DNA from: Fibrobacter succinogenes
Lineage (GTDB): Bacteria > Fibrobacterota > Fibrobacteria > Fibrobacterales > Fibrobacteraceae
Direction: 5' to 3'
NCBI GenBank assembly: GCA_902762795.1
Contig: CACWPM010000020.1
Coordinates: 1 to 49,528, forward strand
DNA: 49,528 bases
Below, in pieces: positions 1 through 49,528 of this stretch. Positions within the stretch are counted from its first letter, which is position 1, and each line of letters begins with the position of its first letter. The translations under genes were made by a program, and so were the position numbers. The notes beneath the pieces were generated by a model. It searched no databases. It saw nothing but the letters and a program-made list of their open reading frames with translations, and was not told the DNA's origin.

Positions 1-1
1 C

Positions 2-265
2 TACGAGGTGCACTTTGTTGTGGACCGCACGGCTCCGGCGTTCACGCTGACTTCGGATGCGATGATGAACCCCGACAGCTCCATGTTCATTACCCGCTTC
101 AAGTGGGCGGGCAAGGATTCCGCGGACAAGGCGAACGGTTCCGACATCCGTGCGATGCGTTGGACGCTCGAAAAAGCATCGAGCGGTTCTGCGACATCCT
201 TTACAAAATATGCAGAGCTCCCGGCTCTTTACGACGTGGCCTCGAACGAGTTTGCCATCGCCTAG
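2..265 (+). CDS. 5' fragment of giant secreted protein, ends at in-frame TAG (partial at left edge)
   Basis: This reading frame is open from the left edge and stops at TAG (263-265). The same frame continues without shift after the stop (AIA-stop-DKVPQG), and the next usable ATG is at 296. The fragment carries the motif VDRTAP that recurs downstream as VDTAAP and VDRTAP, typical of repeated beta-sandwich (Ig-like) modules of surface proteins. It is therefore almost certainly part of the same gene as the 2979-residue frame that follows. The stop could be a true nonsense mutation, a sequencing error (one substitution from CAG, GAG, AAG or TAC/TAT), or a recoded site. I cannot tell which. Confidence 0.75.
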   Translation, partial: YEVHFVVDRTAPAFTLTSDAMMNPDSSMFITRFKWAGKDSADKANGSDIRAMRWTLEKASSGSATSFTKYAELPALYDVASNEFAIA

Positions 266-295
266 GACAAGGTTCCGCAGGGCAAGCGCGATTCC

Positions 296-3200
296 ATGGG
301 TAACGGTCTCTATCGCATTGCAGCTTACGCTGTTGATTATGCCGTCCCGAATTTCGATGCGTACAATGCTATGAACCGCCTTGTCGATAATATATTCTCG
401 AATCCGCTGGACACTGCAATTTGGAGCGCTATTGCGCCTTACTCATTGAACGACACGACAATTTATGTTGAGTTCCGTGTGGATACTGCCGCCCCGGTAT
501 TTACGTTCCGCGAGACAAGGGCAGTCACCGCCGCCGATACGGTGAATTACGGCACTTACGTAAACTTGTCCGGCAAGTACGATGCTCTCCGCAAAAACGC
601 CCCTGCACGCGATTCCAGTTGGACTTATGTTTCCAAGGACAGCTTATTGCAAATCGGCTACACGGTTAGGGATTCTCTAAATGGTCGCGATTCCGCAGCG
701 GTGACTATCGGCTGGAACTTTGTGCATCTCCCGGATACGAACGTCATCGATCGTGCTGGCGATTCTGTGTGGGTGTTCGACTCGCTGGGCGGCAGTACGT
801 CTGGCGCTTGGACAGAAATGGCGGGCCTCCGCATGGCCGATGGCGAATACAGCGTCCGTGCGATTCTCCGCGACGAGGCGAAGAATGTCCGCCATGACGC
901 AGTCCCGAAACGAGTCCGCGTGGACCGTACCGCTCCGCAGATTGTCGGGCTCACGAGCGACCATCTCGTGTATATGGCTACGGATGGCGATTTTTCCGCG
1001 ACAATCCTAGTTTCAGAACGTGGCGACGTGGGCGTGAACCGCTCCGGCATGCATTGCAGCTACCGCGTCCTCGGCGGAGCCGATACGTCTTGGCATGAAA
1101 TCCGTAAGGGCAATCGCAAGCTCCTTTCGTCTGACACGGTAACGTTCACCATTGACAAGTCCGCCGTCGATACATCCCGTGGTACCCGTTATCTTGAAGC
1201 CGCCTGCGTCGATGCTGCCGGAAACGTTTCCGTCCGCACGGACATTTTCCACGTAGGCGCACGCTTCCCTCAGATTACTTATCCTTTGCCGGATTCTATT
1301 CAGAGCAATCTGAAATTTATCCCCATCGTGGGTATCGCTCCCAAGATGAATTCCGTAGATTCGCTCTCGTCCGTCTATCGTCTCCGCTACCGCATCGATA
1401 ACGATACTACATGGAGAACTGACAAAGTGCGAGTTGTCGCCGCGAACCGTTCTGAAAATGTGGATTACATTTCCCGTATATCGCAAAGTACCGAAGGTGT
1501 CCTCGGCTATCTTGAAAATGACGGCTTTGGTGACGAGGCTAAAATGACGGTCGAACTCGCCATAGCCTCTTGCGAAACCTGCAATGACTGGGCCGCCGTC
1601 ACTACGAACTTTGTCGTAGTCCAGCTCGGTACAAATTACAGCAAGCCGACGGTTGAATTTGCGGTCACGCGCAACGGCGCTGATGTTGGGACATTCAAGA
1701 CTGGCGACGGTCCCGTGGATATCTCCGTCCGGCTCAAGAACAAGTTTAATGGCAACTACATGCTTCGCGTTTATGCCGAAGATTCTAAACATCGCGGCAT
1801 TTTCGACGCGTCGAGAGAAAAGGTCTTCTACAATCCCTACTATGGAACGCCCACAGCCGCTGCCGATACCGCAATCTGGTTCTATGAAATGAACGGCAAG
1901 TATTACCTCAAGTGGAATAATCTGGACAAGGTAAATCTCAAGGTCGGCTACAACTCCTCGAAGTTCGGCGAGACCTGCGTTGGTTCTGCCGGAAGCATGG
2001 ACGCCTCCGACTGCTCGGCGGATCGTTCCCTGGTCGACTTATCGTCCATTCTCGATGTGTCTAAAGCCTATCTGTCCGATTATCCCGAATGGATGCCGCC
2101 AGCGTATATCGATAGTACGATGACCATCACGAAAAATTCCGGCGAAGTCGTTTTGGAATCGTCCGAAGCCTTCCGAGTGTATGTGGAACGCAAGGATGCA
2201 ACGGATACCGCTGCCTTGAACATTCCTGTCTATTTCGGCGAAAGCACGAAGCCCGGCTTTTACTGGGTTGAACACGTGGATTCGCTTGTCTCGCCGCTCA
2301 TGACCGGCTGGACCGTGAATCCGAACGCGTACGGACTTGATTACCGCTGGGATGGCATCGCCACGTCGGGCGCGTATCCTTCCGGCGATATCACGTTGTA
2401 TGCCGAAGTGACCGAGAATATCTTGGATAATCCTTTCGTAAACGTCGTCACGAAAACGCTCAAGGTCGAGCAGAAAGAAGCGGAATTGGTTGTTCGTGAT
2501 ACATTGCCCGATTACATTGCTCTTAAGCTTGTCGATTCGAATAAGGTATCTTCTGTTGCCGTAGATTCTAATAAAGCTGCATATATGCGAGATTCCATGA
2601 AGGTGTATTTCGGACTAAAGAACGCTGATGCTCGTGTGAAAATTAGTGTACTTGATTCTAATAAGAAGCAGTTAAAAATCCTTCTGGATTCAACATTGAG
2701 AGCGCATATGGGAGATTCTGCCTATTCAGTGACTTGGGATGGGAAAGATTCTTTGGGGAATGTACAATCCGTGGGTGAGTATTATATCAAATTCGAGTCT
2801 CCTTCGAATACTTTTGTAACCAAGAATGTTTTGTTTAAAATGAAACTTAGAAATGGGATGCTTGATGAAACCCCTGTAAATCCGATGGATCCCGGTCAGT
2901 CCGGTTTTTATGTTGCCGAGGCGGAGAAAGTCGCCGATGATATCTATCGTTATGAACCGTTTGCAGATTATCTTGTCGATGTTCAAATGAAGGGATGGTA
3001 TTTACCGAATTCAAGGCGATATGACCGCTTTGACGTGATGGGAAATGTATCCGGTACACAAAATATTCTCGGTTTCCGCCCGGAACGCTTTAGCCTTGGA
3101 ATTAAGCGACACAGAGATACGCTGGATTTGTTTATTCTTGTTAGGGTAAAATTTCCGTATACGGTTGCGGTAACTGATTGTGCTGATCTCAGTGATATAT

Positions 3201-6200
3201 TGTGGCAAAAATGTACGTTTGAATACGGTTCTGTAGAAGATTTCGCTTTCTTCGAGAAAAGGTTTACAAAGGATTCATTGTCTATTGATTCAACGTTTGA
3301 TATTAATCTTGCGGGGCGGGGCATTTATAACTTTTATAATACAGACATAGATGTTGTTGCCTGTTCGAGAAAAAAATGGGCTTCTATTTTTAAGGGTGTT
3401 GGGAAAAAGGCTTCTGAAACGTTTGAAAATGCGATGAGAGAATGTGAGTGGAATATGCGAAATGTATTTGGAGGTCCCGATGGAAATCACAAGTTCCTCA
3501 GGGATCCTGGTGGCTGTGATGATAGTGTTGCTTTTGCTGTTGATTATTATAGAGCTGATTCTTTGGAAAATGAATGTGATCCTAGAGAAAAAGATGGTTA
3601 TCTTGAATCCGTGTGTGTGTATCCAAAGCCAGAAGATTCTGACGATAAATATAATCCGAATAGAAAGCTCTTTGATGTGGTTTTAATTCCGGATTCGACC
3701 GGGAAATTTTTTGGAAATTGCCAAAATGTAAATGGACACAAAACATTCGATAGATATTGGACTCGTCCATTTTTTAACTTGCGTTTAACTATCCCCGAAT
3801 CCTACTGGAACGCTCCCTTTGGCATGGATAACCTTGTCAACCGCACAATCCGTTTTGACCATACCAACCAGACCATTTTCAATGAAAAAGGTAAGGACGG
3901 CTATTGGAATTCCGTAGTGAAAGATGGAAATAATGGTAATCCTGTAAATTCAGGAGTGAAAAATTACTATGACGGTTCCGAATGGCGGTTTAATCCTGCT
4001 TATGGACTTATAACCCCATATGAAGTTCAGCGTTTGATATTCTTCCCTGTCGATGTATATTCTGATGGTTCTAACGTTTTCCGTTTCGATGATGAGGGAA
4101 TAGTTAAAGATACTGTTGCATTTGGGTATTCATCTAGCTTTGAATTGAAGTTCTATGGCCATGATACCACGACACACCATTTCGAGGCTAAAGTCATAGG
4201 AAACCTGGCGAATCCGCTGGACACATCGGGGTGCGTTGTAGATTCTACGAAATTTGTGATGCGGACGGGTGCCCAAAACCCCTGCCAAATCAGTGTGACA
4301 AGTATAGGTCAAAAAGTTAAGAAAACGCCAGTTTTCACGCATGGCAATGTGCATTTCTTTGTAGGCATGAATCGCTTGTGGAGCGAAGTCGATAACGGAC
4401 ACCGCACATCAATTTCTTATCCGGCTGATTTTGCCACGTGGAAAAGTGCTGTTAAAGATTTGTGTAAAGATACTCTGGGCTGGGCTTCGTATAAGCAAAT
4501 AGTCGAAGGAAAAGATTCTTGTTACAAGTATTACGGATCTGGTTCTAGAGTCCACTACTATTTCAACGACTATAGCGATAGCCTTTGGAAGATTCATTTC
4601 TTGACGGACTCTTCACATTATTTCAGAAACTATGTCAATTCTCCGGGTGAAGTCTTTTCGCCAAAATCGATGGATGACGTGCTTGCTGTTGTAAAAAAGG
4701 ATCTCAACGGTAAGGATTTTGTGCTGAGTTACTTCCTTAATCCTGATAGCAGTGTTCCGGGGCGTACAGAATCTGAACCAGGAAGATTCTTTATTCACAT
4801 AGGGTACCTTGACAGTATAAGGAAGGCGTATAACGGGTCGGGCGTAACCATAGCCGATATAAAAGTCGAAATGGGTAAGTTTGATAGCAGTGTAGTTTCT
4901 TTTGATAAGGATTCTATGAACTTGTATATAACTGCTGAGCCTTGGACGGAGCATGTTTTGTATCGCCGTACAATCGATACCTCGAAGGCTATCCTTGAAC
5001 GCCCAAATACAAGAATTCTCCCGTTGCGGGATATCTATACATTCCGCGTTGATCCTTTATCGAACAATTGCGACAAGTCGCTATATTGCAAGATTGATAC
5101 CGTTCCTGAATTGTTGCCCAATCCGTGGATAAAGAATGCCGTTGTCGATACGGCTAGGCTTCTGCAAATTGATTTGACTGAACATCCTGTTCTTGAAATT
5201 TCGGGAGGCCGCGATTCTTCGGATCGTATAATCAGTTTCAAGGATACTGTTGTTGCGCGCCCGCCGGAACTTGTTGAAATCAGGGGGAAAAATCTTACAC
5301 ATAATCAGGTCTATACGCTGTCATTTTTGAACGACTCGACGTATTACTTGATTAGCGATACGTTGAAGTACGATGCGAACTGTGAAAAATATCCTGATGG
5401 ATCTTGCCATCTGGCGTGGTTTAACGTAAACCGTTTGCAGGGACGCACTCAGTTCCTCCTGACATGGGGTGGCGACAGCCCGACCAACGCGATGCACTTC
5501 AACATGTACGTGGGATCGAATGTCGAGCAAAATAGGGCTGGCGTGGTGAAATCCATGTACGGCGAACTCTCGGTGACGTTCCCGCAAGGTTCCATTGAAA
5601 AGTCCGAAGATTTCACGGTGCGTACGGTGAACGTCCAGAAAGATTACGGCTTTAACGTGTTCAAGAACATGGCGCTTACGGGACCTGTGATGGAAGTGTT
5701 GCCTTCGATGACTTTCAAGGATACGACAAAGCTACCGCGCATACAGATGAAGATATCCCGTCAGCAAATGGAAAACATGAATGTGACGCCGCAGACGTTG
5801 CGTTTGTACAAAGTCGATTTTGACAAGGCTGAATTTGTTCCGCTCGAAAATGCTTTATACGGGTTCCTCCATGCGGATGGTTCTGCGGTTATGAATGGAA
5901 CCGATACGCTGATGTGTCGCAGCGGTGACTATGGCGATGCTCGTTGCGCAGGCAAGAATTTTAGTTGGGATTACGTCCTGATTTCTGCCGAGACGCGTAC
6001 ATTCTCCGTGTTTGTCGCAATGGATTCACTTGCCGCCTCGATGCAGCGAACAGGTCTTGAAGTTTTGCCAACCATTGCCAAGGTGCCGGAACGCGAAGTC
6101 CGTGTCTATGGAATTGGAGATTTTAACTTGTATGTGGATGACGATTCGCTCTGGAACGACGAGGGCGACTTGACTCCGATGGTTCCGCTGGCGTTTACGC

Positions 6201-9200
6201 TGGATTCGAATGGTTCGGCTCATGTGACGCTTCCGGTGCGTGCCTCTGGAATTGATACAAATTATGTTTTCGCATTTGCGAAGGTGGATTCTGTTGAAAT
6301 GTTTGCGCCCGAGGTTGCTAGGGCGTTGACTGTGCCCGCTGTGTTCACATGCCATGTGCCATCGGATTCACTCTGGATGGGTATAGACAATGGCTACCTC
6401 GCTTATGGAGCCTCGTGCAGCCATCCGGGTTACGGGACGCTCTTGTTGTACAAGGAAAGTTCGTTGATTGCCGAAATCCGTGGCGAAATCCCTGACACGA
6501 TTAGGTTCGATGGCAAGAAGCGTGTCGGTGGTTCCGTGGTGGGAACTATTCCGCAGGGCCGTTATGAAACCCGCTATATCGGTGTTTCGGCATTGGATGA
6601 AGATGTTCAGCTAGCCGGACCTTCCGTGCGTACAGATGCTGCTCGCCCTGTTATCAGCTCGTTTGAAATTTCTGAGCGTGCTGATGTTCTTGACCGCATC
6701 TTTACTGTGAGAGCGAATGTTCGAGATCTGGAATCCGGTGTCGCTCGCGTCTCGGTTTCCGCAACGCTCGGAAATGCGTTAATCAGGAATGCGCCGCTTT
6801 TGCCGACGCAGTTGGTTCCGGATTCTTCGGGAAATGTTTCTGTTGAAATCCGCTTGACCCGCCAAGAGCTTTCTCTGTGCAACGGCTGCAAACTTTCACT
6901 TGAAATGCGTGCCGAAGATTTCGGGCATAATCATACCGAGAAGAGTTATCAGTCTGGATCGCTTCTCCCGTATCCGCAGGGCATTGTGCTATGGTATCCG
7001 TCACGCGAAGGAACGGGTACGGTTGCGTATGAGTATGTTGCCAATATTCATAATTTGAACTTGAAGCCCATTGCGTCTCCGTGGCTGAGTGATGAAGGCA
7101 TTTACCTCTCGAATCCGGATGATTATGCGGTTGGAAACGGTCTTGTGTCTTTCAATATGTTGAACGAATATTCCTTTGAAGCAAGGATTAAGAACGGTAA
7201 CGCGAATAAGTCCGGCTGGTTCAGGGTACTTGGTTTTAATAGCGATGACGGGTTTGATATGGAATTACGAGTGCAAGGGCGCAAATTGCAGTTCTCCGAT
7301 GGCTTGAATGTCTGGGAAACGGCGAAAGACGTTCTGCCTCCAGAAAAGGAGTGGGCGCATGTAGTGGTGACGGTGGATTCTACAAAAGTCCGTTTCTACG
7401 TCAATGGGGAACTTGTATCCGATTTGATTTCCGTGCCGTTTGTACGTGATATTGAAGGCGGATTCTCTATCGGTGCCAACAATAGCAACTCGTTTGTCGG
7501 AAATGTTGCCGACATAAGAATGTATAGGAAGGCTCTTTCTAGCGAGGAAGTGTTCGCTTTGTCGCAGCCGGTGTCTGATGTAGAAGAAATCGTTGAAATT
7601 GTCACAGTCCCCATGGTTACCGTTGATGGCGGCGATGGTTTTGAACCGGAGTTTTCTTGTTCCGTGGCGGGTAACCGTTACTTTGAGGCTTCGCGTGGTG
7701 GAGCAAAGCTGACGATGGATGTTTTGGTAGAAAAGGCGGGTACTTACAAGGTAATGATGTATGTGCGCTCGGCGAGGCTTTCGTCTGCCAATGTTGCGGT
7801 ATTGCCTTCGTCTGAAATGCGCTATACGGGGTCTGTGCAGCTTTCCCCTGTTTGGCGAACGGCTTCTGTTCCGGAAATTTCCATGAACCTCTCTGCCGGA
7901 TTGCATACGGTAACGCTCGAAGCCCCCGAAGGTTTACAGATTGCCGGCTTCGCTCTTGTTACGGATAACGTTCCTGCATCTTCTATTGCCTGGAATTCGG
8001 GAATGGAAAATTCCGAAAGGACGGTCAAGACGTTTGTCCGTTATGAAGGTTTTGCAGACAAGAAAGTATTGCAACCGCGTGTTCGCCTGAAAAATATTTC
8101 GAACTCCCAAATAAAAGGCTATTCTGTCCGCTATTATTTCCGAGGCGAAGAAGCTTCGATGGCTCGCGTACACCCGTACTATCCGCATGATACGATTGGA
8201 CTTGCGGTGCATTCTGAAAGTGCTCGCACAGGGTATGTCGAGTGGGCGTTTCGTGACGGGAAAATTCCTGCTGGCGGAACGGTCTTCAATGGCGATGGTC
8301 CGCATTTCGGTGTGCATTACGAAGATTGGGCTCAGTGGAATCCTTACGATGATCCGTCCTTTGTCGAAAATGCTGCAACGAGTTTTGTCGAGGATAACGG
8401 GATTATCGTTCTCGATGCGGACAAGCGCTTGATTGGCGGATCGTGTGTCGAGATGGAAGATTCTATTTCGGCCGAAGTCAAGGCGCGTGTCTATGCTGTT
8501 GAAACACGCAATGATAACATGGCGAGCGAAATCCAGATGAAGGTCGAAAATGTGGGTAACATAACGTTGAAAAATTACGATGTCCGCTATTACTTTTTCC
8601 TTGAAGGTGGGCTTGCTCCAGAGTTCAATGCGTATAATTTGCCAGATGGCGTAACGGCTGCGATTGAAAATATCGGCGATGGACGCTGGCAAGTTTCGTT
8701 GCATGCTTCGAAACCGCTTGTTGCGGGAGGTTCCTGGAAGAACCTTGCTCATTTTGTGCTCCATTGCGAAAACTGGAACGATATCTGGAACGCATCCGAT
8801 GATCCGAGCCGCTTTGGGCTAGGACGGAGCATGGTCGAAGCTGTGGGCGTAAATGTGTTCGATTCCTTGGGTAACCGCATCTACGGTAATGAGCCTGTTT
8901 GGCCCGAAATTATTAGGGCGATACCGCCTTCTTGTGACGGATGTTCATCGAATCCAATTTCTGTCCCGGATATTGGACTTGAGCCGAAAAAAGACAGAAT
9001 TCCTGTCCACCGGACGGATGACGGTCTTGTGATTGAAATGGCGCAATACACCAATATCTCACTTTCGCTGGTGAACGTGAACGGCATCCCGGTCAAGAGC
9101 CTGTATTCGGGAACTCTCGCTCCAGGGCAACAGTTTGTCCGTGTTGATTGGAGCGGCATTGACTTGAACAAAACATATCTCATGCTTCGTGTGAATGGAT

Positions 9201-9235
9201 CTATCAAATCAACAAAACTCTTGTCGTTACTTTAA
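296..9235 (+). CDS. Giant multidomain secreted protein with Ig-like, LamG and CBM-like modules and a type IX-type sorting tail
   Basis: A 2979-residue frame, in frame with the fragment before the TAG at 263-265, so the true start is probably left of the window and ATG 296 is only the first ATG after the stop. Visible parts: Ig-like repeats near the front (VDTAAPVF, VDRTAPQI); a FlgD-like Ig region around residues 770-845 (VTWDGKDSLGN); a LamG/concanavalin-like domain around 2230-2420 (ending FVGNVADIRMYRKAL); a CBM6-like sandwich around 2445-2560; two consecutive modules around 2565-2720 and 2740-2866 that resemble CBM3 (VRYYF, WNPYDDPS, WNASDDPS); and a C-terminal domain of about 65 residues ending STKLLSLL, like the type A sorting domain of type IX secretion. 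Role inferred: cell-surface or secreted adhesin binding plant polysaccharide. No catalytic domain was recognised. A short intergenic stretch separates it from the next gene on the same strand. Confidence 0.85.
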   Translation: MGNGLYRIAAYAVDYAVPNFDAYNAMNRLVDNIFSNPLDTAIWSAIAPYSLNDTTIYVEFRVDTAAPVFTFRETRAVTAADTVNYGTYVNLSGKYDALRKNAPARDSSWTYVSKDSLLQIGYTVRDSLNGRDSAAVTIGWNFVHLPDTNVIDRAGDSVWVFDSLGGSTSGAWTEMAGLRMADGEYSVRAILRDEAKNVRHDAVPKRVRVDRTAPQIVGLTSDHLVYMATDGDFSATILVSERGDVGVNRSGMHCSYRVLGGADTSWHEIRKGNRKLLSSDTVTFTIDKSAVDTSRGTRYLEAACVDAAGNVSVRTDIFHVGARFPQITYPLPDSIQSNLKFIPIVGIAPKMNSVDSLSSVYRLRYRIDNDTTWRTDKVRVVAANRSENVDYISRISQSTEGVLGYLENDGFGDEAKMTVELAIASCETCNDWAAVTTNFVVVQLGTNYSKPTVEFAVTRNGADVGTFKTGDGPVDISVRLKNKFNGNYMLRVYAEDSKHRGIFDASREKVFYNPYYGTPTAAADTAIWFYEMNGKYYLKWNNLDKVNLKVGYNSSKFGETCVGSAGSMDASDCSADRSLVDLSSILDVSKAYLSDYPEWMPPAYIDSTMTITKNSGEVVLESSEAFRVYVERKDATDTAALNIPVYFGESTKPGFYWVEHVDSLVSPLMTGWTVNPNAYGLDYRWDGIATSGAYPSGDITLYAEVTENILDNPFVNVVTKTLKVEQKEAELVVRDTLPDYIALKLVDSNKVSSVAVDSNKAAYMRDSMKVYFGLKNADARVKISVLDSNKKQLKILLDSTLRAHMGDSAYSVTWDGKDSLGNVQSVGEYYIKFESPSNTFVTKNVLFKMKLRNGMLDETPVNPMDPGQSGFYVAEAEKVADDIYRYEPFADYLVDVQMKGWYLPNSRRYDRFDVMGNVSGTQNILGFRPERFSLGIKRHRDTLDLFILVRVKFPYTVAVTDCADLSDILWQKCTFEYGSVEDFAFFEKRFTKDSLSIDSTFDINLAGRGIYNFYNTDIDVVACSRKKWASIFKGVGKKASETFENAMRECEWNMRNVFGGPDGNHKFLRDPGGCDDSVAFAVDYYRADSLENECDPREKDGYLESVCVYPKPEDSDDKYNPNRKLFDVVLIPDSTGKFFGNCQNVNGHKTFDRYWTRPFFNLRLTIPESYWNAPFGMDNLVNRTIRFDHTNQTIFNEKGKDGYWNSVVKDGNNGNPVNSGVKNYYDGSEWRFNPAYGLITPYEVQRLIFFPVDVYSDGSNVFRFDDEGIVKDTVAFGYSSSFELKFYGHDTTTHHFEAKVIGNLANPLDTSGCVVDSTKFVMRTGAQNPCQISVTSIGQKVKKTPVFTHGNVHFFVGMNRLWSEVDNGHRTSISYPADFATWKSAVKDLCKDTLGWASYKQIVEGKDSCYKYYGSGSRVHYYFNDYSDSLWKIHFLTDSSHYFRNYVNSPGEVFSPKSMDDVLAVVKKDLNGKDFVLSYFLNPDSSVPGRTESEPGRFFIHIGYLDSIRKAYNGSGVTIADIKVEMGKFDSSVVSFDKDSMNLYITAEPWTEHVLYRRTIDTSKAILERPNTRILPLRDIYTFRVDPLSNNCDKSLYCKIDTVPELLPNPWIKNAVVDTARLLQIDLTEHPVLEISGGRDSSDRIISFKDTVVARPPELVEIRGKNLTHNQVYTLSFLNDSTYYLISDTLKYDANCEKYPDGSCHLAWFNVNRLQGRTQFLLTWGGDSPTNAMHFNMYVGSNVEQNRAGVVKSMYGELSVTFPQGSIEKSEDFTVRTVNVQKDYGFNVFKNMALTGPVMEVLPSMTFKDTTKLPRIQMKISRQQMENMNVTPQTLRLYKVDFDKAEFVPLENALYGFLHADGSAVMNGTDTLMCRSGDYGDARCAGKNFSWDYVLISAETRTFSVFVAMDSLAASMQRTGLEVLPTIAKVPEREVRVYGIGDFNLYVDDDSLWNDEGDLTPMVPLAFTLDSNGSAHVTLPVRASGIDTNYVFAFAKVDSVEMFAPEVARALTVPAVFTCHVPSDSLWMGIDNGYLAYGASCSHPGYGTLLLYKESSLIAEIRGEIPDTIRFDGKKRVGGSVVGTIPQGRYETRYIGVSALDEDVQLAGPSVRTDAARPVISSFEISERADVLDRIFTVRANVRDLESGVARVSVSATLGNALIRNAPLLPTQLVPDSSGNVSVEIRLTRQELSLCNGCKLSLEMRAEDFGHNHTEKSYQSGSLLPYPQGIVLWYPSREGTGTVAYEYVANIHNLNLKPIASPWLSDEGIYLSNPDDYAVGNGLVSFNMLNEYSFEARIKNGNANKSGWFRVLGFNSDDGFDMELRVQGRKLQFSDGLNVWETAKDVLPPEKEWAHVVVTVDSTKVRFYVNGELVSDLISVPFVRDIEGGFSIGANNSNSFVGNVADIRMYRKALSSEEVFALSQPVSDVEEIVEIVTVPMVTVDGGDGFEPEFSCSVAGNRYFEASRGGAKLTMDVLVEKAGTYKVMMYVRSARLSSANVAVLPSSEMRYTGSVQLSPVWRTASVPEISMNLSAGLHTVTLEAPEGLQIAGFALVTDNVPASSIAWNSGMENSERTVKTFVRYEGFADKKVLQPRVRLKNISNSQIKGYSVRYYFRGEEASMARVHPYYPHDTIGLAVHSESARTGYVEWAFRDGKIPAGGTVFNGDGPHFGVHYEDWAQWNPYDDPSFVENAATSFVEDNGIIVLDADKRLIGGSCVEMEDSISAEVKARVYAVETRNDNMASEIQMKVENVGNITLKNYDVRYYFFLEGGLAPEFNAYNLPDGVTAAIENIGDGRWQVSLHASKPLVAGGSWKNLAHFVLHCENWNDIWNASDDPSRFGLGRSMVEAVGVNVFDSLGNRIYGNEPVWPEIIRAIPPSCDGCSSNPISVPDIGLEPKKDRIPVHRTDDGLVIEMAQYTNISLSLVNVNGIPVKSLYSGTLAPGQQFVRVDWSGIDLNKTYLMLRVNGSIKSTKLLSLL

Positions 9236-9246
9236 ACAAGGAACTT

Positions 9247-9915
9247 ATGATGAATAAACTTGTAAAGATTGTTTTTGTCGCGTTGTCTTTAGGTTCATCC
9301 GCTTTTGCGCTGGATGCAAATACTGTTTTCAATAACCAGAAAAAATCGGCATTTCCTGACACATGCGAAATGCAGTTGAAAACGACCGTCGCTTTGCCGG
9401 GGATGGCATCGCAGACTGTAAACACTTCTGTTATCAATGCAGGGCCAGACAAGTCTATAACGACTATCGAATCCAGCATGATGCGTATGAAGATGATTCA
9501 GAACAACGGTCGTATGAAGGTAATCGATTTGAAGTCTGGGCAGACGCTCCCGGCGCAGAACGTGCCGAAGCAGAACCCAGCCGATATTGCTAGCCAGATG
9601 GGCGAACCTTCGGATTACAAGGCGCCGGTTAAGTCTGGTAACCTTTGGAAATTGGTTCCCAAGGATGCTTCTAGGCCAACGCTGTTCTATTCGGATAAAG
9701 TCAAGCGCGTTGTCAAGATGAACACGGTCGTGAACGGCTCCGCTGCCGAGATTGCGATGGAATACTGCGACAATTCTTGCCCTCTGCCGGGAACGCTCAA
9801 GAAGACAGAAATTGTCACCGTGATGCAGGGCGGTGAAAAAAGCTCCGTTGTCGTAGAGGTGGTTTCTGCCAAGGCGCGGCATATCTTGCCCGCAAAGATG
9901 TTCAATATCGAGTGA
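9247..9915 (+). CDS. Exported protein, possibly LolA-like fold
   Basis: 222 residues with a clear signal peptide (MMNKLVKIVFVALSLG, cleavage after SAFA). A Shine-Dalgarno-like AAGGAA lies just upstream of the paired ATGs at 9247 and 9250; either may be used. The mature part is rich in beta-strand-like stretches with MKMIQNNGRMKVIDLKSG and a pair of cysteines (CDNSC), and its pattern recalls the outer-membrane-lipoprotein sorting/DUF4412-type folds; that is only a fold-level guess. It lies 11 bases after the giant protein stop, so the two may be co-transcribed. No function is claimed. Confidence 0.8.
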   Translation: MMNKLVKIVFVALSLGSSAFALDANTVFNNQKKSAFPDTCEMQLKTTVALPGMASQTVNTSVINAGPDKSITTIESSMMRMKMIQNNGRMKVIDLKSGQTLPAQNVPKQNPADIASQMGEPSDYKAPVKSGNLWKLVPKDASRPTLFYSDKVKRVVKMNTVVNGSAAEIAMEYCDNSCPLPGTLKKTEIVTVMQGGEKSSVVVEVVSAKARHILPAKMFNIE

Positions 9916-9941
9916 TTTCGTAAGGGAAAAGCCGTTGATTC

Positions 9942-9970
9942 AAAAAAGGACTCGCCGGATGGCGAGTCCT
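9942..9970 (-). terminator. Rho-independent terminator of the first esterase gene
   Basis: A perfect 10-bp inverted repeat AGGACTCGCC / GGCGAGTCCT (9947-9956 and 9961-9970) with a 4-base loop. On the minus strand it is followed by six T (plus-strand A run 9942-9947), and it lies just past the stop of the minus-strand esterase. There is no T run on the plus side. Confidence 0.88.
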
Positions 9971-9996
9971 TGATGTTGGTGGTGTATAGGAAAATT

Positions 9997-11532
9997 TTAG
10001 AACTGCTCGAAGAACTTGTGGACTTCTTCGGGAACCCAGGTCTGTTCCCAGTTCCAGCCTACGTCCATGTTGCCGGTGTCGTGGGCGGTCCACTGGTGGT
10101 CTCCGGGCCAGCTGCACCATTTGACGGGGAAGCGTGGGTCTACATCTTTGAAGTCGTAGCAGACGTGTCCGGAGTTGCCTTTGACTTCTTCGGGGGATTC
10201 CTTTTCGGCTTCGACGCGTTTGCCGTCCTCGTCGATTTTGGCGTTTCTCTTGAGGATTCTCGGGAGGGCGCTATTCTTTGCGCGGTTGTAATTGCAGCGG
10301 CCATCGTTTTTGCCGTGAACGTTCATCCATGTGATGGGCTGCTCCTTCATATTGTTCCCTTCGGGGAGCCAAATGTTGTAATCGGCGACAGCGTAGGTGG
10401 CGGCGGCGCGGACGCGGTGTTGCATGTCTTGCATGAGAGAGTAGCTGAACATGGCTCCATAGCTGAATCCCGTGATGAACACGCGGCTCGTGTCGATGCA
10501 GAGGTTGTCATTTAATGCTGTGAGCGTCTGGGCAAAAAAGTCGTGGTCGACTTGGCCTTTGTTCCATAAGCCGCCTATAGCGTCAAGCGAAACAAAGATG
10601 TAGTCGCCGTTTTTGTCGAGTACTTGCTGGCCGTAGTAGGGGGTCGGATGGTCGTAATCTGCGGCGTGGTGCACAAAGTCTTCGCCGCGGCTTCCGTAGC
10701 AGTGCAGTGCGAACAAAAGCTTGTACGGCTTCTTGTTGTCGTAGTTCTTCGGCATGGTGATGAAGTAATCGCGGGTATCGCTGCCCACCTTGATTTGGAA
10801 TTTCTGGCCGTTTTCGACCTTCTGCACGGCCTTCAAGGTGGAATTGGTGCCGCAGCCCTTGCTCGGGGTCGGGGAGTTTTTCAAGGCGTAACCGAATTTG
10901 TACGTAGGCTCGGTCTTCTTGAGTTTCACGTCGAGTGTCGTGTCGAGCGTGCCGAGCGGGATGGTAAGCGTGTCGAAACCTTCGGCGATAAAGCGGATGG
11001 CTTCGTCCTTGGCGGCCTCTTTTAGGAGCGCGCCGCCGGATTGAGCGCCGAACGTGCTGCTGAAGCTACCATCGGTCGTGAATTTGAAATTCTGCTTGGC
11101 GCTACCTACGGAGACCTGTGCAAAATACGTGCCCTGGGCCTTGATGCCCTTGCTCAAGTCGTATGTGCCGGAGCCTTGCAACTTTTTCTTGAAAACTTGG
11201 TTGCCGAGCGAGTTGAAGATTTTCACCTGCACGGGCTGCGTGCTGCTCTGCGAATAAGAAAGGACGCCGTTGTTGATGTTCACGTAACCGACGGAATTTT
11301 TGAATGCTGGATGGATCGCGTCGGTGGTGTCTTTTTCGTCTTCGTGGATGGTGAATTTGCCCTGGTCATCTGTCGTGGCGGTCTTGCCTTCCTTGAGGAG
11401 GTTCACCGAGGCGCCCTTGATGGCCTTGCCTTGGTTGTCGGAAACTGATCCTGTTATGGTATAGGCCGATGCGATGCTACAGAAAGCCAAAAGGCTTGCT
11501 GTCGAGATTAGATGGGATATTTTGATACTCAT
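9997..11532 (-). CDS. Secreted CE1/LpqC-type esterase (feruloyl or acetyl-xylan esterase-like) with N-terminal accessory modules
   Basis: 511 residues. The start ATG at 11532 is preceded by AAGGAG at good spacing; a TTG further upstream is less likely. Order: signal peptide (1-23, ending SIASA); carboxypeptidase-regulatory-like beta domain (24-69, GKAIKGASVNLLKEGKTATT); a module around 82-155 resembling a type IX sorting domain (VQVKIFNSLGNQVFKK); a linker ending DTTLDVKLKK; then an alpha/beta-hydrolase of the LpqC/CE1 kind. The nucleophile elbow is GFSYGAM, with the likely acid in VHGKNDGRC and the likely histidine in GDHQW. The role would be cutting ester side chains from plant cell wall polymers; the exact substrate cannot be read. 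It is a tandem paralogue of the next gene and has its own terminator. Confidence 0.88.
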   Translation of the reverse strand: MSIKISHLISTASLLAFCSIASAYTITGSVSDNQGKAIKGASVNLLKEGKTATTDDQGKFTIHEDEKDTTDAIHPAFKNSVGYVNINNGVLSYSQSSTQPVQVKIFNSLGNQVFKKKLQGSGTYDLSKGIKAQGTYFAQVSVGSAKQNFKFTTDGSFSSTFGAQSGGALLKEAAKDEAIRFIAEGFDTLTIPLGTLDTTLDVKLKKTEPTYKFGYALKNSPTPSKGCGTNSTLKAVQKVENGQKFQIKVGSDTRDYFITMPKNYDNKKPYKLLFALHCYGSRGEDFVHHAADYDHPTPYYGQQVLDKNGDYIFVSLDAIGGLWNKGQVDHDFFAQTLTALNDNLCIDTSRVFITGFSYGAMFSYSLMQDMQHRVRAAATYAVADYNIWLPEGNNMKEQPITWMNVHGKNDGRCNYNRAKNSALPRILKRNAKIDEDGKRVEAEKESPEEVKGNSGHVCYDFKDVDPRFPVKWCSWPGDHQWTAHDTGNMDVGWNWEQTWVPEEVHKFFEQF

Positions 11533-11666
11533 TTGTACTCCTTTTACCAAAAGCTCCTAATTGCAGACACACCTCATCATGAATGAATATAAACTGTGAA
11601 AAAATTAAGATTGCGTAGCAAATTCCCATGCCTATGGATGAATCGTCTATAAAAAGTTTTTTACGC

Positions 11667-11694
11667 AAAAAAAACGGCTTCCGGGGAGGAGCCG
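11667..11694 (-). terminator. Rho-independent terminator of the second esterase gene
   Basis: A GC-rich hairpin (CGGCTTCC ... GGAGCCG, 11675-11694) is followed on the minus strand by eight T (plus-strand A run 11667-11674). It lies 30 bases past the stop of the minus-strand gene 11725-13248 and upstream of the neighbouring esterase, so the two esterases are probably separate transcripts. Confidence 0.85.
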
Positions 11695-11724
11695 CTTTTG
11701 GTAGGGTGCTGATTATGAATGTTT

Positions 11725-13248
11725 TTAGAACTGACCGAAGAATTTGTGGACTTCTTCAGGAACCCAAGTGTTCTGCCAGTTGCCGCTGTCGTAGGCGGTC
11801 CACTGGTGTTCTCCGTTCCAACTGCAGAACTTGACCGGGAAGCGTTCGTCGACGGTCGTGAAGTCATAGCAGAGGTGGCCGCTGCCGCCGACTTCCTTCG
11901 GGACTTCGCTGCTTGCGTCGGTGAAGTTTCCGTCTGCGTCAGCTTTTCCGTTGTTCTTGAGGATTCTCTTGAGGGCGCTGTTCTTGGCGCGGTTGTAATC
12001 GCAGGTGCCGTCCCTCTTGCCGTGCACGGCCATCCAGGCAATCGGCTTGCCCTTGTTCTTCGGCAGGTAGATGTTGTAGTCCGCAGTTGCAAAGACTGCC
12101 ACGGCGCGGATACGGTCCTGGAAGTCCTGGGCGAGGGAGTTGGTGACCATGGCTCCGAAGCTGAACCCTGTCACGAACACGCGGGAGGTGTCGATGCAGT
12201 AGTTTTCTTCGAGGAGCGTGAGGAGTTCGCCGAAGAAGATGTGGTCCTTGTCGTCACCGGTGCGCCACGGCATGAAGTCGGTATCGCCGTGCGGGGAGAC
12301 AAAGATGAATTCGTTGTTCTTGTCGAGCTTCTGCTGGCCATAGTACGGAGACGGATGGTCTTGGTTTCCGCTCATGGTGGCGAATTCTTCGGCGTTGCTA
12401 CCCATGCAGTGCATGGCGAAGAGAATCTTGTAGGGTTTGTTGTTGTCGTAATTCTGCGGGAGGCTCACCCAGAAATCGCGGTCGAGGCCTGCGCTTTTCA
12501 TCTTGTAGTTCTTGGCGCCGCTCTTGGTTGCGGTTTCCTTGAGCGTGGAGGACTTTCCGCAGCCCTTACTTGGGGTCGGATCGTTTTTCAAGGCGTAGCC
12601 GAATTTGAATGTCGGTGCCGGCGGCTCGATCTTCTTGAGTTTCACGTCGAGAGTCGTGTCGAGTGTGCCGAGCGGGATGGTAAGCGTGTCAAAACCTTCG
12701 GCGATAAAGCGGATGGCTTCGTCCTTGGCTGCTTCTTTCAGGAGCGCGCCGCTTGCCTGGGAACCGAACGTGCTGCTGAAGCTACCGTCGGTCGTGAATT
12801 TGAAATTCTGCTTGGCGCTACCTACGGAGACTTGCGCAAAATATGAGCCCTGGGCCTTGATGCCCTTGCTCAAGTCGTATGTGCCGGAACCCTGCAAGGA
12901 TTTCTTGAAAACCTGGTTGCCCAAGGAGTTGAAAATCTTCACTTGAACAGGCTGAGTGCTGCTCTGTGAATAAGAGAGGATCCCGTTATTGATGTTCACG
13001 TAACCGACGGCATTTTTGAATGCTGGATGAATAGCGTCGCTGGTGTCTTTTTCGTCTTCGTGGATGGTGAATTTACCCTTGTTGTCCGTCTTTGCGGTTT
13101 TGCCTTCCTTAAGCAGGCTAACATCGACATCCTTGAGGGCTTTGCCATCGCTATCGGAAACGGTTCCGCTGACTGTGTAAGCGAATGATGTGGAACATAG
13201 TGCCGCGATACATGCGGCAGAAATTAACGAAAGGCGTTTCGCTTTCAT
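11725..13248 (-). CDS. Secreted CE1/LpqC-type esterase, tandem paralogue
   Basis: 507 residues; ATG 13248 has AAGGAG 6 bases upstream. Same plan as the neighbouring esterase: signal peptide (ending STSFA), carboxypeptidase-regulatory-like domain, sorting-domain-like module (VQVKIFNSLGNQVFKKSL), then the hydrolase with nucleophile elbow GFSFGAM, acid in VHGKRDGTC and histidine in GEHQW. The first about 200 residues are almost identical to the neighbour at protein and DNA level while the hydrolase parts have clearly diverged. This suggests a duplication with later specialisation, or gene conversion of the front half. Its leader contains an inverted repeat (13266-13288) that the neighbour lacks. 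Confidence 0.88.
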   Translation of the reverse strand: MKAKRLSLISAACIAALCSTSFAYTVSGTVSDSDGKALKDVDVSLLKEGKTAKTDNKGKFTIHEDEKDTSDAIHPAFKNAVGYVNINNGILSYSQSSTQPVQVKIFNSLGNQVFKKSLQGSGTYDLSKGIKAQGSYFAQVSVGSAKQNFKFTTDGSFSSTFGSQASGALLKEAAKDEAIRFIAEGFDTLTIPLGTLDTTLDVKLKKIEPPAPTFKFGYALKNDPTPSKGCGKSSTLKETATKSGAKNYKMKSAGLDRDFWVSLPQNYDNNKPYKILFAMHCMGSNAEEFATMSGNQDHPSPYYGQQKLDKNNEFIFVSPHGDTDFMPWRTGDDKDHIFFGELLTLLEENYCIDTSRVFVTGFSFGAMVTNSLAQDFQDRIRAVAVFATADYNIYLPKNKGKPIAWMAVHGKRDGTCDYNRAKNSALKRILKNNGKADADGNFTDASSEVPKEVGGSGHLCYDFTTVDERFPVKFCSWNGEHQWTAYDSGNWQNTWVPEEVHKFFGQF

Positions 13249-13265
13249 TGTGCACTCCTTATTAA

Positions 13266-13288
13266 AATCCAAATATCCTCTTTGGATT
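13266..13288 (-). promoter_or_regulatory. Perfect inverted repeat in the leader of the second esterase
   Basis: AATCCAAA (13266-13273) and TTTGGATT (13281-13288) flank a 7-base centre, about 18 bases upstream of the esterase ATG and close to its AAGGAG. It may be an operator or a leader hairpin controlling access to the ribosome site. Between here and 13531 no gene is seen; the DNA is AT-rich and would hold the esterase promoter on the minus strand. Confidence 0.5.
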
Positions 13289-13531
13289 CACCTAAAAAAC
13301 CCATTCTAATTTATTTTCGCAAAATCAAATAATTAGTTATGTAAACTTATTGTTATGGACGATTTATCCATGAACTTTTTAAAATGAGGTGTTTTTGTAA
13401 GAAATCCTGAGTCGGAAACTTGACCATGCCCTGCCCCGCTTGTTTTTTTAATCTTATGGAGTGTCTGTTCTTTCGCGGGGCGAGATATGTGGAAGTGGAG
13501 AATGAGGCTGGGATAATTAAGGCTTAAATTT

Positions 13532-13547
13532 TATATTGTCACCTATG
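13532..13547 (+). promoter_or_regulatory. Candidate -10 element TATATT for a leaderless transcript
   Basis: TATATT (13532-13537) lies exactly 7 bases before the ATG at 13545 and no Shine-Dalgarno sequence is present. With the usual -10 to start distance, transcription would begin at or next to the ATG. The same TATATT-N7-ATG arrangement is found at 21910 and 48957. Confidence 0.5.
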
Positions 13548-14699
13548 AACCACATTGCAATTTTCATCGACGCAGAAAACCTCACCAACTGGATCAAGCA
13601 TGACGGTGTACAGTCGCTCATGGACGAACTTTTGCCGCTGGGGCAAATTGTTGTGCGCAAGGCTTACGGCAAGTGGTCTTCGCGGGAGCTGATTTCTTTG
13701 CAGTCCACGCTCAACGAGAACGGCTTTGAGCTGGTGCATACGTTCCATCCGGTAAGTGGCAAGAATTCGACGGATATCAAGATGACGGTCGATACGATGG
13801 AGGTCGCGCTCGATTCTCAGGTGCAATGGATTGTGCTTGCCACGGGTGATTCCGACTTTTCGCCGCTGTTCCGCAAGTTGCGCGAACAGGGCAAGGAAGT
13901 GATTGGCGTGGGGCCCAAGTCTCCACTGAGCGAGTGCGTCAAGAATTCGTGTTCCAGATACGTTTACACGGACGATACGACTGCTGCAGATGATGATTCC
14001 GGCGATGAAGTTGCAGATGCCAAGGAACGTGCAAACCAGCTCGTCTCTGAAAAGATTGATTCCATGGAAATGCTCCGTAGCGTGTTGCAAAAAGAAGACG
14101 GTCCGATTGCGCTTGCGGCGATTAAGCCCAAGATGCTCGGAATCGATAATGCGTTTAACGAGAAACGACTCGGGTTCAAGACGTTCAAGGATTTTGTGAA
14201 ATCCGCGGACTTTGTGCAAATGACGGATGTCGGCGGCGGTTCCTATACGGTTGCGCTTGCAGACCAGAAGGTTCTTGTCGAAGAGGATGCGCAAATGGTT
14301 TTGGCGAAAGCTCTCAAGCGTAAAGGTTGGGACATGTTCCCGCGCAACATGCTCAAGAAAATTTATGCGGAAGCCTGCGATCTGACTTCGTTTGTTCCAA
14401 TGAATAAACAGGACTTGGTTCAAGAAATTGTGGCAAAGAATATTGCCGGTACGACGAGCAGCATAATCAACCGCGCCCTGAGCACTTTTTTCAAGGCGAA
14501 ACTTGTGACCATCAGTGGTGGCGATGACAAACTCTGGACGCTAACCGAGACGAACCAGTACTGGAAAGAAATCGACAAGGCCATGCTCGACAGGCTCCGC
14601 GTGAGCCTCAAGGAGACGGGACAAAAAGTTCCCAAGAAAGATATTGTCGCTATTTTGTACGGAAAGTATGCTGACGGCGAAGCCGAAAAACTCGTTTAG
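13545..14699 (+). CDS. NYN-domain ribonuclease-like protein with LOTUS/OST-HTH domain
   Basis: 384 residues from ATG 13545. Residues 1 to about 145 are a PIN-like NYN domain (LabA/DUF88 group), with the expected acidic positions in [18 protein letters not shown] and [22 protein letters not shown] winged-helix region follows around 173-240 ([16 protein letters not shown]). A second winged-helix-like segment lies around 250-330 ([12 protein letters not shown]). In known families NYN domains cut RNA and LOTUS domains bind RNA, including G-rich or structured RNA, so an RNA-processing role in the cytoplasm is likely. It is transcribed alone, converging on the TolC-family gene. No ribosome site is seen before the start. 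Confidence 0.9.
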
Positions 14700-14713
14700 C
14701 GGCTGCGCCGCAG

Positions 14714-14741
14714 TAGGAAGTAGGCGGTAGGAAGTGGTTGG
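14714..14741 (+). repeat. Short heptanucleotide array between convergent genes
   Basis: Four units in a 7-base register, beginning TAGGAAG and TAGGCGG. They are preceded by a GC hairpin (GCGGCTGCGCCGC, starting at the stop of the NYN gene) and followed by a dispersed GTCATTCC...GGGGTC element (14778-14802). The rest of the interval to 14809 holds no gene. Confidence 0.7.
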
Positions 14742-14809
14742 CAAACTTTAGACGAGAGCGCGCAGCACTTCTTCTCTGTCATTCCGAATTTATTCCGGGG
14801 TCGCCTTTT

Positions 14810-16108
14810 TTAATCAAGCTTTCCCTGATATAAATCCAGCAAGTTCCTTGCAAGCAGGCTTGTGTACTTGGCGTTCGTGAGCGTGGATTGTGCGCTTTCG
14901 AGACGGTTTTTCTGCGTCAAGTAATCTGTGTAGGTCAGCGCGCCGACGTTACGTTGTTCTTCGGCGACCTGCAAGGCTTCGTTTTCGGCTTCGACTTGGA
15001 GAATGGCGGCTTTCCACTGCATGTCGGCGCTGAGCGCGTTCAGATAAAGCTTTTCAATTGTATTTTCAAGCGATTTAGCCTGTTCCTTAAGGGCCACTAT
15101 GCTTTCTGTTTCGCTCAATTGGGCCTGTAAGACTTTGTTCTCAGTTGCACCACCGTCAATTATCGGAATGTTTATGTTCAGGGAAACGCTGTGTGAATAA
15201 CCGTTTTTCACCTGGCTCCCGTACTTGCCGGATTCCCATGCCTGGAGGCCGGTGCTTGCGCTTGCTCCGAGCGAGACCTTGATGGACTTGCCTTTACCCG
15301 CGATCTCGGTATTCTTTTTGGCAACTTGGATGGAGAGGCTGTCTGACTTTAATGCAGGGGCGTTCTCGGTCGCGTTCTTTTGGAGTTCGTCGAGCGTCGG
15401 GATGGCGCTGAGCGCGTCTGGCGAAGAAATTTCTGTTTCCGGCGCGGAGATTTCGAATGCTTCGCTTTCGGGGAGTTCGAGAAGCTGACGGAGCGTCGTC
15501 TTTGCCGTGTTCACGCTCAACTGTGCAGAAAGCTGAGCAGCCTCTTTCTGCAAGACGTTTGCTTGCGACTGTGTCAAGTCTTTCTTGGTGATGGAACCCG
15601 CTTCGAACAACGTATTGTAATGTTCGAATTCCGCCTTGGCAAGTTCGACAGATGCGTTTGCCGTATGTAATTTTTCAATCGAGGCGAGCAGGTTTATGTA
15701 GGCGTTCAGGACGCTTTCCTGGATGGAGCGTTCGGTCTCCTTGGTCGAAAGTCGCGAGGCTTCCTTGTTCAGCTCGTTTGCCTGGATGGAAAGCTTTGTG
15801 GAACCGCCGTCCCATAATGTGTAAGAGGCACTAATGCCCGCGCTCAGGCGGTAGTGGTCCTGCGGACCGTCTCGGAACGGGGAATCGTAGAGTGAATTGC
15901 CTATGCTTGCCGAAAGGGTCGGGTAGTTCCCGACTTTCGCCTGTTCGAGACTGACGTCGGCCTTCTGTTCGCGGATCTTTGCAGATTCGAGTTTTAGACT
16001 CTTTTCTTTCGCTTGCTTGAGGCATGAAGCGAGGGTCCATGGACCCTCTGCAAAAACAAGGGATGCTGACGCAAAAATTCCGAGAACGACTGCTTTTTTG
16101 TAAATCAT
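14810..16108 (-). CDS. TolC-family outer membrane efflux protein
   Basis: 432 residues. It has a signal peptide (MIYKKAVVLGIFASASLVFA), then two long repeats of helical, coiled-coil-prone sequence with the family pattern (SLEQAKVGNYPTLSASIGNS, AEFEHYNTLFEAGSITKKDL, EEQRNVGALTYTDYLTQKNR). The length fits the TolC/OEP family (about 400-480). It would form the trimeric outer-membrane duct of a tripartite exporter or type I secretion system. No partner pump or adaptor is adjacent; a MacB-type ABC exporter lies at 27862-29979 but any link is a guess. AAAGG lies very close to the ATG. Confidence 0.92.
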   Translation of the reverse strand: MIYKKAVVLGIFASASLVFAEGPWTLASCLKQAKEKSLKLESAKIREQKADVSLEQAKVGNYPTLSASIGNSLYDSPFRDGPQDHYRLSAGISASYTLWDGGSTKLSIQANELNKEASRLSTKETERSIQESVLNAYINLLASIEKLHTANASVELAKAEFEHYNTLFEAGSITKKDLTQSQANVLQKEAAQLSAQLSVNTAKTTLRQLLELPESEAFEISAPETEISSPDALSAIPTLDELQKNATENAPALKSDSLSIQVAKKNTEIAGKGKSIKVSLGASASTGLQAWESGKYGSQVKNGYSHSVSLNINIPIIDGGATENKVLQAQLSETESIVALKEQAKSLENTIEKLYLNALSADMQWKAAILQVEAENEALQVAEEQRNVGALTYTDYLTQKNRLESAQSTLTNAKYTSLLARNLLDLYQGKLD

Positions 16109-16177
16109 ACCTTTTAGATGCCCCAGCTATATATTTTGGTTGCGTGTTTTTTTAAGATAGAAATTTTGTATAAACAC

Positions 16178-16204
16178 AAAAAGACTTCCATTAGGAAGTC
16201 TTTT
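16178..16204 (-). terminator. Terminator after tRNA-Val (hairpin with T runs on both sides)
   Basis: GACTTCC / GGAAGTC stem (16183-16189, 16194-16200) with a 4-base loop ATTA, flanked by an A run on the left and a T run on the right. Read on the minus strand it follows the tRNA by a few bases and ends in five T, so it should end the tRNA transcript. Confidence 0.85.
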
Positions 16205-16208
16205 CGAA

Positions 16209-16283
16209 TGGACGGTACTGGATTTGAACCAGTGACCTCTGCCGTGTGAAAGCAGCGCTCTAAACCAACTGAGCTAACCGTCC
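16209..16283 (-). tRNA. tRNA-Val, anticodon CAC
   Basis: The minus strand folds as a complete cloverleaf: acceptor GGACGGT pairs with ACCGTCC; D arm GCTC/GAGC; anticodon arm CTGCT-TTCACAC-GGCAG with anticodon CAC; T arm ACTGG-TTCAAAT-CCAGT. The discriminator base is A (16209) and no CCA is encoded. CAC reads GUG, valine. Confidence 0.93.
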
Positions 16284-16331
16284 GAAGTGAGAGCAAATAT
16301 AGAAAAGCTATTGAAAGTTGTCAAGTGGTTT

Positions 16332-16470
16332 TAGACGAAAGACCGCTTACGCTGGTAGACGAGAGACGAAAGAAGTTGCTTTCTATAAAATTCAATCCCG
16401 GAACGGAGTCCGGGATGATATTGAAAATCTCTAGTCTTTCGTCTGTAGGCTCGTAGAGCCGTTCTTTCGT
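16332..16470 (+). repeat. Heptanucleotide repeats and hairpins between tRNA-Val and the PTS gene
   Basis: Units such as TAGACGA and AAGACCG (16332-16345) and TAGACGA, GAGACGA (16356-16369), with inverted versions at the right end (CTTTCGTC near 16436 and 16463). Between them lie a perfect 8-bp palindrome with 6-base loop (ATCCCGGA / TCCGGGAT, 16395-16416) and GGCTCGTAGAGCC. No gene is seen in this interval. Confidence 0.65.
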
Positions 16471-16474
16471 CTAA

Positions 16475-16939
16475 CTACAAGTACTTGTCTTCGGCGGCGC
16501 GGAGAATGGTCAAAAACTCTGCCGGGGTCTTCGAGGCGATGAGGTCCTTGCGCACATTCCCGTCGGCGAGCAAACGGCTCACGGAGGAGAGAGCTTTGAG
16601 GTGCGGTCCTACGGTATTGCCCGGGCTCACGATAAGGATGAGCAAGAATACCGGCTCTCCATCGAACGACTGGAAATCCAGGCCTTTTTCGATGGTGGCT
16701 GCGACCATGCACATGCGGTCCACGTAGTCGATCTTTGCATGCGGGACGGCGAGTCCACAACCGATGCCCGTGGAACGGCTTTGTTCGCGCGTCCAGATGG
16801 CTTCGAAAATTTCATCGCGATGGTCAAGTTTGTAGGCGCTGCAAAGAGTATCCACCAATTCGTTGAGAATGGCTTCCTTGGTTTCGCTGGAAGAGTTTAT
16901 CAAGATGCAATTATCTACAAATCTTTCAGAAAGACGCAT
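16475..16939 (-). CDS. PTS EIIA domain protein (PtsN/fructose type)
   Basis: 154 residues from ATG 16939; AAGGAAC lies 12 bases upstream, and an alternative TTG start would add 12 residues. The sequence matches the PTS EIIA type 2 fold, with the phospho-accepting histidine in AVPHAKID and the helper pattern TGIGCGLAVPHA. With no EIIB or EIIC gene beside it, it is more likely a regulatory EIIA (PtsN-like) than a sugar transporter part. It sits head to tail with the dehydroquinase gene on the minus strand, with 76 bases between. Confidence 0.88.
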   Translation of the reverse strand: MRLSERFVDNCILINSSSETKEAILNELVDTLCSAYKLDHRDEIFEAIWTREQSRSTGIGCGLAVPHAKIDYVDRMCMVAATIEKGLDFQSFDGEPVFLLILIVSPGNTVGPHLKALSSVSRLLADGNVRKDLIASKTPAEFLTILRAAEDKYL

Positions 16940-17015
16940 GGTTTGTAAAGTTCCTTTTTTGTATCCCTCAAACAACCATTTTAGAATATTTATTGAATTT
17001 TGGTAAGATTTATAT

Positions 17016-17777
17016 TTAAAATATGTTTAAAAAAGAAGATAATTCTATCTGTGAAGAGGTCGTTTCGAGCCTGTCGATGGCTTTTCTCATGAGTGCAACG
17101 TCAATTTGACCGGGAGCGGCGGCCTTTCCGATGGAGCCGTAAGTGAGGTTGGCGCCTTCTTTGAGGGACCAAATTCGGCTGATTTTTCCGGTTTCGCCCA
17201 TGCCGAATGCAGCGATGAACTTGAACCCTTTGGCTTTTTTCGCGAACTTGTAGAGGCGATTGCAGTCTTCGTCGGAATTGCTCATGGCGGCGATCTTGAT
17301 GCCGTCTGCCTTGATGCGTTTGACGTCGGTGAGGTAGTTTTTGAGTTCGAGATCGCCTGGAATGCGGGTGAAGTTATGCTCGGAAATGAGAATTTTCACG
17401 CCTTTCGGGGTGGCGGTTTTGCGGAGTTCGTTAAAGTCGTGGAGGCAGTCGCGTTCGAGGTCCAGCCATTCCGGGACGTCGTCGGCTTCGAGAATTTTTT
17501 CCCACAGTGCAGGGCGTTCGATAGCGCGGGCGTTGGGGAATGTTCCGCCGTCGCGCTTGAGGCGGATGGTGCCGAGAAGCATTGCGTTCGGAGCGATTTT
17601 GCGGACGCGTGCGGCGAGCGCTAGCCATTCGGATTCGTCGAAAAAGTCGTAACGGATTTCGAGGATGTCGCAGCTTTCGTAGTCGATGCGCGCCGGGTGG
17701 AGTTCTTCGCTTTCGGCGACGGCGAGTGTCTCGGGATCAACAAGCCCGACGAGGTACTTTGGTGAATCAGTAGGCAT
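17016..17777 (-). CDS. aroD: Type I 3-dehydroquinate dehydratase
   Basis: 253 residues from ATG 17777 (MPTDSPKY). It converts 3-dehydroquinate to 3-dehydroshikimate in the shikimate pathway. Family marks: EIRYDFF near the front; the catalytic-histidine region ILISEHNF; the Schiff-base lysine in KIAAMSNSDED; and the end pattern GKISRIW ... GSIGKAAAPGQ. Before the ATG there is TAAATT followed by exactly 7 bases and no ribosome site, like the leaderless arrangement at other genes here. The length is usual for the family. Confidence 0.9.
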   Translation of the reverse strand: MPTDSPKYLVGLVDPETLAVAESEELHPARIDYESCDILEIRYDFFDESEWLALAARVRKIAPNAMLLGTIRLKRDGGTFPNARAIERPALWEKILEADDVPEWLDLERDCLHDFNELRKTATPKGVKILISEHNFTRIPGDLELKNYLTDVKRIKADGIKIAAMSNSDEDCNRLYKFAKKAKGFKFIAAFGMGETGKISRIWSLKEGANLTYGSIGKAAAPGQIDVALMRKAIDRLETTSSQIELSSFLNIF

Positions 17778-17835
17778 GGTTGCCAATTTAGCAATTGGGG
17801 ATATGCGAAAAACTCTTTTTTTTGAAAAATGACGA

Positions 17836-18095
17836 TTTTTACGTCAAATTTCTCTTGAATTTGAATTTTTTTACGTAATTTTTTAATGTTGTTTGTAAAA
17901 TTTAAGACGTTTTTTGTCATTTTGTGAGTTTGTCTGCGAAATGTGGGCGGATGGCTACTGTTTTTTCGTGAAAAAAGTATGTTGAAACGACATTTTACGC
18001 AGATTTCTACTGTTTTTTAACCGCCTTGTTGTTAACTTGTTTAAAATTTTACGTCAAAATCTTTGGATTTTCCCCGTTTTTTACGTAAAAATTGG
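17836..18095 (+). promoter_or_regulatory. AT-rich intergenic region with repeated TTTTACG motifs
   Basis: Five copies of TTTTACG occur (ACG at 17841, 17873, 17998, 18051, 18083). Two of them form a pair (TTTTACGTCAAA then TTTTACGTAA, 32 bases apart) that is repeated 210 bases later with the same spacing. CTACTGTTTTTT also occurs twice (17955-17966 and 18007-18018). No gene is seen from 17778 to 18276. The region lies between divergent aroD and clpP and could hold their promoters and operators. Confidence 0.55.
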
Positions 18096-18147
18096 CCAAA
18101 AAAAGAAATTTGCTTTTTTTTCAACGAGTTTTCTCACCCCTATTCGG

Positions 18148-18238
18148 CCTACAGCCTACTGTTTACCAGCTCCTAATCCCTAAAACCTAACCCCTAATCA
18201 CTGTCTACTTCCTGCTTCTTACTTCCTACTGCTAATTG
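18148..18238 (-). repeat. Thirteen-unit degenerate heptanucleotide array upstream of clpP
   Basis: Thirteen 7-base units in unbroken register, e.g. CCTACAG, CCTACTG at the left end and CCTACTG, CTAATTG at the right. The units are TAGG-rich when read on the minus strand. They end 38 bases before the clpP start, so they lie in or next to its promoter. Confidence 0.8.
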
Positions 18239-18276
18239 CGAATTTTCTAAATTATACCGGAACAAAAGGAATATTT

Positions 18277-18858
18277 ATGGCAGACTGTAACGAAAACAAA
18301 GAAAAGCAGACCCCGGACATGCTCAAGAAGGCGGAAGAATATCTTGCCTCCAAGCGCAGAATTTTCTTGTGGGGTGGTGTCGACGACGAAAGTGCCGAAC
18401 GCATTGTGAAGCAGCTCCTGTATTTAGATTCTCTGAATCATGAAGACATTATTTTCTTCATCAACAGCCCGGGTGGCGTGATTTCGAGTGGTCTCGCGAT
18501 TTACGACTGCATGAATGCCATCCAGAGTGATGTCGTGACGGTTTGCTGCGGACAGGCGGCTTCGATGGGTGCCGTGCTCCTCACTGCCGGAGCAAAGGGC
18601 AAGCGTTGTGCTTGGCCGAACGCCCGCATCATGATTCACCAGCCGCTCATTCACGGCGAAATTGTCGCCCCGGCAAGCGATATCCAGATTCAAGCCGAAG
18701 AAATGCTTCGCATCCGCGGCATCACGGGCAAGATTCTCGCCGAAACGTCCGGCCACACGATCGAACAGATTGACCGCGATACCGAACGCGACAACTTCAT
18801 GTCTGCCGAAGAGGCCAAGGCTTACGGTCTCGTGGATAAAGTCGAGAGTATCATCTAA
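18277..18858 (+). CDS. clpP: ATP-dependent Clp protease proteolytic subunit
   Basis: 193 residues; ATG preceded by AAAAGGAA. A serine peptidase that forms the double-ring chamber of ClpXP/ClpAP. Catalytic triad by position: Ser96 in GQAASMGA, His121 in MIHQPL, Asp172 in TERDNFM. The oxyanion/handle signature FFINSPGG is also present. The stop TAA overlaps the ATG of ftsY (TAATG), so the two are translationally coupled. ClpX is not in the window. Confidence 0.96.
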   Translation: MADCNENKEKQTPDMLKKAEEYLASKRRIFLWGGVDDESAERIVKQLLYLDSLNHEDIIFFINSPGGVISSGLAIYDCMNAIQSDVVTVCCGQAASMGAVLLTAGAKGKRCAWPNARIMIHQPLIHGEIVAPASDIQIQAEEMLRIRGITGKILAETSGHTIEQIDRDTERDNFMSAEEAKAYGLVDKVESII

Positions 18859-19778
18859 TGGGTTTATTTTCTGCTATTAAGAGCGGCCTTGCCAAGACCC
18901 GCGACGCCCTCCTCGGGGAGTTGAAGGGAATTGTCGGCGCCGGAAAAATTACGGACGAGACGCTCGAGGAACTCGAAGAGCATCTCATCAAGGCTGATGT
19001 CGGCGTCGAGGCGGCGTTCCTCTTGACGGATGCGCTTCGCGAAAACGCTTTGGGCAAGTCGCTCACGACAGAGCAGGTGCTCGACATCATGCGTAACGAA
19101 GCGGAACGCTTGCTCAAGGATCCGCCGCCATTTGAACTCAAGGGCAAGCCGCATGTGGTGCTCGTGATTGGCGTGAACGGCGCAGGCAAGACGACGACAA
19201 TCGGTAAGCTTGCGGCCCGCTTGAAGGGCGAAGGCAAGAAGGTGATGATTGCCGCTTGCGATACGTTCCGTGCGGCGGCGATTGACCAACTCGAAACGTG
19301 GGCCGAACGCAGTGGTGCCGAATTCGTGAAGCATCAGGAAGGCTCGGATCCGGCGGCGGTCGCTTTTGACGCTTGCAGTGCGGCGGTTGCCCGCGGTTGC
19401 GACGTGGTGCTGATCGATACGGCCGGGCGCCTGCACAATAAAGACTACTTGATGGAAGAACTCAAGAAGATTGTCCGCGTCATCAAGAAGGTGAGCCCGG
19501 ACATGCCTCACGACATGTGGCTTGTGATTGACGGCAACACTGGACAGAACACTATCAACCAGACGAAGATCTTCAACCAGAGTTTCCCCTTGACCGGTCT
19601 TGTCGTGACAAAGCTCGATGGAACCGCGCGTGGTGGCTCCGTGCTCTCGATTGCTAGTTCCTTGCAAATCCCGATTCGCTGGGTTGGCATGGGCGAACGC
19701 ATCGACCAGCTCGTGGAATTCAACAAGCGCGACTATGTTGACGGTCTTTTTGAAAATGCTCTAGAAAATAGGGAGTAG
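18858..19778 (+). CDS. ftsY: Signal recognition particle receptor FtsY
   Basis: 306 residues. SRP-GTPase NG domain with G1 GVNGAGKTTTIGKL, DTFRAAAIDQL, G3 DTAGRLHNKDY, G4 TKLDGTARGG. The acidic A domain found in enterobacteria is missing, giving the short form common in many bacteria. It docks ribosome-nascent-chain-SRP complexes at the membrane. Its start overlaps the clpP stop; the small membrane-protein gene follows after 4 bases. Confidence 0.96.
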   Translation: MGLFSAIKSGLAKTRDALLGELKGIVGAGKITDETLEELEEHLIKADVGVEAAFLLTDALRENALGKSLTTEQVLDIMRNEAERLLKDPPPFELKGKPHVVLVIGVNGAGKTTTIGKLAARLKGEGKKVMIAACDTFRAAAIDQLETWAERSGAEFVKHQEGSDPAAVAFDACSAAVARGCDVVLIDTAGRLHNKDYLMEELKKIVRVIKKVSPDMPHDMWLVIDGNTGQNTINQTKIFNQSFPLTGLVVTKLDGTARGGSVLSIASSLQIPIRWVGMGERIDQLVEFNKRDYVDGLFENALENRE

Positions 19779-19782
19779 TCTC

Positions 19783-20175
19783 TTGCTTTCGAGGCTTCGT
19801 GCGATTCTATCAAGACTTTGGGCTTTCCTTGATTCGGCTATTGCGTGGATTGCCGTATTTGTGGGTATTGCCGCTTTGGCGTTTTTCTTTTTATCGAAAT
19901 CCGACCCGGAGACTGATGAACGCCTGGTCTCTGCGTTTGTAGAAGTGCGCGTTGCCGAACAGCTTTATGGAGCCGAAGCTCCCGAAGGTCGTCTTGCGCG
20001 TCGAGAAGTCTTGAATAAGTATGGTTATACTCGCGAAGATTTTATCAAGGCTTGTGATAAAGTTCTCGAAGATGAAAAACGTTGGATGATGTTCCAGCTT
20101 GCCGTTACGGATAAGATTGATTCTTTGCTTGGAATACCGAAAGTAGTTCCGGTGCAGAAAAAGGATAAGAAATAA
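19783..20175 (+). CDS. Small membrane-anchored protein, DUF4296-like pattern
   Basis: 130 residues, TTG start with GGGAG 7 bases upstream; no ATG fits the frame and the gene lies 4 bases after ftsY. One membrane segment (IAWIAVFVGIAALAFFFL, about 18-37) is followed by a soluble helical part (EVRVAEQLYGAE ... LNKYGYTREDFIKACDKVL) that resembles the DUF4296 pattern of small lipoproteins and anchored proteins. It ends in a basic tail KKDKK. Its stop overlaps the next ATG by one base. Function unknown. Confidence 0.78.
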   Translation: MLSRLRAILSRLWAFLDSAIAWIAVFVGIAALAFFFLSKSDPETDERLVSAFVEVRVAEQLYGAEAPEGRLARREVLNKYGYTREDFIKACDKVLEDEKRWMMFQLAVTDKIDSLLGIPKVVPVQKKDKK

Positions 20176-20648
20176 TGAGGGCTCATTTGTGGATTGTAAT
20201 CGCGCTTTTTTTTGCGCTTTCGGCATTTGCTGCTCCGCCTCCAAAGCCTAAACTTGTACATTGGCTGGATTACACGGAAGCGCTCGAAAAGGCGAAAAAT
20301 TCAAGTAAACTCATTTTTGTCGACCTTTATGCGGACTGGTGCGTCCCGTGCCGAATCATGGAAGCAAACACTTATTCTGATCCGACCGTTGCCTCGCTTT
20401 TGAACACGCGCTTTATTTCGGCTAAACTCAATGTCGATTCTCAGGATACGATTGTCTGTGACGGTAAACGCAAGACTGTGCAGCGTTGTTATTTTGATGT
20501 GTGGAATTTGAGCGTGCTTCCTGCGTTTGTACTGATTGCTCCGAAGGGACTTTCGATCATGACGATTAAGGATTCCTTTACCGCTGAGGAAATGAAATAT
20601 TTGCTTTACCAGATTCTTGAAAAAGAGAAGGAGTGGATTTCGAAATGA
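20175..20648 (+). CDS. Exported thioredoxin-like protein
   Basis: 157 residues with a signal peptide (MRAHLWIVIALFFALSAFA). A thioredoxin fold with active site WCVPC in DLYADWCVPCRIME and a later cis-proline region (VLPAFVLI). It resembles the DsbD C-terminal/thioredoxin_7 group, so it probably reduces or rearranges disulfides in the periplasm. Many exported proteins here carry cysteines (e.g. FISUMP domains), which would be possible clients (inference). Start and stop overlap the genes on either side. Confidence 0.88.
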   Translation: MRAHLWIVIALFFALSAFAAPPPKPKLVHWLDYTEALEKAKNSSKLIFVDLYADWCVPCRIMEANTYSDPTVASLLNTRFISAKLNVDSQDTIVCDGKRKTVQRCYFDVWNLSVLPAFVLIAPKGLSIMTIKDSFTAEEMKYLLYQILEKEKEWISK

Positions 20649-21796
20649 GTGAAAATTTTCTCTTTTATGTACAAATTATATTTTGGGTTTTATTGTTCCT
20701 GATTGTACATTGCTACTTATTGTTCCCGATGACACTCCCGTTTGTGAGCGAAATTTTTAAGCGTAAAAAGAAAACGGCAAATGGCGAGATTGAACTCCCG
20801 ACCGTATCCATCTTGATTTCTGCGTATAACGAAGAAGCGGTGATTGAACGTAAGATTCATAACATTCTCGAAATCGACTATCCCAAGGAAAAATTGGAGG
20901 TTCTGATAGGCGATGATGGCTCTGCGGATAAGACTCCCGAAATTATCGCACGTTATGCGGACCAGGGAATTACTTTGGTGAAGGCTCCGAAAAATGCGGG
21001 CAAGGCGGCAATGCTGAACCGCTTGCAGAAAATTGCAAAGAACGAAATTCTTTTATTCTGCGATGCGAATACAATGTTTTTCCCGAATGTTGTACGTAAA
21101 TTGGTGGATCCGTTCCAGGATAAAAAAATCGGTTGCGTTTGCGGTCACTTGATTCTTTCGGACAAGAGCGGAAGTGTTCTTGGCAAGGGCGAAAGTTCTT
21201 ACTGGGATTTGGAAAGTGAAATCAAGAAGTTCGAAGGCGTGCTCGACCGCTTGATTGGCGGTAACGGCGCTCTCTATGCTATTCGCCGTGAACTTTATAC
21301 GGAACTCCCGGTCAAGAAGAGCGTCATGGACGACTTCTTTGTAACGACGAAAATTTTGCAGAAAGGATACTACTGTACGTTCGTGGCAAGTGCTATTGGA
21401 ACAGAACAGACTTCGAAGGAATCGAGCGGCGAATATAGGCGTAAAGTCCGTATCGGTCGTGCGAATTTCAACTACCTGTTCTCTTATTTGCCTCTGTTGA
21501 ATCCGTTCCGTCCGCTTCTGGCGTACCTGTTCTTTTCGCATAAGATAGTGCGCTGGTTCTCTCCGCATATCTTAATTCTTTTGTATGTGGCTAACGCGTT
21601 GCTTTTGACGAAGGGCCTTTTTTACCAAGTTACGTTTGGCTGCATGACGCTTGCTCTGCTTGTGGCGGTGACGAAAATTTTACCGAGCGCTTATTACTTC
21701 TTGCTCATGAACCTTGCCATGCTCAAGGGATTCTTCCTTGCGTTTAAGCGTGAACGTAGTGGCGGTTGGGCCCGCGAAGCGCGAAGCGACGAGTAA
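20645..21796 (+). CDS. Membrane glycosyltransferase family 2
   Basis: 383 residues. ATG 20645 overlaps the previous stop (ATGA), with AAGGAG 11 bases upstream, so this start is preferred to the GTG at 20633. One N-terminal membrane helix is followed by a GT-A domain: VSILISAYNEEAVIE, GDDGSADKTP, KNAGKAAMLNR, CDANTMF, and GGNGALYAIRREL. At least two membrane helices lie at the C-terminus. The arrangement recalls the IcaA/cellulose-synthase-like branch that makes and moves beta-linked polysaccharide. Substrate unknown. Last gene of the clpP run. Confidence 0.9.
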   Translation: MSENFLFYVQIIFWVLLFLIVHCYLLFPMTLPFVSEIFKRKKKTANGEIELPTVSILISAYNEEAVIERKIHNILEIDYPKEKLEVLIGDDGSADKTPEIIARYADQGITLVKAPKNAGKAAMLNRLQKIAKNEILLFCDANTMFFPNVVRKLVDPFQDKKIGCVCGHLILSDKSGSVLGKGESSYWDLESEIKKFEGVLDRLIGGNGALYAIRRELYTELPVKKSVMDDFFVTTKILQKGYYCTFVASAIGTEQTSKESSGEYRRKVRIGRANFNYLFSYLPLLNPFRPLLAYLFFSHKIVRWFSPHILILLYVANALLLTKGLFYQVTFGCMTLALLVAVTKILPSAYYFLLMNLAMLKGFFLAFKRERSGGWAREARSDE

Positions 21797-21799
21797 TAT

Positions 21800-21834
21800 T
21801 TAGGGGTTAGGTAGTAGATTTTAGGTCTTAGGAT
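21800..21834 (+). repeat. Five-unit heptanucleotide array after the glycosyltransferase gene
   Basis: Five units in register, beginning TTAGGGG, TTAGGTA and ending TTAGGTC, TTAGGAT. It starts 4 bases after the glycosyltransferase stop. It is followed by a dispersed element of the form CGTCATCCTG ... GGGATCCAGTG (21861-21892). Confidence 0.75.
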
Positions 21835-21909
21835 TGTGTTGTCCTCACCTTACGCGCGCTCGTCATCCTGGAGCGAAGCGACGGGATCCAGTGAAGTCTC
21901 GAGAAATTG

Positions 21910-21925
21910 TATATTAGAACTTATG
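21910..21925 (+). promoter_or_regulatory. Candidate -10 TATATT, 7 bases before ATG
   Basis: TATATT at 21910-21915, then exactly 7 bases, then ATG 21923; no ribosome site is present. It matches the arrangement at 13532 and 48957. Confidence 0.45.
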
Positions 21926-22381
21926 AAACGAATTTTGGCAATTTTGTTTTTCGCACTTGCTTTTGTCGCTACTCCGGCAAGCGCTTTCACGTTGGATGCG
22001 CAGGGCGGTTTCTGCAATCGCGTGAGTAGCATGGGTCATTTTAACATGAGCTTTTACGGACATCTGTGGTATCCGATTGACCAGATGGTTTTTGCAGGGC
22101 TTGGCGTTGGTTACCAGGAACTGGATAATGTTGGCCTTATGCCGTTGTCTGGAAGTCTCTGGGTACGCCTCCCGATCGGGCGGACTATATTGCCGGTCGC
22201 TACAGGCGATTTCGGCTACATGTTCGGCAAGGATGACCAAATGTTCTGGCGCGCGGGTGCCGGGCTCGACATCAAGAATGGCGACCGCACATCGATCATC
22301 ATATCGAGCGGCTACCAGTTCTTGAACCACTCCGGCGAAGGCTACTGGTACTTGCAAGCAGGCATTCTTATCGAGATGTAA
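21923..22381 (+). CDS. Small exported barrel-like outer membrane protein
   Basis: 152 residues from ATG 21923 (MKRILAILFFALAFVATPASA signal peptide); a longer frame from 21836 would bury the signal peptide and is rejected. The mature part alternates hydrophobic and polar residues with many Gly and aromatic positions (VFAGLGVGYQELD, FWRAGAGLDIKNGDRTS, YWYLQAGILIEM) and ends in an outer-membrane-like C-terminus. This suggests a small beta barrel. No precise family was recognised. Confidence 0.78.
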   Translation: MKRILAILFFALAFVATPASAFTLDAQGGFCNRVSSMGHFNMSFYGHLWYPIDQMVFAGLGVGYQELDNVGLMPLSGSLWVRLPIGRTILPVATGDFGYMFGKDDQMFWRAGAGLDIKNGDRTSIIISSGYQFLNHSGEGYWYLQAGILIEM

Positions 22382-22421
22382 AATTTGGCTTATCGCTCCA
22401 AGTGGCTCTTTTTAATGCAAA

Positions 22422-22596
22422 AAGAAAAGCTTGCGGGCGGGGCCCAAGCTCGGAGTTGACGCTTACGCGTCCGTGGCTGCATTCGGTCATGAGAGTTTGC
22501 AAGCAGCCTCCCGCGACACTCATTTTGCACACTTTTGCGAAGGCCGCACGGGCCCCTCCCTGCACCCTCCCCATCCTTGGCCGACGCTTTTTTTTC
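22422..22596 (+). ncRNA. Candidate structured RNA or structured repeat element
   Basis: GC-rich block between AT-rich flanks. A long closing stem is formed by GCGGGCGGGGCCC (22433-22445) and GGGCCCCTCCCTGC (22550-22563), with one mismatch and one bulge. Inside are two perfect smaller stems: GACGC-TTAC-GCGTC (22458-22471) and GGCTGC / GCAGCC (22475-22480, 22503-22508). It ends in a run of eight T (22588-22595), while AAAAGC near 22425 could pair with GCTTTT. The strand is inferred from the T run. It does not match tmRNA, RNase P, 6S or SRP RNA as far as I can see. Short frames inside it (for example 22402-22602) look non-genic. Confidence 0.45.
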
Positions 22597-22615
22597 AAAT
22601 AACGATTATTTGTTC

Positions 22616-23461
22616 TTAGAATGGTAAATCAACATCATCGTCGTTGTTGTCTTTGTTTCCGTATTTCTTGTTAATGTAATCAGAGTGTTTTTGTTTTGCA
22701 TCTTTTGATGCGTATATATAAGGAAGTAGTTTTCGATATAACGCTTCAATTTGCGCAATAGAGAGCTTGCTTTGTTCGCTAGTGATTTTTTCTGTTAGCT
22801 TTGATCTTAAATAATTTCGTTTTGTAATAATTCTTGAATGTGTATCAGAAGGAATCTCATCTAATACACATCGTTCACTAAAAACTATTATGGAACAGTA
22901 GAAGTAATTGTTTCCTAATATGTGCTTAAGTGCGTTTATGTGACCGTTGTTTTGAAAAATGGGATTGTAGAGTTGTTTCTTTAATTGGCTGTTTAATATT
23001 TGACACCATTGTTTACTGTTTTCGTCTCCGTATATTCGTCCAGAAATATTTTTACTTTCGAAAACATATATCCCTGTTTCGTGAATCCATACAAGGTCTA
23101 TTTCACAATGAGTTCCTATATTAAGATTCCTTAAAATCTTGTAATTGTAACTATAGTTGCTTGACCATCTGACAATTTCTTTGAATGTAAGGAATTCTCC
23201 GTAATCTCCTAAATCAGCTTTATCAGGACCTATGTTGAATCTGTCGTTGAAGTTGAAAGAGTTGTTGTTAATGAGAGATTCGTAGTATTCTTGATTTTCT
23301 TGTGCGTAGCTTTTTTTCTTATTGGTTTGTATGGAAGGCGTGTTTGGAAAATCATTTTTTCTAGAGGATGCAAAAAAGGAAATTATTATAACAAATATGG
23401 TGATAAGGAATAATAGCACGATTAAAGCTTTTATACAAAACATTATCAAAGAGAGTATCAT
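22616..23461 (-). CDS. NERD-domain membrane-anchored protein
   Basis: 281 residues from ATG 23461; a TTG at 23521 would add 20 residues. One N-terminal membrane helix (ALIVLLFLITIFVIIISFF) is followed by a NERD (nuclease-related) domain from about residue 95: GDYGEFLTFKEI, then the nuclease-like core CEIDLVWIHETGIYVFESKN, with the D...E.K pattern of PD-(D/E)XK-type folds. It ends in an acidic stretch and LPF. Function unknown; NERD proteins are suspected DNA-processing factors. The gene is much richer in A+T than its neighbours and has no operon partner, which suggests horizontal acquisition. Confidence 0.85.
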   Translation of the reverse strand: MILSLIMFCIKALIVLLFLITIFVIIISFFASSRKNDFPNTPSIQTNKKKSYAQENQEYYESLINNNSFNFNDRFNIGPDKADLGDYGEFLTFKEIVRWSSNYSYNYKILRNLNIGTHCEIDLVWIHETGIYVFESKNISGRIYGDENSKQWCQILNSQLKKQLYNPIFQNNGHINALKHILGNNYFYCSIIVFSERCVLDEIPSDTHSRIITKRNYLRSKLTEKITSEQSKLSIAQIEALYRKLLPYIYASKDAKQKHSDYINKKYGNKDNNDDDVDLPF

Positions 23462-23608
23462 ACATTGACTCTTGGAATATTTTATGTTGGTTAATAATGG
23501 ATGCTTTATAAAATTAACCAAATCATAGGCAGTTGAGACGACGGTCTATCTATAAAATGAAAAAATCCTGTATTGGAAAATTTATGATTTCCTTATTTGT
23601 GTAAAAAA

Positions 23609-23634
23609 AGAAAATGCCTGCATGAAGCAGGCAT
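23609..23634 (-). terminator. Probable terminator of the GH5 transcript
   Basis: ATGCCTGC / GCAGGCAT (23614-23621, 23627-23634) with a 5-base loop, followed on the minus strand by a T-rich run. It lies about 130 bases past the GH5 stop. Nothing gene-like is seen from 23522 to here. Confidence 0.65.
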
Positions 23635-23658
23635 AATAAAATCAGGATTTCACTGGAT

Positions 23659-23755
23659 GGGGCAAGCCCCAACTCTTTGGCTCGGTTATGCCCATGCAAG
23701 CATGGGCGCAACACTCGCCTTCTAAGTAGTCTTCCGCCTTCGGCGTCAGGATGAC
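23659..23755 (-). repeat. Cluster of short perfect hairpins 3' of the GH5 gene
   Basis: Three palindromes in a row: GGGGC-AA-GCCCC (23659-23670), GCCCATGC-AA-GCATGGGC (23690-23707) and CGCC-TTC-GGCG (near 23735-23745). The last is part of a GTCATCCTG-type dispersed element read on the minus strand. They lie in the 3' untranslated part of the GH5 transcript. Confidence 0.55.
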
Positions 23756-23765
23756 GAAGAAGCCG

Positions 23766-24839
23766 TTACCCCTTCGCGATCATTTCCATGAGTTCGCTAT
23801 CGAGGCGTTCGGGGTTGTTGTACTGCTCCAGATTGTTGTGCAGCGATTCGCCTCTCGAGACGAGGCCGAAGTCCAGGTTCTTGTAATTCCAGTAGCTGTA
23901 GCCCACGTCTGCTTCGCGGAGGATATCGAGGAAGTCGCGCATCCAGGCAAGCTGATACTTACGGGAAACTTGTACGTAAACGCCGAACTCGTTGCAGCTT
24001 ACGGGCAGGTCATACTTGGCGCGGAAATCGAGTGCGTTCTGGATGCTTTCTTGCAAACGGGCCTTGTCCCACTTGCCGTATTCCACGTGGAGTCTCGTGG
24101 CGCAATCGCCTTGCGGTGCGGCGTAATCGCCTGGCCACGGGCGTTCAATCTTGAAGAACGGATCGTCGATCCATGCGGCGCCCTGGTGCGTAAACGTCAC
24201 CGGCGTATATGTATGGAAACTGTAGATGGCGTTGTCGTCATCGAGCGGTGTCAAGAATTCGAATTCCTTTGCGCTATTCCACTTGTTGGCGCCTACGACG
24301 ATGGTGTTCTTGGGCGCATGTTTGCGGATTTCCCAAAAGATTTCGTCCTTGACTTTGTCCCAAACTTTGGAGTCGCTTGCTGCCGGTTCATTCAGGAGTT
24401 CCATCATCACGCGCGGCATCGAGCTATAGCGTTCTGCCATGAAGGCCCATATCTTGCGCGTGTCCTTGCGGGCGTTCGCATCGGCAAAGAAAGCTTGTTC
24501 GTGATTGCTGGCGAGGTGGAAGTCGTGCCCCGGGCATTTGTGAAGATCGAGGATTACGTCCAGGTCAGCATCCTGGATGTCCTTGAGTGCCTTGTCAAGG
24601 AGCGCAAATATTTCTTCGTCCGGTTTGAGTTCGTCGCCTTTAAATAAATTAAAGTAGTCCACCGGCAAGCGAACGTGGTTGAACCCCGCATCGTGGATGC
24701 GCTTGAAATCGCTTGTTCCAAGGAACGTCCTGATGTGTTCGACGACCCCAGGAAAGCCGATAGGATCCTTTTCCTCGATGCAGTCTACCTGACTGAACCA
24801 TCCGCCCAAATTCACTCCGCGCAATCTTTCTTTATTCAT
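23766..24839 (-). CDS. Glycoside hydrolase family 5 protein without signal peptide
   Basis: 357 residues. It has the GH5 (cellulase A) pattern: RGVNLGGWFSQ at the front, FNHVRLPVDYFN, DLHKCPGHD, the acid/base glutamate in ELLNEPA, HTYTP, and the nucleophile glutamate in SCNEFGVY. The start MNKERLRGV has no signal peptide and begins directly at the first strand of the barrel, so the enzyme appears cytoplasmic unless exported by another route. It would act on beta-linked oligosaccharides taken up by the cell (inference). 51 bases downstream of the small unknown gene on the same strand. Confidence 0.9.
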   Translation of the reverse strand: MNKERLRGVNLGGWFSQVDCIEEKDPIGFPGVVEHIRTFLGTSDFKRIHDAGFNHVRLPVDYFNLFKGDELKPDEEIFALLDKALKDIQDADLDVILDLHKCPGHDFHLASNHEQAFFADANARKDTRKIWAFMAERYSSMPRVMMELLNEPAASDSKVWDKVKDEIFWEIRKHAPKNTIVVGANKWNSAKEFEFLTPLDDDNAIYSFHTYTPVTFTHQGAAWIDDPFFKIERPWPGDYAAPQGDCATRLHVEYGKWDKARLQESIQNALDFRAKYDLPVSCNEFGVYVQVSRKYQLAWMRDFLDILREADVGYSYWNYKNLDFGLVSRGESLHNNLEQYNNPERLDSELMEMIAKG

Positions 24840-24890
24840 GCGTGTATCCCATACTTTGGCTGCCGGGGGCAGCCGACTTGAATGAACAGG

Positions 24891-25181
24891 TTATTCGTTG
24901 ATGATGTTCAAATCTTCATCGGCGATATTTAAGTCCATGATGACTTCCATATCGTCGGGAAGATTGTAAAAATCTACAACCAGGCCCACTTTCTTGTCTT
25001 CGTCCTTTTGCTTGTCGAACTGAACCACGTCATAAATTTTCATTTTGACGACAGCTTCTTTAGTGACGGGAATTTCAATGGTCATTCCCTTGCTGATGGG
25101 ACCTTCTACAATCTTGCCCTTGAAAACCAGACTGGTCTGGTCGTCGCCGAGCGAGGTTTTCTTCACGTGAAATACAGCCAT
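24891..25181 (-). CDS. Small conserved-looking protein of unknown function
   Basis: 96 residues, beta-rich and acidic at the end (DLNIADEDLNIINE), no signal or membrane segment. The front half (VFKGKIVEGPISKGMTIEIP) looks like a small beta barrel resembling domain 2 of translation GTPases; this is only a resemblance. No ribosome site is clear before the ATG. It lies upstream of the GH5 gene on the same strand, with 51 bases between, so the two may be co-transcribed. Confidence 0.7.
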   Translation of the reverse strand: MAVFHVKKTSLGDDQTSLVFKGKIVEGPISKGMTIEIPVTKEAVVKMKIYDVVQFDKQKDEDKKVGLVVDFYNLPDDMEVIMDLNIADEDLNIINE

Positions 25182-25269
25182 TATTTTTTAGCCATTAACT
25201 TTTAAATTAATCGGTTTATTTTTGATGTGGCATTCAATCTCGCCACGTGTAAAAATTTAACTTTTTTAC

Positions 25270-26088
25270 ATGACTCTCCGAGTTGGTCGAATCCCTTTTT
25301 TAGTCTGTGCGCCGTTTTTCTTTGATTCTGTCGGGCGTGAAAAAGAATTTCCCGAGGTGGATTTTGTCGATGGTCCTCCGAGTGCGCATTGCGCAGGCCT
25401 AAAGGACGGTTCCATTCACCTCTCTCCGGCGTCATCGATTACTTTTGCCCAGAAGCCGGGAGCCTTTATTCTGTCACCTTCGCTTTGTACCTCCTGCTCT
25501 TTTGAAGTGCGTTCGGTCAAGCTGTTTTCTCGCTATCCGATTGAGGCGCTTTCTGGCAAGCGGGTCCGCATGACATCGCAAAGCAAAACATCTGTTACGT
25601 TATTGAGGATTCTTTTGGAAAGTCGCTATAAACTTCGTCCTGAATACGTGTCGGGGCTTGTTGCCGAAGCGGCGGATGATGCATGCCTTTTGATTGGTGA
25701 CTTGGCGCTTGAAGAAAACGAACGCCACCGTTTTGCGTATAGCTATGATTTGGGGACTCTCTGGCAGGAATGGCAAGGCCTCCCCTTTGTGTTTGGGGCC
25801 TGGGTGATATCGAAGGATGCGCTTTCGGCTCACTTGCGGCCTGTTCTCGACGATTACATGATGCGCTTGGAGACAAGCATTCGCGAGTTCCGCAAAAAGC
25901 CGTTGCAGGCGTTGGATGTGTGGCTTGAAAGGTATCCGGTAAACTTGCCGCGCTCCGTTATCGAGGACTATTTTTCCGTTTTGGATTACCGTTTTACCGA
26001 TGAACGTAAACGATCCTTGGCGCTTTTTTTCAAATTAGCGTCTCAAATGGGGCTTGTTGAGTCGAATCCGCCGATGGAGTACTTGTAG
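25270..26088 (+). CDS. mqnA: Chorismate dehydratase of the futalosine menaquinone pathway
   Basis: 272 residues. The sequence fits MqnA: LRVGRIPFLVCAPFF at the front, GLKDGSIHLSPASSI, SKTSVTLLRILLES, ACLLIGDLALEE, and YDLGTLWQEWQGLPFVFGAW. MqnA removes water from chorismate to give 3-(1-carboxyvinyl)oxybenzoate, the first step of the futalosine route to menaquinone. This suggests the organism makes menaquinone this way, which would fit fumarate respiration to succinate (inference). No other mqn gene is in the window. Divergent from the small gene on its left; no ribosome site before the ATG. Confidence 0.87.
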   Translation: MTLRVGRIPFLVCAPFFFDSVGREKEFPEVDFVDGPPSAHCAGLKDGSIHLSPASSITFAQKPGAFILSPSLCTSCSFEVRSVKLFSRYPIEALSGKRVRMTSQSKTSVTLLRILLESRYKLRPEYVSGLVAEAADDACLLIGDLALEENERHRFAYSYDLGTLWQEWQGLPFVFGAWVISKDALSAHLRPVLDDYMMRLETSIREFRKKPLQALDVWLERYPVNLPRSVIEDYFSVLDYRFTDERKRSLALFFKLASQMGLVESNPPMEYL

Positions 26089-26141
26089 TTATTTTATTTT
26101 GTAGTTCGGAATGAGAGTGTTAGGATGGGTAAGGAGACAAA

Positions 26142-27011
26142 ATGGTAGAGGAAAAAATTCTTATCGTCGATGATGATGTTGCGGAATTGAAAAAAAATTC
26201 AGACATCTTGACGGAAGTGGGTTACGAAGTTGTCGGTTGCAGATCCGGTGCCGAAACTTTGGAATACTTGAACAATAACCCCGTGGAGCTTGTGCTGCTT
26301 GATGTCAATATGCCAGAAATGAATGGCTATGACGTTTGCCTTAATATTCGTAAGCAATTCCCTTTGGATGATCTGCCTATCATATTCCTTACGAATCAGG
26401 AAAATGAAACGAGCGTGGCGCAGGGATTCCAGTCGGGTGCGTCTGATTTTGTATGCAAAAACTCCGCATCTGACATTCTGCTTGCCCGTATCGGGGTTCA
26501 CTTGCGCCTGGCGCGCTCGCTCCGCAACCTGCGCGAGATATCTTTGACGGATGACTTGACGGGCGCCTATAACCGCAGGCATGCCATTTGTTCTCTCCGG
26601 GAATTGTTTGCTCGCAGCAAACGCTACGGAACGAATTTTTCGATTATTTACTTTGACTTGAATGGCTTGAAAAAGATTAATGACCAGCATGGGCATTTGG
26701 CTGGCGACTTGCTGCTCCGCTCTGTCGTGTCATCGTGTAACAAGCTGCTCCGCGAATCGGATATGTTATTCAGAATGGGTGGTGACGAATTTTTGGTAAT
26801 TTGTCCGGATACCGATTTGAAAGGTGCTTTTGTCTGTGCTGAAAGAATGCAGGATGCCGTGAAATCACTTACGATTGTGGATCAGACAGTCGCCTTTGCT
26901 TATGGTACGGCTTGTTCTACGGAAGACTACAAGGACATGGACGAAATGCTTCGCAGTGCAGATGCCTCCATGTACGAATGCAAACGCAAGATGCGTGCGG
27001 GACGTAGCTAG
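26142..27011 (+). CDS. Response regulator with GGDEF output (diguanylate cyclase)
   Basis: 289 residues; AAGGAG is well placed before the ATG. Residues 1-120 are a receiver domain (ILIVDDD, phospho-acceptor Asp in LLDVNMPEMNG, Lys switch region FVCKNSAS). A GGDEF domain follows from about 130 (LTDDLTGAYNRRHA). The active site GGDEF is intact (near residue 213), with RxxD (RESD) five residues before it, the product-inhibition I-site. So this should make cyclic di-GMP when phosphorylated, with feedback control. No histidine kinase is adjacent. Confidence 0.94.
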   Translation: MVEEKILIVDDDVAELKKNSDILTEVGYEVVGCRSGAETLEYLNNNPVELVLLDVNMPEMNGYDVCLNIRKQFPLDDLPIIFLTNQENETSVAQGFQSGASDFVCKNSASDILLARIGVHLRLARSLRNLREISLTDDLTGAYNRRHAICSLRELFARSKRYGTNFSIIYFDLNGLKKINDQHGHLAGDLLLRSVVSSCNKLLRESDMLFRMGGDEFLVICPDTDLKGAFVCAERMQDAVKSLTIVDQTVAFAYGTACSTEDYKDMDEMLRSADASMYECKRKMRAGRS

Positions 27012-27039
27012 CTAGAACTTAGATCTTAGATCTTAGAAA
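27012..27039 (+). repeat. Four-unit heptanucleotide array between convergent genes
   Basis: Units in register from the base after the GGDEF gene stop: CTAGAAC, TTAGATC, then TTAGATC, TTAGAAA. It is followed directly by the eda terminator. Confidence 0.7.
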
Positions 27040-27061
27040 AAACGCCGCGGAATTCCGCGGC
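27038..27061 (-). terminator. Terminator of eda
   Basis: A perfect 18-base palindrome GCCGCGGAATTCCGCGGC (27044-27061) is followed on the minus strand by G and six T. It lies 26 bases past the eda stop codon. Confidence 0.85.
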
Positions 27062-27087
27062 TATTTCGCAATTGTAATTCCGAGCTG

Positions 27088-27729
27088 TTACGCGATTGCA
27101 GCTTTTACGGCGTCGAGCAGTTTCTGGAGCTTGGCTTCGATGGTTGCCCAGTCGCCTGCCTTCATGAGTTCAGCATTGAAAATGCTTCCGCCGAACGAAA
27201 GCAAATTTGCACTTGCCTTCAAGTAGCTTGCCGCATTCTCTGCATTCACGCCACCGCATGCCATTAACGGAATGTCGCGGAACGGACCGCGCAGAGCCTT
27301 GATGTATTCCGGACCGCCTACGCAGTTCACCGGGAAAATCTTGATGGCGGTTGCGCCCAGGTCATAGGCCTTTTGCACTTCGGTCGGCGTGAGTGCGCCC
27401 GGGATAATCGGTATACCGGCTGTACTCGAGAGCCGGATGACTTCGTGACGGGTGTTTGGCGTGACGATAAATTCGGCACCTGCAGAAATCGCCTTTTCCA
27501 CATCGCTCCCGTGACGGACGGTTCCTGCGCCGACCTTGATTCCGAGCGGTTTGGCGTAAGACTTGAGCTTTGTGATAATTTCGGTTGCTGCTGCAGTGTT
27601 CATCGTGACCTCAATCGCCTTGAGTCCGCACTTTGCAGACGCGTTCACGCACGCTTCTTCGGCGCCTTGAGGAATGTCGCGGAGAATGCCCACGACCGGC
27701 ATCGGTTGTAAAAATTCAAGAAAATTCAT
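27088..27729 (-). CDS. eda: KDPG/KHG aldolase
   Basis: 213 residues. A class I aldolase that splits 2-keto-3-deoxy-6-phosphogluconate (and often 4-hydroxy-2-oxoglutarate) to pyruvate and glyceraldehyde 3-phosphate (or glyoxylate). Marks: VVGILRDI, catalytic-base Glu in IEVTMN, GAGTV, PNTRHEVI, Schiff-base Lys in ATAIKIFPV, and the phosphate-binding ACGGVNAEN. No edd or sugar-acid genes lie nearby, so the physiological substrate (glucuronate/galacturonate breakdown is possible) is unknown. Confidence 0.93.
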   Translation of the reverse strand: MNFLEFLQPMPVVGILRDIPQGAEEACVNASAKCGLKAIEVTMNTAAATEIITKLKSYAKPLGIKVGAGTVRHGSDVEKAISAGAEFIVTPNTRHEVIRLSSTAGIPIIPGALTPTEVQKAYDLGATAIKIFPVNCVGGPEYIKALRGPFRDIPLMACGGVNAENAASYLKASANLLSFGGSIFNAELMKAGDWATIEAKLQKLLDAVKAAIA

Positions 27730-27746
27730 GATTTTAAAATAGATTA

Positions 27747-27767
27747 TAGACGAGAGACGGGAGACGA
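27747..27767 (+). repeat. Three-unit heptanucleotide array upstream of eda
   Basis: TAGACGA, GAGACGG, then GAGACGA in register, 17 bases upstream of the eda start, followed by an A/T-rich stretch. Confidence 0.6.
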
Positions 27768-27810
27768 GGGAAAATAAAAAAGTGTTGTTTTTTTTATTTA
27801 CAAAGAATGT

Positions 27811-27840
27811 AAAAAGGCGGACGTAAGCCCGCCTGTTTTT
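27811..27840 (-). terminator. Terminator of the ABC exporter operon
   Basis: AGGCGG / CCGCCT stem (27815-27820, 27829-27834) with an 8-base loop; T runs occur on both strands. It lies 27 bases past the stop of the minus-strand permease gene. Confidence 0.82.
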
Positions 27841-27861
27841 CCATACAACCTATAACCTATC

Positions 27862-29067
27862 CTATTCAAATCTCAACGCTTCAATCGGGTCGAGTCTGCT
27901 TGCCTTGCGGGCCGGGTACCATCCGAAGAACACGCCTGTTGCAAAGCACACGCCAAAGCTCACGATAACGCTGGTCATGGAAACGCTCATGGGCCAGTTC
28001 ATTGCGAGTTTTACAGTTTCTGAAGCGGCAATGCCAAGGGCAATTCCGATAGCGCCGCCCAACAAGCTGATAATCACGGATTCAAACAAAAATTGTAAAA
28101 GGATGTCTTTGCCGCGTGCGCCGATTGCCATGCGGAGTCCGATTTCCTTGGTGCGTTCGGTCACGGAAACATACATGATGTTCATGATGCCAATGCCACC
28201 AACAAACAAACTAATACCTGCAATAGCGGTAAGCACGAGCGAGAGCATATCGGAGGTACTTGTGACCATTTGGATCATTTCTTCTTGCGTGAATACGCGG
28301 AACGGGTCGGTTGGCTTTGTCCAGTTGCGGCGTTCCTTCAAGATGCCCATGATTTCTTCGGTTGCTTTTTGGGCGTAGCCTTCGCCTATAGAGTTCGCGT
28401 AAATTTGGCGGATGTTCGTTGTTGCGGAAAAGCGCCTCATCACAGTCTGGTACGGGGTGAAAATCACGTCGTCCTGGTCCTGACCGAAATCGCCGGAGCC
28501 TTTCAATTTGAGTGTCCCGATGACTTTCAGCGGAATGCTTTTGTAGCGGATCGTTTTGCCAATGGGGTTTCCTTCTGGGAACAGATTTTTTATGACCGTT
28601 TGCCCGATGACGCAAACTTTTGCCATGCGGTCCGTTTCGTCGTCGAACATTACGCCGTCTTCTATTTCGTAGTTGCGGATTTTGAGGTAGTCTGCCGAAA
28701 CTCCGGAAAGAGTTGTGGGCGAGTTGTTGTTCCCGACGATGGCCTGCCCGCCAACAGTAATCATGGGGGATACGCCGTTGATGTAGGTTGCGTTCTCGCG
28801 GATGGCGATGACGTCTTCTTCTTCGAGCATTTCGGAAGATTCTGACTGCACGCCGCCGCGGCGGCTTTGGTTTGGCATGATGGTGATGGCATTTGTGCCC
28901 ATCGCGGTCATCTGTTCCTTGATGGATTTTTTTGAACCTTCGCCCATGGCGACCATGGTGATGACGGCGGCAACGCCTATGACTATACCGAGTACGGAGA
29001 GAAATGTGCGCATGCGATTCCTGAGCAGCGCGCGGAGAGCAATCTTTGCAAGAGTAAATGGATTCAT
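27862..29067 (-). CDS. MacB/FtsX-type ABC transporter permease
   Basis: 401 residues. An N-terminal membrane helix (MRTFLSVLGIVIGVAAVITMVAMG), a periplasmic MacB core domain (about 45-245) and three C-terminal membrane helices of the FtsX fold (MLSLVLTAIAGISLFVGGIG, then FLFESVIISLLGG and VIVSFGVCFATGVFFG) ending YPARKASRLDPIEALRFE, the standard ending of this family. It works with the ATPase gene upstream. Such exporters move lipoproteins, peptides or drugs by mechanotransmission and usually need a periplasmic adaptor and TolC; a TolC-family gene lies at 14810 but no adaptor was found. Confidence 0.93.
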   Translation of the reverse strand: MNPFTLAKIALRALLRNRMRTFLSVLGIVIGVAAVITMVAMGEGSKKSIKEQMTAMGTNAITIMPNQSRRGGVQSESSEMLEEEDVIAIRENATYINGVSPMITVGGQAIVGNNNSPTTLSGVSADYLKIRNYEIEDGVMFDDETDRMAKVCVIGQTVIKNLFPEGNPIGKTIRYKSIPLKVIGTLKLKGSGDFGQDQDDVIFTPYQTVMRRFSATTNIRQIYANSIGEGYAQKATEEIMGILKERRNWTKPTDPFRVFTQEEMIQMVTSTSDMLSLVLTAIAGISLFVGGIGIMNIMYVSVTERTKEIGLRMAIGARGKDILLQFLFESVIISLLGGAIGIALGIAASETVKLAMNWPMSVSMTSVIVSFGVCFATGVFFGWYPARKASRLDPIEALRFE

Positions 29068-29075
29068 AATATTTT

Positions 29076-29214
29076 TAGACGAAAGACGATAGACGAAAGA
29101 CGAGAGATGGGTAATCGCGGCTTCGCCGCCTAGTAAAGATAAAAACCATTAACTAATGACAAAAATCTTTCGTCTCTCGTCTGTAGCGAAGCCGAAGGCG
29201 AAACGTTCTTTCGT
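29076..29214 (+). repeat. Inverted heptanucleotide arrays inside the ABC exporter operon
   Basis: Five units in register at 29076-29110, beginning TAGACGA, AAGACGA. The reverse-complement type (TCTTTCG, TCTCTCG) runs at 29165-29178, with another inverted copy just before the ATPase stop (about 29205-29217). The two sides can pair, with small GC hairpins (GGCTTCGCC) between. No gene lies in the interval. Confidence 0.7.
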
Positions 29215-29979
29215 CTAATCTTCCTCCTCAAATGTTTCTGGTGGTGGGAGTGCCTCGAACGCGGCTTTTGCGTCCTGTACATTTTCGTTGATGACATTTT
29301 TTTTCAGAAGCCCGTCACGGAGCGTGATGGTTCGTCCACTGAAAGTTGCGATGTCCGGTTCGTGGGTGACAAAGGCTATGGTCTTGCCCTGCCGGTGCAG
29401 TTCCTGGAATATCATCATGATTTCATAACTCGTTCGCGTGTCGAGGTTTCCGGTCGCTTCGTCGGCGAGAATGATTACCGGATCGTTCACGAGCGCGCGC
29501 GCAATGGCCACACGCTGTTGCTGACCGCCCGAAAGCTGGTTGGGCAAATGGTTCATGCGGCTTTCCAATCCGACCATTTTTAAAGCTTCGATGGCTCGGT
29601 GGTGACGTTCTTCGGCGGAAACCTTGGAATTGTATAAAAGCGGGAGTTCCACGTTCTCGATGGCGGTCGTTCGACTGAGCAGGTTGTAGCTTTGGAATAC
29701 GAAACCGAGTTTTTGGCTCCTGATGCGGGCGAGCGCATCTCTTTTTAGTGTCTCGGTGTGTTGGCCGTCCAATATATAATGTCCGGCAGTTGGCCTGTCC
29801 ATGCACCCTAGAATATTTAGCATGGTGGATTTGCCGGAACCGGATGTTCCCATGATGGTCACGAATTCGCCGGGGTAGATGTCGAAACTTACGCCACGTA
29901 GGGCGTGTACAATTTCGTCGCCCATCTTGAAGTCGCGGCGTAAATTTTGAACGGAAAGTATCGGTTGTGTAGTTTGCAT
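29215..29979 (-). CDS. ABC transporter ATP-binding protein (MacB/LolD type)
   Basis: 254 residues. Walker A GTSGSGKST, Q-loop region VFQSYNLL, signature LSGGQQQRVAIARAL, Walker B VIILADEATGNLD, H-loop VTHEPD. The length is a little above the usual 220-235 because of an acidic C-terminal tail (LPPPETFEEED). It forms the motor of the permease encoded just downstream. The two genes are separated by 147 bases of inverted heptanucleotide repeats, which is unusual inside such an operon. Confidence 0.94.
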   Translation of the reverse strand: MQTTQPILSVQNLRRDFKMGDEIVHALRGVSFDIYPGEFVTIMGTSGSGKSTMLNILGCMDRPTAGHYILDGQHTETLKRDALARIRSQKLGFVFQSYNLLSRTTAIENVELPLLYNSKVSAEERHHRAIEALKMVGLESRMNHLPNQLSGGQQQRVAIARALVNDPVIILADEATGNLDTRTSYEIMMIFQELHRQGKTIAFVTHEPDIATFSGRTITLRDGLLKKNVINENVQDAKAAFEALPPPETFEEED

Positions 29980-30011
29980 AAAGACCTTTTTCTTGCCTCT
30001 TTGGATGCTCT

Positions 30012-30087
30012 AACCCATTGATTGGGTTGCTTTTACATCGCAATAAGTGAAATTATAAGGGTTTTGGGTGTGAAAAACACCAAAAAC
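30012..30087. promoter_or_regulatory. Two inverted repeats between divergent ABC and kinase genes
   Basis: AACCCA / TGGGTT (30012-30017, 30023-30028) and GTTTTGGGTGT / ACACCAAAAAC (30061-30071, 30077-30087, one mismatch). They could be operators for one or both divergent genes. A TATATT -10-like element lies at 30148 for the plus-strand gene. The rest of 29980-30204 is AT-rich and has no gene. Confidence 0.45.
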
Positions 30088-30204
30088 ATCAAAAAATCAT
30101 TTGAAAGACATGCTTTAATGCATAAACAATAATTTTTTTTTTATTTTATATTCCGAATTGGACCACGCTAGGTGGTTGGTTCTGTGCCCTTGGAGATACC
30201 TTTA

Positions 30205-32319
30205 ATGAACGAGAAAATGCCTCAGAATGCTTCGAATAAGTCTGGTGAAGACGAAATCGATATTCTTGAGATATTGGTGTACTTGAAAAGCAAGTGGAAG
30301 TTCTTGCTTGTTTTCTTGTTCATGGGTGTTGTTTTTGGCCTTCTTGTATCGGCTTGGATTCGTCCGTCTTTTGGAAGCGACGTCCTTCTTCAAGTGAATG
30401 TCAAGGGAAATAAGCAGGGACTTGCCCTTGGTGAAATGGGGGCTTTGCTCGATATCTCTACTCCGTCCGCTGCCGAAATGGAGCTTATCAAGAGCCGTGT
30501 TGTTCTTGATCAAGTCGTCAGCGAAGAAAGACTTTGCTATTCTGCGTTCCCGCTCAATAAAATGGATCGCCTTATGCGCCGTGAAGGTCGCATGGACCTT
30601 GAACTTTTGGTGATTCCGCGTGCGTTCGTAGAGGCCGAGGGCAAACTTATTGCTCGCGTGACAGCCGATTCCAGTGCATACGAAGTGCTCGGACTGGAAG
30701 GCGAGGTTGTCCTTTCCGGTAAGGTTGGCGAAACTTACCGGAAGCCGTTTGCTGGTGATACTTTAGTGATCTGCGTCAAATCCTTGACCGCGACTGTTGG
30801 TCAGACTTTCTTGTTGACGGCAGTCCATCCGCAGACCGCAGCTTCTTCTCTTCTCAGGGGTCTTGTCATTTCGGAAGAAGGTAAGAATTCCGGGATCATC
30901 AGGGTGGCTCTTGAAAATCGTTATCCGGACCGTGTTGCTGCTATTTTGAACACTATCGCGAACACGTATCTGAAACAGAATATTGAAATGCGCAGTGCCG
31001 AAGCGAAGAAAACTTTGATGTTCCTGGAAGAACAATTGCCGGGTGTCAAGGCGAAACTCGATTCTGCCGAACAGAAGTTGACGTCGTTCCGTAATTCCAA
31101 GGGAACGATTGATCTTTCGGGCGAAACCCGTTTGCATCTTGAAAAGGATGTGACTCTTCAAGAACGCCTTATTGAACTGGAGCAGAAAAAGCAGGAAGTG
31201 TTGCGCCTGTTCCGTGCAGAGCATCCGACGGTTCGCACGATTGAAGAACAGCAGGCGAGGCTTCGCCGCGAACTGGCCAAGCAGCAGCGTTCTGCCTCTA
31301 GCTTGCCTGTTTTGCAGCAGGAAGTTCTTTCGTTGCAGGAAGAAGTCGAAGTTAATAACAAGCTCTATACGAACTTGCTGAACAATATCCAGCAGTTACG
31401 TGTGGTTCAAGCTGGCGAAGTTGGCAATGTTCGCATTGTCGATATGGCTTATGTTCCGCTCAAGCCGAATAAGCCTAACCGCATGTTTATTTTTGCAGGA
31501 GTTGTCGTTGCCTTCTTGCTTTTAGGTTGTTTTATTGTCTATATTCGTCGTATGTTCTCGAACGGCGTTTGCAGCAGTAGCGAAGTCGAACAAGCTACGG
31601 GTGTCGGCGTTTATGGAAAGCTTCCCATGCTTGACGGCAAGACGTTAAACGATGTGACCAAACCCTGCATTGTCGAAAATCCGGATGATCCGTTTGCCGA
31701 AGGTATCCGTGCCCTTCGGACTGCCCTCGAATTTTCTGTCTTCTCGGATGGCAAGAAAATCCTTATGGTATCCGGTCTTGTGCAGGGTGTCGGGAAGTCT
31801 TTTGTGTCTACGAATCTTGCTGCATCGTTTGCCGTATCGGGCAAGAAGGTGTTGCTAGTCGATATGGATCTCCGTCGGGGCCATCTTTTCAAGCATAACC
31901 AGAAGGGTTTGTGCGAAATGCTTGAAAAGGAAAATTACAGTGACGAATATGTCGTCAAGGTGATGGACAATTACCATGTTCTCGGTTCCGGTGCCCGAGT
32001 CGTGAATCCGGGTAGTCTGTTGAATAGTTCCAGGTTTAGCGCTTTCCTTGAAGCGTTCAAGGATAAGTATGATTTGATTGTTCTGGATACGCCTCCTGTA
32101 TTCCAGTGCAGTGACGCATTGCTTGTCGAAAAGCATGCGGATTACTTGTTGTGTGTTTTGAAGCATGCAGCTCATACCATTGAAAGCATCCAAGATGCCT
32201 TGAATACTTTTGATCGCAGTACGGAAACACCTTTGCAAAAGGCATTTGTCTTCAACAAGTGTGAACGTCATGCGGGCTATGGTGGCTACGGCTACTATGG
32301 CTATCACAAGAAATATTAA
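30205..32319 (+). CDS. Polysaccharide co-polymerase with tyrosine kinase domain (Wzc/BY-kinase type)
   Basis: 704 residues from ATG 30205 (GGAG 9 bases upstream); an upstream GTG at 30172 is less likely. Wzz-type domain with the first membrane helix around 33-51, a long periplasmic coiled coil (about 255-400), the second helix around 427-447 preceded by the proline-rich motif PLKPNKPNR, then a cytoplasmic BY-kinase: Walker A SGLVQGVGKS, Walker A' VLLVDMDLRRG, Walker B LIVLDTPP, and a tyrosine-rich tail (YGGYGYYGYHKKY, six Tyr). It controls chain length and export of a surface polysaccharide through cyclic autophosphorylation. The OmpA-like gene follows after 19 bases. Confidence 0.93.
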   Translation: MNEKMPQNASNKSGEDEIDILEILVYLKSKWKFLLVFLFMGVVFGLLVSAWIRPSFGSDVLLQVNVKGNKQGLALGEMGALLDISTPSAAEMELIKSRVVLDQVVSEERLCYSAFPLNKMDRLMRREGRMDLELLVIPRAFVEAEGKLIARVTADSSAYEVLGLEGEVVLSGKVGETYRKPFAGDTLVICVKSLTATVGQTFLLTAVHPQTAASSLLRGLVISEEGKNSGIIRVALENRYPDRVAAILNTIANTYLKQNIEMRSAEAKKTLMFLEEQLPGVKAKLDSAEQKLTSFRNSKGTIDLSGETRLHLEKDVTLQERLIELEQKKQEVLRLFRAEHPTVRTIEEQQARLRRELAKQQRSASSLPVLQQEVLSLQEEVEVNNKLYTNLLNNIQQLRVVQAGEVGNVRIVDMAYVPLKPNKPNRMFIFAGVVVAFLLLGCFIVYIRRMFSNGVCSSSEVEQATGVGVYGKLPMLDGKTLNDVTKPCIVENPDDPFAEGIRALRTALEFSVFSDGKKILMVSGLVQGVGKSFVSTNLAASFAVSGKKVLLVDMDLRRGHLFKHNQKGLCEMLEKENYSDEYVVKVMDNYHVLGSGARVVNPGSLLNSSRFSAFLEAFKDKYDLIVLDTPPVFQCSDALLVEKHADYLLCVLKHAAHTIESIQDALNTFDRSTETPLQKAFVFNKCERHAGYGGYGYYGYHKKY

Positions 32320-32338
32320 CCAATAACAAGGAGAATAG

Positions 32339-34447
32339 ATGAAAAAAATAGTCGCAATGTCTCTCTTGGCCGGTAGCTTCGCTTTCGCGCAGTCCGGTCT
32401 GATGGGCGGAGCCGATGGTCTCAACCAAAAAACCGCCAATACCCTGGGTCAGGGTGGCTTTGCTATCGGTACCGGTGGCCAGGTCTCTTTTGACGCATGG
32501 TCTCTCACCCGTGGTGGCCAGTTCGCTAAGGGTGGTAAGGCAAGCTCTTTCCATGACGCTTCTGGAAGCTTGACTGCAAATATCAACTTTGCAGCTGGCG
32601 TGACGGACTTCATGGACATCGGTCTTGCTCTTCCGCTCTACTACGATCATGCTAACGCTCGCAACGTTAACGGCATCGGTGAAGGCGATATGTGGAAGGC
32701 TAGCCGTGGTGACCTCGAACTCTGGGCAAAGGCAAAGCTTCCGCTCGATGAAGTGACTGATGGTATCTTCAATGCAGCTATCGCTGCTCAGTTCTACTTC
32801 CCGACTGGCGATAAGGCCGTCGGTGTTCGTCCGCGTCATGCCTGGTTCTTGCATGCTAAGGGTGGTGAAACCCATCCGTACGGCCTCCGCAACATGGCAT
32901 TCGGTGGTGAATTGATCCTCACTCTCGACCTCCAGAAGGTTGGCGCTCCGATCCGCTTCAACGGTAACGTCGGTTTCGTCGGTACTGTGACGAAGGGTTC
33001 TAACACATTGGTCTACGGTGGTGGCATCAACATCCTCCCGACCGATTGGATGGACATCTTCGTTGAAGCTAACGGTGAATTCCGTGTAGAAGAGGGTTAT
33101 TATCCGCGTGATCCGGGTTATGATCCGTTCACTCTTACTCCGGGCTTCCGTTTCCACCTCCCGGCAAACATCGACATCGCCCTCGGTCTCGATGTGGGTA
33201 TCCGTTCCTTCTCTAAGGGCTGGGACTGGGAAGACGAAATGCACAGTGCTGAACTCTACCAGGTCTACTACACTGACAAGAACGGTAAGAAGGTTGAGTA
33301 TGGCTATACTCCGACCCCGCGCTTTGCAGGTACTGCAGCTCTCACCTGGCGCTTCGGTAATGTCCGTGGTGCTGACGAAGATAACGATGGCGTAGCAAAT
33401 AACATCGACCAGTGCGCAGGCACTCCGGCTGGTGCTGTTGTTGACGCTAACGGCTGCCCGCTTGATGCTGACAATGACGGTGTATTCGACGGTATCGACC
33501 AGTGCGCTGAAACTCCGGCTGGTGCTGTTGTTGACGCTGCTGGCTGCCCGGTTGACTCCGACAATGACGGTGTTGCCGACGGTATCGACCAGTGCGCTGA
33601 AACTCCGGCTGGCGTTGTTGCTGACGCTGCTGGCTGCCCGGTTGACTCTGACCGCGATGGTGTTGCCGACTACCTCGACAAGTGCCCGAACACTGCTTCT
33701 GGTGCTCCGATCGATGCTAACGGCTGCCCGATCGACTCTGACCGCGATGGTGTTGCTGACTACCTCGACCAGTGCCCGAATACTCAGTCTGGCATTGCTG
33801 TTGACGGCAAGGGCTGCCCGGTTGACTCTGACAATGATGGTGTTGCCGACTACCTCGACAAGTGCCCGAGCACTCCGGCTGGTCTCCCGGTCAACGCTGA
33901 TGGCTGCAGCCCGGACGGCGACAAGGACGGTGTTGTTGATGCTCTCGACAAGTGCCCGAATACTCCGGCTGGCGTCTCTGTTGACGAAGTTGGTTGCCCG
34001 GTTGACTCCGACAAGGATGGCGTTGCCGATCACCTCGACAAGTGCCCGAACACCCTCGTTGGCGTAGCTGTTGACAAGAATGGTTGCCCGAACAAGAACC
34101 AGGATCTCGACAAGCTCAAGAAGGGTATCCAGTTCAGAACGGGTTCTGCTAAGCTCACCGCAAGCAGCAACAAGACCTTGAACAACATCGCTAAGTTGCT
34201 CAAGAAGCTCCCGGCTGTCAACCTCGAAGTCCAGGGTCATACGGATGACACTGGTAAGGAAGAAAAGAACAAGAAGATCTCCGAACAGCGTGCACAGGCT
34301 GTCGTCAAGTATCTCGTCAAGAAGGGCATCAGCAGTGATCGTCTCCGCGCTGTCGGTTACGGTTCTGACAAGCCGATTGCAGATAACAAGACGAAGAAGG
34401 GCCGCAAGCTCAACCGCCGTGTTGAACTCGTTCCGTTCGAAAAGTAA
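32339..34447 (+). CDS. OmpA-family outer membrane protein with eight thrombospondin type 3 repeats
   Basis: 702 residues; AAGGAG before the ATG. Signal peptide (MKKIVAMSLLAGSFAFA), an N-terminal barrel-like region to about 345, eight 30-residue calcium-binding TSP3 repeats (about 346-585; DSDNDGVADYLDKC type, with paired cysteines), then an OmpA peptidoglycan-binding domain (about 590-702; QGHTDDTGKEEKN, GYGSDKPIADN, NRRVEL). It should anchor the outer membrane to the cell wall. Codon use is very regular, as in highly expressed genes. It ends with a strong terminator and is probably co-transcribed with the kinase gene. Confidence 0.95.
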   Translation: MKKIVAMSLLAGSFAFAQSGLMGGADGLNQKTANTLGQGGFAIGTGGQVSFDAWSLTRGGQFAKGGKASSFHDASGSLTANINFAAGVTDFMDIGLALPLYYDHANARNVNGIGEGDMWKASRGDLELWAKAKLPLDEVTDGIFNAAIAAQFYFPTGDKAVGVRPRHAWFLHAKGGETHPYGLRNMAFGGELILTLDLQKVGAPIRFNGNVGFVGTVTKGSNTLVYGGGINILPTDWMDIFVEANGEFRVEEGYYPRDPGYDPFTLTPGFRFHLPANIDIALGLDVGIRSFSKGWDWEDEMHSAELYQVYYTDKNGKKVEYGYTPTPRFAGTAALTWRFGNVRGADEDNDGVANNIDQCAGTPAGAVVDANGCPLDADNDGVFDGIDQCAETPAGAVVDAAGCPVDSDNDGVADGIDQCAETPAGVVADAAGCPVDSDRDGVADYLDKCPNTASGAPIDANGCPIDSDRDGVADYLDQCPNTQSGIAVDGKGCPVDSDNDGVADYLDKCPSTPAGLPVNADGCSPDGDKDGVVDALDKCPNTPAGVSVDEVGCPVDSDKDGVADHLDKCPNTLVGVAVDKNGCPNKNQDLDKLKKGIQFRTGSAKLTASSNKTLNNIAKLLKKLPAVNLEVQGHTDDTGKEEKNKKISEQRAQAVVKYLVKKGISSDRLRAVGYGSDKPIADNKTKKGRKLNRRVELVPFEK
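33375..34095 (+). repeat. Eight tandem 90-bp repeats encoding TSP3 modules
   Basis: DNA-level tandem repeat inside the OmpA-family gene, period about 90 bases, each unit with GA(C/T)..GATGG.GT coding D.D.DGV and a following Cys codon. The middle units are nearly identical, which allows copy-number change by slippage or recombination. Confidence 0.85.
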
Positions 34448-34472
34448 TCTTCGAATCTGATTGAGAACTAAA

Positions 34473-34500
34473 AAGGGGCGTCCGCAAGGGCGCCCTTTTT
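34473..34500 (+). terminator. Terminator of the kinase-OmpA operon
   Basis: GGGGCG / CGCCC stem (34475-34480, 34491-34495) with loop TCCGCAAGGG, extended by A/T pairs, then a five-T run. 26 bases past the OmpA-family stop. Confidence 0.87.
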
Positions 34501-34514
34501 GTATTTGATATTTC

Positions 34515-34588
34515 TAGGTGGTAGTATAGGTTTTAGGGATTAGGATGTAAAGTAAGACTGGAATGTAGAGATTAGAATCAGGGATTAG
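34515..34588 (+). repeat. Heptanucleotide array after the OmpA terminator
   Basis: Five units in register at 34515-34549 (TAGGTGG, TAGTATA at the left) and three more at 34566-34586. From 34589 to 34885 no gene is seen; that stretch holds a perfect palindrome GGACGCC-AAC-GGCGTCC (34794-34810) and a GTCATCC-type element on the minus strand (about 34831-34851). Confidence 0.65.
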
Positions 34589-34885
34589 CGAAAAATCATG
34601 CAATACGTGCATCAAAAAAGCGCATGATCTGCGCGCCTTTATGCAATTAGAAAATGTTTTTAGATAAAAGTGGGTGTTCTAATCAATGATATTATTGTTG
34701 TATGGCAGCGAAAGAATGAAGCGCCGGCCACAACCATAAAAGGCGAGAGCCGCGACCATATACTTGTATGGGCATGGTTGAGCCGAAATTGCGGACGCCA
34801 ACGGCGTCCATTTGCCAAATGTTGTCCGCTCTCCCGATGGTCGAGGATGACAATTCAGAATCCCTAATTTCGTATTCCGAATAAA

Positions 34886-34955
34886 CTCCTAACCACCAAC
34901 TACCAACCACTAGCCGCTAATCTCTCGTCTCTCGTCTTTAATCTCTCGTCTATCC
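34886..34955 (-). repeat. Heptanucleotide array running into the gtrA coding end
   Basis: At least nine units in register at 34886-34948, CTCCTAA and CCACCAA at the left, TCTCTCG repeated three times at the right. The gtrA stop codon (TAG on the minus strand, 34910-34912) lies inside a unit, so the array encodes the C-terminal tail of the protein. Confidence 0.8.
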
Positions 34956-35365
34956 GTAAACACCCATTTCTTATAAAGCGTGTAGCTTACGAGCACATAG
35001 ACGACGTTTGCGATGAAGTTTGCAAATGTCGCTGGTTTCATGAATTGCGAAATGAAATCCGTAAAGCTTGCGCACCAGGCTGCGTTTTCGAGGATGTGGA
35101 TGCATCCTTTGAGAACAAGGTAATTTACGCCGTATGAACACAGGAACACGGTGATGAAACGCGCTATTTCTGTACGCTTCTTATTGGAGCTCTTGAAGTT
35201 CCAGATGCGGTTCATGATGTAGCTGTTGAGCCCACCGGCAACGAAACCCAAAAAGTTTGAACAATCTGGAGACCAGTTAAGGATCTCGTGCAGAACCCAG
35301 AATGTGGCAAGCGTGATTGCGGTGTTCATTACACCGATAGCGTTGTATTTGATAAAGTGTTTCAC
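34910..35365 (-). CDS. GtrA-family membrane protein
   Basis: 151 residues with four membrane segments and the GtrA pattern (FIKYNAIGVMNTAITLATFW, FLGFVAGGLNSYIMNRIWNF, FANFIANVVYVLVSYTLYKKWVF). GtrA-like proteins are thought to flip polyprenyl-linked sugars for surface glycan decoration. The last 15 or so residues (TDRREIKDERREISG) are unlike the family and are encoded by heptanucleotide repeats, so the original end was probably near KKWVFTD. Divergent from the CoA transferase, with only 26 bases between starts. Confidence 0.88.
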   Translation of the reverse strand: MKHFIKYNAIGVMNTAITLATFWVLHEILNWSPDCSNFLGFVAGGLNSYIMNRIWNFKSSNKKRTEIARFITVFLCSYGVNYLVLKGCIHILENAAWCASFTDFISQFMKPATFANFIANVVYVLVSYTLYKKWVFTDRREIKDERREISG

Positions 35366-35391
35366 GGGCGTAAAAATACTATTTTTCCGAC

Positions 35392-36879
35392 ATGACCTGG
35401 ATTACAACTAAGAAATGCAGTGCTGCCAGCGCTGCAGATATGATTCGTAATGGCGATGTTCTCGGGGTTTCCGGATTTACTTTGGCAGGATACCCCAAAG
35501 CGGTTCCCCTGGCAATTGCTGCGCGCGCTGAAAAATTGCACGAAGCGGGTCAGGAATTTAAGGTGACGTTGTTTGCAGGCGCCTCGACGGGCGACAGTTG
35601 CGATGGGGCTCTCGCACGCGCAAAGGCATTGTCGCTCCGCATGCCCTACCAATCCAATCCGAGTTTGCGCAAGGCAATTAACGATGGCAGTATCCATTAT
35701 ATTGACGCGCATTTGGGCAAAATGGGTTACCTTGTGCGCACGGGGGCGGTCCCTGCGCCGACGGTTGCGATTATTGAAGTTTCTGCGATTTTGCCGGACG
35801 GTCGTGTTTGCCTTTCGACTTCGGGCGGAAACTCCGTTTGCTATCTGGAAATGGCTCCGAAGATTATCTTGGAGTTGAACACGCGCTTGGGCGATAGCTG
35901 TGTGGGCATGCACGATAACGCTCTCCCGGAACTCCCGCCGCATGCAAGACCGCTTGCGATTTACAGTGCTGGAGACCGCGTGGGCGGTGAATTTGTGCAG
36001 ATTGATCCGAACAAGGTCATTGCAATTGTCGAGAATGAAGCATATGACGAAGTGACTCCGTTCGTAGAACCCGATGAAGTATCAAAGAACATCGGCGAAC
36101 GTATTTTAGACTTTATTCGTTACGAAGAATCGACGGGTCGCTTGCCCAAGGGGCTTGCGTTCCAAAGCGGAGTGGGCAAAGTCGCGAACGCAGTGCTTTG
36201 CGCGATGGCAAATGACGACCGCTTGGGACAAATCGACCTTTATACCGAAGTGATTCAAGAGGCCGTGCTTCCGCTTCTCAAGAAAGGAAAACTCGGCATT
36301 GCGTCGGGAACAGCGCTTACGCTTTCGCGGGCCGCGCAAAAGGAATTTGTCGATAACAGCGCTGAATGGAAAAAACATTTTATTATCCGCCAGCAAGAAG
36401 TGAGCAACAGCCCTGACGTGATCCGTCGCCTGGGCGTGATTTCCATGAATACTGCGTTGGAAGTGGATATTTTCGGTAATGTGAACAGTTCGCTTGTGTG
36501 CGGTTCGGCGATGATGAACGGCATTGGCGGATCTGCCGATTTTGCGCGAAACTGTGCGCTCGGTTTTTTCCTCACGCCGTCGGTGGCGAAAGGCGGTGCG
36601 ATTTCGAGTATTGTGCCTTACGTAAGCCATGTGGATCATACCGATCACGATACGCAGATCTTCGTGACCGAGCAGGGGCTTGCCGACCTCCGTGGCTTGC
36701 CTGTCGAAGAGCGTGCCCGCCTGATTATCAAGAATTGCGCCCACCCGGATTATCGTGATGCGCTCACGGACGTCCTGGAGTACGGGCTCAAGCATGCGAA
36801 AGGGATCCACTTGCCGCTTGCCCTTTCCCGTGCGTTCGAGATGCATACCCGCTTCCTTGAAACGGGAAAGATGCTATAA
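35392..36879 (+). CDS. Acetyl-CoA hydrolase/transferase family protein (succinate or propionate CoA transferase)
   Basis: 495 residues. It belongs to the class I CoA transferase group that includes Cat1/AarC succinate CoA transferases: VLGVSGFTLAGYPKAVP, SGVGKVANAVL, catalytic glutamate in DLYTEVIQEA (Glu286), and GIGGSADFARNC near the end. It would swap CoA between succinate, acetate or propionate, releasing the acid end-products of fermentation while saving the thioester. With the sodium-pumping decarboxylase at 41935-44355 it may belong to succinate/propionyl-CoA metabolism, but specificity cannot be read from sequence. A TACTAT element lies 9 bases before the ATG. Confidence 0.9.
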   Translation: MTWITTKKCSAASAADMIRNGDVLGVSGFTLAGYPKAVPLAIAARAEKLHEAGQEFKVTLFAGASTGDSCDGALARAKALSLRMPYQSNPSLRKAINDGSIHYIDAHLGKMGYLVRTGAVPAPTVAIIEVSAILPDGRVCLSTSGGNSVCYLEMAPKIILELNTRLGDSCVGMHDNALPELPPHARPLAIYSAGDRVGGEFVQIDPNKVIAIVENEAYDEVTPFVEPDEVSKNIGERILDFIRYEESTGRLPKGLAFQSGVGKVANAVLCAMANDDRLGQIDLYTEVIQEAVLPLLKKGKLGIASGTALTLSRAAQKEFVDNSAEWKKHFIIRQQEVSNSPDVIRRLGVISMNTALEVDIFGNVNSSLVCGSAMMNGIGGSADFARNCALGFFLTPSVAKGGAISSIVPYVSHVDHTDHDTQIFVTEQGLADLRGLPVEERARLIIKNCAHPDYRDALTDVLEYGLKHAKGIHLPLALSRAFEMHTRFLETGKML

Positions 36880-36924
36880 ACAATTCGAATTTTGAGTTTT
36901 TCGATCCATGTTTTTGTAACCTCG

Positions 36925-37110
36925 TATGCCAAGAAAAATGGTATTTCGCCTAGTGGGACCGGGGTGGCGAAACATGGCTTGCAATTTTTAGGGCCTGTGA
37001 TATTCCCCAAACCATATAAGGGGAAGTATATAACCATGAATATTTTAGATAACGTAAATATTCTTAACGCGATAGGTCTGGCGTTATACGTGATAAAAAC
37101 AAAAACGTGA
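36925..37110 (+). other. Structured region with possible 24-residue membrane peptide
   Basis: Two stems: TTTCGCC / GGCGAAA (36944-36950, 36966-36972) and TTCCCC / GGGGAA (37003-37008, 37020-37025). The second arm AGGGGAA is Shine-Dalgarno-like and stands before ATG 37036, which opens a 24-codon frame with a hydrophobic centre (ILNAIGLALYVI) ending at TGA 37108-37110. The stem would hide the ribosome site. This is a weak candidate gene; it may be only a structured remnant. Nothing else is seen between 36880 and 37445 except the fragment at 37146-37271. Confidence 0.3.
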
Positions 37111-37145
37111 AAAATAGTTCCATAAACTTTTTCATTTGCGTTTTG

Positions 37146-37271
37146 TTAAAAGCGTTCTAGATAGGCGGTCATGGCATCATTCATGTCGGGCGTCTTGTGA
37201 ATAGAATCCTTCGTAAAAAGACTTCCTTCTAAAATGGCTGCGGCAAAACGGATGGGCTTTCCATGAATGCG
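37146..37271 (-). pseudogene. Possible remnant of a protein-coding gene
   Basis: On the minus strand a 41-codon stretch with protein-like sequence (GKPIRFAAAILEGSLFTKDS) ends at TAA and is preceded immediately by an in-frame TAG. No start codon or upstream continuation was found. It may be the end of a decayed gene; the family was not recognised. Confidence 0.3.
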
Positions 37272-37445
37272 CTATTGAACACGTAAAACTTTGTTGTTCG
37301 CATCCGTTGTTTGTTCGTGGGCGAGATAAAATGGTGGCAAAAATGAGGCTGTTTTGTAAATTGGCTGTTGCATAAAATAAGTAATAATTGTATTTTAAGT
37401 GTGGGTGTTTTCGGGACAAAAAAAGATGGAAAGGGGCAACTTCCT

Positions 37446-39455
37446 ATGGGATATTTTTCTCAAAAGAGTTTAAAGGGTTGGGATTTTTGGAGTAAAATTT
37501 GTTTTTCTGTTTTGCTAGCGGCACTCCTTTTGGCGTGTGGTGATGATTCTGTTAGTAATCCTAACGAAAGTTCGAAGGATAACACTAAATTGTCCAGCAA
37601 AAAGGACGATTCAAAGTCTTCTTCAAGCTCGCGGTCTCATAGGAGGTCTTCTTCGAGCAGTGTGAGGGACCGTCACTCGTCTTCGAGTAGTCTGAAGGAA
37701 ATTACCAATCCTGAAGATTTAGGTGTCGTTTATGTACTCGTGGACGGATTGGTTTCTGGCGTTGTTGCTTTGGACGGATTTGCGAATACGGCCAAGGTCA
37801 AGATGGTGCAACTGGATACCGCGAATGCGTATAAAGAATCCAAAACTTCGTTTTCGGGCGATATCGGTAAAGGCGGTTCGTACGAAATAAAGAAAATAGA
37901 ATTGTCTCAGCCCTATGTGCAATTCTCGGCCGATGGAAATATTGAAAATGTAACAGATGGCAAGTCAGCGTCTGTGTCTCTTTCTGCGCTGGGCGATGCC
38001 ACTTCTGGCGAAGTTTTCAATTTGAACATGGTGACGACGCTCGTGACCGAACGCGCGCTTGAACTCCTGAGCGGAAGGAGAAGGGTTTCGTTCGAAACAG
38101 CCTTGAAAAAAGCATCTGAAGATGTGTGGAATGTATTCCACTTGGAGTCCGAAGACTTTGATGCAAGTGAGATGGTGCATGTTTCCGATATGACCGAATC
38201 GGGAGCCGCTTTGCTTGCCGTATCTGTCTTGTTGCAAGCCGGGGCGGGCAACGACTTTGCGAAGTCCTTTAAGGCTGTCGCCTCCGATGTCCGTAAAGAC
38301 GGCAAGTGGGACGATGCTAATGCGCGTTTGGCTATTGCGGACTGGGCTTTGTCGAATGACCTGACTGATGGTTACGCTTCGATTCGGGCAACGCTTGAAA
38401 AACGGATGGGGAAGGCTGCTGAATTCGAAACGTATATCAGGAATTTCTATTTGACAGAACTTGAATTCCCCGAGTGCAATGCGAGGTCGGCGGGTAGTGT
38501 CTTCTTTGTCAAGAATAAGTCTAGCGAATTCTATGCCGCAAAATACGACGATGTCTCGAAATCCACGGAACGCTTTGTCTGTGATGAAAAATCGGGATGG
38601 AAATCTATCCCGGATAGCTTGAAGGACTTCATGGGCGATACGACGCCAGCTAAAGATGGCGATGTACGTCTTGGCGCGTTTTCGGGTGAAATCTTGACAT
38701 ACGATGGTGCTACGAAGAAATGGCGCAAGGCTACAGCTATTGAAAGGGATCGTTATTTTGTTAAAGTTTCTAATATAAAGGAATTTGTCGATATCCAGGA
38801 TGTTTATGAGAGCATCAAGGACGATGAACGCGTGATTTTCGTGTTGCGCCATGCGGAACGCGGTGACGATACGAGCAAGAGTGGTACGCTTACCGACAAC
38901 GGCAAAAAGCAATCTGAAGAAGTTGGCGCTAGGCTCAAAAAGTTCAAGGAAGACTTTGTTCTTGGTGCGTCCGAATTTTTACGTGCCCACCAGACCGTGG
39001 AATCCATTGCCAAGGGCCGAGGTCAGTCTTACGACAAGCGCGATACCATCCCGCAGTTGAACGATGACTGGTATTCCAAGAATCCCGATGCAGTCGAAAA
39101 GGCGAAGAGTGAATGCGGTGGCGGTTGGGAAGTGACCTCCAAGTATGCTTATACGGGAGCCTATTCTACGGGAGCCGATGCCGCATACTATAACCTTGCG
39201 GAACGTTCGGTGGAACTTATCGAGGATGTCCTCGTCAAGAAGTACCAGACGGAGCGCTTTGTCCTTTTGAGTTCGCACGACAAGTTGATGGTCCCGCTCG
39301 TTGCCTATTGCTCGAATTTTAAAATCGAGTTGAAAAAGTACGAAAACAATGGAAAATGGATCAATTATCTCGCTGGTGTTGCCATTATCGTTGACAAGTC
39401 AGGAAACCGTCGATATGTCGCTATTCGCGGTCTCAAGTCCGGGTACGCGAACTAA
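37446..39455 (+). CDS. Surface lipoprotein with Ser-rich linker and histidine phosphatase domain
   Basis: 669 residues from ATG 37446 (GGAAAGGGG upstream). A lipoprotein signal with lipobox LLLAC is followed by a low-complexity Ser/Arg/His linker (about 55-90, SSSSS repeated) and then a module of about 250 residues (from about 105) related to the front modules of the two other large lipoproteins in this window. Residues about 460-665 are a histidine phosphatase (phosphoglycerate mutase-like) domain: FVLRHAERGDD with the phospho-accepting His, LTDNGKKQSEEVG, and the second His in SSHDKLMVP. Cellular role unknown; being lipid-anchored it would act at the cell surface or in the periplasm. Confidence 0.88.
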   Translation: MGYFSQKSLKGWDFWSKICFSVLLAALLLACGDDSVSNPNESSKDNTKLSSKKDDSKSSSSSRSHRRSSSSSVRDRHSSSSSLKEITNPEDLGVVYVLVDGLVSGVVALDGFANTAKVKMVQLDTANAYKESKTSFSGDIGKGGSYEIKKIELSQPYVQFSADGNIENVTDGKSASVSLSALGDATSGEVFNLNMVTTLVTERALELLSGRRRVSFETALKKASEDVWNVFHLESEDFDASEMVHVSDMTESGAALLAVSVLLQAGAGNDFAKSFKAVASDVRKDGKWDDANARLAIADWALSNDLTDGYASIRATLEKRMGKAAEFETYIRNFYLTELEFPECNARSAGSVFFVKNKSSEFYAAKYDDVSKSTERFVCDEKSGWKSIPDSLKDFMGDTTPAKDGDVRLGAFSGEILTYDGATKKWRKATAIERDRYFVKVSNIKEFVDIQDVYESIKDDERVIFVLRHAERGDDTSKSGTLTDNGKKQSEEVGARLKKFKEDFVLGASEFLRAHQTVESIAKGRGQSYDKRDTIPQLNDDWYSKNPDAVEKAKSECGGGWEVTSKYAYTGAYSTGADAAYYNLAERSVELIEDVLVKKYQTERFVLLSSHDKLMVPLVAYCSNFKIELKKYENNGKWINYLAGVAIIVDKSGNRRYVAIRGLKSGYAN

Positions 39456-39475
39456 AAATTACTAACTTCAATTCA

Positions 39476-41629
39476 ATGCGAGTTTGGATATTTTTCTTTT
39501 TGGCTTTGATATGGACATCGTGCGATTCCGTCCGTTACGGTTCTGTACCGTGCGAGGGCGACGATTGCGAGGCTGTTGCGGCTATAGAAAGTTCGGATTC
39601 GGAGGAAAAACCTCCGAAAGAGAATCCGCCCAAAGATTTGCCTAAAGATAATAAGAGCAGTTCTTCTTCGGTGAGCAGTTCTTCGGAAAGGAAACATCAT
39701 CATCGAGTCTCTAGTTCCAGTAAAGAAGCCGGCAAGGATACTTCGGAATTTCAAAAGCCATTTAACGATACGACTATAACCGGGACATTCACATGTCACG
39801 ATGGTGTCCTCGTTCCTGTTGAATCCGCTGAGGGAACGGAAGACGAGGCGGCTAATTTCCGTAGAGCGGGAGTTGCAATCTCTGGCTTTGCCGAAAAGGG
39901 GCCTTTCCGTTACGGGACTTCGGTCAAGATTGTTGAACTGGATAGCATGAAGCGTTTGGCCGATTCTGATCGCTCGCATGAAACGTGCATTGTCACATCG
40001 AATGGCTCGTTTAATTTTGCAAATGTCAATCTTGTTTCTCCGTATGTAAGAGTTGAAGCGAACGGTTTTTACATGGATGAACTCACGGGGACATTTTCGC
40101 AGTCGCTTGTGAAGCTCCGTGCTGTTGTCGATTTGTCCAAGCGCGATTCATTCAATGTGAACATGCTTACGCACATGGCGGCTCCGCGTGTGAAGAAACT
40201 TGTTGAAGATTCTGGCAATAACCAGCCAATCGGGAGCCAGAGCGGACGCGCTCTGACGGATGTGCTTTCGTCTTTCGGGATAAGCCTTGGCTCTTCTGGC
40301 GGCGGTGGCGGCTATGGTGGTTTTGGTGGTTGGAACCGCGGGGGCCAGACTGCGACAACATCGAGCAAATCCGCGGAAGACATTAGCTTGTTTGGGTCTG
40401 ACGATTACAGTGCTGCGCTTCTTGCGGTCTCAGTGATGATGCAGAGCTATGGATCTGTAACCGAGATGCTTTCGTTTGCAGACAAGGTTACCGAAGATAT
40501 CCGTGGCGATGGCAACTGGGGTGACAATTCCTTGAAGGCTAAGCTTGCAGATAAAATCATGATGCTTGATGCCGAAGGCGGTCTTGAAAAAATCCGCAAG
40601 AACATGGAAAGCTGGAAAATCGGTAATGTGCCTGATTTCGAGAAGTATGTACGCGGTTTTTGGACAAAGACTCACAACTTTGAAACTTGCGGTTCGATGA
40701 ATGCTGGCCAAGTGAAGCATGTGGGCAATAGCCAAAGTGAATATTTCGTCTCTTATTACGAGCAGCCCGATGGTCCGAAAATCCGTTTTATCTGTGATAG
40801 GACAACGAAGGTGTGGCGTGTGGCAACGGATCTCGAAAAGGATACGTATGGCCTGGGCGCGGGCGATTATGATGGACAAATTAAGAGCGGGAAAGTCAAT
40901 CAGGACAAGTCTTACATTTACGACCAGAGTAAGAGAAGCTGGCGCGAACCGTTGCCGGGCGAAATCGTCGAATTTGAAGATGTTCGCGATGTCCTGAAAA
41001 ATATTGCTGTGGGCGATAAGGTCATCTTTATCTTGCGCCATGCGGAGCGTTCGGACGATACCGGAAAAACAGGCCATTTGACGAGTAACGGAAAGAAACA
41101 GTCCCAGACGGTGGGCGAAAAGTTCAAGGGTGAAGAAATTAGTTTTGCTAATTCTACTTACACGCGTAGTTATGAAACATGCGAGAACATAGCGACTGGC
41201 GCTGGCTATACTCAATTGGTGAGCGATACCATTCCGGAATTGGATGGCGCCTGGTTTGTAAAGAATGATTCGAAACTTGAAGATTACAAGAATTCCGATG
41301 GCGGTGGCTGGGTAGTGACATCGGCTTATGCATATAAAGGAAGTTATCAGGATGCGTTCTATCCGTTGAAATCGCGCGGTGATGAATTTATAGCTGAAGT
41401 CGTGAAACCTCGTTTCGAAACAGTGAACAAGGTGGCTGTGTGGATTTCTCATGACATGCTTGTAGTTCCGCTTGCTGCTTACTGCACGGAAGGCAAGGTG
41501 AACTTGCGGTATTTCGATACGAAACAGTGGATCAATTATCTTGCTGGTGTCGCTATTATTATGGGTGCCGATGGTACCATCCGCTATGTGCCGGTGAAGG
41601 GCCTTACTTCCGGCACAATGACGATGTGA
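39476..41629 (+). CDS. Surface lipoprotein with histidine phosphatase domain, paralogue
   Basis: 717 residues. Lipoprotein signal (MRVWIFFFLALIWTSC), acidic/proline and Ser-rich linker, then the shared front module (about 130-400; GFAEKGPFRYGTSVKIV). A glycine-rich insert (GGGGGYGGFGGWNRGG) lies inside the module. The C-terminal histidine phosphatase domain (about 515-710) has FILRHAERSDD, LTSNGKKQSQTVG and the second His in WISHDMLVVP. It follows its paralogue after 20 bases, so the two are likely co-transcribed. No clear ribosome site is seen. Confidence 0.88.
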   Translation: MRVWIFFFLALIWTSCDSVRYGSVPCEGDDCEAVAAIESSDSEEKPPKENPPKDLPKDNKSSSSSVSSSSERKHHHRVSSSSKEAGKDTSEFQKPFNDTTITGTFTCHDGVLVPVESAEGTEDEAANFRRAGVAISGFAEKGPFRYGTSVKIVELDSMKRLADSDRSHETCIVTSNGSFNFANVNLVSPYVRVEANGFYMDELTGTFSQSLVKLRAVVDLSKRDSFNVNMLTHMAAPRVKKLVEDSGNNQPIGSQSGRALTDVLSSFGISLGSSGGGGGYGGFGGWNRGGQTATTSSKSAEDISLFGSDDYSAALLAVSVMMQSYGSVTEMLSFADKVTEDIRGDGNWGDNSLKAKLADKIMMLDAEGGLEKIRKNMESWKIGNVPDFEKYVRGFWTKTHNFETCGSMNAGQVKHVGNSQSEYFVSYYEQPDGPKIRFICDRTTKVWRVATDLEKDTYGLGAGDYDGQIKSGKVNQDKSYIYDQSKRSWREPLPGEIVEFEDVRDVLKNIAVGDKVIFILRHAERSDDTGKTGHLTSNGKKQSQTVGEKFKGEEISFANSTYTRSYETCENIATGAGYTQLVSDTIPELDGAWFVKNDSKLEDYKNSDGGGWVVTSAYAYKGSYQDAFYPLKSRGDEFIAEVVKPRFETVNKVAVWISHDMLVVPLAAYCTEGKVNLRYFDTKQWINYLAGVAIIMGADGTIRYVPVKGLTSGTMTM

Positions 41630-41631
41630 TT

Positions 41632-41689
41632 TTAGAACTTAGAACTTAGCTCGCTTCGCTCTTAGAACTTAGAAGTTACTAGTTACTGA
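41632..41689 (+). repeat. Heptanucleotide array with internal hairpin, first part
   Basis: TTAGAAC, TTAGAAC then TTAGCTC in register directly after the lipoprotein stop, interrupted by a hairpin (GAGCGAAGCGAGC on the minus strand), then four more units (TTAGAAC, TTAGAAG, and two of TTACT type) in shifted register. A CCGC-TTT-GCGG hairpin follows near 41691. Confidence 0.75.
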
Positions 41690-41754
41690 GGCCGCTTTGC
41701 GGCAGTTAAGAGTTCTGAGTTATTAGTTACTAGAATGTATTAAGATGAAATTCA

Positions 41755-41866
41755 CTAGTAACTATTAACTAGTACCTAGTAACTAAAGACTAAGTTCTGC
41801 CAACTAAGTTCTGCCTACTTCTAACTTCCTACTTCTTACCGTCTACTTCCTACTACCCATCACTAA
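41755..41866 (+). repeat. Sixteen-unit degenerate heptanucleotide array
   Basis: 112 bases made of sixteen 7-base units with no break in register; fifteen begin with C. The left units are CTAGTAA, CTATTAA; later ones are CTTCCTA, CTTCTTA. It stops just before a TATATT promoter-like element (41871) for the decarboxylase operon. No gene lies between 41630 and 41934. Confidence 0.85.
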
Positions 41867-41934
41867 AATTGCTATATTCACGCGCGTTGATTTTTATCAA
41901 ACAGTTCACTTAATAAACATGGACGCATTCCGAT

Positions 41935-42768
41935 ATGAATGATACACTAAAGAAAGCTATGATCTTTGCCGCGGTGACAACGGTTTCCGGTGCCTTCGCG
42001 TCTGAAATCGTAGCTCAACCTGCTGCTTCCCAGGGTGCAAAGGTTGGCCGTTTTGACGAGCAGATCGCTCTGATGCCGGACTCCATTGCAGCCCCGATCA
42101 AGGAACAGCTCAAGTGGATGGATGAATCTACTGTTTTCCAGATTGTGGAAACTCACGGTGGTGGCTATTCCATTCTTTATAAGACATACGAACAGTCCGT
42201 TCGCGCCCGCGATATCCGCGATTCCGTCGAAAACGCTAACGGTACGGCCGTGCTCCCGATTGCTAAGGCTAAACTCAATAGCGAATACTGCCAGGGCAAG
42301 ATGGAAGGTGGCAAGTGCAATGGCGAAGTCCAGAAGTTCACCATTGGCAAGCTCGTCGAATTCCAGGCAACAGGCCTCATCGTCGTGATGTCTGTGATCA
42401 TTGGCCTCCTCGTCCTCTGCACTATCATGAGCGCCATCATGAAGAAGCTCGGTTTGGACAAGGTCAAGGCTCCGGCTCCTGCTAAGAAGGCTGCTCCGGC
42501 CGCTGCCGCTCCGGCTCCTGCGGTCCGTGCTCCGGCACACTGCGACTGGGATCCGAATGCAAAGAGCATCCATCCGGGATTCACCAACAAGCAGCTCCAG
42601 GCGTTCCTCGGCATTGCCGCCGTCGCCGCCCTCGAAGAACATCCGGGACTGACAAACGAACAGTTCCTCGTGATTGCGACTGCTGCTGCTACTCAGGCTC
42701 TTGGTCAGCCCTGCCGCGTGACCGCTTACAGAAACATTAATTCCCCTGCTTGGACGATCGTCAAGTAA
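41935..42768 (+). CDS. Sodium-pump decarboxylase gamma-like subunit (OadG type), extended
   Basis: 277 residues, well above the usual 80-130 for OadG. N-terminal signal-like helix (MIFAAVTTVSGAFA), an extracytoplasmic stretch with two Cys (YCQGKMEGGKC), the single OadG membrane helix (ATGLIVVMSVIIGLLVLCTI) followed by basic residues, an Ala/Pro/Lys linker, and a C-terminal helical part with two similar segments (HPGFTNKQLQAFLGIAAV and HPGLTNEQFLVIATAA) ending SPAWTIVK. It should hold the peripheral carboxyltransferase to the membrane subunit. First gene of the operon. Confidence 0.82.
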   Translation: MNDTLKKAMIFAAVTTVSGAFASEIVAQPAASQGAKVGRFDEQIALMPDSIAAPIKEQLKWMDESTVFQIVETHGGGYSILYKTYEQSVRARDIRDSVENANGTAVLPIAKAKLNSEYCQGKMEGGKCNGEVQKFTIGKLVEFQATGLIVVMSVIIGLLVLCTIMSAIMKKLGLDKVKAPAPAKKAAPAAAAPAPAVRAPAHCDWDPNAKSIHPGFTNKQLQAFLGIAAVAALEEHPGLTNEQFLVIATAAATQALGQPCRVTAYRNINSPAWTIVK

Positions 42769-42817
42769 GGTTCAACTTTTAAAAACTTAACAGGCTTTTA
42801 AGCCAGGAAAAATCAAA

Positions 42818-43180
42818 ATGAAGAAAACAGTCCGTATCAGTTTCGAAGGCAAGACCTACGACGTCGAAGTAGAAGTCCTTGATTCCGCAGTTGCTGCAGC
42901 TCCTGCTGCTCCGGTTGCCGCTCCGGCCCCGGCTCCTGCCGCTGCTCCGGCCCCGGCTGCCGCTGGTGGTACTGAAGTGAAGTGCCCGCTCGCCGGTTCT
43001 GTGTTCAAACTGAAGGTCAAGGTCGGCGACACTGTTGCTGCCAACCAGGAAGTGGCTATCATCGAAGCCCTCAAGATGGAAAACCCGGTCGTCGCTCCGT
43101 GTGCAGGTACCGTGAACTCCATCTCCGTCAAGGAAACCGACACTGTTACTGATGGCCAGGTCTTGATGACCATTGCCTAA
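42818..43180 (+). CDS. Biotin carrier (biotin/lipoyl attachment) subunit of the decarboxylase
   Basis: 120 residues: an N-terminal beta part, an Ala/Pro linker, and a biotinyl domain with the attachment site EALKMENPV (Lys86). Most biotin carriers read EAMKM; here Leu stands before Lys. It carries the carboxyl group from the carboxyltransferase to the beta subunit. AGGAAA lies before the ATG, and the beta gene follows after 14 bases. Confidence 0.92.
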   Translation: MKKTVRISFEGKTYDVEVEVLDSAVAAAPAAPVAAPAPAPAAAPAPAAAGGTEVKCPLAGSVFKLKVKVGDTVAANQEVAIIEALKMENPVVAPCAGTVNSISVKETDTVTDGQVLMTIA

Positions 43181-43194
43181 TGAGGTAAAAGTCA

Positions 43195-44355
43195 ATGAGT
43201 GGAATTATTAACTCAGTCGCGGACTTCGCCTCGAGCACAGGATTCGCGCAGATTACCGTCCCGATGGTGATCATGTGGATCGTGAGCTTCGTGTTGATGT
43301 TCCTTGCGATTGTCAAAAAATACGAACCGCTTCTGCTCTTGCCGATTGCTATCGGCGCACTTGCGGTGAACATCCCGTCCGTCGCGTTCTACGATGGTGG
43401 CTGGAGCATCGAAGGTATGTTCAGCCCGACTGGCGGTCTCTACTACTACATCAGCCAGGGTATCCATCTGGAACTCTTCCCGCCCATCATCTTCTTGGGC
43501 GTGGGTGCCATGACGGACTTTGGACCGCTTATCGCTAATCCGCGTACGCTCATCCTCGGTGGTGGCGCACAGTTTGGCGTGTTCATGACCATGTTTGCAG
43601 CTGTCGCTCTCGGTGGCTTTACGCTCGGTGAAGCAGCTTCCATCGGTATCATCGGTGGTGCTGACGGTCCGACGTCCATCTTCACTGCGAACAAGCTTGC
43701 TAAGCACCTCATCGGCCCCATCGCCGTTGCCGCTTACACTTACATGGCTCTCGTGCCGCTCATCCAGCCGCCTATCATGCGTGCTATGACGAACGACGCC
43801 GAACGCAAGATCCGCATGAAGGCTCTCCGTCAGGTTTCCAAGGCCGAACGCATCGTGTTTGCCGTGATGGTGATGATCGTTTGCGTGCTCGTCGTGCCGG
43901 ACGCTTCTGCCCTTATCATCATGCTCATGATGGGCAACATCTTCAAGGAAGCCGGTGTCGTCGAACGCCTCGTGAAGACTTCTTCGAACGAACTCATGAA
44001 CATTGTGACGATCTTCCTCGGTACGTCCGTGGGTCTCACGATGTCTGCCGACATCTTCCTCAAGCCGCAGACTCTCATGATCATCGCTATGGGTGTGGTT
44101 GCCTTTGGCTTCTCCACTTTCGGCGGTTTGCTCCTCGCAAAGATCATGAACAAGTGCTCTCCGAAGAACCCGGTGAACCCGCTTATCGGTTCCGCAGGCG
44201 TTTCTGCCGTGCCGATGGCTGCCCGTGTTTCTCAGGTGGAAGGTGCCAAGTATGACCCGCAGAACTTCCTCCTCATGCACGCTATGGGCCCGAACGTGTC
44301 CGGCGTGATTGGTACGGCAGTTTGCGCTGGTTATATGATCAGCCGCTTGAGCTAA
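43195..44355 (+). CDS. Sodium-translocating decarboxylase beta subunit (OadB/GcdB/MmdB family)
   Basis: 386 residues with many membrane segments and the family core: GIIGGADGPTSIFTANKLA (conserved Asp for sodium), NPLIGSAGVSAVPMAAR, and LLMHAMGPNVSGVIG. It decarboxylates carboxybiotin and pumps sodium outward. The substrate (oxaloacetate, methylmalonyl-CoA or glutaconyl-CoA) depends on an alpha subunit that is not in this window. GAGG lies before the ATG. Confidence 0.95.
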   Translation: MSGIINSVADFASSTGFAQITVPMVIMWIVSFVLMFLAIVKKYEPLLLLPIAIGALAVNIPSVAFYDGGWSIEGMFSPTGGLYYYISQGIHLELFPPIIFLGVGAMTDFGPLIANPRTLILGGGAQFGVFMTMFAAVALGGFTLGEAASIGIIGGADGPTSIFTANKLAKHLIGPIAVAAYTYMALVPLIQPPIMRAMTNDAERKIRMKALRQVSKAERIVFAVMVMIVCVLVVPDASALIIMLMMGNIFKEAGVVERLVKTSSNELMNIVTIFLGTSVGLTMSADIFLKPQTLMIIAMGVVAFGFSTFGGLLLAKIMNKCSPKNPVNPLIGSAGVSAVPMAARVSQVEGAKYDPQNFLLMHAMGPNVSGVIGTAVCAGYMISRLS

Positions 44356-44385
44356 GAAAAGTCGCGAACGCTTTCAAAGCTTTAA

Positions 44386-44417
44386 ATTCCCTCGGCAATG
44401 CGCCGGGGGATTTTTTT
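44386..44417 (+). terminator. Terminator of the decarboxylase operon
   Basis: TCCCTCGGC / GCCGGGGGA stem (44388-44396, 44402-44410) with a 5-base loop and seven T. From here to 44569 the DNA is AT-rich without a gene; TTACTTAA (44488) and TTAAGTAA (44553) form a spaced inverted repeat upstream of the TIGR02147 gene. Confidence 0.9.
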
Positions 44418-44569
44418 GTTCTATAAAATTATCGTTTTGTTTTATGTTTTTGAATTTTCTTTAAATAATTTTTAAAAGTGCTTATTTTTACTTAAAATCG
44501 CCATTTTTGTTTTAGTAAAAAATTTTGCAAGGTCTTGTAATGCTCTGTGTGCTTAAGTAAATTTGTAGT

Positions 44570-45433
44570 ATGATGAGATCAGTTACAGAATACAAGAACT
44601 ATCGCGAATACGTCCTGGACTATTACCAGGAACGCAAACGCTGCTCTGCGTTTACGTGGCGCGAGTTTGCGAAAGATGCCGGATTTGCATCGGGATCGTA
44701 CCTGAAGCTTGTATGCGACGGCAAGACGCGCTTGCGTGAGGAAAGTGCAAAGAAGACTGCGCTTGCGATGGGTCTTGTTGGTTTTGAATTCGATTATTTT
44801 CTTTTGATGGTGCGTTACGAAAATGCCAAGACGGATCGCGAGAAAAAGAAGTACTTTGAACAAATGCAGGCACTTGGTGAGGCCAGCCGTGTGAAGATAC
44901 TCGGCAGCGAGATGTACACGTTCTATGAGACGTGGAAACATTCTGTTGTTCGTGAATTGGCGGTCGCAATGCCTGGCGCAAAGCCAAGCGATATCGCGAA
45001 AGTTTGCAAACCTGCGATTTCTGCGGCGGATGTGAGCGAAAGTCTGCATTTCCTCACGAAGGCGGGACTTTTGACGCGCGATATCAAGGGCGATTATCAC
45101 CAGACGAACCGTTCGCTTTCTACAGGGCGGTTGAACGTGGTTGCCGTGGCTGTGCATTCCCTGCTCCGCCAAATGGGTGAATTTGCGCTAGAGGCTTTGG
45201 ATAAACTCCCGATTTCGGAACGGCACTTTAGCGGGATTACGATGGGTGTGACTGAGGAAAGTTATGCCAGGATTGTTGAAGAAATTGCGGCTTTTCGCAA
45301 GCGGATTGTCACGATTGTCGCGGATGAGAAAAAGCCGGAAAAAATTTGCCGATTGAATTTTCAGTTTTTCCCGCTGACGGAAAAGATTGAATACGGTAAT
45401 ATGGATTTACAAAATAAAATGAAAGGAGAGTAG
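44570..45433 (+). CDS. TIGR02147-family protein, probable DNA-binding regulator
   Basis: 287 residues; ATG 44570 or 44573. TAAATT lies 6 bases before, and no ribosome site is seen. The front has the family opening (YKNYREYVLDYYQERK ... FTWREFAKDAGFASGSYLKL), which looks like a helix-turn-helix; the rest is helical, with a DVSESLHFLTKAGLLTRD winged-helix-like stretch. This family is abundant in Fibrobacter. The gene ends 8 bases before the FISUMP lipoprotein gene and carries that gene's ribosome site (GGAG) in its last codons, so the two are coupled and it may regulate the lipoprotein (inference). Confidence 0.88.
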   Translation: MMRSVTEYKNYREYVLDYYQERKRCSAFTWREFAKDAGFASGSYLKLVCDGKTRLREESAKKTALAMGLVGFEFDYFLLMVRYENAKTDREKKKYFEQMQALGEASRVKILGSEMYTFYETWKHSVVRELAVAMPGAKPSDIAKVCKPAISAADVSESLHFLTKAGLLTRDIKGDYHQTNRSLSTGRLNVVAVAVHSLLRQMGEFALEALDKLPISERHFSGITMGVTEESYARIVEEIAAFRKRIVTIVADEKKPEKICRLNFQFFPLTEKIEYGNMDLQNKMKGE

Positions 45434-45441
45434 TTAAGAGT

Positions 45442-48400
45442 ATGCTCACGGAATCAATGAAGAAATGGAATCGTTTTTGTGTGGCTCTCGCTTTTGGATC
45501 TATCTTCTGGGCTTGTTCTGGTGATAAGACTGCTGGCACGAGCGAAGAGAGCGAAGGCCTTTATGCGGTAAAAAATTTAGATGTGGCGGGCTTGGCCCAG
45601 AAAGGTCCGTTTGTCAAGGGCTCTGCCGTGACGGTACAGGGTGTTGACTGCAAGACGATGAAATTCACGGAAGAAAAATATGAGGGTAAGGTCAAGAGCG
45701 ACAAGGGCGACTTTGGCGTTGACGACGTGAACCTCTCGGCTTCTTGCGCGTTGTTCACGGTGTCGGGTTATTACCTCAATGAATTTACCGGTAAGAAGTC
45801 TTCGGATAAGTTGACGCTCCATGCAATTTCAGACTTGAGCGATAGGAAGTCCGTGAACATCAACGTGCTTACGGAATTGGAATACGAGCGCGTAATGAAG
45901 CTTGTCTCCGAAGAAAAAATGTCCTTTGGTGAAGCGAAAATACAGGCCGAAAAAGAAATCCTTTCATCGTTAGGTGTCATGGATCTTTTTGAATCGTTTG
46001 AAGGCTTGAGCATTTATGAAAAGGGCGATGGAAACGCGACTCTCCTTGCAACGAGTGTGCTGTTGCAATCGGATCTGGATGCCAAGAAATTGGCAGACCG
46101 TATGGAAGCATTCGCTTCGTCTATCGAAAAGACTGGCGAATGGAACGATGAAAAGACAAAAACGGAAATGGCGGATTGGGCGAGCGCTGCTAAGGATGAT
46201 GGTAAATTAAAAGTTGTCCGTGAAAATCTAGAGAAGTGGAGCGGGTCCGATAAGATTCCTGGATTTGAAGAGGTGGTTGAAGAGTTTGGGGGCGCTCAGA
46301 AAATCCCTGAAGAATGGAGCTGGGATGTGCCCAAGGAAGCTCGCCTGAATCCGAAAATCAAATACGACTCGATGGTCGACCCGCGCGACAAGAAAGTTTA
46401 CAAGGTCGTGAAAATTGAAGTGCCAGACTCGAATTATTCGCAGGTGTGGATGGCTGAAAACCTGAACTATGCCGATAGCGTCAAGACGCCGAGCTTGAAG
46501 GGCCAAAACTGGTGCTACAATAATGAAGAAAAAAATTGCAAGGTGGGCGGTCGTTATTACAGCTGGGCGGCGGCAATTGACTCTGTTGCCTTGGCGAATG
46601 ATTCGAAGGAACCGTTGGTTTGCGGCTATGGTAAAAAGTGCGGACTTGATCGCGCTGTGCAGGGAATTTGTCCTGATGGCTGGCATTTGCCGTCAATCTA
46701 TGAATGGGGGTTGTTGAGCGTGGCGTTAGGAACTGGCGGCGTAGCTGGCGAGCCACTCAAGGCCTTGACCGGGTGGGACTACGCCGGAACGCCTAACAAT
46801 AACGGTACGGATCTTTACGGCTTTGCCGCACTCCCGACCGGAAGAAAAATTTCTGCAACTAGTTGGCAAAAGGTGGGCTCGGATGTTTATTACTGGAGCG
46901 CCACCGAATACAGTGTCGATCAAGGCCGGTATTTCAATATAAACAACATTTATACCAATTCTTATACGTATCAGAATAGCAAGTCTTATGGACAAAGTGT
47001 CCGTTGCGTCAAAGGGGATCCTTCGACTGCGCCGGTAAGACCTTCTTCAAGTTCTAGTGCAAAGTCCAGCAGTAGTTCTGCAAAAATTGATTCTACAGGA
47101 TGGAGCTGGGATGTGCCCAAGGAAGCTCGCCTGAATCCGAACATCAAATATGACACGATGATTGACCCGCGCGACAAGCGTGTGTATAAAGTTGTGAAAA
47201 TCGAAGTGAAGGATAAGAATTATTCGCAGGTGTGGATGGCGGAAAACCTGAACTATGCCGATAGCGTCAAGACGCCGAGCTTGAAAGGCCAAAACTGGTG
47301 CTACAATAATGATGAGAAAAATTGTAAGGTAAGCGGTCGCTATTACACTTGGGCGGCGGCGATAGACTCTGTGGCTTTGGCAAACGATTCAAAGAATCCG
47401 CTGGATTGCGGCTATGGCAAGACTTGTGGAATTAATCGTGGTGTGCAGGGGATTTGCCCTGACGGCTGGCATTTGCCGACACTCCATGAATGGGGCCTGT
47501 TGAGCGTAGCGTTAGGGAATGCTGGTGTATCCGGCGATAGCCTCAAGGCTTTGACTGGCTGGGATTACGCCGGAACGGCTGACAATAACGGCGTAGATGC
47601 CTATGGATTTGCTGCGCTCCCGACCGGAAGGATGGTTTCTGCATCTAGCTTGAGCAATGTTGGTTCTAATGTTTATTACTGGAGTTCCGAAGAGGATGGT
47701 GCGTATGAAGCGCAGTATTCGAATATAAACAACATTTACACTAAATTCTATTTGTCTCAAGGCTCAAAAAAATATGGACAGAGTGTCCGTTGCATCAAGG
47801 GCGATCCTTCGACTGCTGCGATAAAATCTTCTTCAAGTTCAAGTGTTGTCGAAACGAAGTCTAGCAGCAGTTCTGCAAAATCGAGTAGCAGTGCGGCCGT
47901 GTCCAGCAGCAGTTCTGCAAAATCGAGTAGCAGTGCGGCCGTGTCCAGCAGCAGTTCTGCAAAATTGAGTAGCAGTGTGGTTGTGTCCAGCAGTAGTCAA
48001 GTAAAAATGAGTAGCAGTTCTGTAGTTCCCGATGGATGGAGCTGGGATGTGCCCAAAGAAGCCCGCTTGAATCCGAATATCAAATACGATACCATCGTGG
48101 ATTCCCGTGACAAGCGTGTGTATAAAGTTGTGAAAATCGAAGTGAAGGATAAGAATTATTCGCAGGTGTGGATGGCGGAGAACTTGAACTATGCCGATAG
48201 CGCCAAGACCCCGAGCTTGAAAGGTGGAAACTGGTGCTACCGCGATAGCGCAAAATATTGCGAAGTGAGTGGCCGCTATTACACTTGGGCTGCAGCGATT
48301 GACTCGGTTGCGCTGGCAAATGATACTCTGGAACCGTTGAATTGCGGTTATGGTCGGACATGCGGACTGGATCACCGCATACAGGGAATTTGCCCTGACG

Positions 48401-48741
48401 GATGGCATCTGCCGTCAATTGATGAATGGGGCAAGTTGAGTGTGGCTTTAGGGAATGCCGGTGTATCAGGCGCACCTCTCAAGGCTTTGACCGGCTGGGA
48501 CTACGCCGGGACTGACGACAATAACGGTACGGATGAGTTCGGCTTTGCTGCGCTCCCGACCGGAAGACGAATCTCTGCAACGAGTTGGGAAAAGGTAGGC
48601 TCGGATGTTTATTTTTGGAGTTATGACGAGGATGGTGCGGAAGATGCCCGGTATTCGAATATAAACAACATTTACACCAAATTCTATCTATACCAAAATT
48701 CAAAAAATTATGGACAAAGTATCCGCTGCGTGAAAAACTAG
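45442..48741 (+). CDS. Lipoprotein with three Fibrobacter major paralogous (FISUMP) domains
   Basis: 1099 residues from ATG 45442; ATG 45457 (MKKWNR) is also plausible. Lipobox SIFWAC. A front module (from about residue 50, LAQKGPFVKGSAVTVQ) is shared with the two phosphatase lipoproteins. Three FISUMP domains lie near residues 313-525, 573-785 and 886-1099, each with VWMAENLNYAD, NWCY, CPDGWHLPS (or PT), FAALPTGR and a final VRC or IRC; the cysteines suggest disulfides outside the cytoplasm. Domains 1 and 2, and 2 and 3, are joined by Ser-rich linkers (SSSSSAKSSSSS type), the second longer and made of 42-bp DNA repeats. Function unknown; probably surface-exposed. Ends with a strong terminator. 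Confidence 0.93.
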   Translation: MLTESMKKWNRFCVALAFGSIFWACSGDKTAGTSEESEGLYAVKNLDVAGLAQKGPFVKGSAVTVQGVDCKTMKFTEEKYEGKVKSDKGDFGVDDVNLSASCALFTVSGYYLNEFTGKKSSDKLTLHAISDLSDRKSVNINVLTELEYERVMKLVSEEKMSFGEAKIQAEKEILSSLGVMDLFESFEGLSIYEKGDGNATLLATSVLLQSDLDAKKLADRMEAFASSIEKTGEWNDEKTKTEMADWASAAKDDGKLKVVRENLEKWSGSDKIPGFEEVVEEFGGAQKIPEEWSWDVPKEARLNPKIKYDSMVDPRDKKVYKVVKIEVPDSNYSQVWMAENLNYADSVKTPSLKGQNWCYNNEEKNCKVGGRYYSWAAAIDSVALANDSKEPLVCGYGKKCGLDRAVQGICPDGWHLPSIYEWGLLSVALGTGGVAGEPLKALTGWDYAGTPNNNGTDLYGFAALPTGRKISATSWQKVGSDVYYWSATEYSVDQGRYFNINNIYTNSYTYQNSKSYGQSVRCVKGDPSTAPVRPSSSSSAKSSSSSAKIDSTGWSWDVPKEARLNPNIKYDTMIDPRDKRVYKVVKIEVKDKNYSQVWMAENLNYADSVKTPSLKGQNWCYNNDEKNCKVSGRYYTWAAAIDSVALANDSKNPLDCGYGKTCGINRGVQGICPDGWHLPTLHEWGLLSVALGNAGVSGDSLKALTGWDYAGTADNNGVDAYGFAALPTGRMVSASSLSNVGSNVYYWSSEEDGAYEAQYSNINNIYTKFYLSQGSKKYGQSVRCIKGDPSTAAIKSSSSSSVVETKSSSSSAKSSSSAAVSSSSSAKSSSSAAVSSSSSAKLSSSVVVSSSSQVKMSSSSVVPDGWSWDVPKEARLNPNIKYDTIVDSRDKRVYKVVKIEVKDKNYSQVWMAENLNYADSAKTPSLKGGNWCYRDSAKYCEVSGRYYTWAAAIDSVALANDTLEPLNCGYGRTCGLDHRIQGICPDGWHLPSIDEWGKLSVALGNAGVSGAPLKALTGWDYAGTDDNNGTDEFGFAALPTGRRISATSWEKVGSDVYFWSYDEDGAEDARYSNINNIYTKFYLYQNSKNYGQSIRCVKN
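46318..48738 (+). repeat. Three long direct repeats encoding FISUMP domains
   Basis: Copies start near 46318, 47100 and 48036, each beginning with the same TGGAGCTGGGATGTGCCCAA and running about 700 bases. Stretches are identical between copies 2 and 3 (for example 47180-47260 and 48120-48200), so the expansion is recent or is kept uniform by gene conversion. Confidence 0.85.
47863..47988 (+). repeat. Three 42-bp tandem repeats in the Ser-rich linker
   Basis: Copies at 47863-47904, 47905-47946 and 47947-47988, starting AGCAGCAGTTCTGCAAAA, encoding 14 residues of SSSSAKSSSSAAVS type, with a partial degenerate fourth copy after. The first two are nearly identical and the third has changes. Confidence 0.88.
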
Positions 48742-48759
48742 AAGCTCGGAAAAATTGGC

Positions 48760-48794
48760 TAGATGAAAGACGATAAATTATAGATGATAAAACT
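48760..48794 (+). repeat. Five-unit heptanucleotide array before the terminator
   Basis: TAGATGA, AAGACGA at the left, then TAAATTA, TAGATGA and TAAAACT, in register, between the FISUMP stop and its terminator. Confidence 0.6.
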
Positions 48795-48808
48795 ATCAGG
48801 AAGGGAGC

Positions 48809-48839
48809 TGCCTCGCTAGGAAACTAGCGGGGCTTTTTT
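48809..48839 (+). terminator. Terminator of the FISUMP lipoprotein gene
   Basis: GCCTCGCTAG / CTAGCGGGGC (48810-48819, 48824-48833) with a GAAA tetraloop and six T. Confidence 0.92.
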
Positions 48840-48840
48840 C

Positions 48841-48938
48841 ATGTTCTCAGAACATGCAGCCATGTTCTAAAATATTTAAAATTTTAAAATTTCTGCAAAA
48901 ATGGTAAAATTTGCTCAAAAATGCAAATTTTATGTTCT
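48841..48938 (+). promoter_or_regulatory. Candidate operator: clustered ATGTTCT half-sites
   Basis: A perfect inverted repeat AGAACATG-CAGC-CATGTTCT (48849-48868). A further half-site ATGTTCT at 48841-48847 makes a second palindrome with one central base, and another copy is at 48932-48938, about 20 bases before the -10-like TATATT. Four half-sites upstream of a probable regulator gene suggest its own or another factor's binding sites. Confidence 0.55.
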
Positions 48939-48956
48939 GAATTGCAAAAACAAACC

Positions 48957-48972
48957 TATATTTGTACCCATG
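48957..48972 (+). promoter_or_regulatory. Candidate -10 TATATT, 7 bases before ATG
   Basis: TATATT at 48957-48962, then 7 bases, then ATG 48970; no ribosome site. Third example of this arrangement in the window. Confidence 0.5.
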
Positions 48973-49528
48973 AAGGATATCGTTGAATATACGGATTACC
49001 GCAAGTACATTCAGGATTACTACGACGAACGCAAGCGTAGTTCCGTATTCTCGTGGCAGGAATTCGCCGCAGTGTTTCTGAAGTACGTTTGCGAGGGCAA
49101 AAAGAACCTGAGCCTTGGTTCTGCGGGGTCTGTAGCGAACGCCATGGGGCTTGCCGGTTTCGAGCAGACTTATTTTGTTCTGATGGTCTCGTACGCCCAT
49201 GCGAAGGGCGACAAGGCGAGACGAGCTGCGTTCGAAGAACGTTGTGCGCTTGCGAATGCGCACAGAATGCGCGTGCTTGGGAATGACGAATTCGATTATT
49301 TCAAGTCGTGGAAAAATTCTGTGATTCGCGAGCTCGCTCCGCACATGCCCGGTGCGAAGCCTCTTGAAATGGCTCGTGCCTGCAAGCAAAAAATTTCGGC
49401 TGCGGAAGTCTCGGATACGCTAGACTTTTTGGTGAAGGCGAAGCTCCTGAAAAAGGACCGGAACGGGAACTTCTTGCAGACGGATAGGGCCATAACAATG
49501 GGGACTGTGGATGCCGTGCCTGTAGCGG
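48970..49528 (+). CDS. Second TIGR02147-family protein (cut by right edge)
   Basis: The frame from ATG 48970 stays open to the window end (186 codons). It aligns with the 44570 gene along its length: YTDYRKYIQDYYDERKRSS, NAMGLAGFEQTYFVLMVSY, FKSWKNSVIRELAPHMPGAK, AAEVSDTLDFLVKAKLLKKD. Compared with the first copy it lacks about 7 residues in the helix-turn-helix region: QEFAAVFLKYVCEGK against REFAKDAGFASGSYLKLVCDGK. The missing part covers the turn and the start of the second helix, so DNA binding may be altered or lost. It probably precedes another surface-protein gene beyond the edge. Confidence 0.85.
   Translation, partial: MKDIVEYTDYRKYIQDYYDERKRSSVFSWQEFAAVFLKYVCEGKKNLSLGSAGSVANAMGLAGFEQTYFVLMVSYAHAKGDKARRAAFEERCALANAHRMRVLGNDEFDYFKSWKNSVIRELAPHMPGAKPLEMARACKQKISAAEVSDTLDFLVKAKLLKKDRNGNFLQTDRAITMGTVDAVPVA

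Follow-up and report, generated by a model that had tools for sequence, protein, structure and literature searches.

Dispersed chromosomal sites bound by a dedicated protein are known from SlmA of E. coli, with about 24–52 sites (SBS), from Noc of B. subtilis, with about 70 (NBS) (PMC4726725; PMC3116907), and from MatP, with 23 matS sites (PMC3116907). Looped operators, such as those of ara, gal, lambda CI and pLS20 Rco, pair two multi-site operators, and the distance between these has to preserve helical phase (PMC4207663); GalR binds also at sites away from the genes it regulates (PMC5110547). The literature searched yielded no account of dispersed elements with four helically phased sites, nor of the Fibrobacter repeat described below. 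Here we report that a feature adjacent to clpP, lying in a 49,528-nucleotide stretch of Fibrobacter succinogenes DNA (the window), is one copy of a dispersed intergenic Fibrobacter element and not a local oddity. The element resembles SBS and NBS in comprising tens of dispersed 12–14 bp palindromes, putatively read by one specific protein and not tied to neighbouring genes, but those are single sites, whereas each Fibrobacter element has four phased sites within about 300 bp, and the recognition sequence differs. With matS it shares a number of about 20 specific palindromic sites with a presumed part in chromosome organisation, although matS is again a single site and is confined to the Ter region, while the Fibrobacter elements lie on both arms. 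Looped operators have in common with it the whole-turn separation of sites, yet they occur at one or a few regulatory loci, in contrast to at least 20 equivalent Fibrobacter copies with no common gene context.

The window copy lies in the intergenic region (17786–18276, about 490 bp) between aroD on the minus strand, whose TIGR01093 match falls slightly below the cut-off of that model, and clpP on the plus strand, which is followed by ftsY. Its parts are as follows.

17805–18128, plus strand: the complete element, two site pairs in phase between conserved flanks, oriented as the family consensus.
17815–17836, plus strand: left outer flank, an A-tract and G/C triplet adjoining site 1, from the alignment of copies.
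17837–17848, plus strand: site 1, TTTTACGTCAAA, with outer half TTTTAC and inner half GTCAAA.
17869–17880, minus strand: site 2, TTTTACGTAATT, 32 bp from site 1, with which it forms an inverted pair.
17889–17895, plus strand: left inner box TTGTTTG (family consensus aayGTTGTcTGTAA), in a flank 81% identical among orthologs.
17896–18036, no strand assigned: middle, 72% identical among orthologs, near background divergence, its length in whole turns.
18037–18043, plus strand: right inner box TTGTTTA (family consensus TTAaTTTGTATG), a direct repeat of the left box.
18047–18058, plus strand: site 3, TTTTACGTCAAA, 210 bp or 20 turns from site 1.
18079–18090, minus strand: site 4, TTTTACGTAAAA, 32 bp from site 3, with which it forms an inverted pair.
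18091–18124, plus strand: right outer flank, ATGGC-like and then AAATTTGC or a T-run, from the alignment of copies.

The initial annotation had drawn attention to motif pairs with spacings of 32, 32 and 210 bases, and this arithmetic is exact, with TTTTACG at 17837, 17869, 18047 and 18079 of the plus strand; site 2 and site 3 are 178 bp, or 17 turns, apart. The fifth TTTTACG and two copies of CTACTGTTTTTT that it placed between the pairs are likewise present (at 17993, and at 17955 and 18007, respectively), are missing in the orthologous element of G086 and lie outside the consensus of the other copies, a comparison by which they are incidental. It had also named an equal frequency of TTTTACG in all AT-rich intergenic DNA as a point on which its reading would fall: by itself the heptamer is not enriched in the window (14 occurrences against 9.7 expected), and what is exceptional is its paired, phased arrangement, since among 5000 dinucleotide shuffles of the 490-bp intergenic DNA a pair at 30–33 bp arose in one and two pairs in none. 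No further such pair was found elsewhere in the window.

Between the element and clpP, at 18150–18250, lies a C/T/A-rich, degenerate, tandem-like tract (CCTAATCCCTAAAACCTAACCCCTAATCAC...), and similar tracts recur on either strand in intergenic regions of related Fibrobacter genomes. About 20–30 nt before clpP (18240–18262) stands ATTTTCTAAATT, which recurs, slightly altered, upstream of clpP in almost every Fibrobacter genome examined and is likely, from this conservation, a promoter element of the genus. The window also holds, at 296–9232, an open reading frame of 2979 amino acids with almost no NCBIfam match.

Copies of the element, all intergenic, are built alike, from two inverted pairs of TTTTACGTNAAA that make up four 12-bp sites, with 31–33 bp between the sites of a pair. 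In the aligned copies the left half runs from an A-tract and G/C triplet through TTTTACGTnAAA, 20 nt, TTTnACGTAAAA and AATTTTaayGTTGTcTGTAA, and about 100–130 unconserved nucleotides separate it from a right half of TTAaTTTGTATGaAAtTTTACGTnAAA, 20 nt, TTTnACGTAAAA, GGC and AAAATTTG. The TTGTnTG boxes are direct repeats, so that the element has a direction. Between ortholog pairs, identity is 92% in the sites, 72% in the middle, which aligns with few gaps, and 62% outside the element; by these alignments the middle keeps its length while its sequence drifts.

Elements occur all over the window's genome (G000), where the 336-bp core of the window copy, whose element measures about 320 bp, recurs at about 20 more places. 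At least 20 copies are present there, 18 of them complete, and many have counterparts at orthologous positions in related species. In an initial scan of 25 genomes, other genera included, the element turned up in the window's genus only, and a degenerate one-pair pattern matched 10 of 80 Fibrobacter genomes, against none for the reversed-pattern control. A profile built from the 18 copies gave many matches in G000, G001, G004, G045, G081, G086 and G088, counts that are lower bounds, since scoring covered only 56 candidates in each genome and the training set comprised one motif type. Copy number differs strongly among Fibrobacter lineages, in genomes that are mostly draft metagenome assemblies, and the named records with matches are mostly Fibrobacter MAGs. 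Viral contigs searched with both motifs gave no match, nor did the plasmids searched, and matches in Oscillospiraceae and Alteromonas carry one pair only. A contig assigned to a Bacteroidia MAG (L184) begins with a complete Fibrobacter element (positions 1–460), 96% identical over 461 bp to an element of G086; this is probably a chimeric assembly, transfer being less likely. At one locus of G000 (L085, on contig C3; orthologs L143 and L165), twin elements in the same orientation stand 1.2 kb apart, enclosing, just before trpS, a gene of 276 amino acids with no Pfam or NCBIfam match; at least three species (G000, G086 and G088) share this arrangement, and G004 and G081 have twin matches at a similar distance.

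Helical phasing, suspected in the annotation from one locus, is strongly supported by copies across the genome and by orthologs. Distances between site 2 and site 3 fall into classes of 136, 146–148, 155–159, 165–169 and 177–179 bp, that is, 13, 14, 15, 16 and 17 turns, with the 18 complete copies of G000 at 147, 157, 167–169 and 178–179 bp and the 13-turn class present in G001 and G045. The element finder accepted pair offsets of 100–330 bp and imposed no spacing classes, and where copies were found with motif and intra-pair spacing fixed, the inter-pair distance was left free. For 55 complete copies from G000, G088 and G086 the best period is 10.40 bp (R=0.88), and none of 20000 smoothed bootstrap resamples was as periodic; because Rayleigh p-values assume independence, the value we report counts each ortholog cluster once (n=32, p~1e-11). 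An independent set from the TTTACGGGAA lineage behaves in the same way (146, 155–157, 167 and 177–178 bp; n=15, R=0.95). Loss of the spacing in relatives would have spoken against the annotation, and relatives keep it, in whole turns: in 29 ortholog comparisons with both flanks conserved, spacings differed by 0 (10 comparisons), 1 (9), 2 (4), 10 (3) or 11 bp (3), and in none by 3–9 bp. The window copy itself has an offset of 210 bp in G000 and G088 and of 199 bp in G086. The suggestion of a protein-binding array thus draws strong support from the genome copies and orthologs, sequence comparisons that point to a bound protein.

The sites themselves are conserved unequally. Of 380 sites, 379 have the constant outer half GTAAAA. 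The inner half is lineage-specific, with GTA/GTC, GTG or GGG followed by AAA: mostly GTAAAA/GTCAAA in G000, G086 and G004, a mixture of types in G088 and G045, and nearly all GTGAAA in G001, G014, G073, G074, G056, G090 and G006, where few copies were read. A further lineage (G024 and G061–G064) has TTTACGGGAA/TTCCCGTAAA pairs, absent from G000, and this pattern and the G000-type pattern are mutually exclusive between genomes. Single loci point to further variants and mixtures: GTATAA in G047, CTATAAA in G011 and GGG together with GTG in G064 and G070. A fixed outer half beside a lineage-specific inner half points to a co-evolving sequence-specific protein, and the simplest explanation would be that the cognate protein changed specificity and the element copies followed. 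The constancy of the outer half further suggests that the two halves may be read by two different modules or subunits.

The genes beside the elements, about 20 pairs, are unrelated (ddl, mnmE, trpS, rsmB, tgt, cellulases and others) and their flanking order may be divergent, tandem or convergent, with several copies between convergent genes. TIGR02147 (Fsuc_second, DUF4423) proteins adjoin three elements (L087, 6810–7820; L089, 6958–7824; L137, 3524–4354), and another is encoded at the far end of the window (44570–45430); each Fibrobacter genome encodes dozens of paralogues of this family, and no mention of it was found in the literature searched. Several relatives are without the element at the clpP, cvfB or DUF58 locus, where their intergenic regions are short, and the element is therefore dispensable at any one place. 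Orthologs of the flanking genes, mapped on G070 and G073, are scattered over large contigs and both arms; by GC skew, the G073 terminus lies at about 585 kb on contig 1. SBS and NBS keep away from the terminus; one Fibrobacter locus is about 130 kb from the skew-inferred terminus and the rest are scattered, in a small sample with positions taken from element-poor genomes. Among the loci mapped on G070 and G073 no clustering at ori or ter was seen, nor any replication-strand bias (7 with and 4 against the direction of replication). Of the two roles raised in the annotation, a chromosome-maintenance site accommodates this distribution better than control of clpP and aroD, although no position or strand bias was seen.

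We consider it somewhat more probable than not that this is a dispersed protein-binding element at which a putative oligomeric protein joins the pairs into a micro-loop, with a chromosome-wide role. A sequence-specific oligomeric protein would occupy all four sites; since a pair extends over about 3 turns and 13–17 whole turns separate the two pairs, all the sites are turned to one side of the helix, and the protein could then close or wrap the roughly 170 bp between pairs into a micro-loop. With at least 20 of these complexes distributed around the chromosome, their function would be chromosome-wide, in nucleoid architecture, segregation or the control of division, and not the control of neighbouring genes. 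From the observed family, its phasing and whole-turn spacing, its orthologous loci, the switching of inner halves and the want of a common gene context, we infer binding of all sites by one protein family, formation of a loop and a chromosome-wide role. Scattered loci, unrelated neighbours and relatives with empty loci fit a distributed role better than single-gene control, but phasing of sites is likewise characteristic of local transcriptional operators, copy number varies between lineages and the element is absent at several loci of relatives. The phasing could alternatively reflect wrapping or a stacked array instead of a loop.

The annotation's other proposal, looping control of the adjacent clpP and aroD, is unlikely, also when widened to a regulon of the 20 or so copies. 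The window copy does lie between divergent genes, and looping operators with two sites need correct phase (PMC4207663), but unrelated neighbours in all orientations, convergent genes included, make local control of this kind unlikely, and in G004, G014, G070 and G073 clpP lacks the element yet retains a conserved TTTTCTA(A/C)ATT box of its own upstream. Quite improbable, too, is a MITE-like mobile element whose ends are transposase sites and which spread in several lineages and is now fixed. Dispersal, orientation, a size near 320 bp, patchy copy number among lineages and the short intergenic regions of relatives without it would suit such an origin, but there are no recent, near-identical copies (within G000 the best match of the window core is 82% over 92 bp), the copies are old and at orthologous loci, with phase, sites and spacing maintained after insertion, and there is no space for a transposase gene between the pairs; filled and empty loci were compared, and intergenic turnover is too great to define boundaries or a target duplication. 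The res and cer sites have accessory sites in a geometry of whole-turn spacing, which the inverted pairs and strict spacing of the element recall, but a site-specific recombination site of this sort is very improbable here: the gene between the same-orientation twins is retained in G000, G086 and G088, which together with the twin matches of G004 and G081 indicates that the copies do not recombine efficiently, and the middle has no conserved crossover core. A non-coding RNA or paired-hairpin terminator deserves almost no credence, for although each pair is an inverted repeat able to form a stem, pair partners lack covariation (inner-base agreement is 65% within pairs and 67% between them), on which ground an RNA hairpin was rejected, and moreover the middle is not conserved, no Rfam family matches and whole-turn spacing has no obvious meaning for RNA.

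Several known proteins were considered as the binder of the element, and ParB and Lrp/AsnC are excluded. ParB seemed a candidate in that the inner half GTGAAA of the GTG-type lineages equals a half-site of parS (consensus TGTTTCACGTGAAACA, near ori), but the genomes examined keep separate canonical or one-mismatch parS clusters next to parB, with the exception of G081 and G009, which offer little flanking sequence; the ParB recognition helix KSRSAITNALRLLKLP is, besides, identical in G000, G001 and G063, whose element motifs differ. A Noc-like paralogue was rejected, as G000 and G088 have one ParB_N protein, the same as element-poor genomes. Arrays bound by Lrp/AsnC proteins set dimer sites at roughly three-turn spacing, as the element does, but the element-rich genomes G000, G086, G088, G001 and G004 have no AsnC_trans_reg match, in a search where one of 80 genomes passed the cut-off and controls were positive in 11 of 14. 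TIGR02147/DUF4423 proteins are not favoured, since an SGNH-adjacent copy is 94–96% identical across genomes with different motifs, and their dozens of paralogues are a further point against them. The element thus lacks the tested defining features of parS, NBS, matS (its loci, on both arms, are not restricted to the terminus) and Lrp arrays, and would work like a phased looping site.

A more specific version of the micro-loop reading is tentative, with chances a little short of even: a Fibrobacter-specific chromosome-organising system, in which a putative oligomeric protein would build dozens of standard-sized micro-loops and recognition of the inner half-site would have switched between lineages, each genome's copies following. 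As comparative-genomic evidence for a phase-dependent DNA complex in living cells, the retention of whole-turn spacing over evolution, with orthologs exactly one turn apart and nothing between, is unusually clear, and the switch of one half-site across whole lineages, with the other half fixed, amounts to a natural experiment in protein–DNA co-evolution. For a phylum in which molecular genetics is little developed, the element also offers a ready bait with which to find a chromosome-organising protein.
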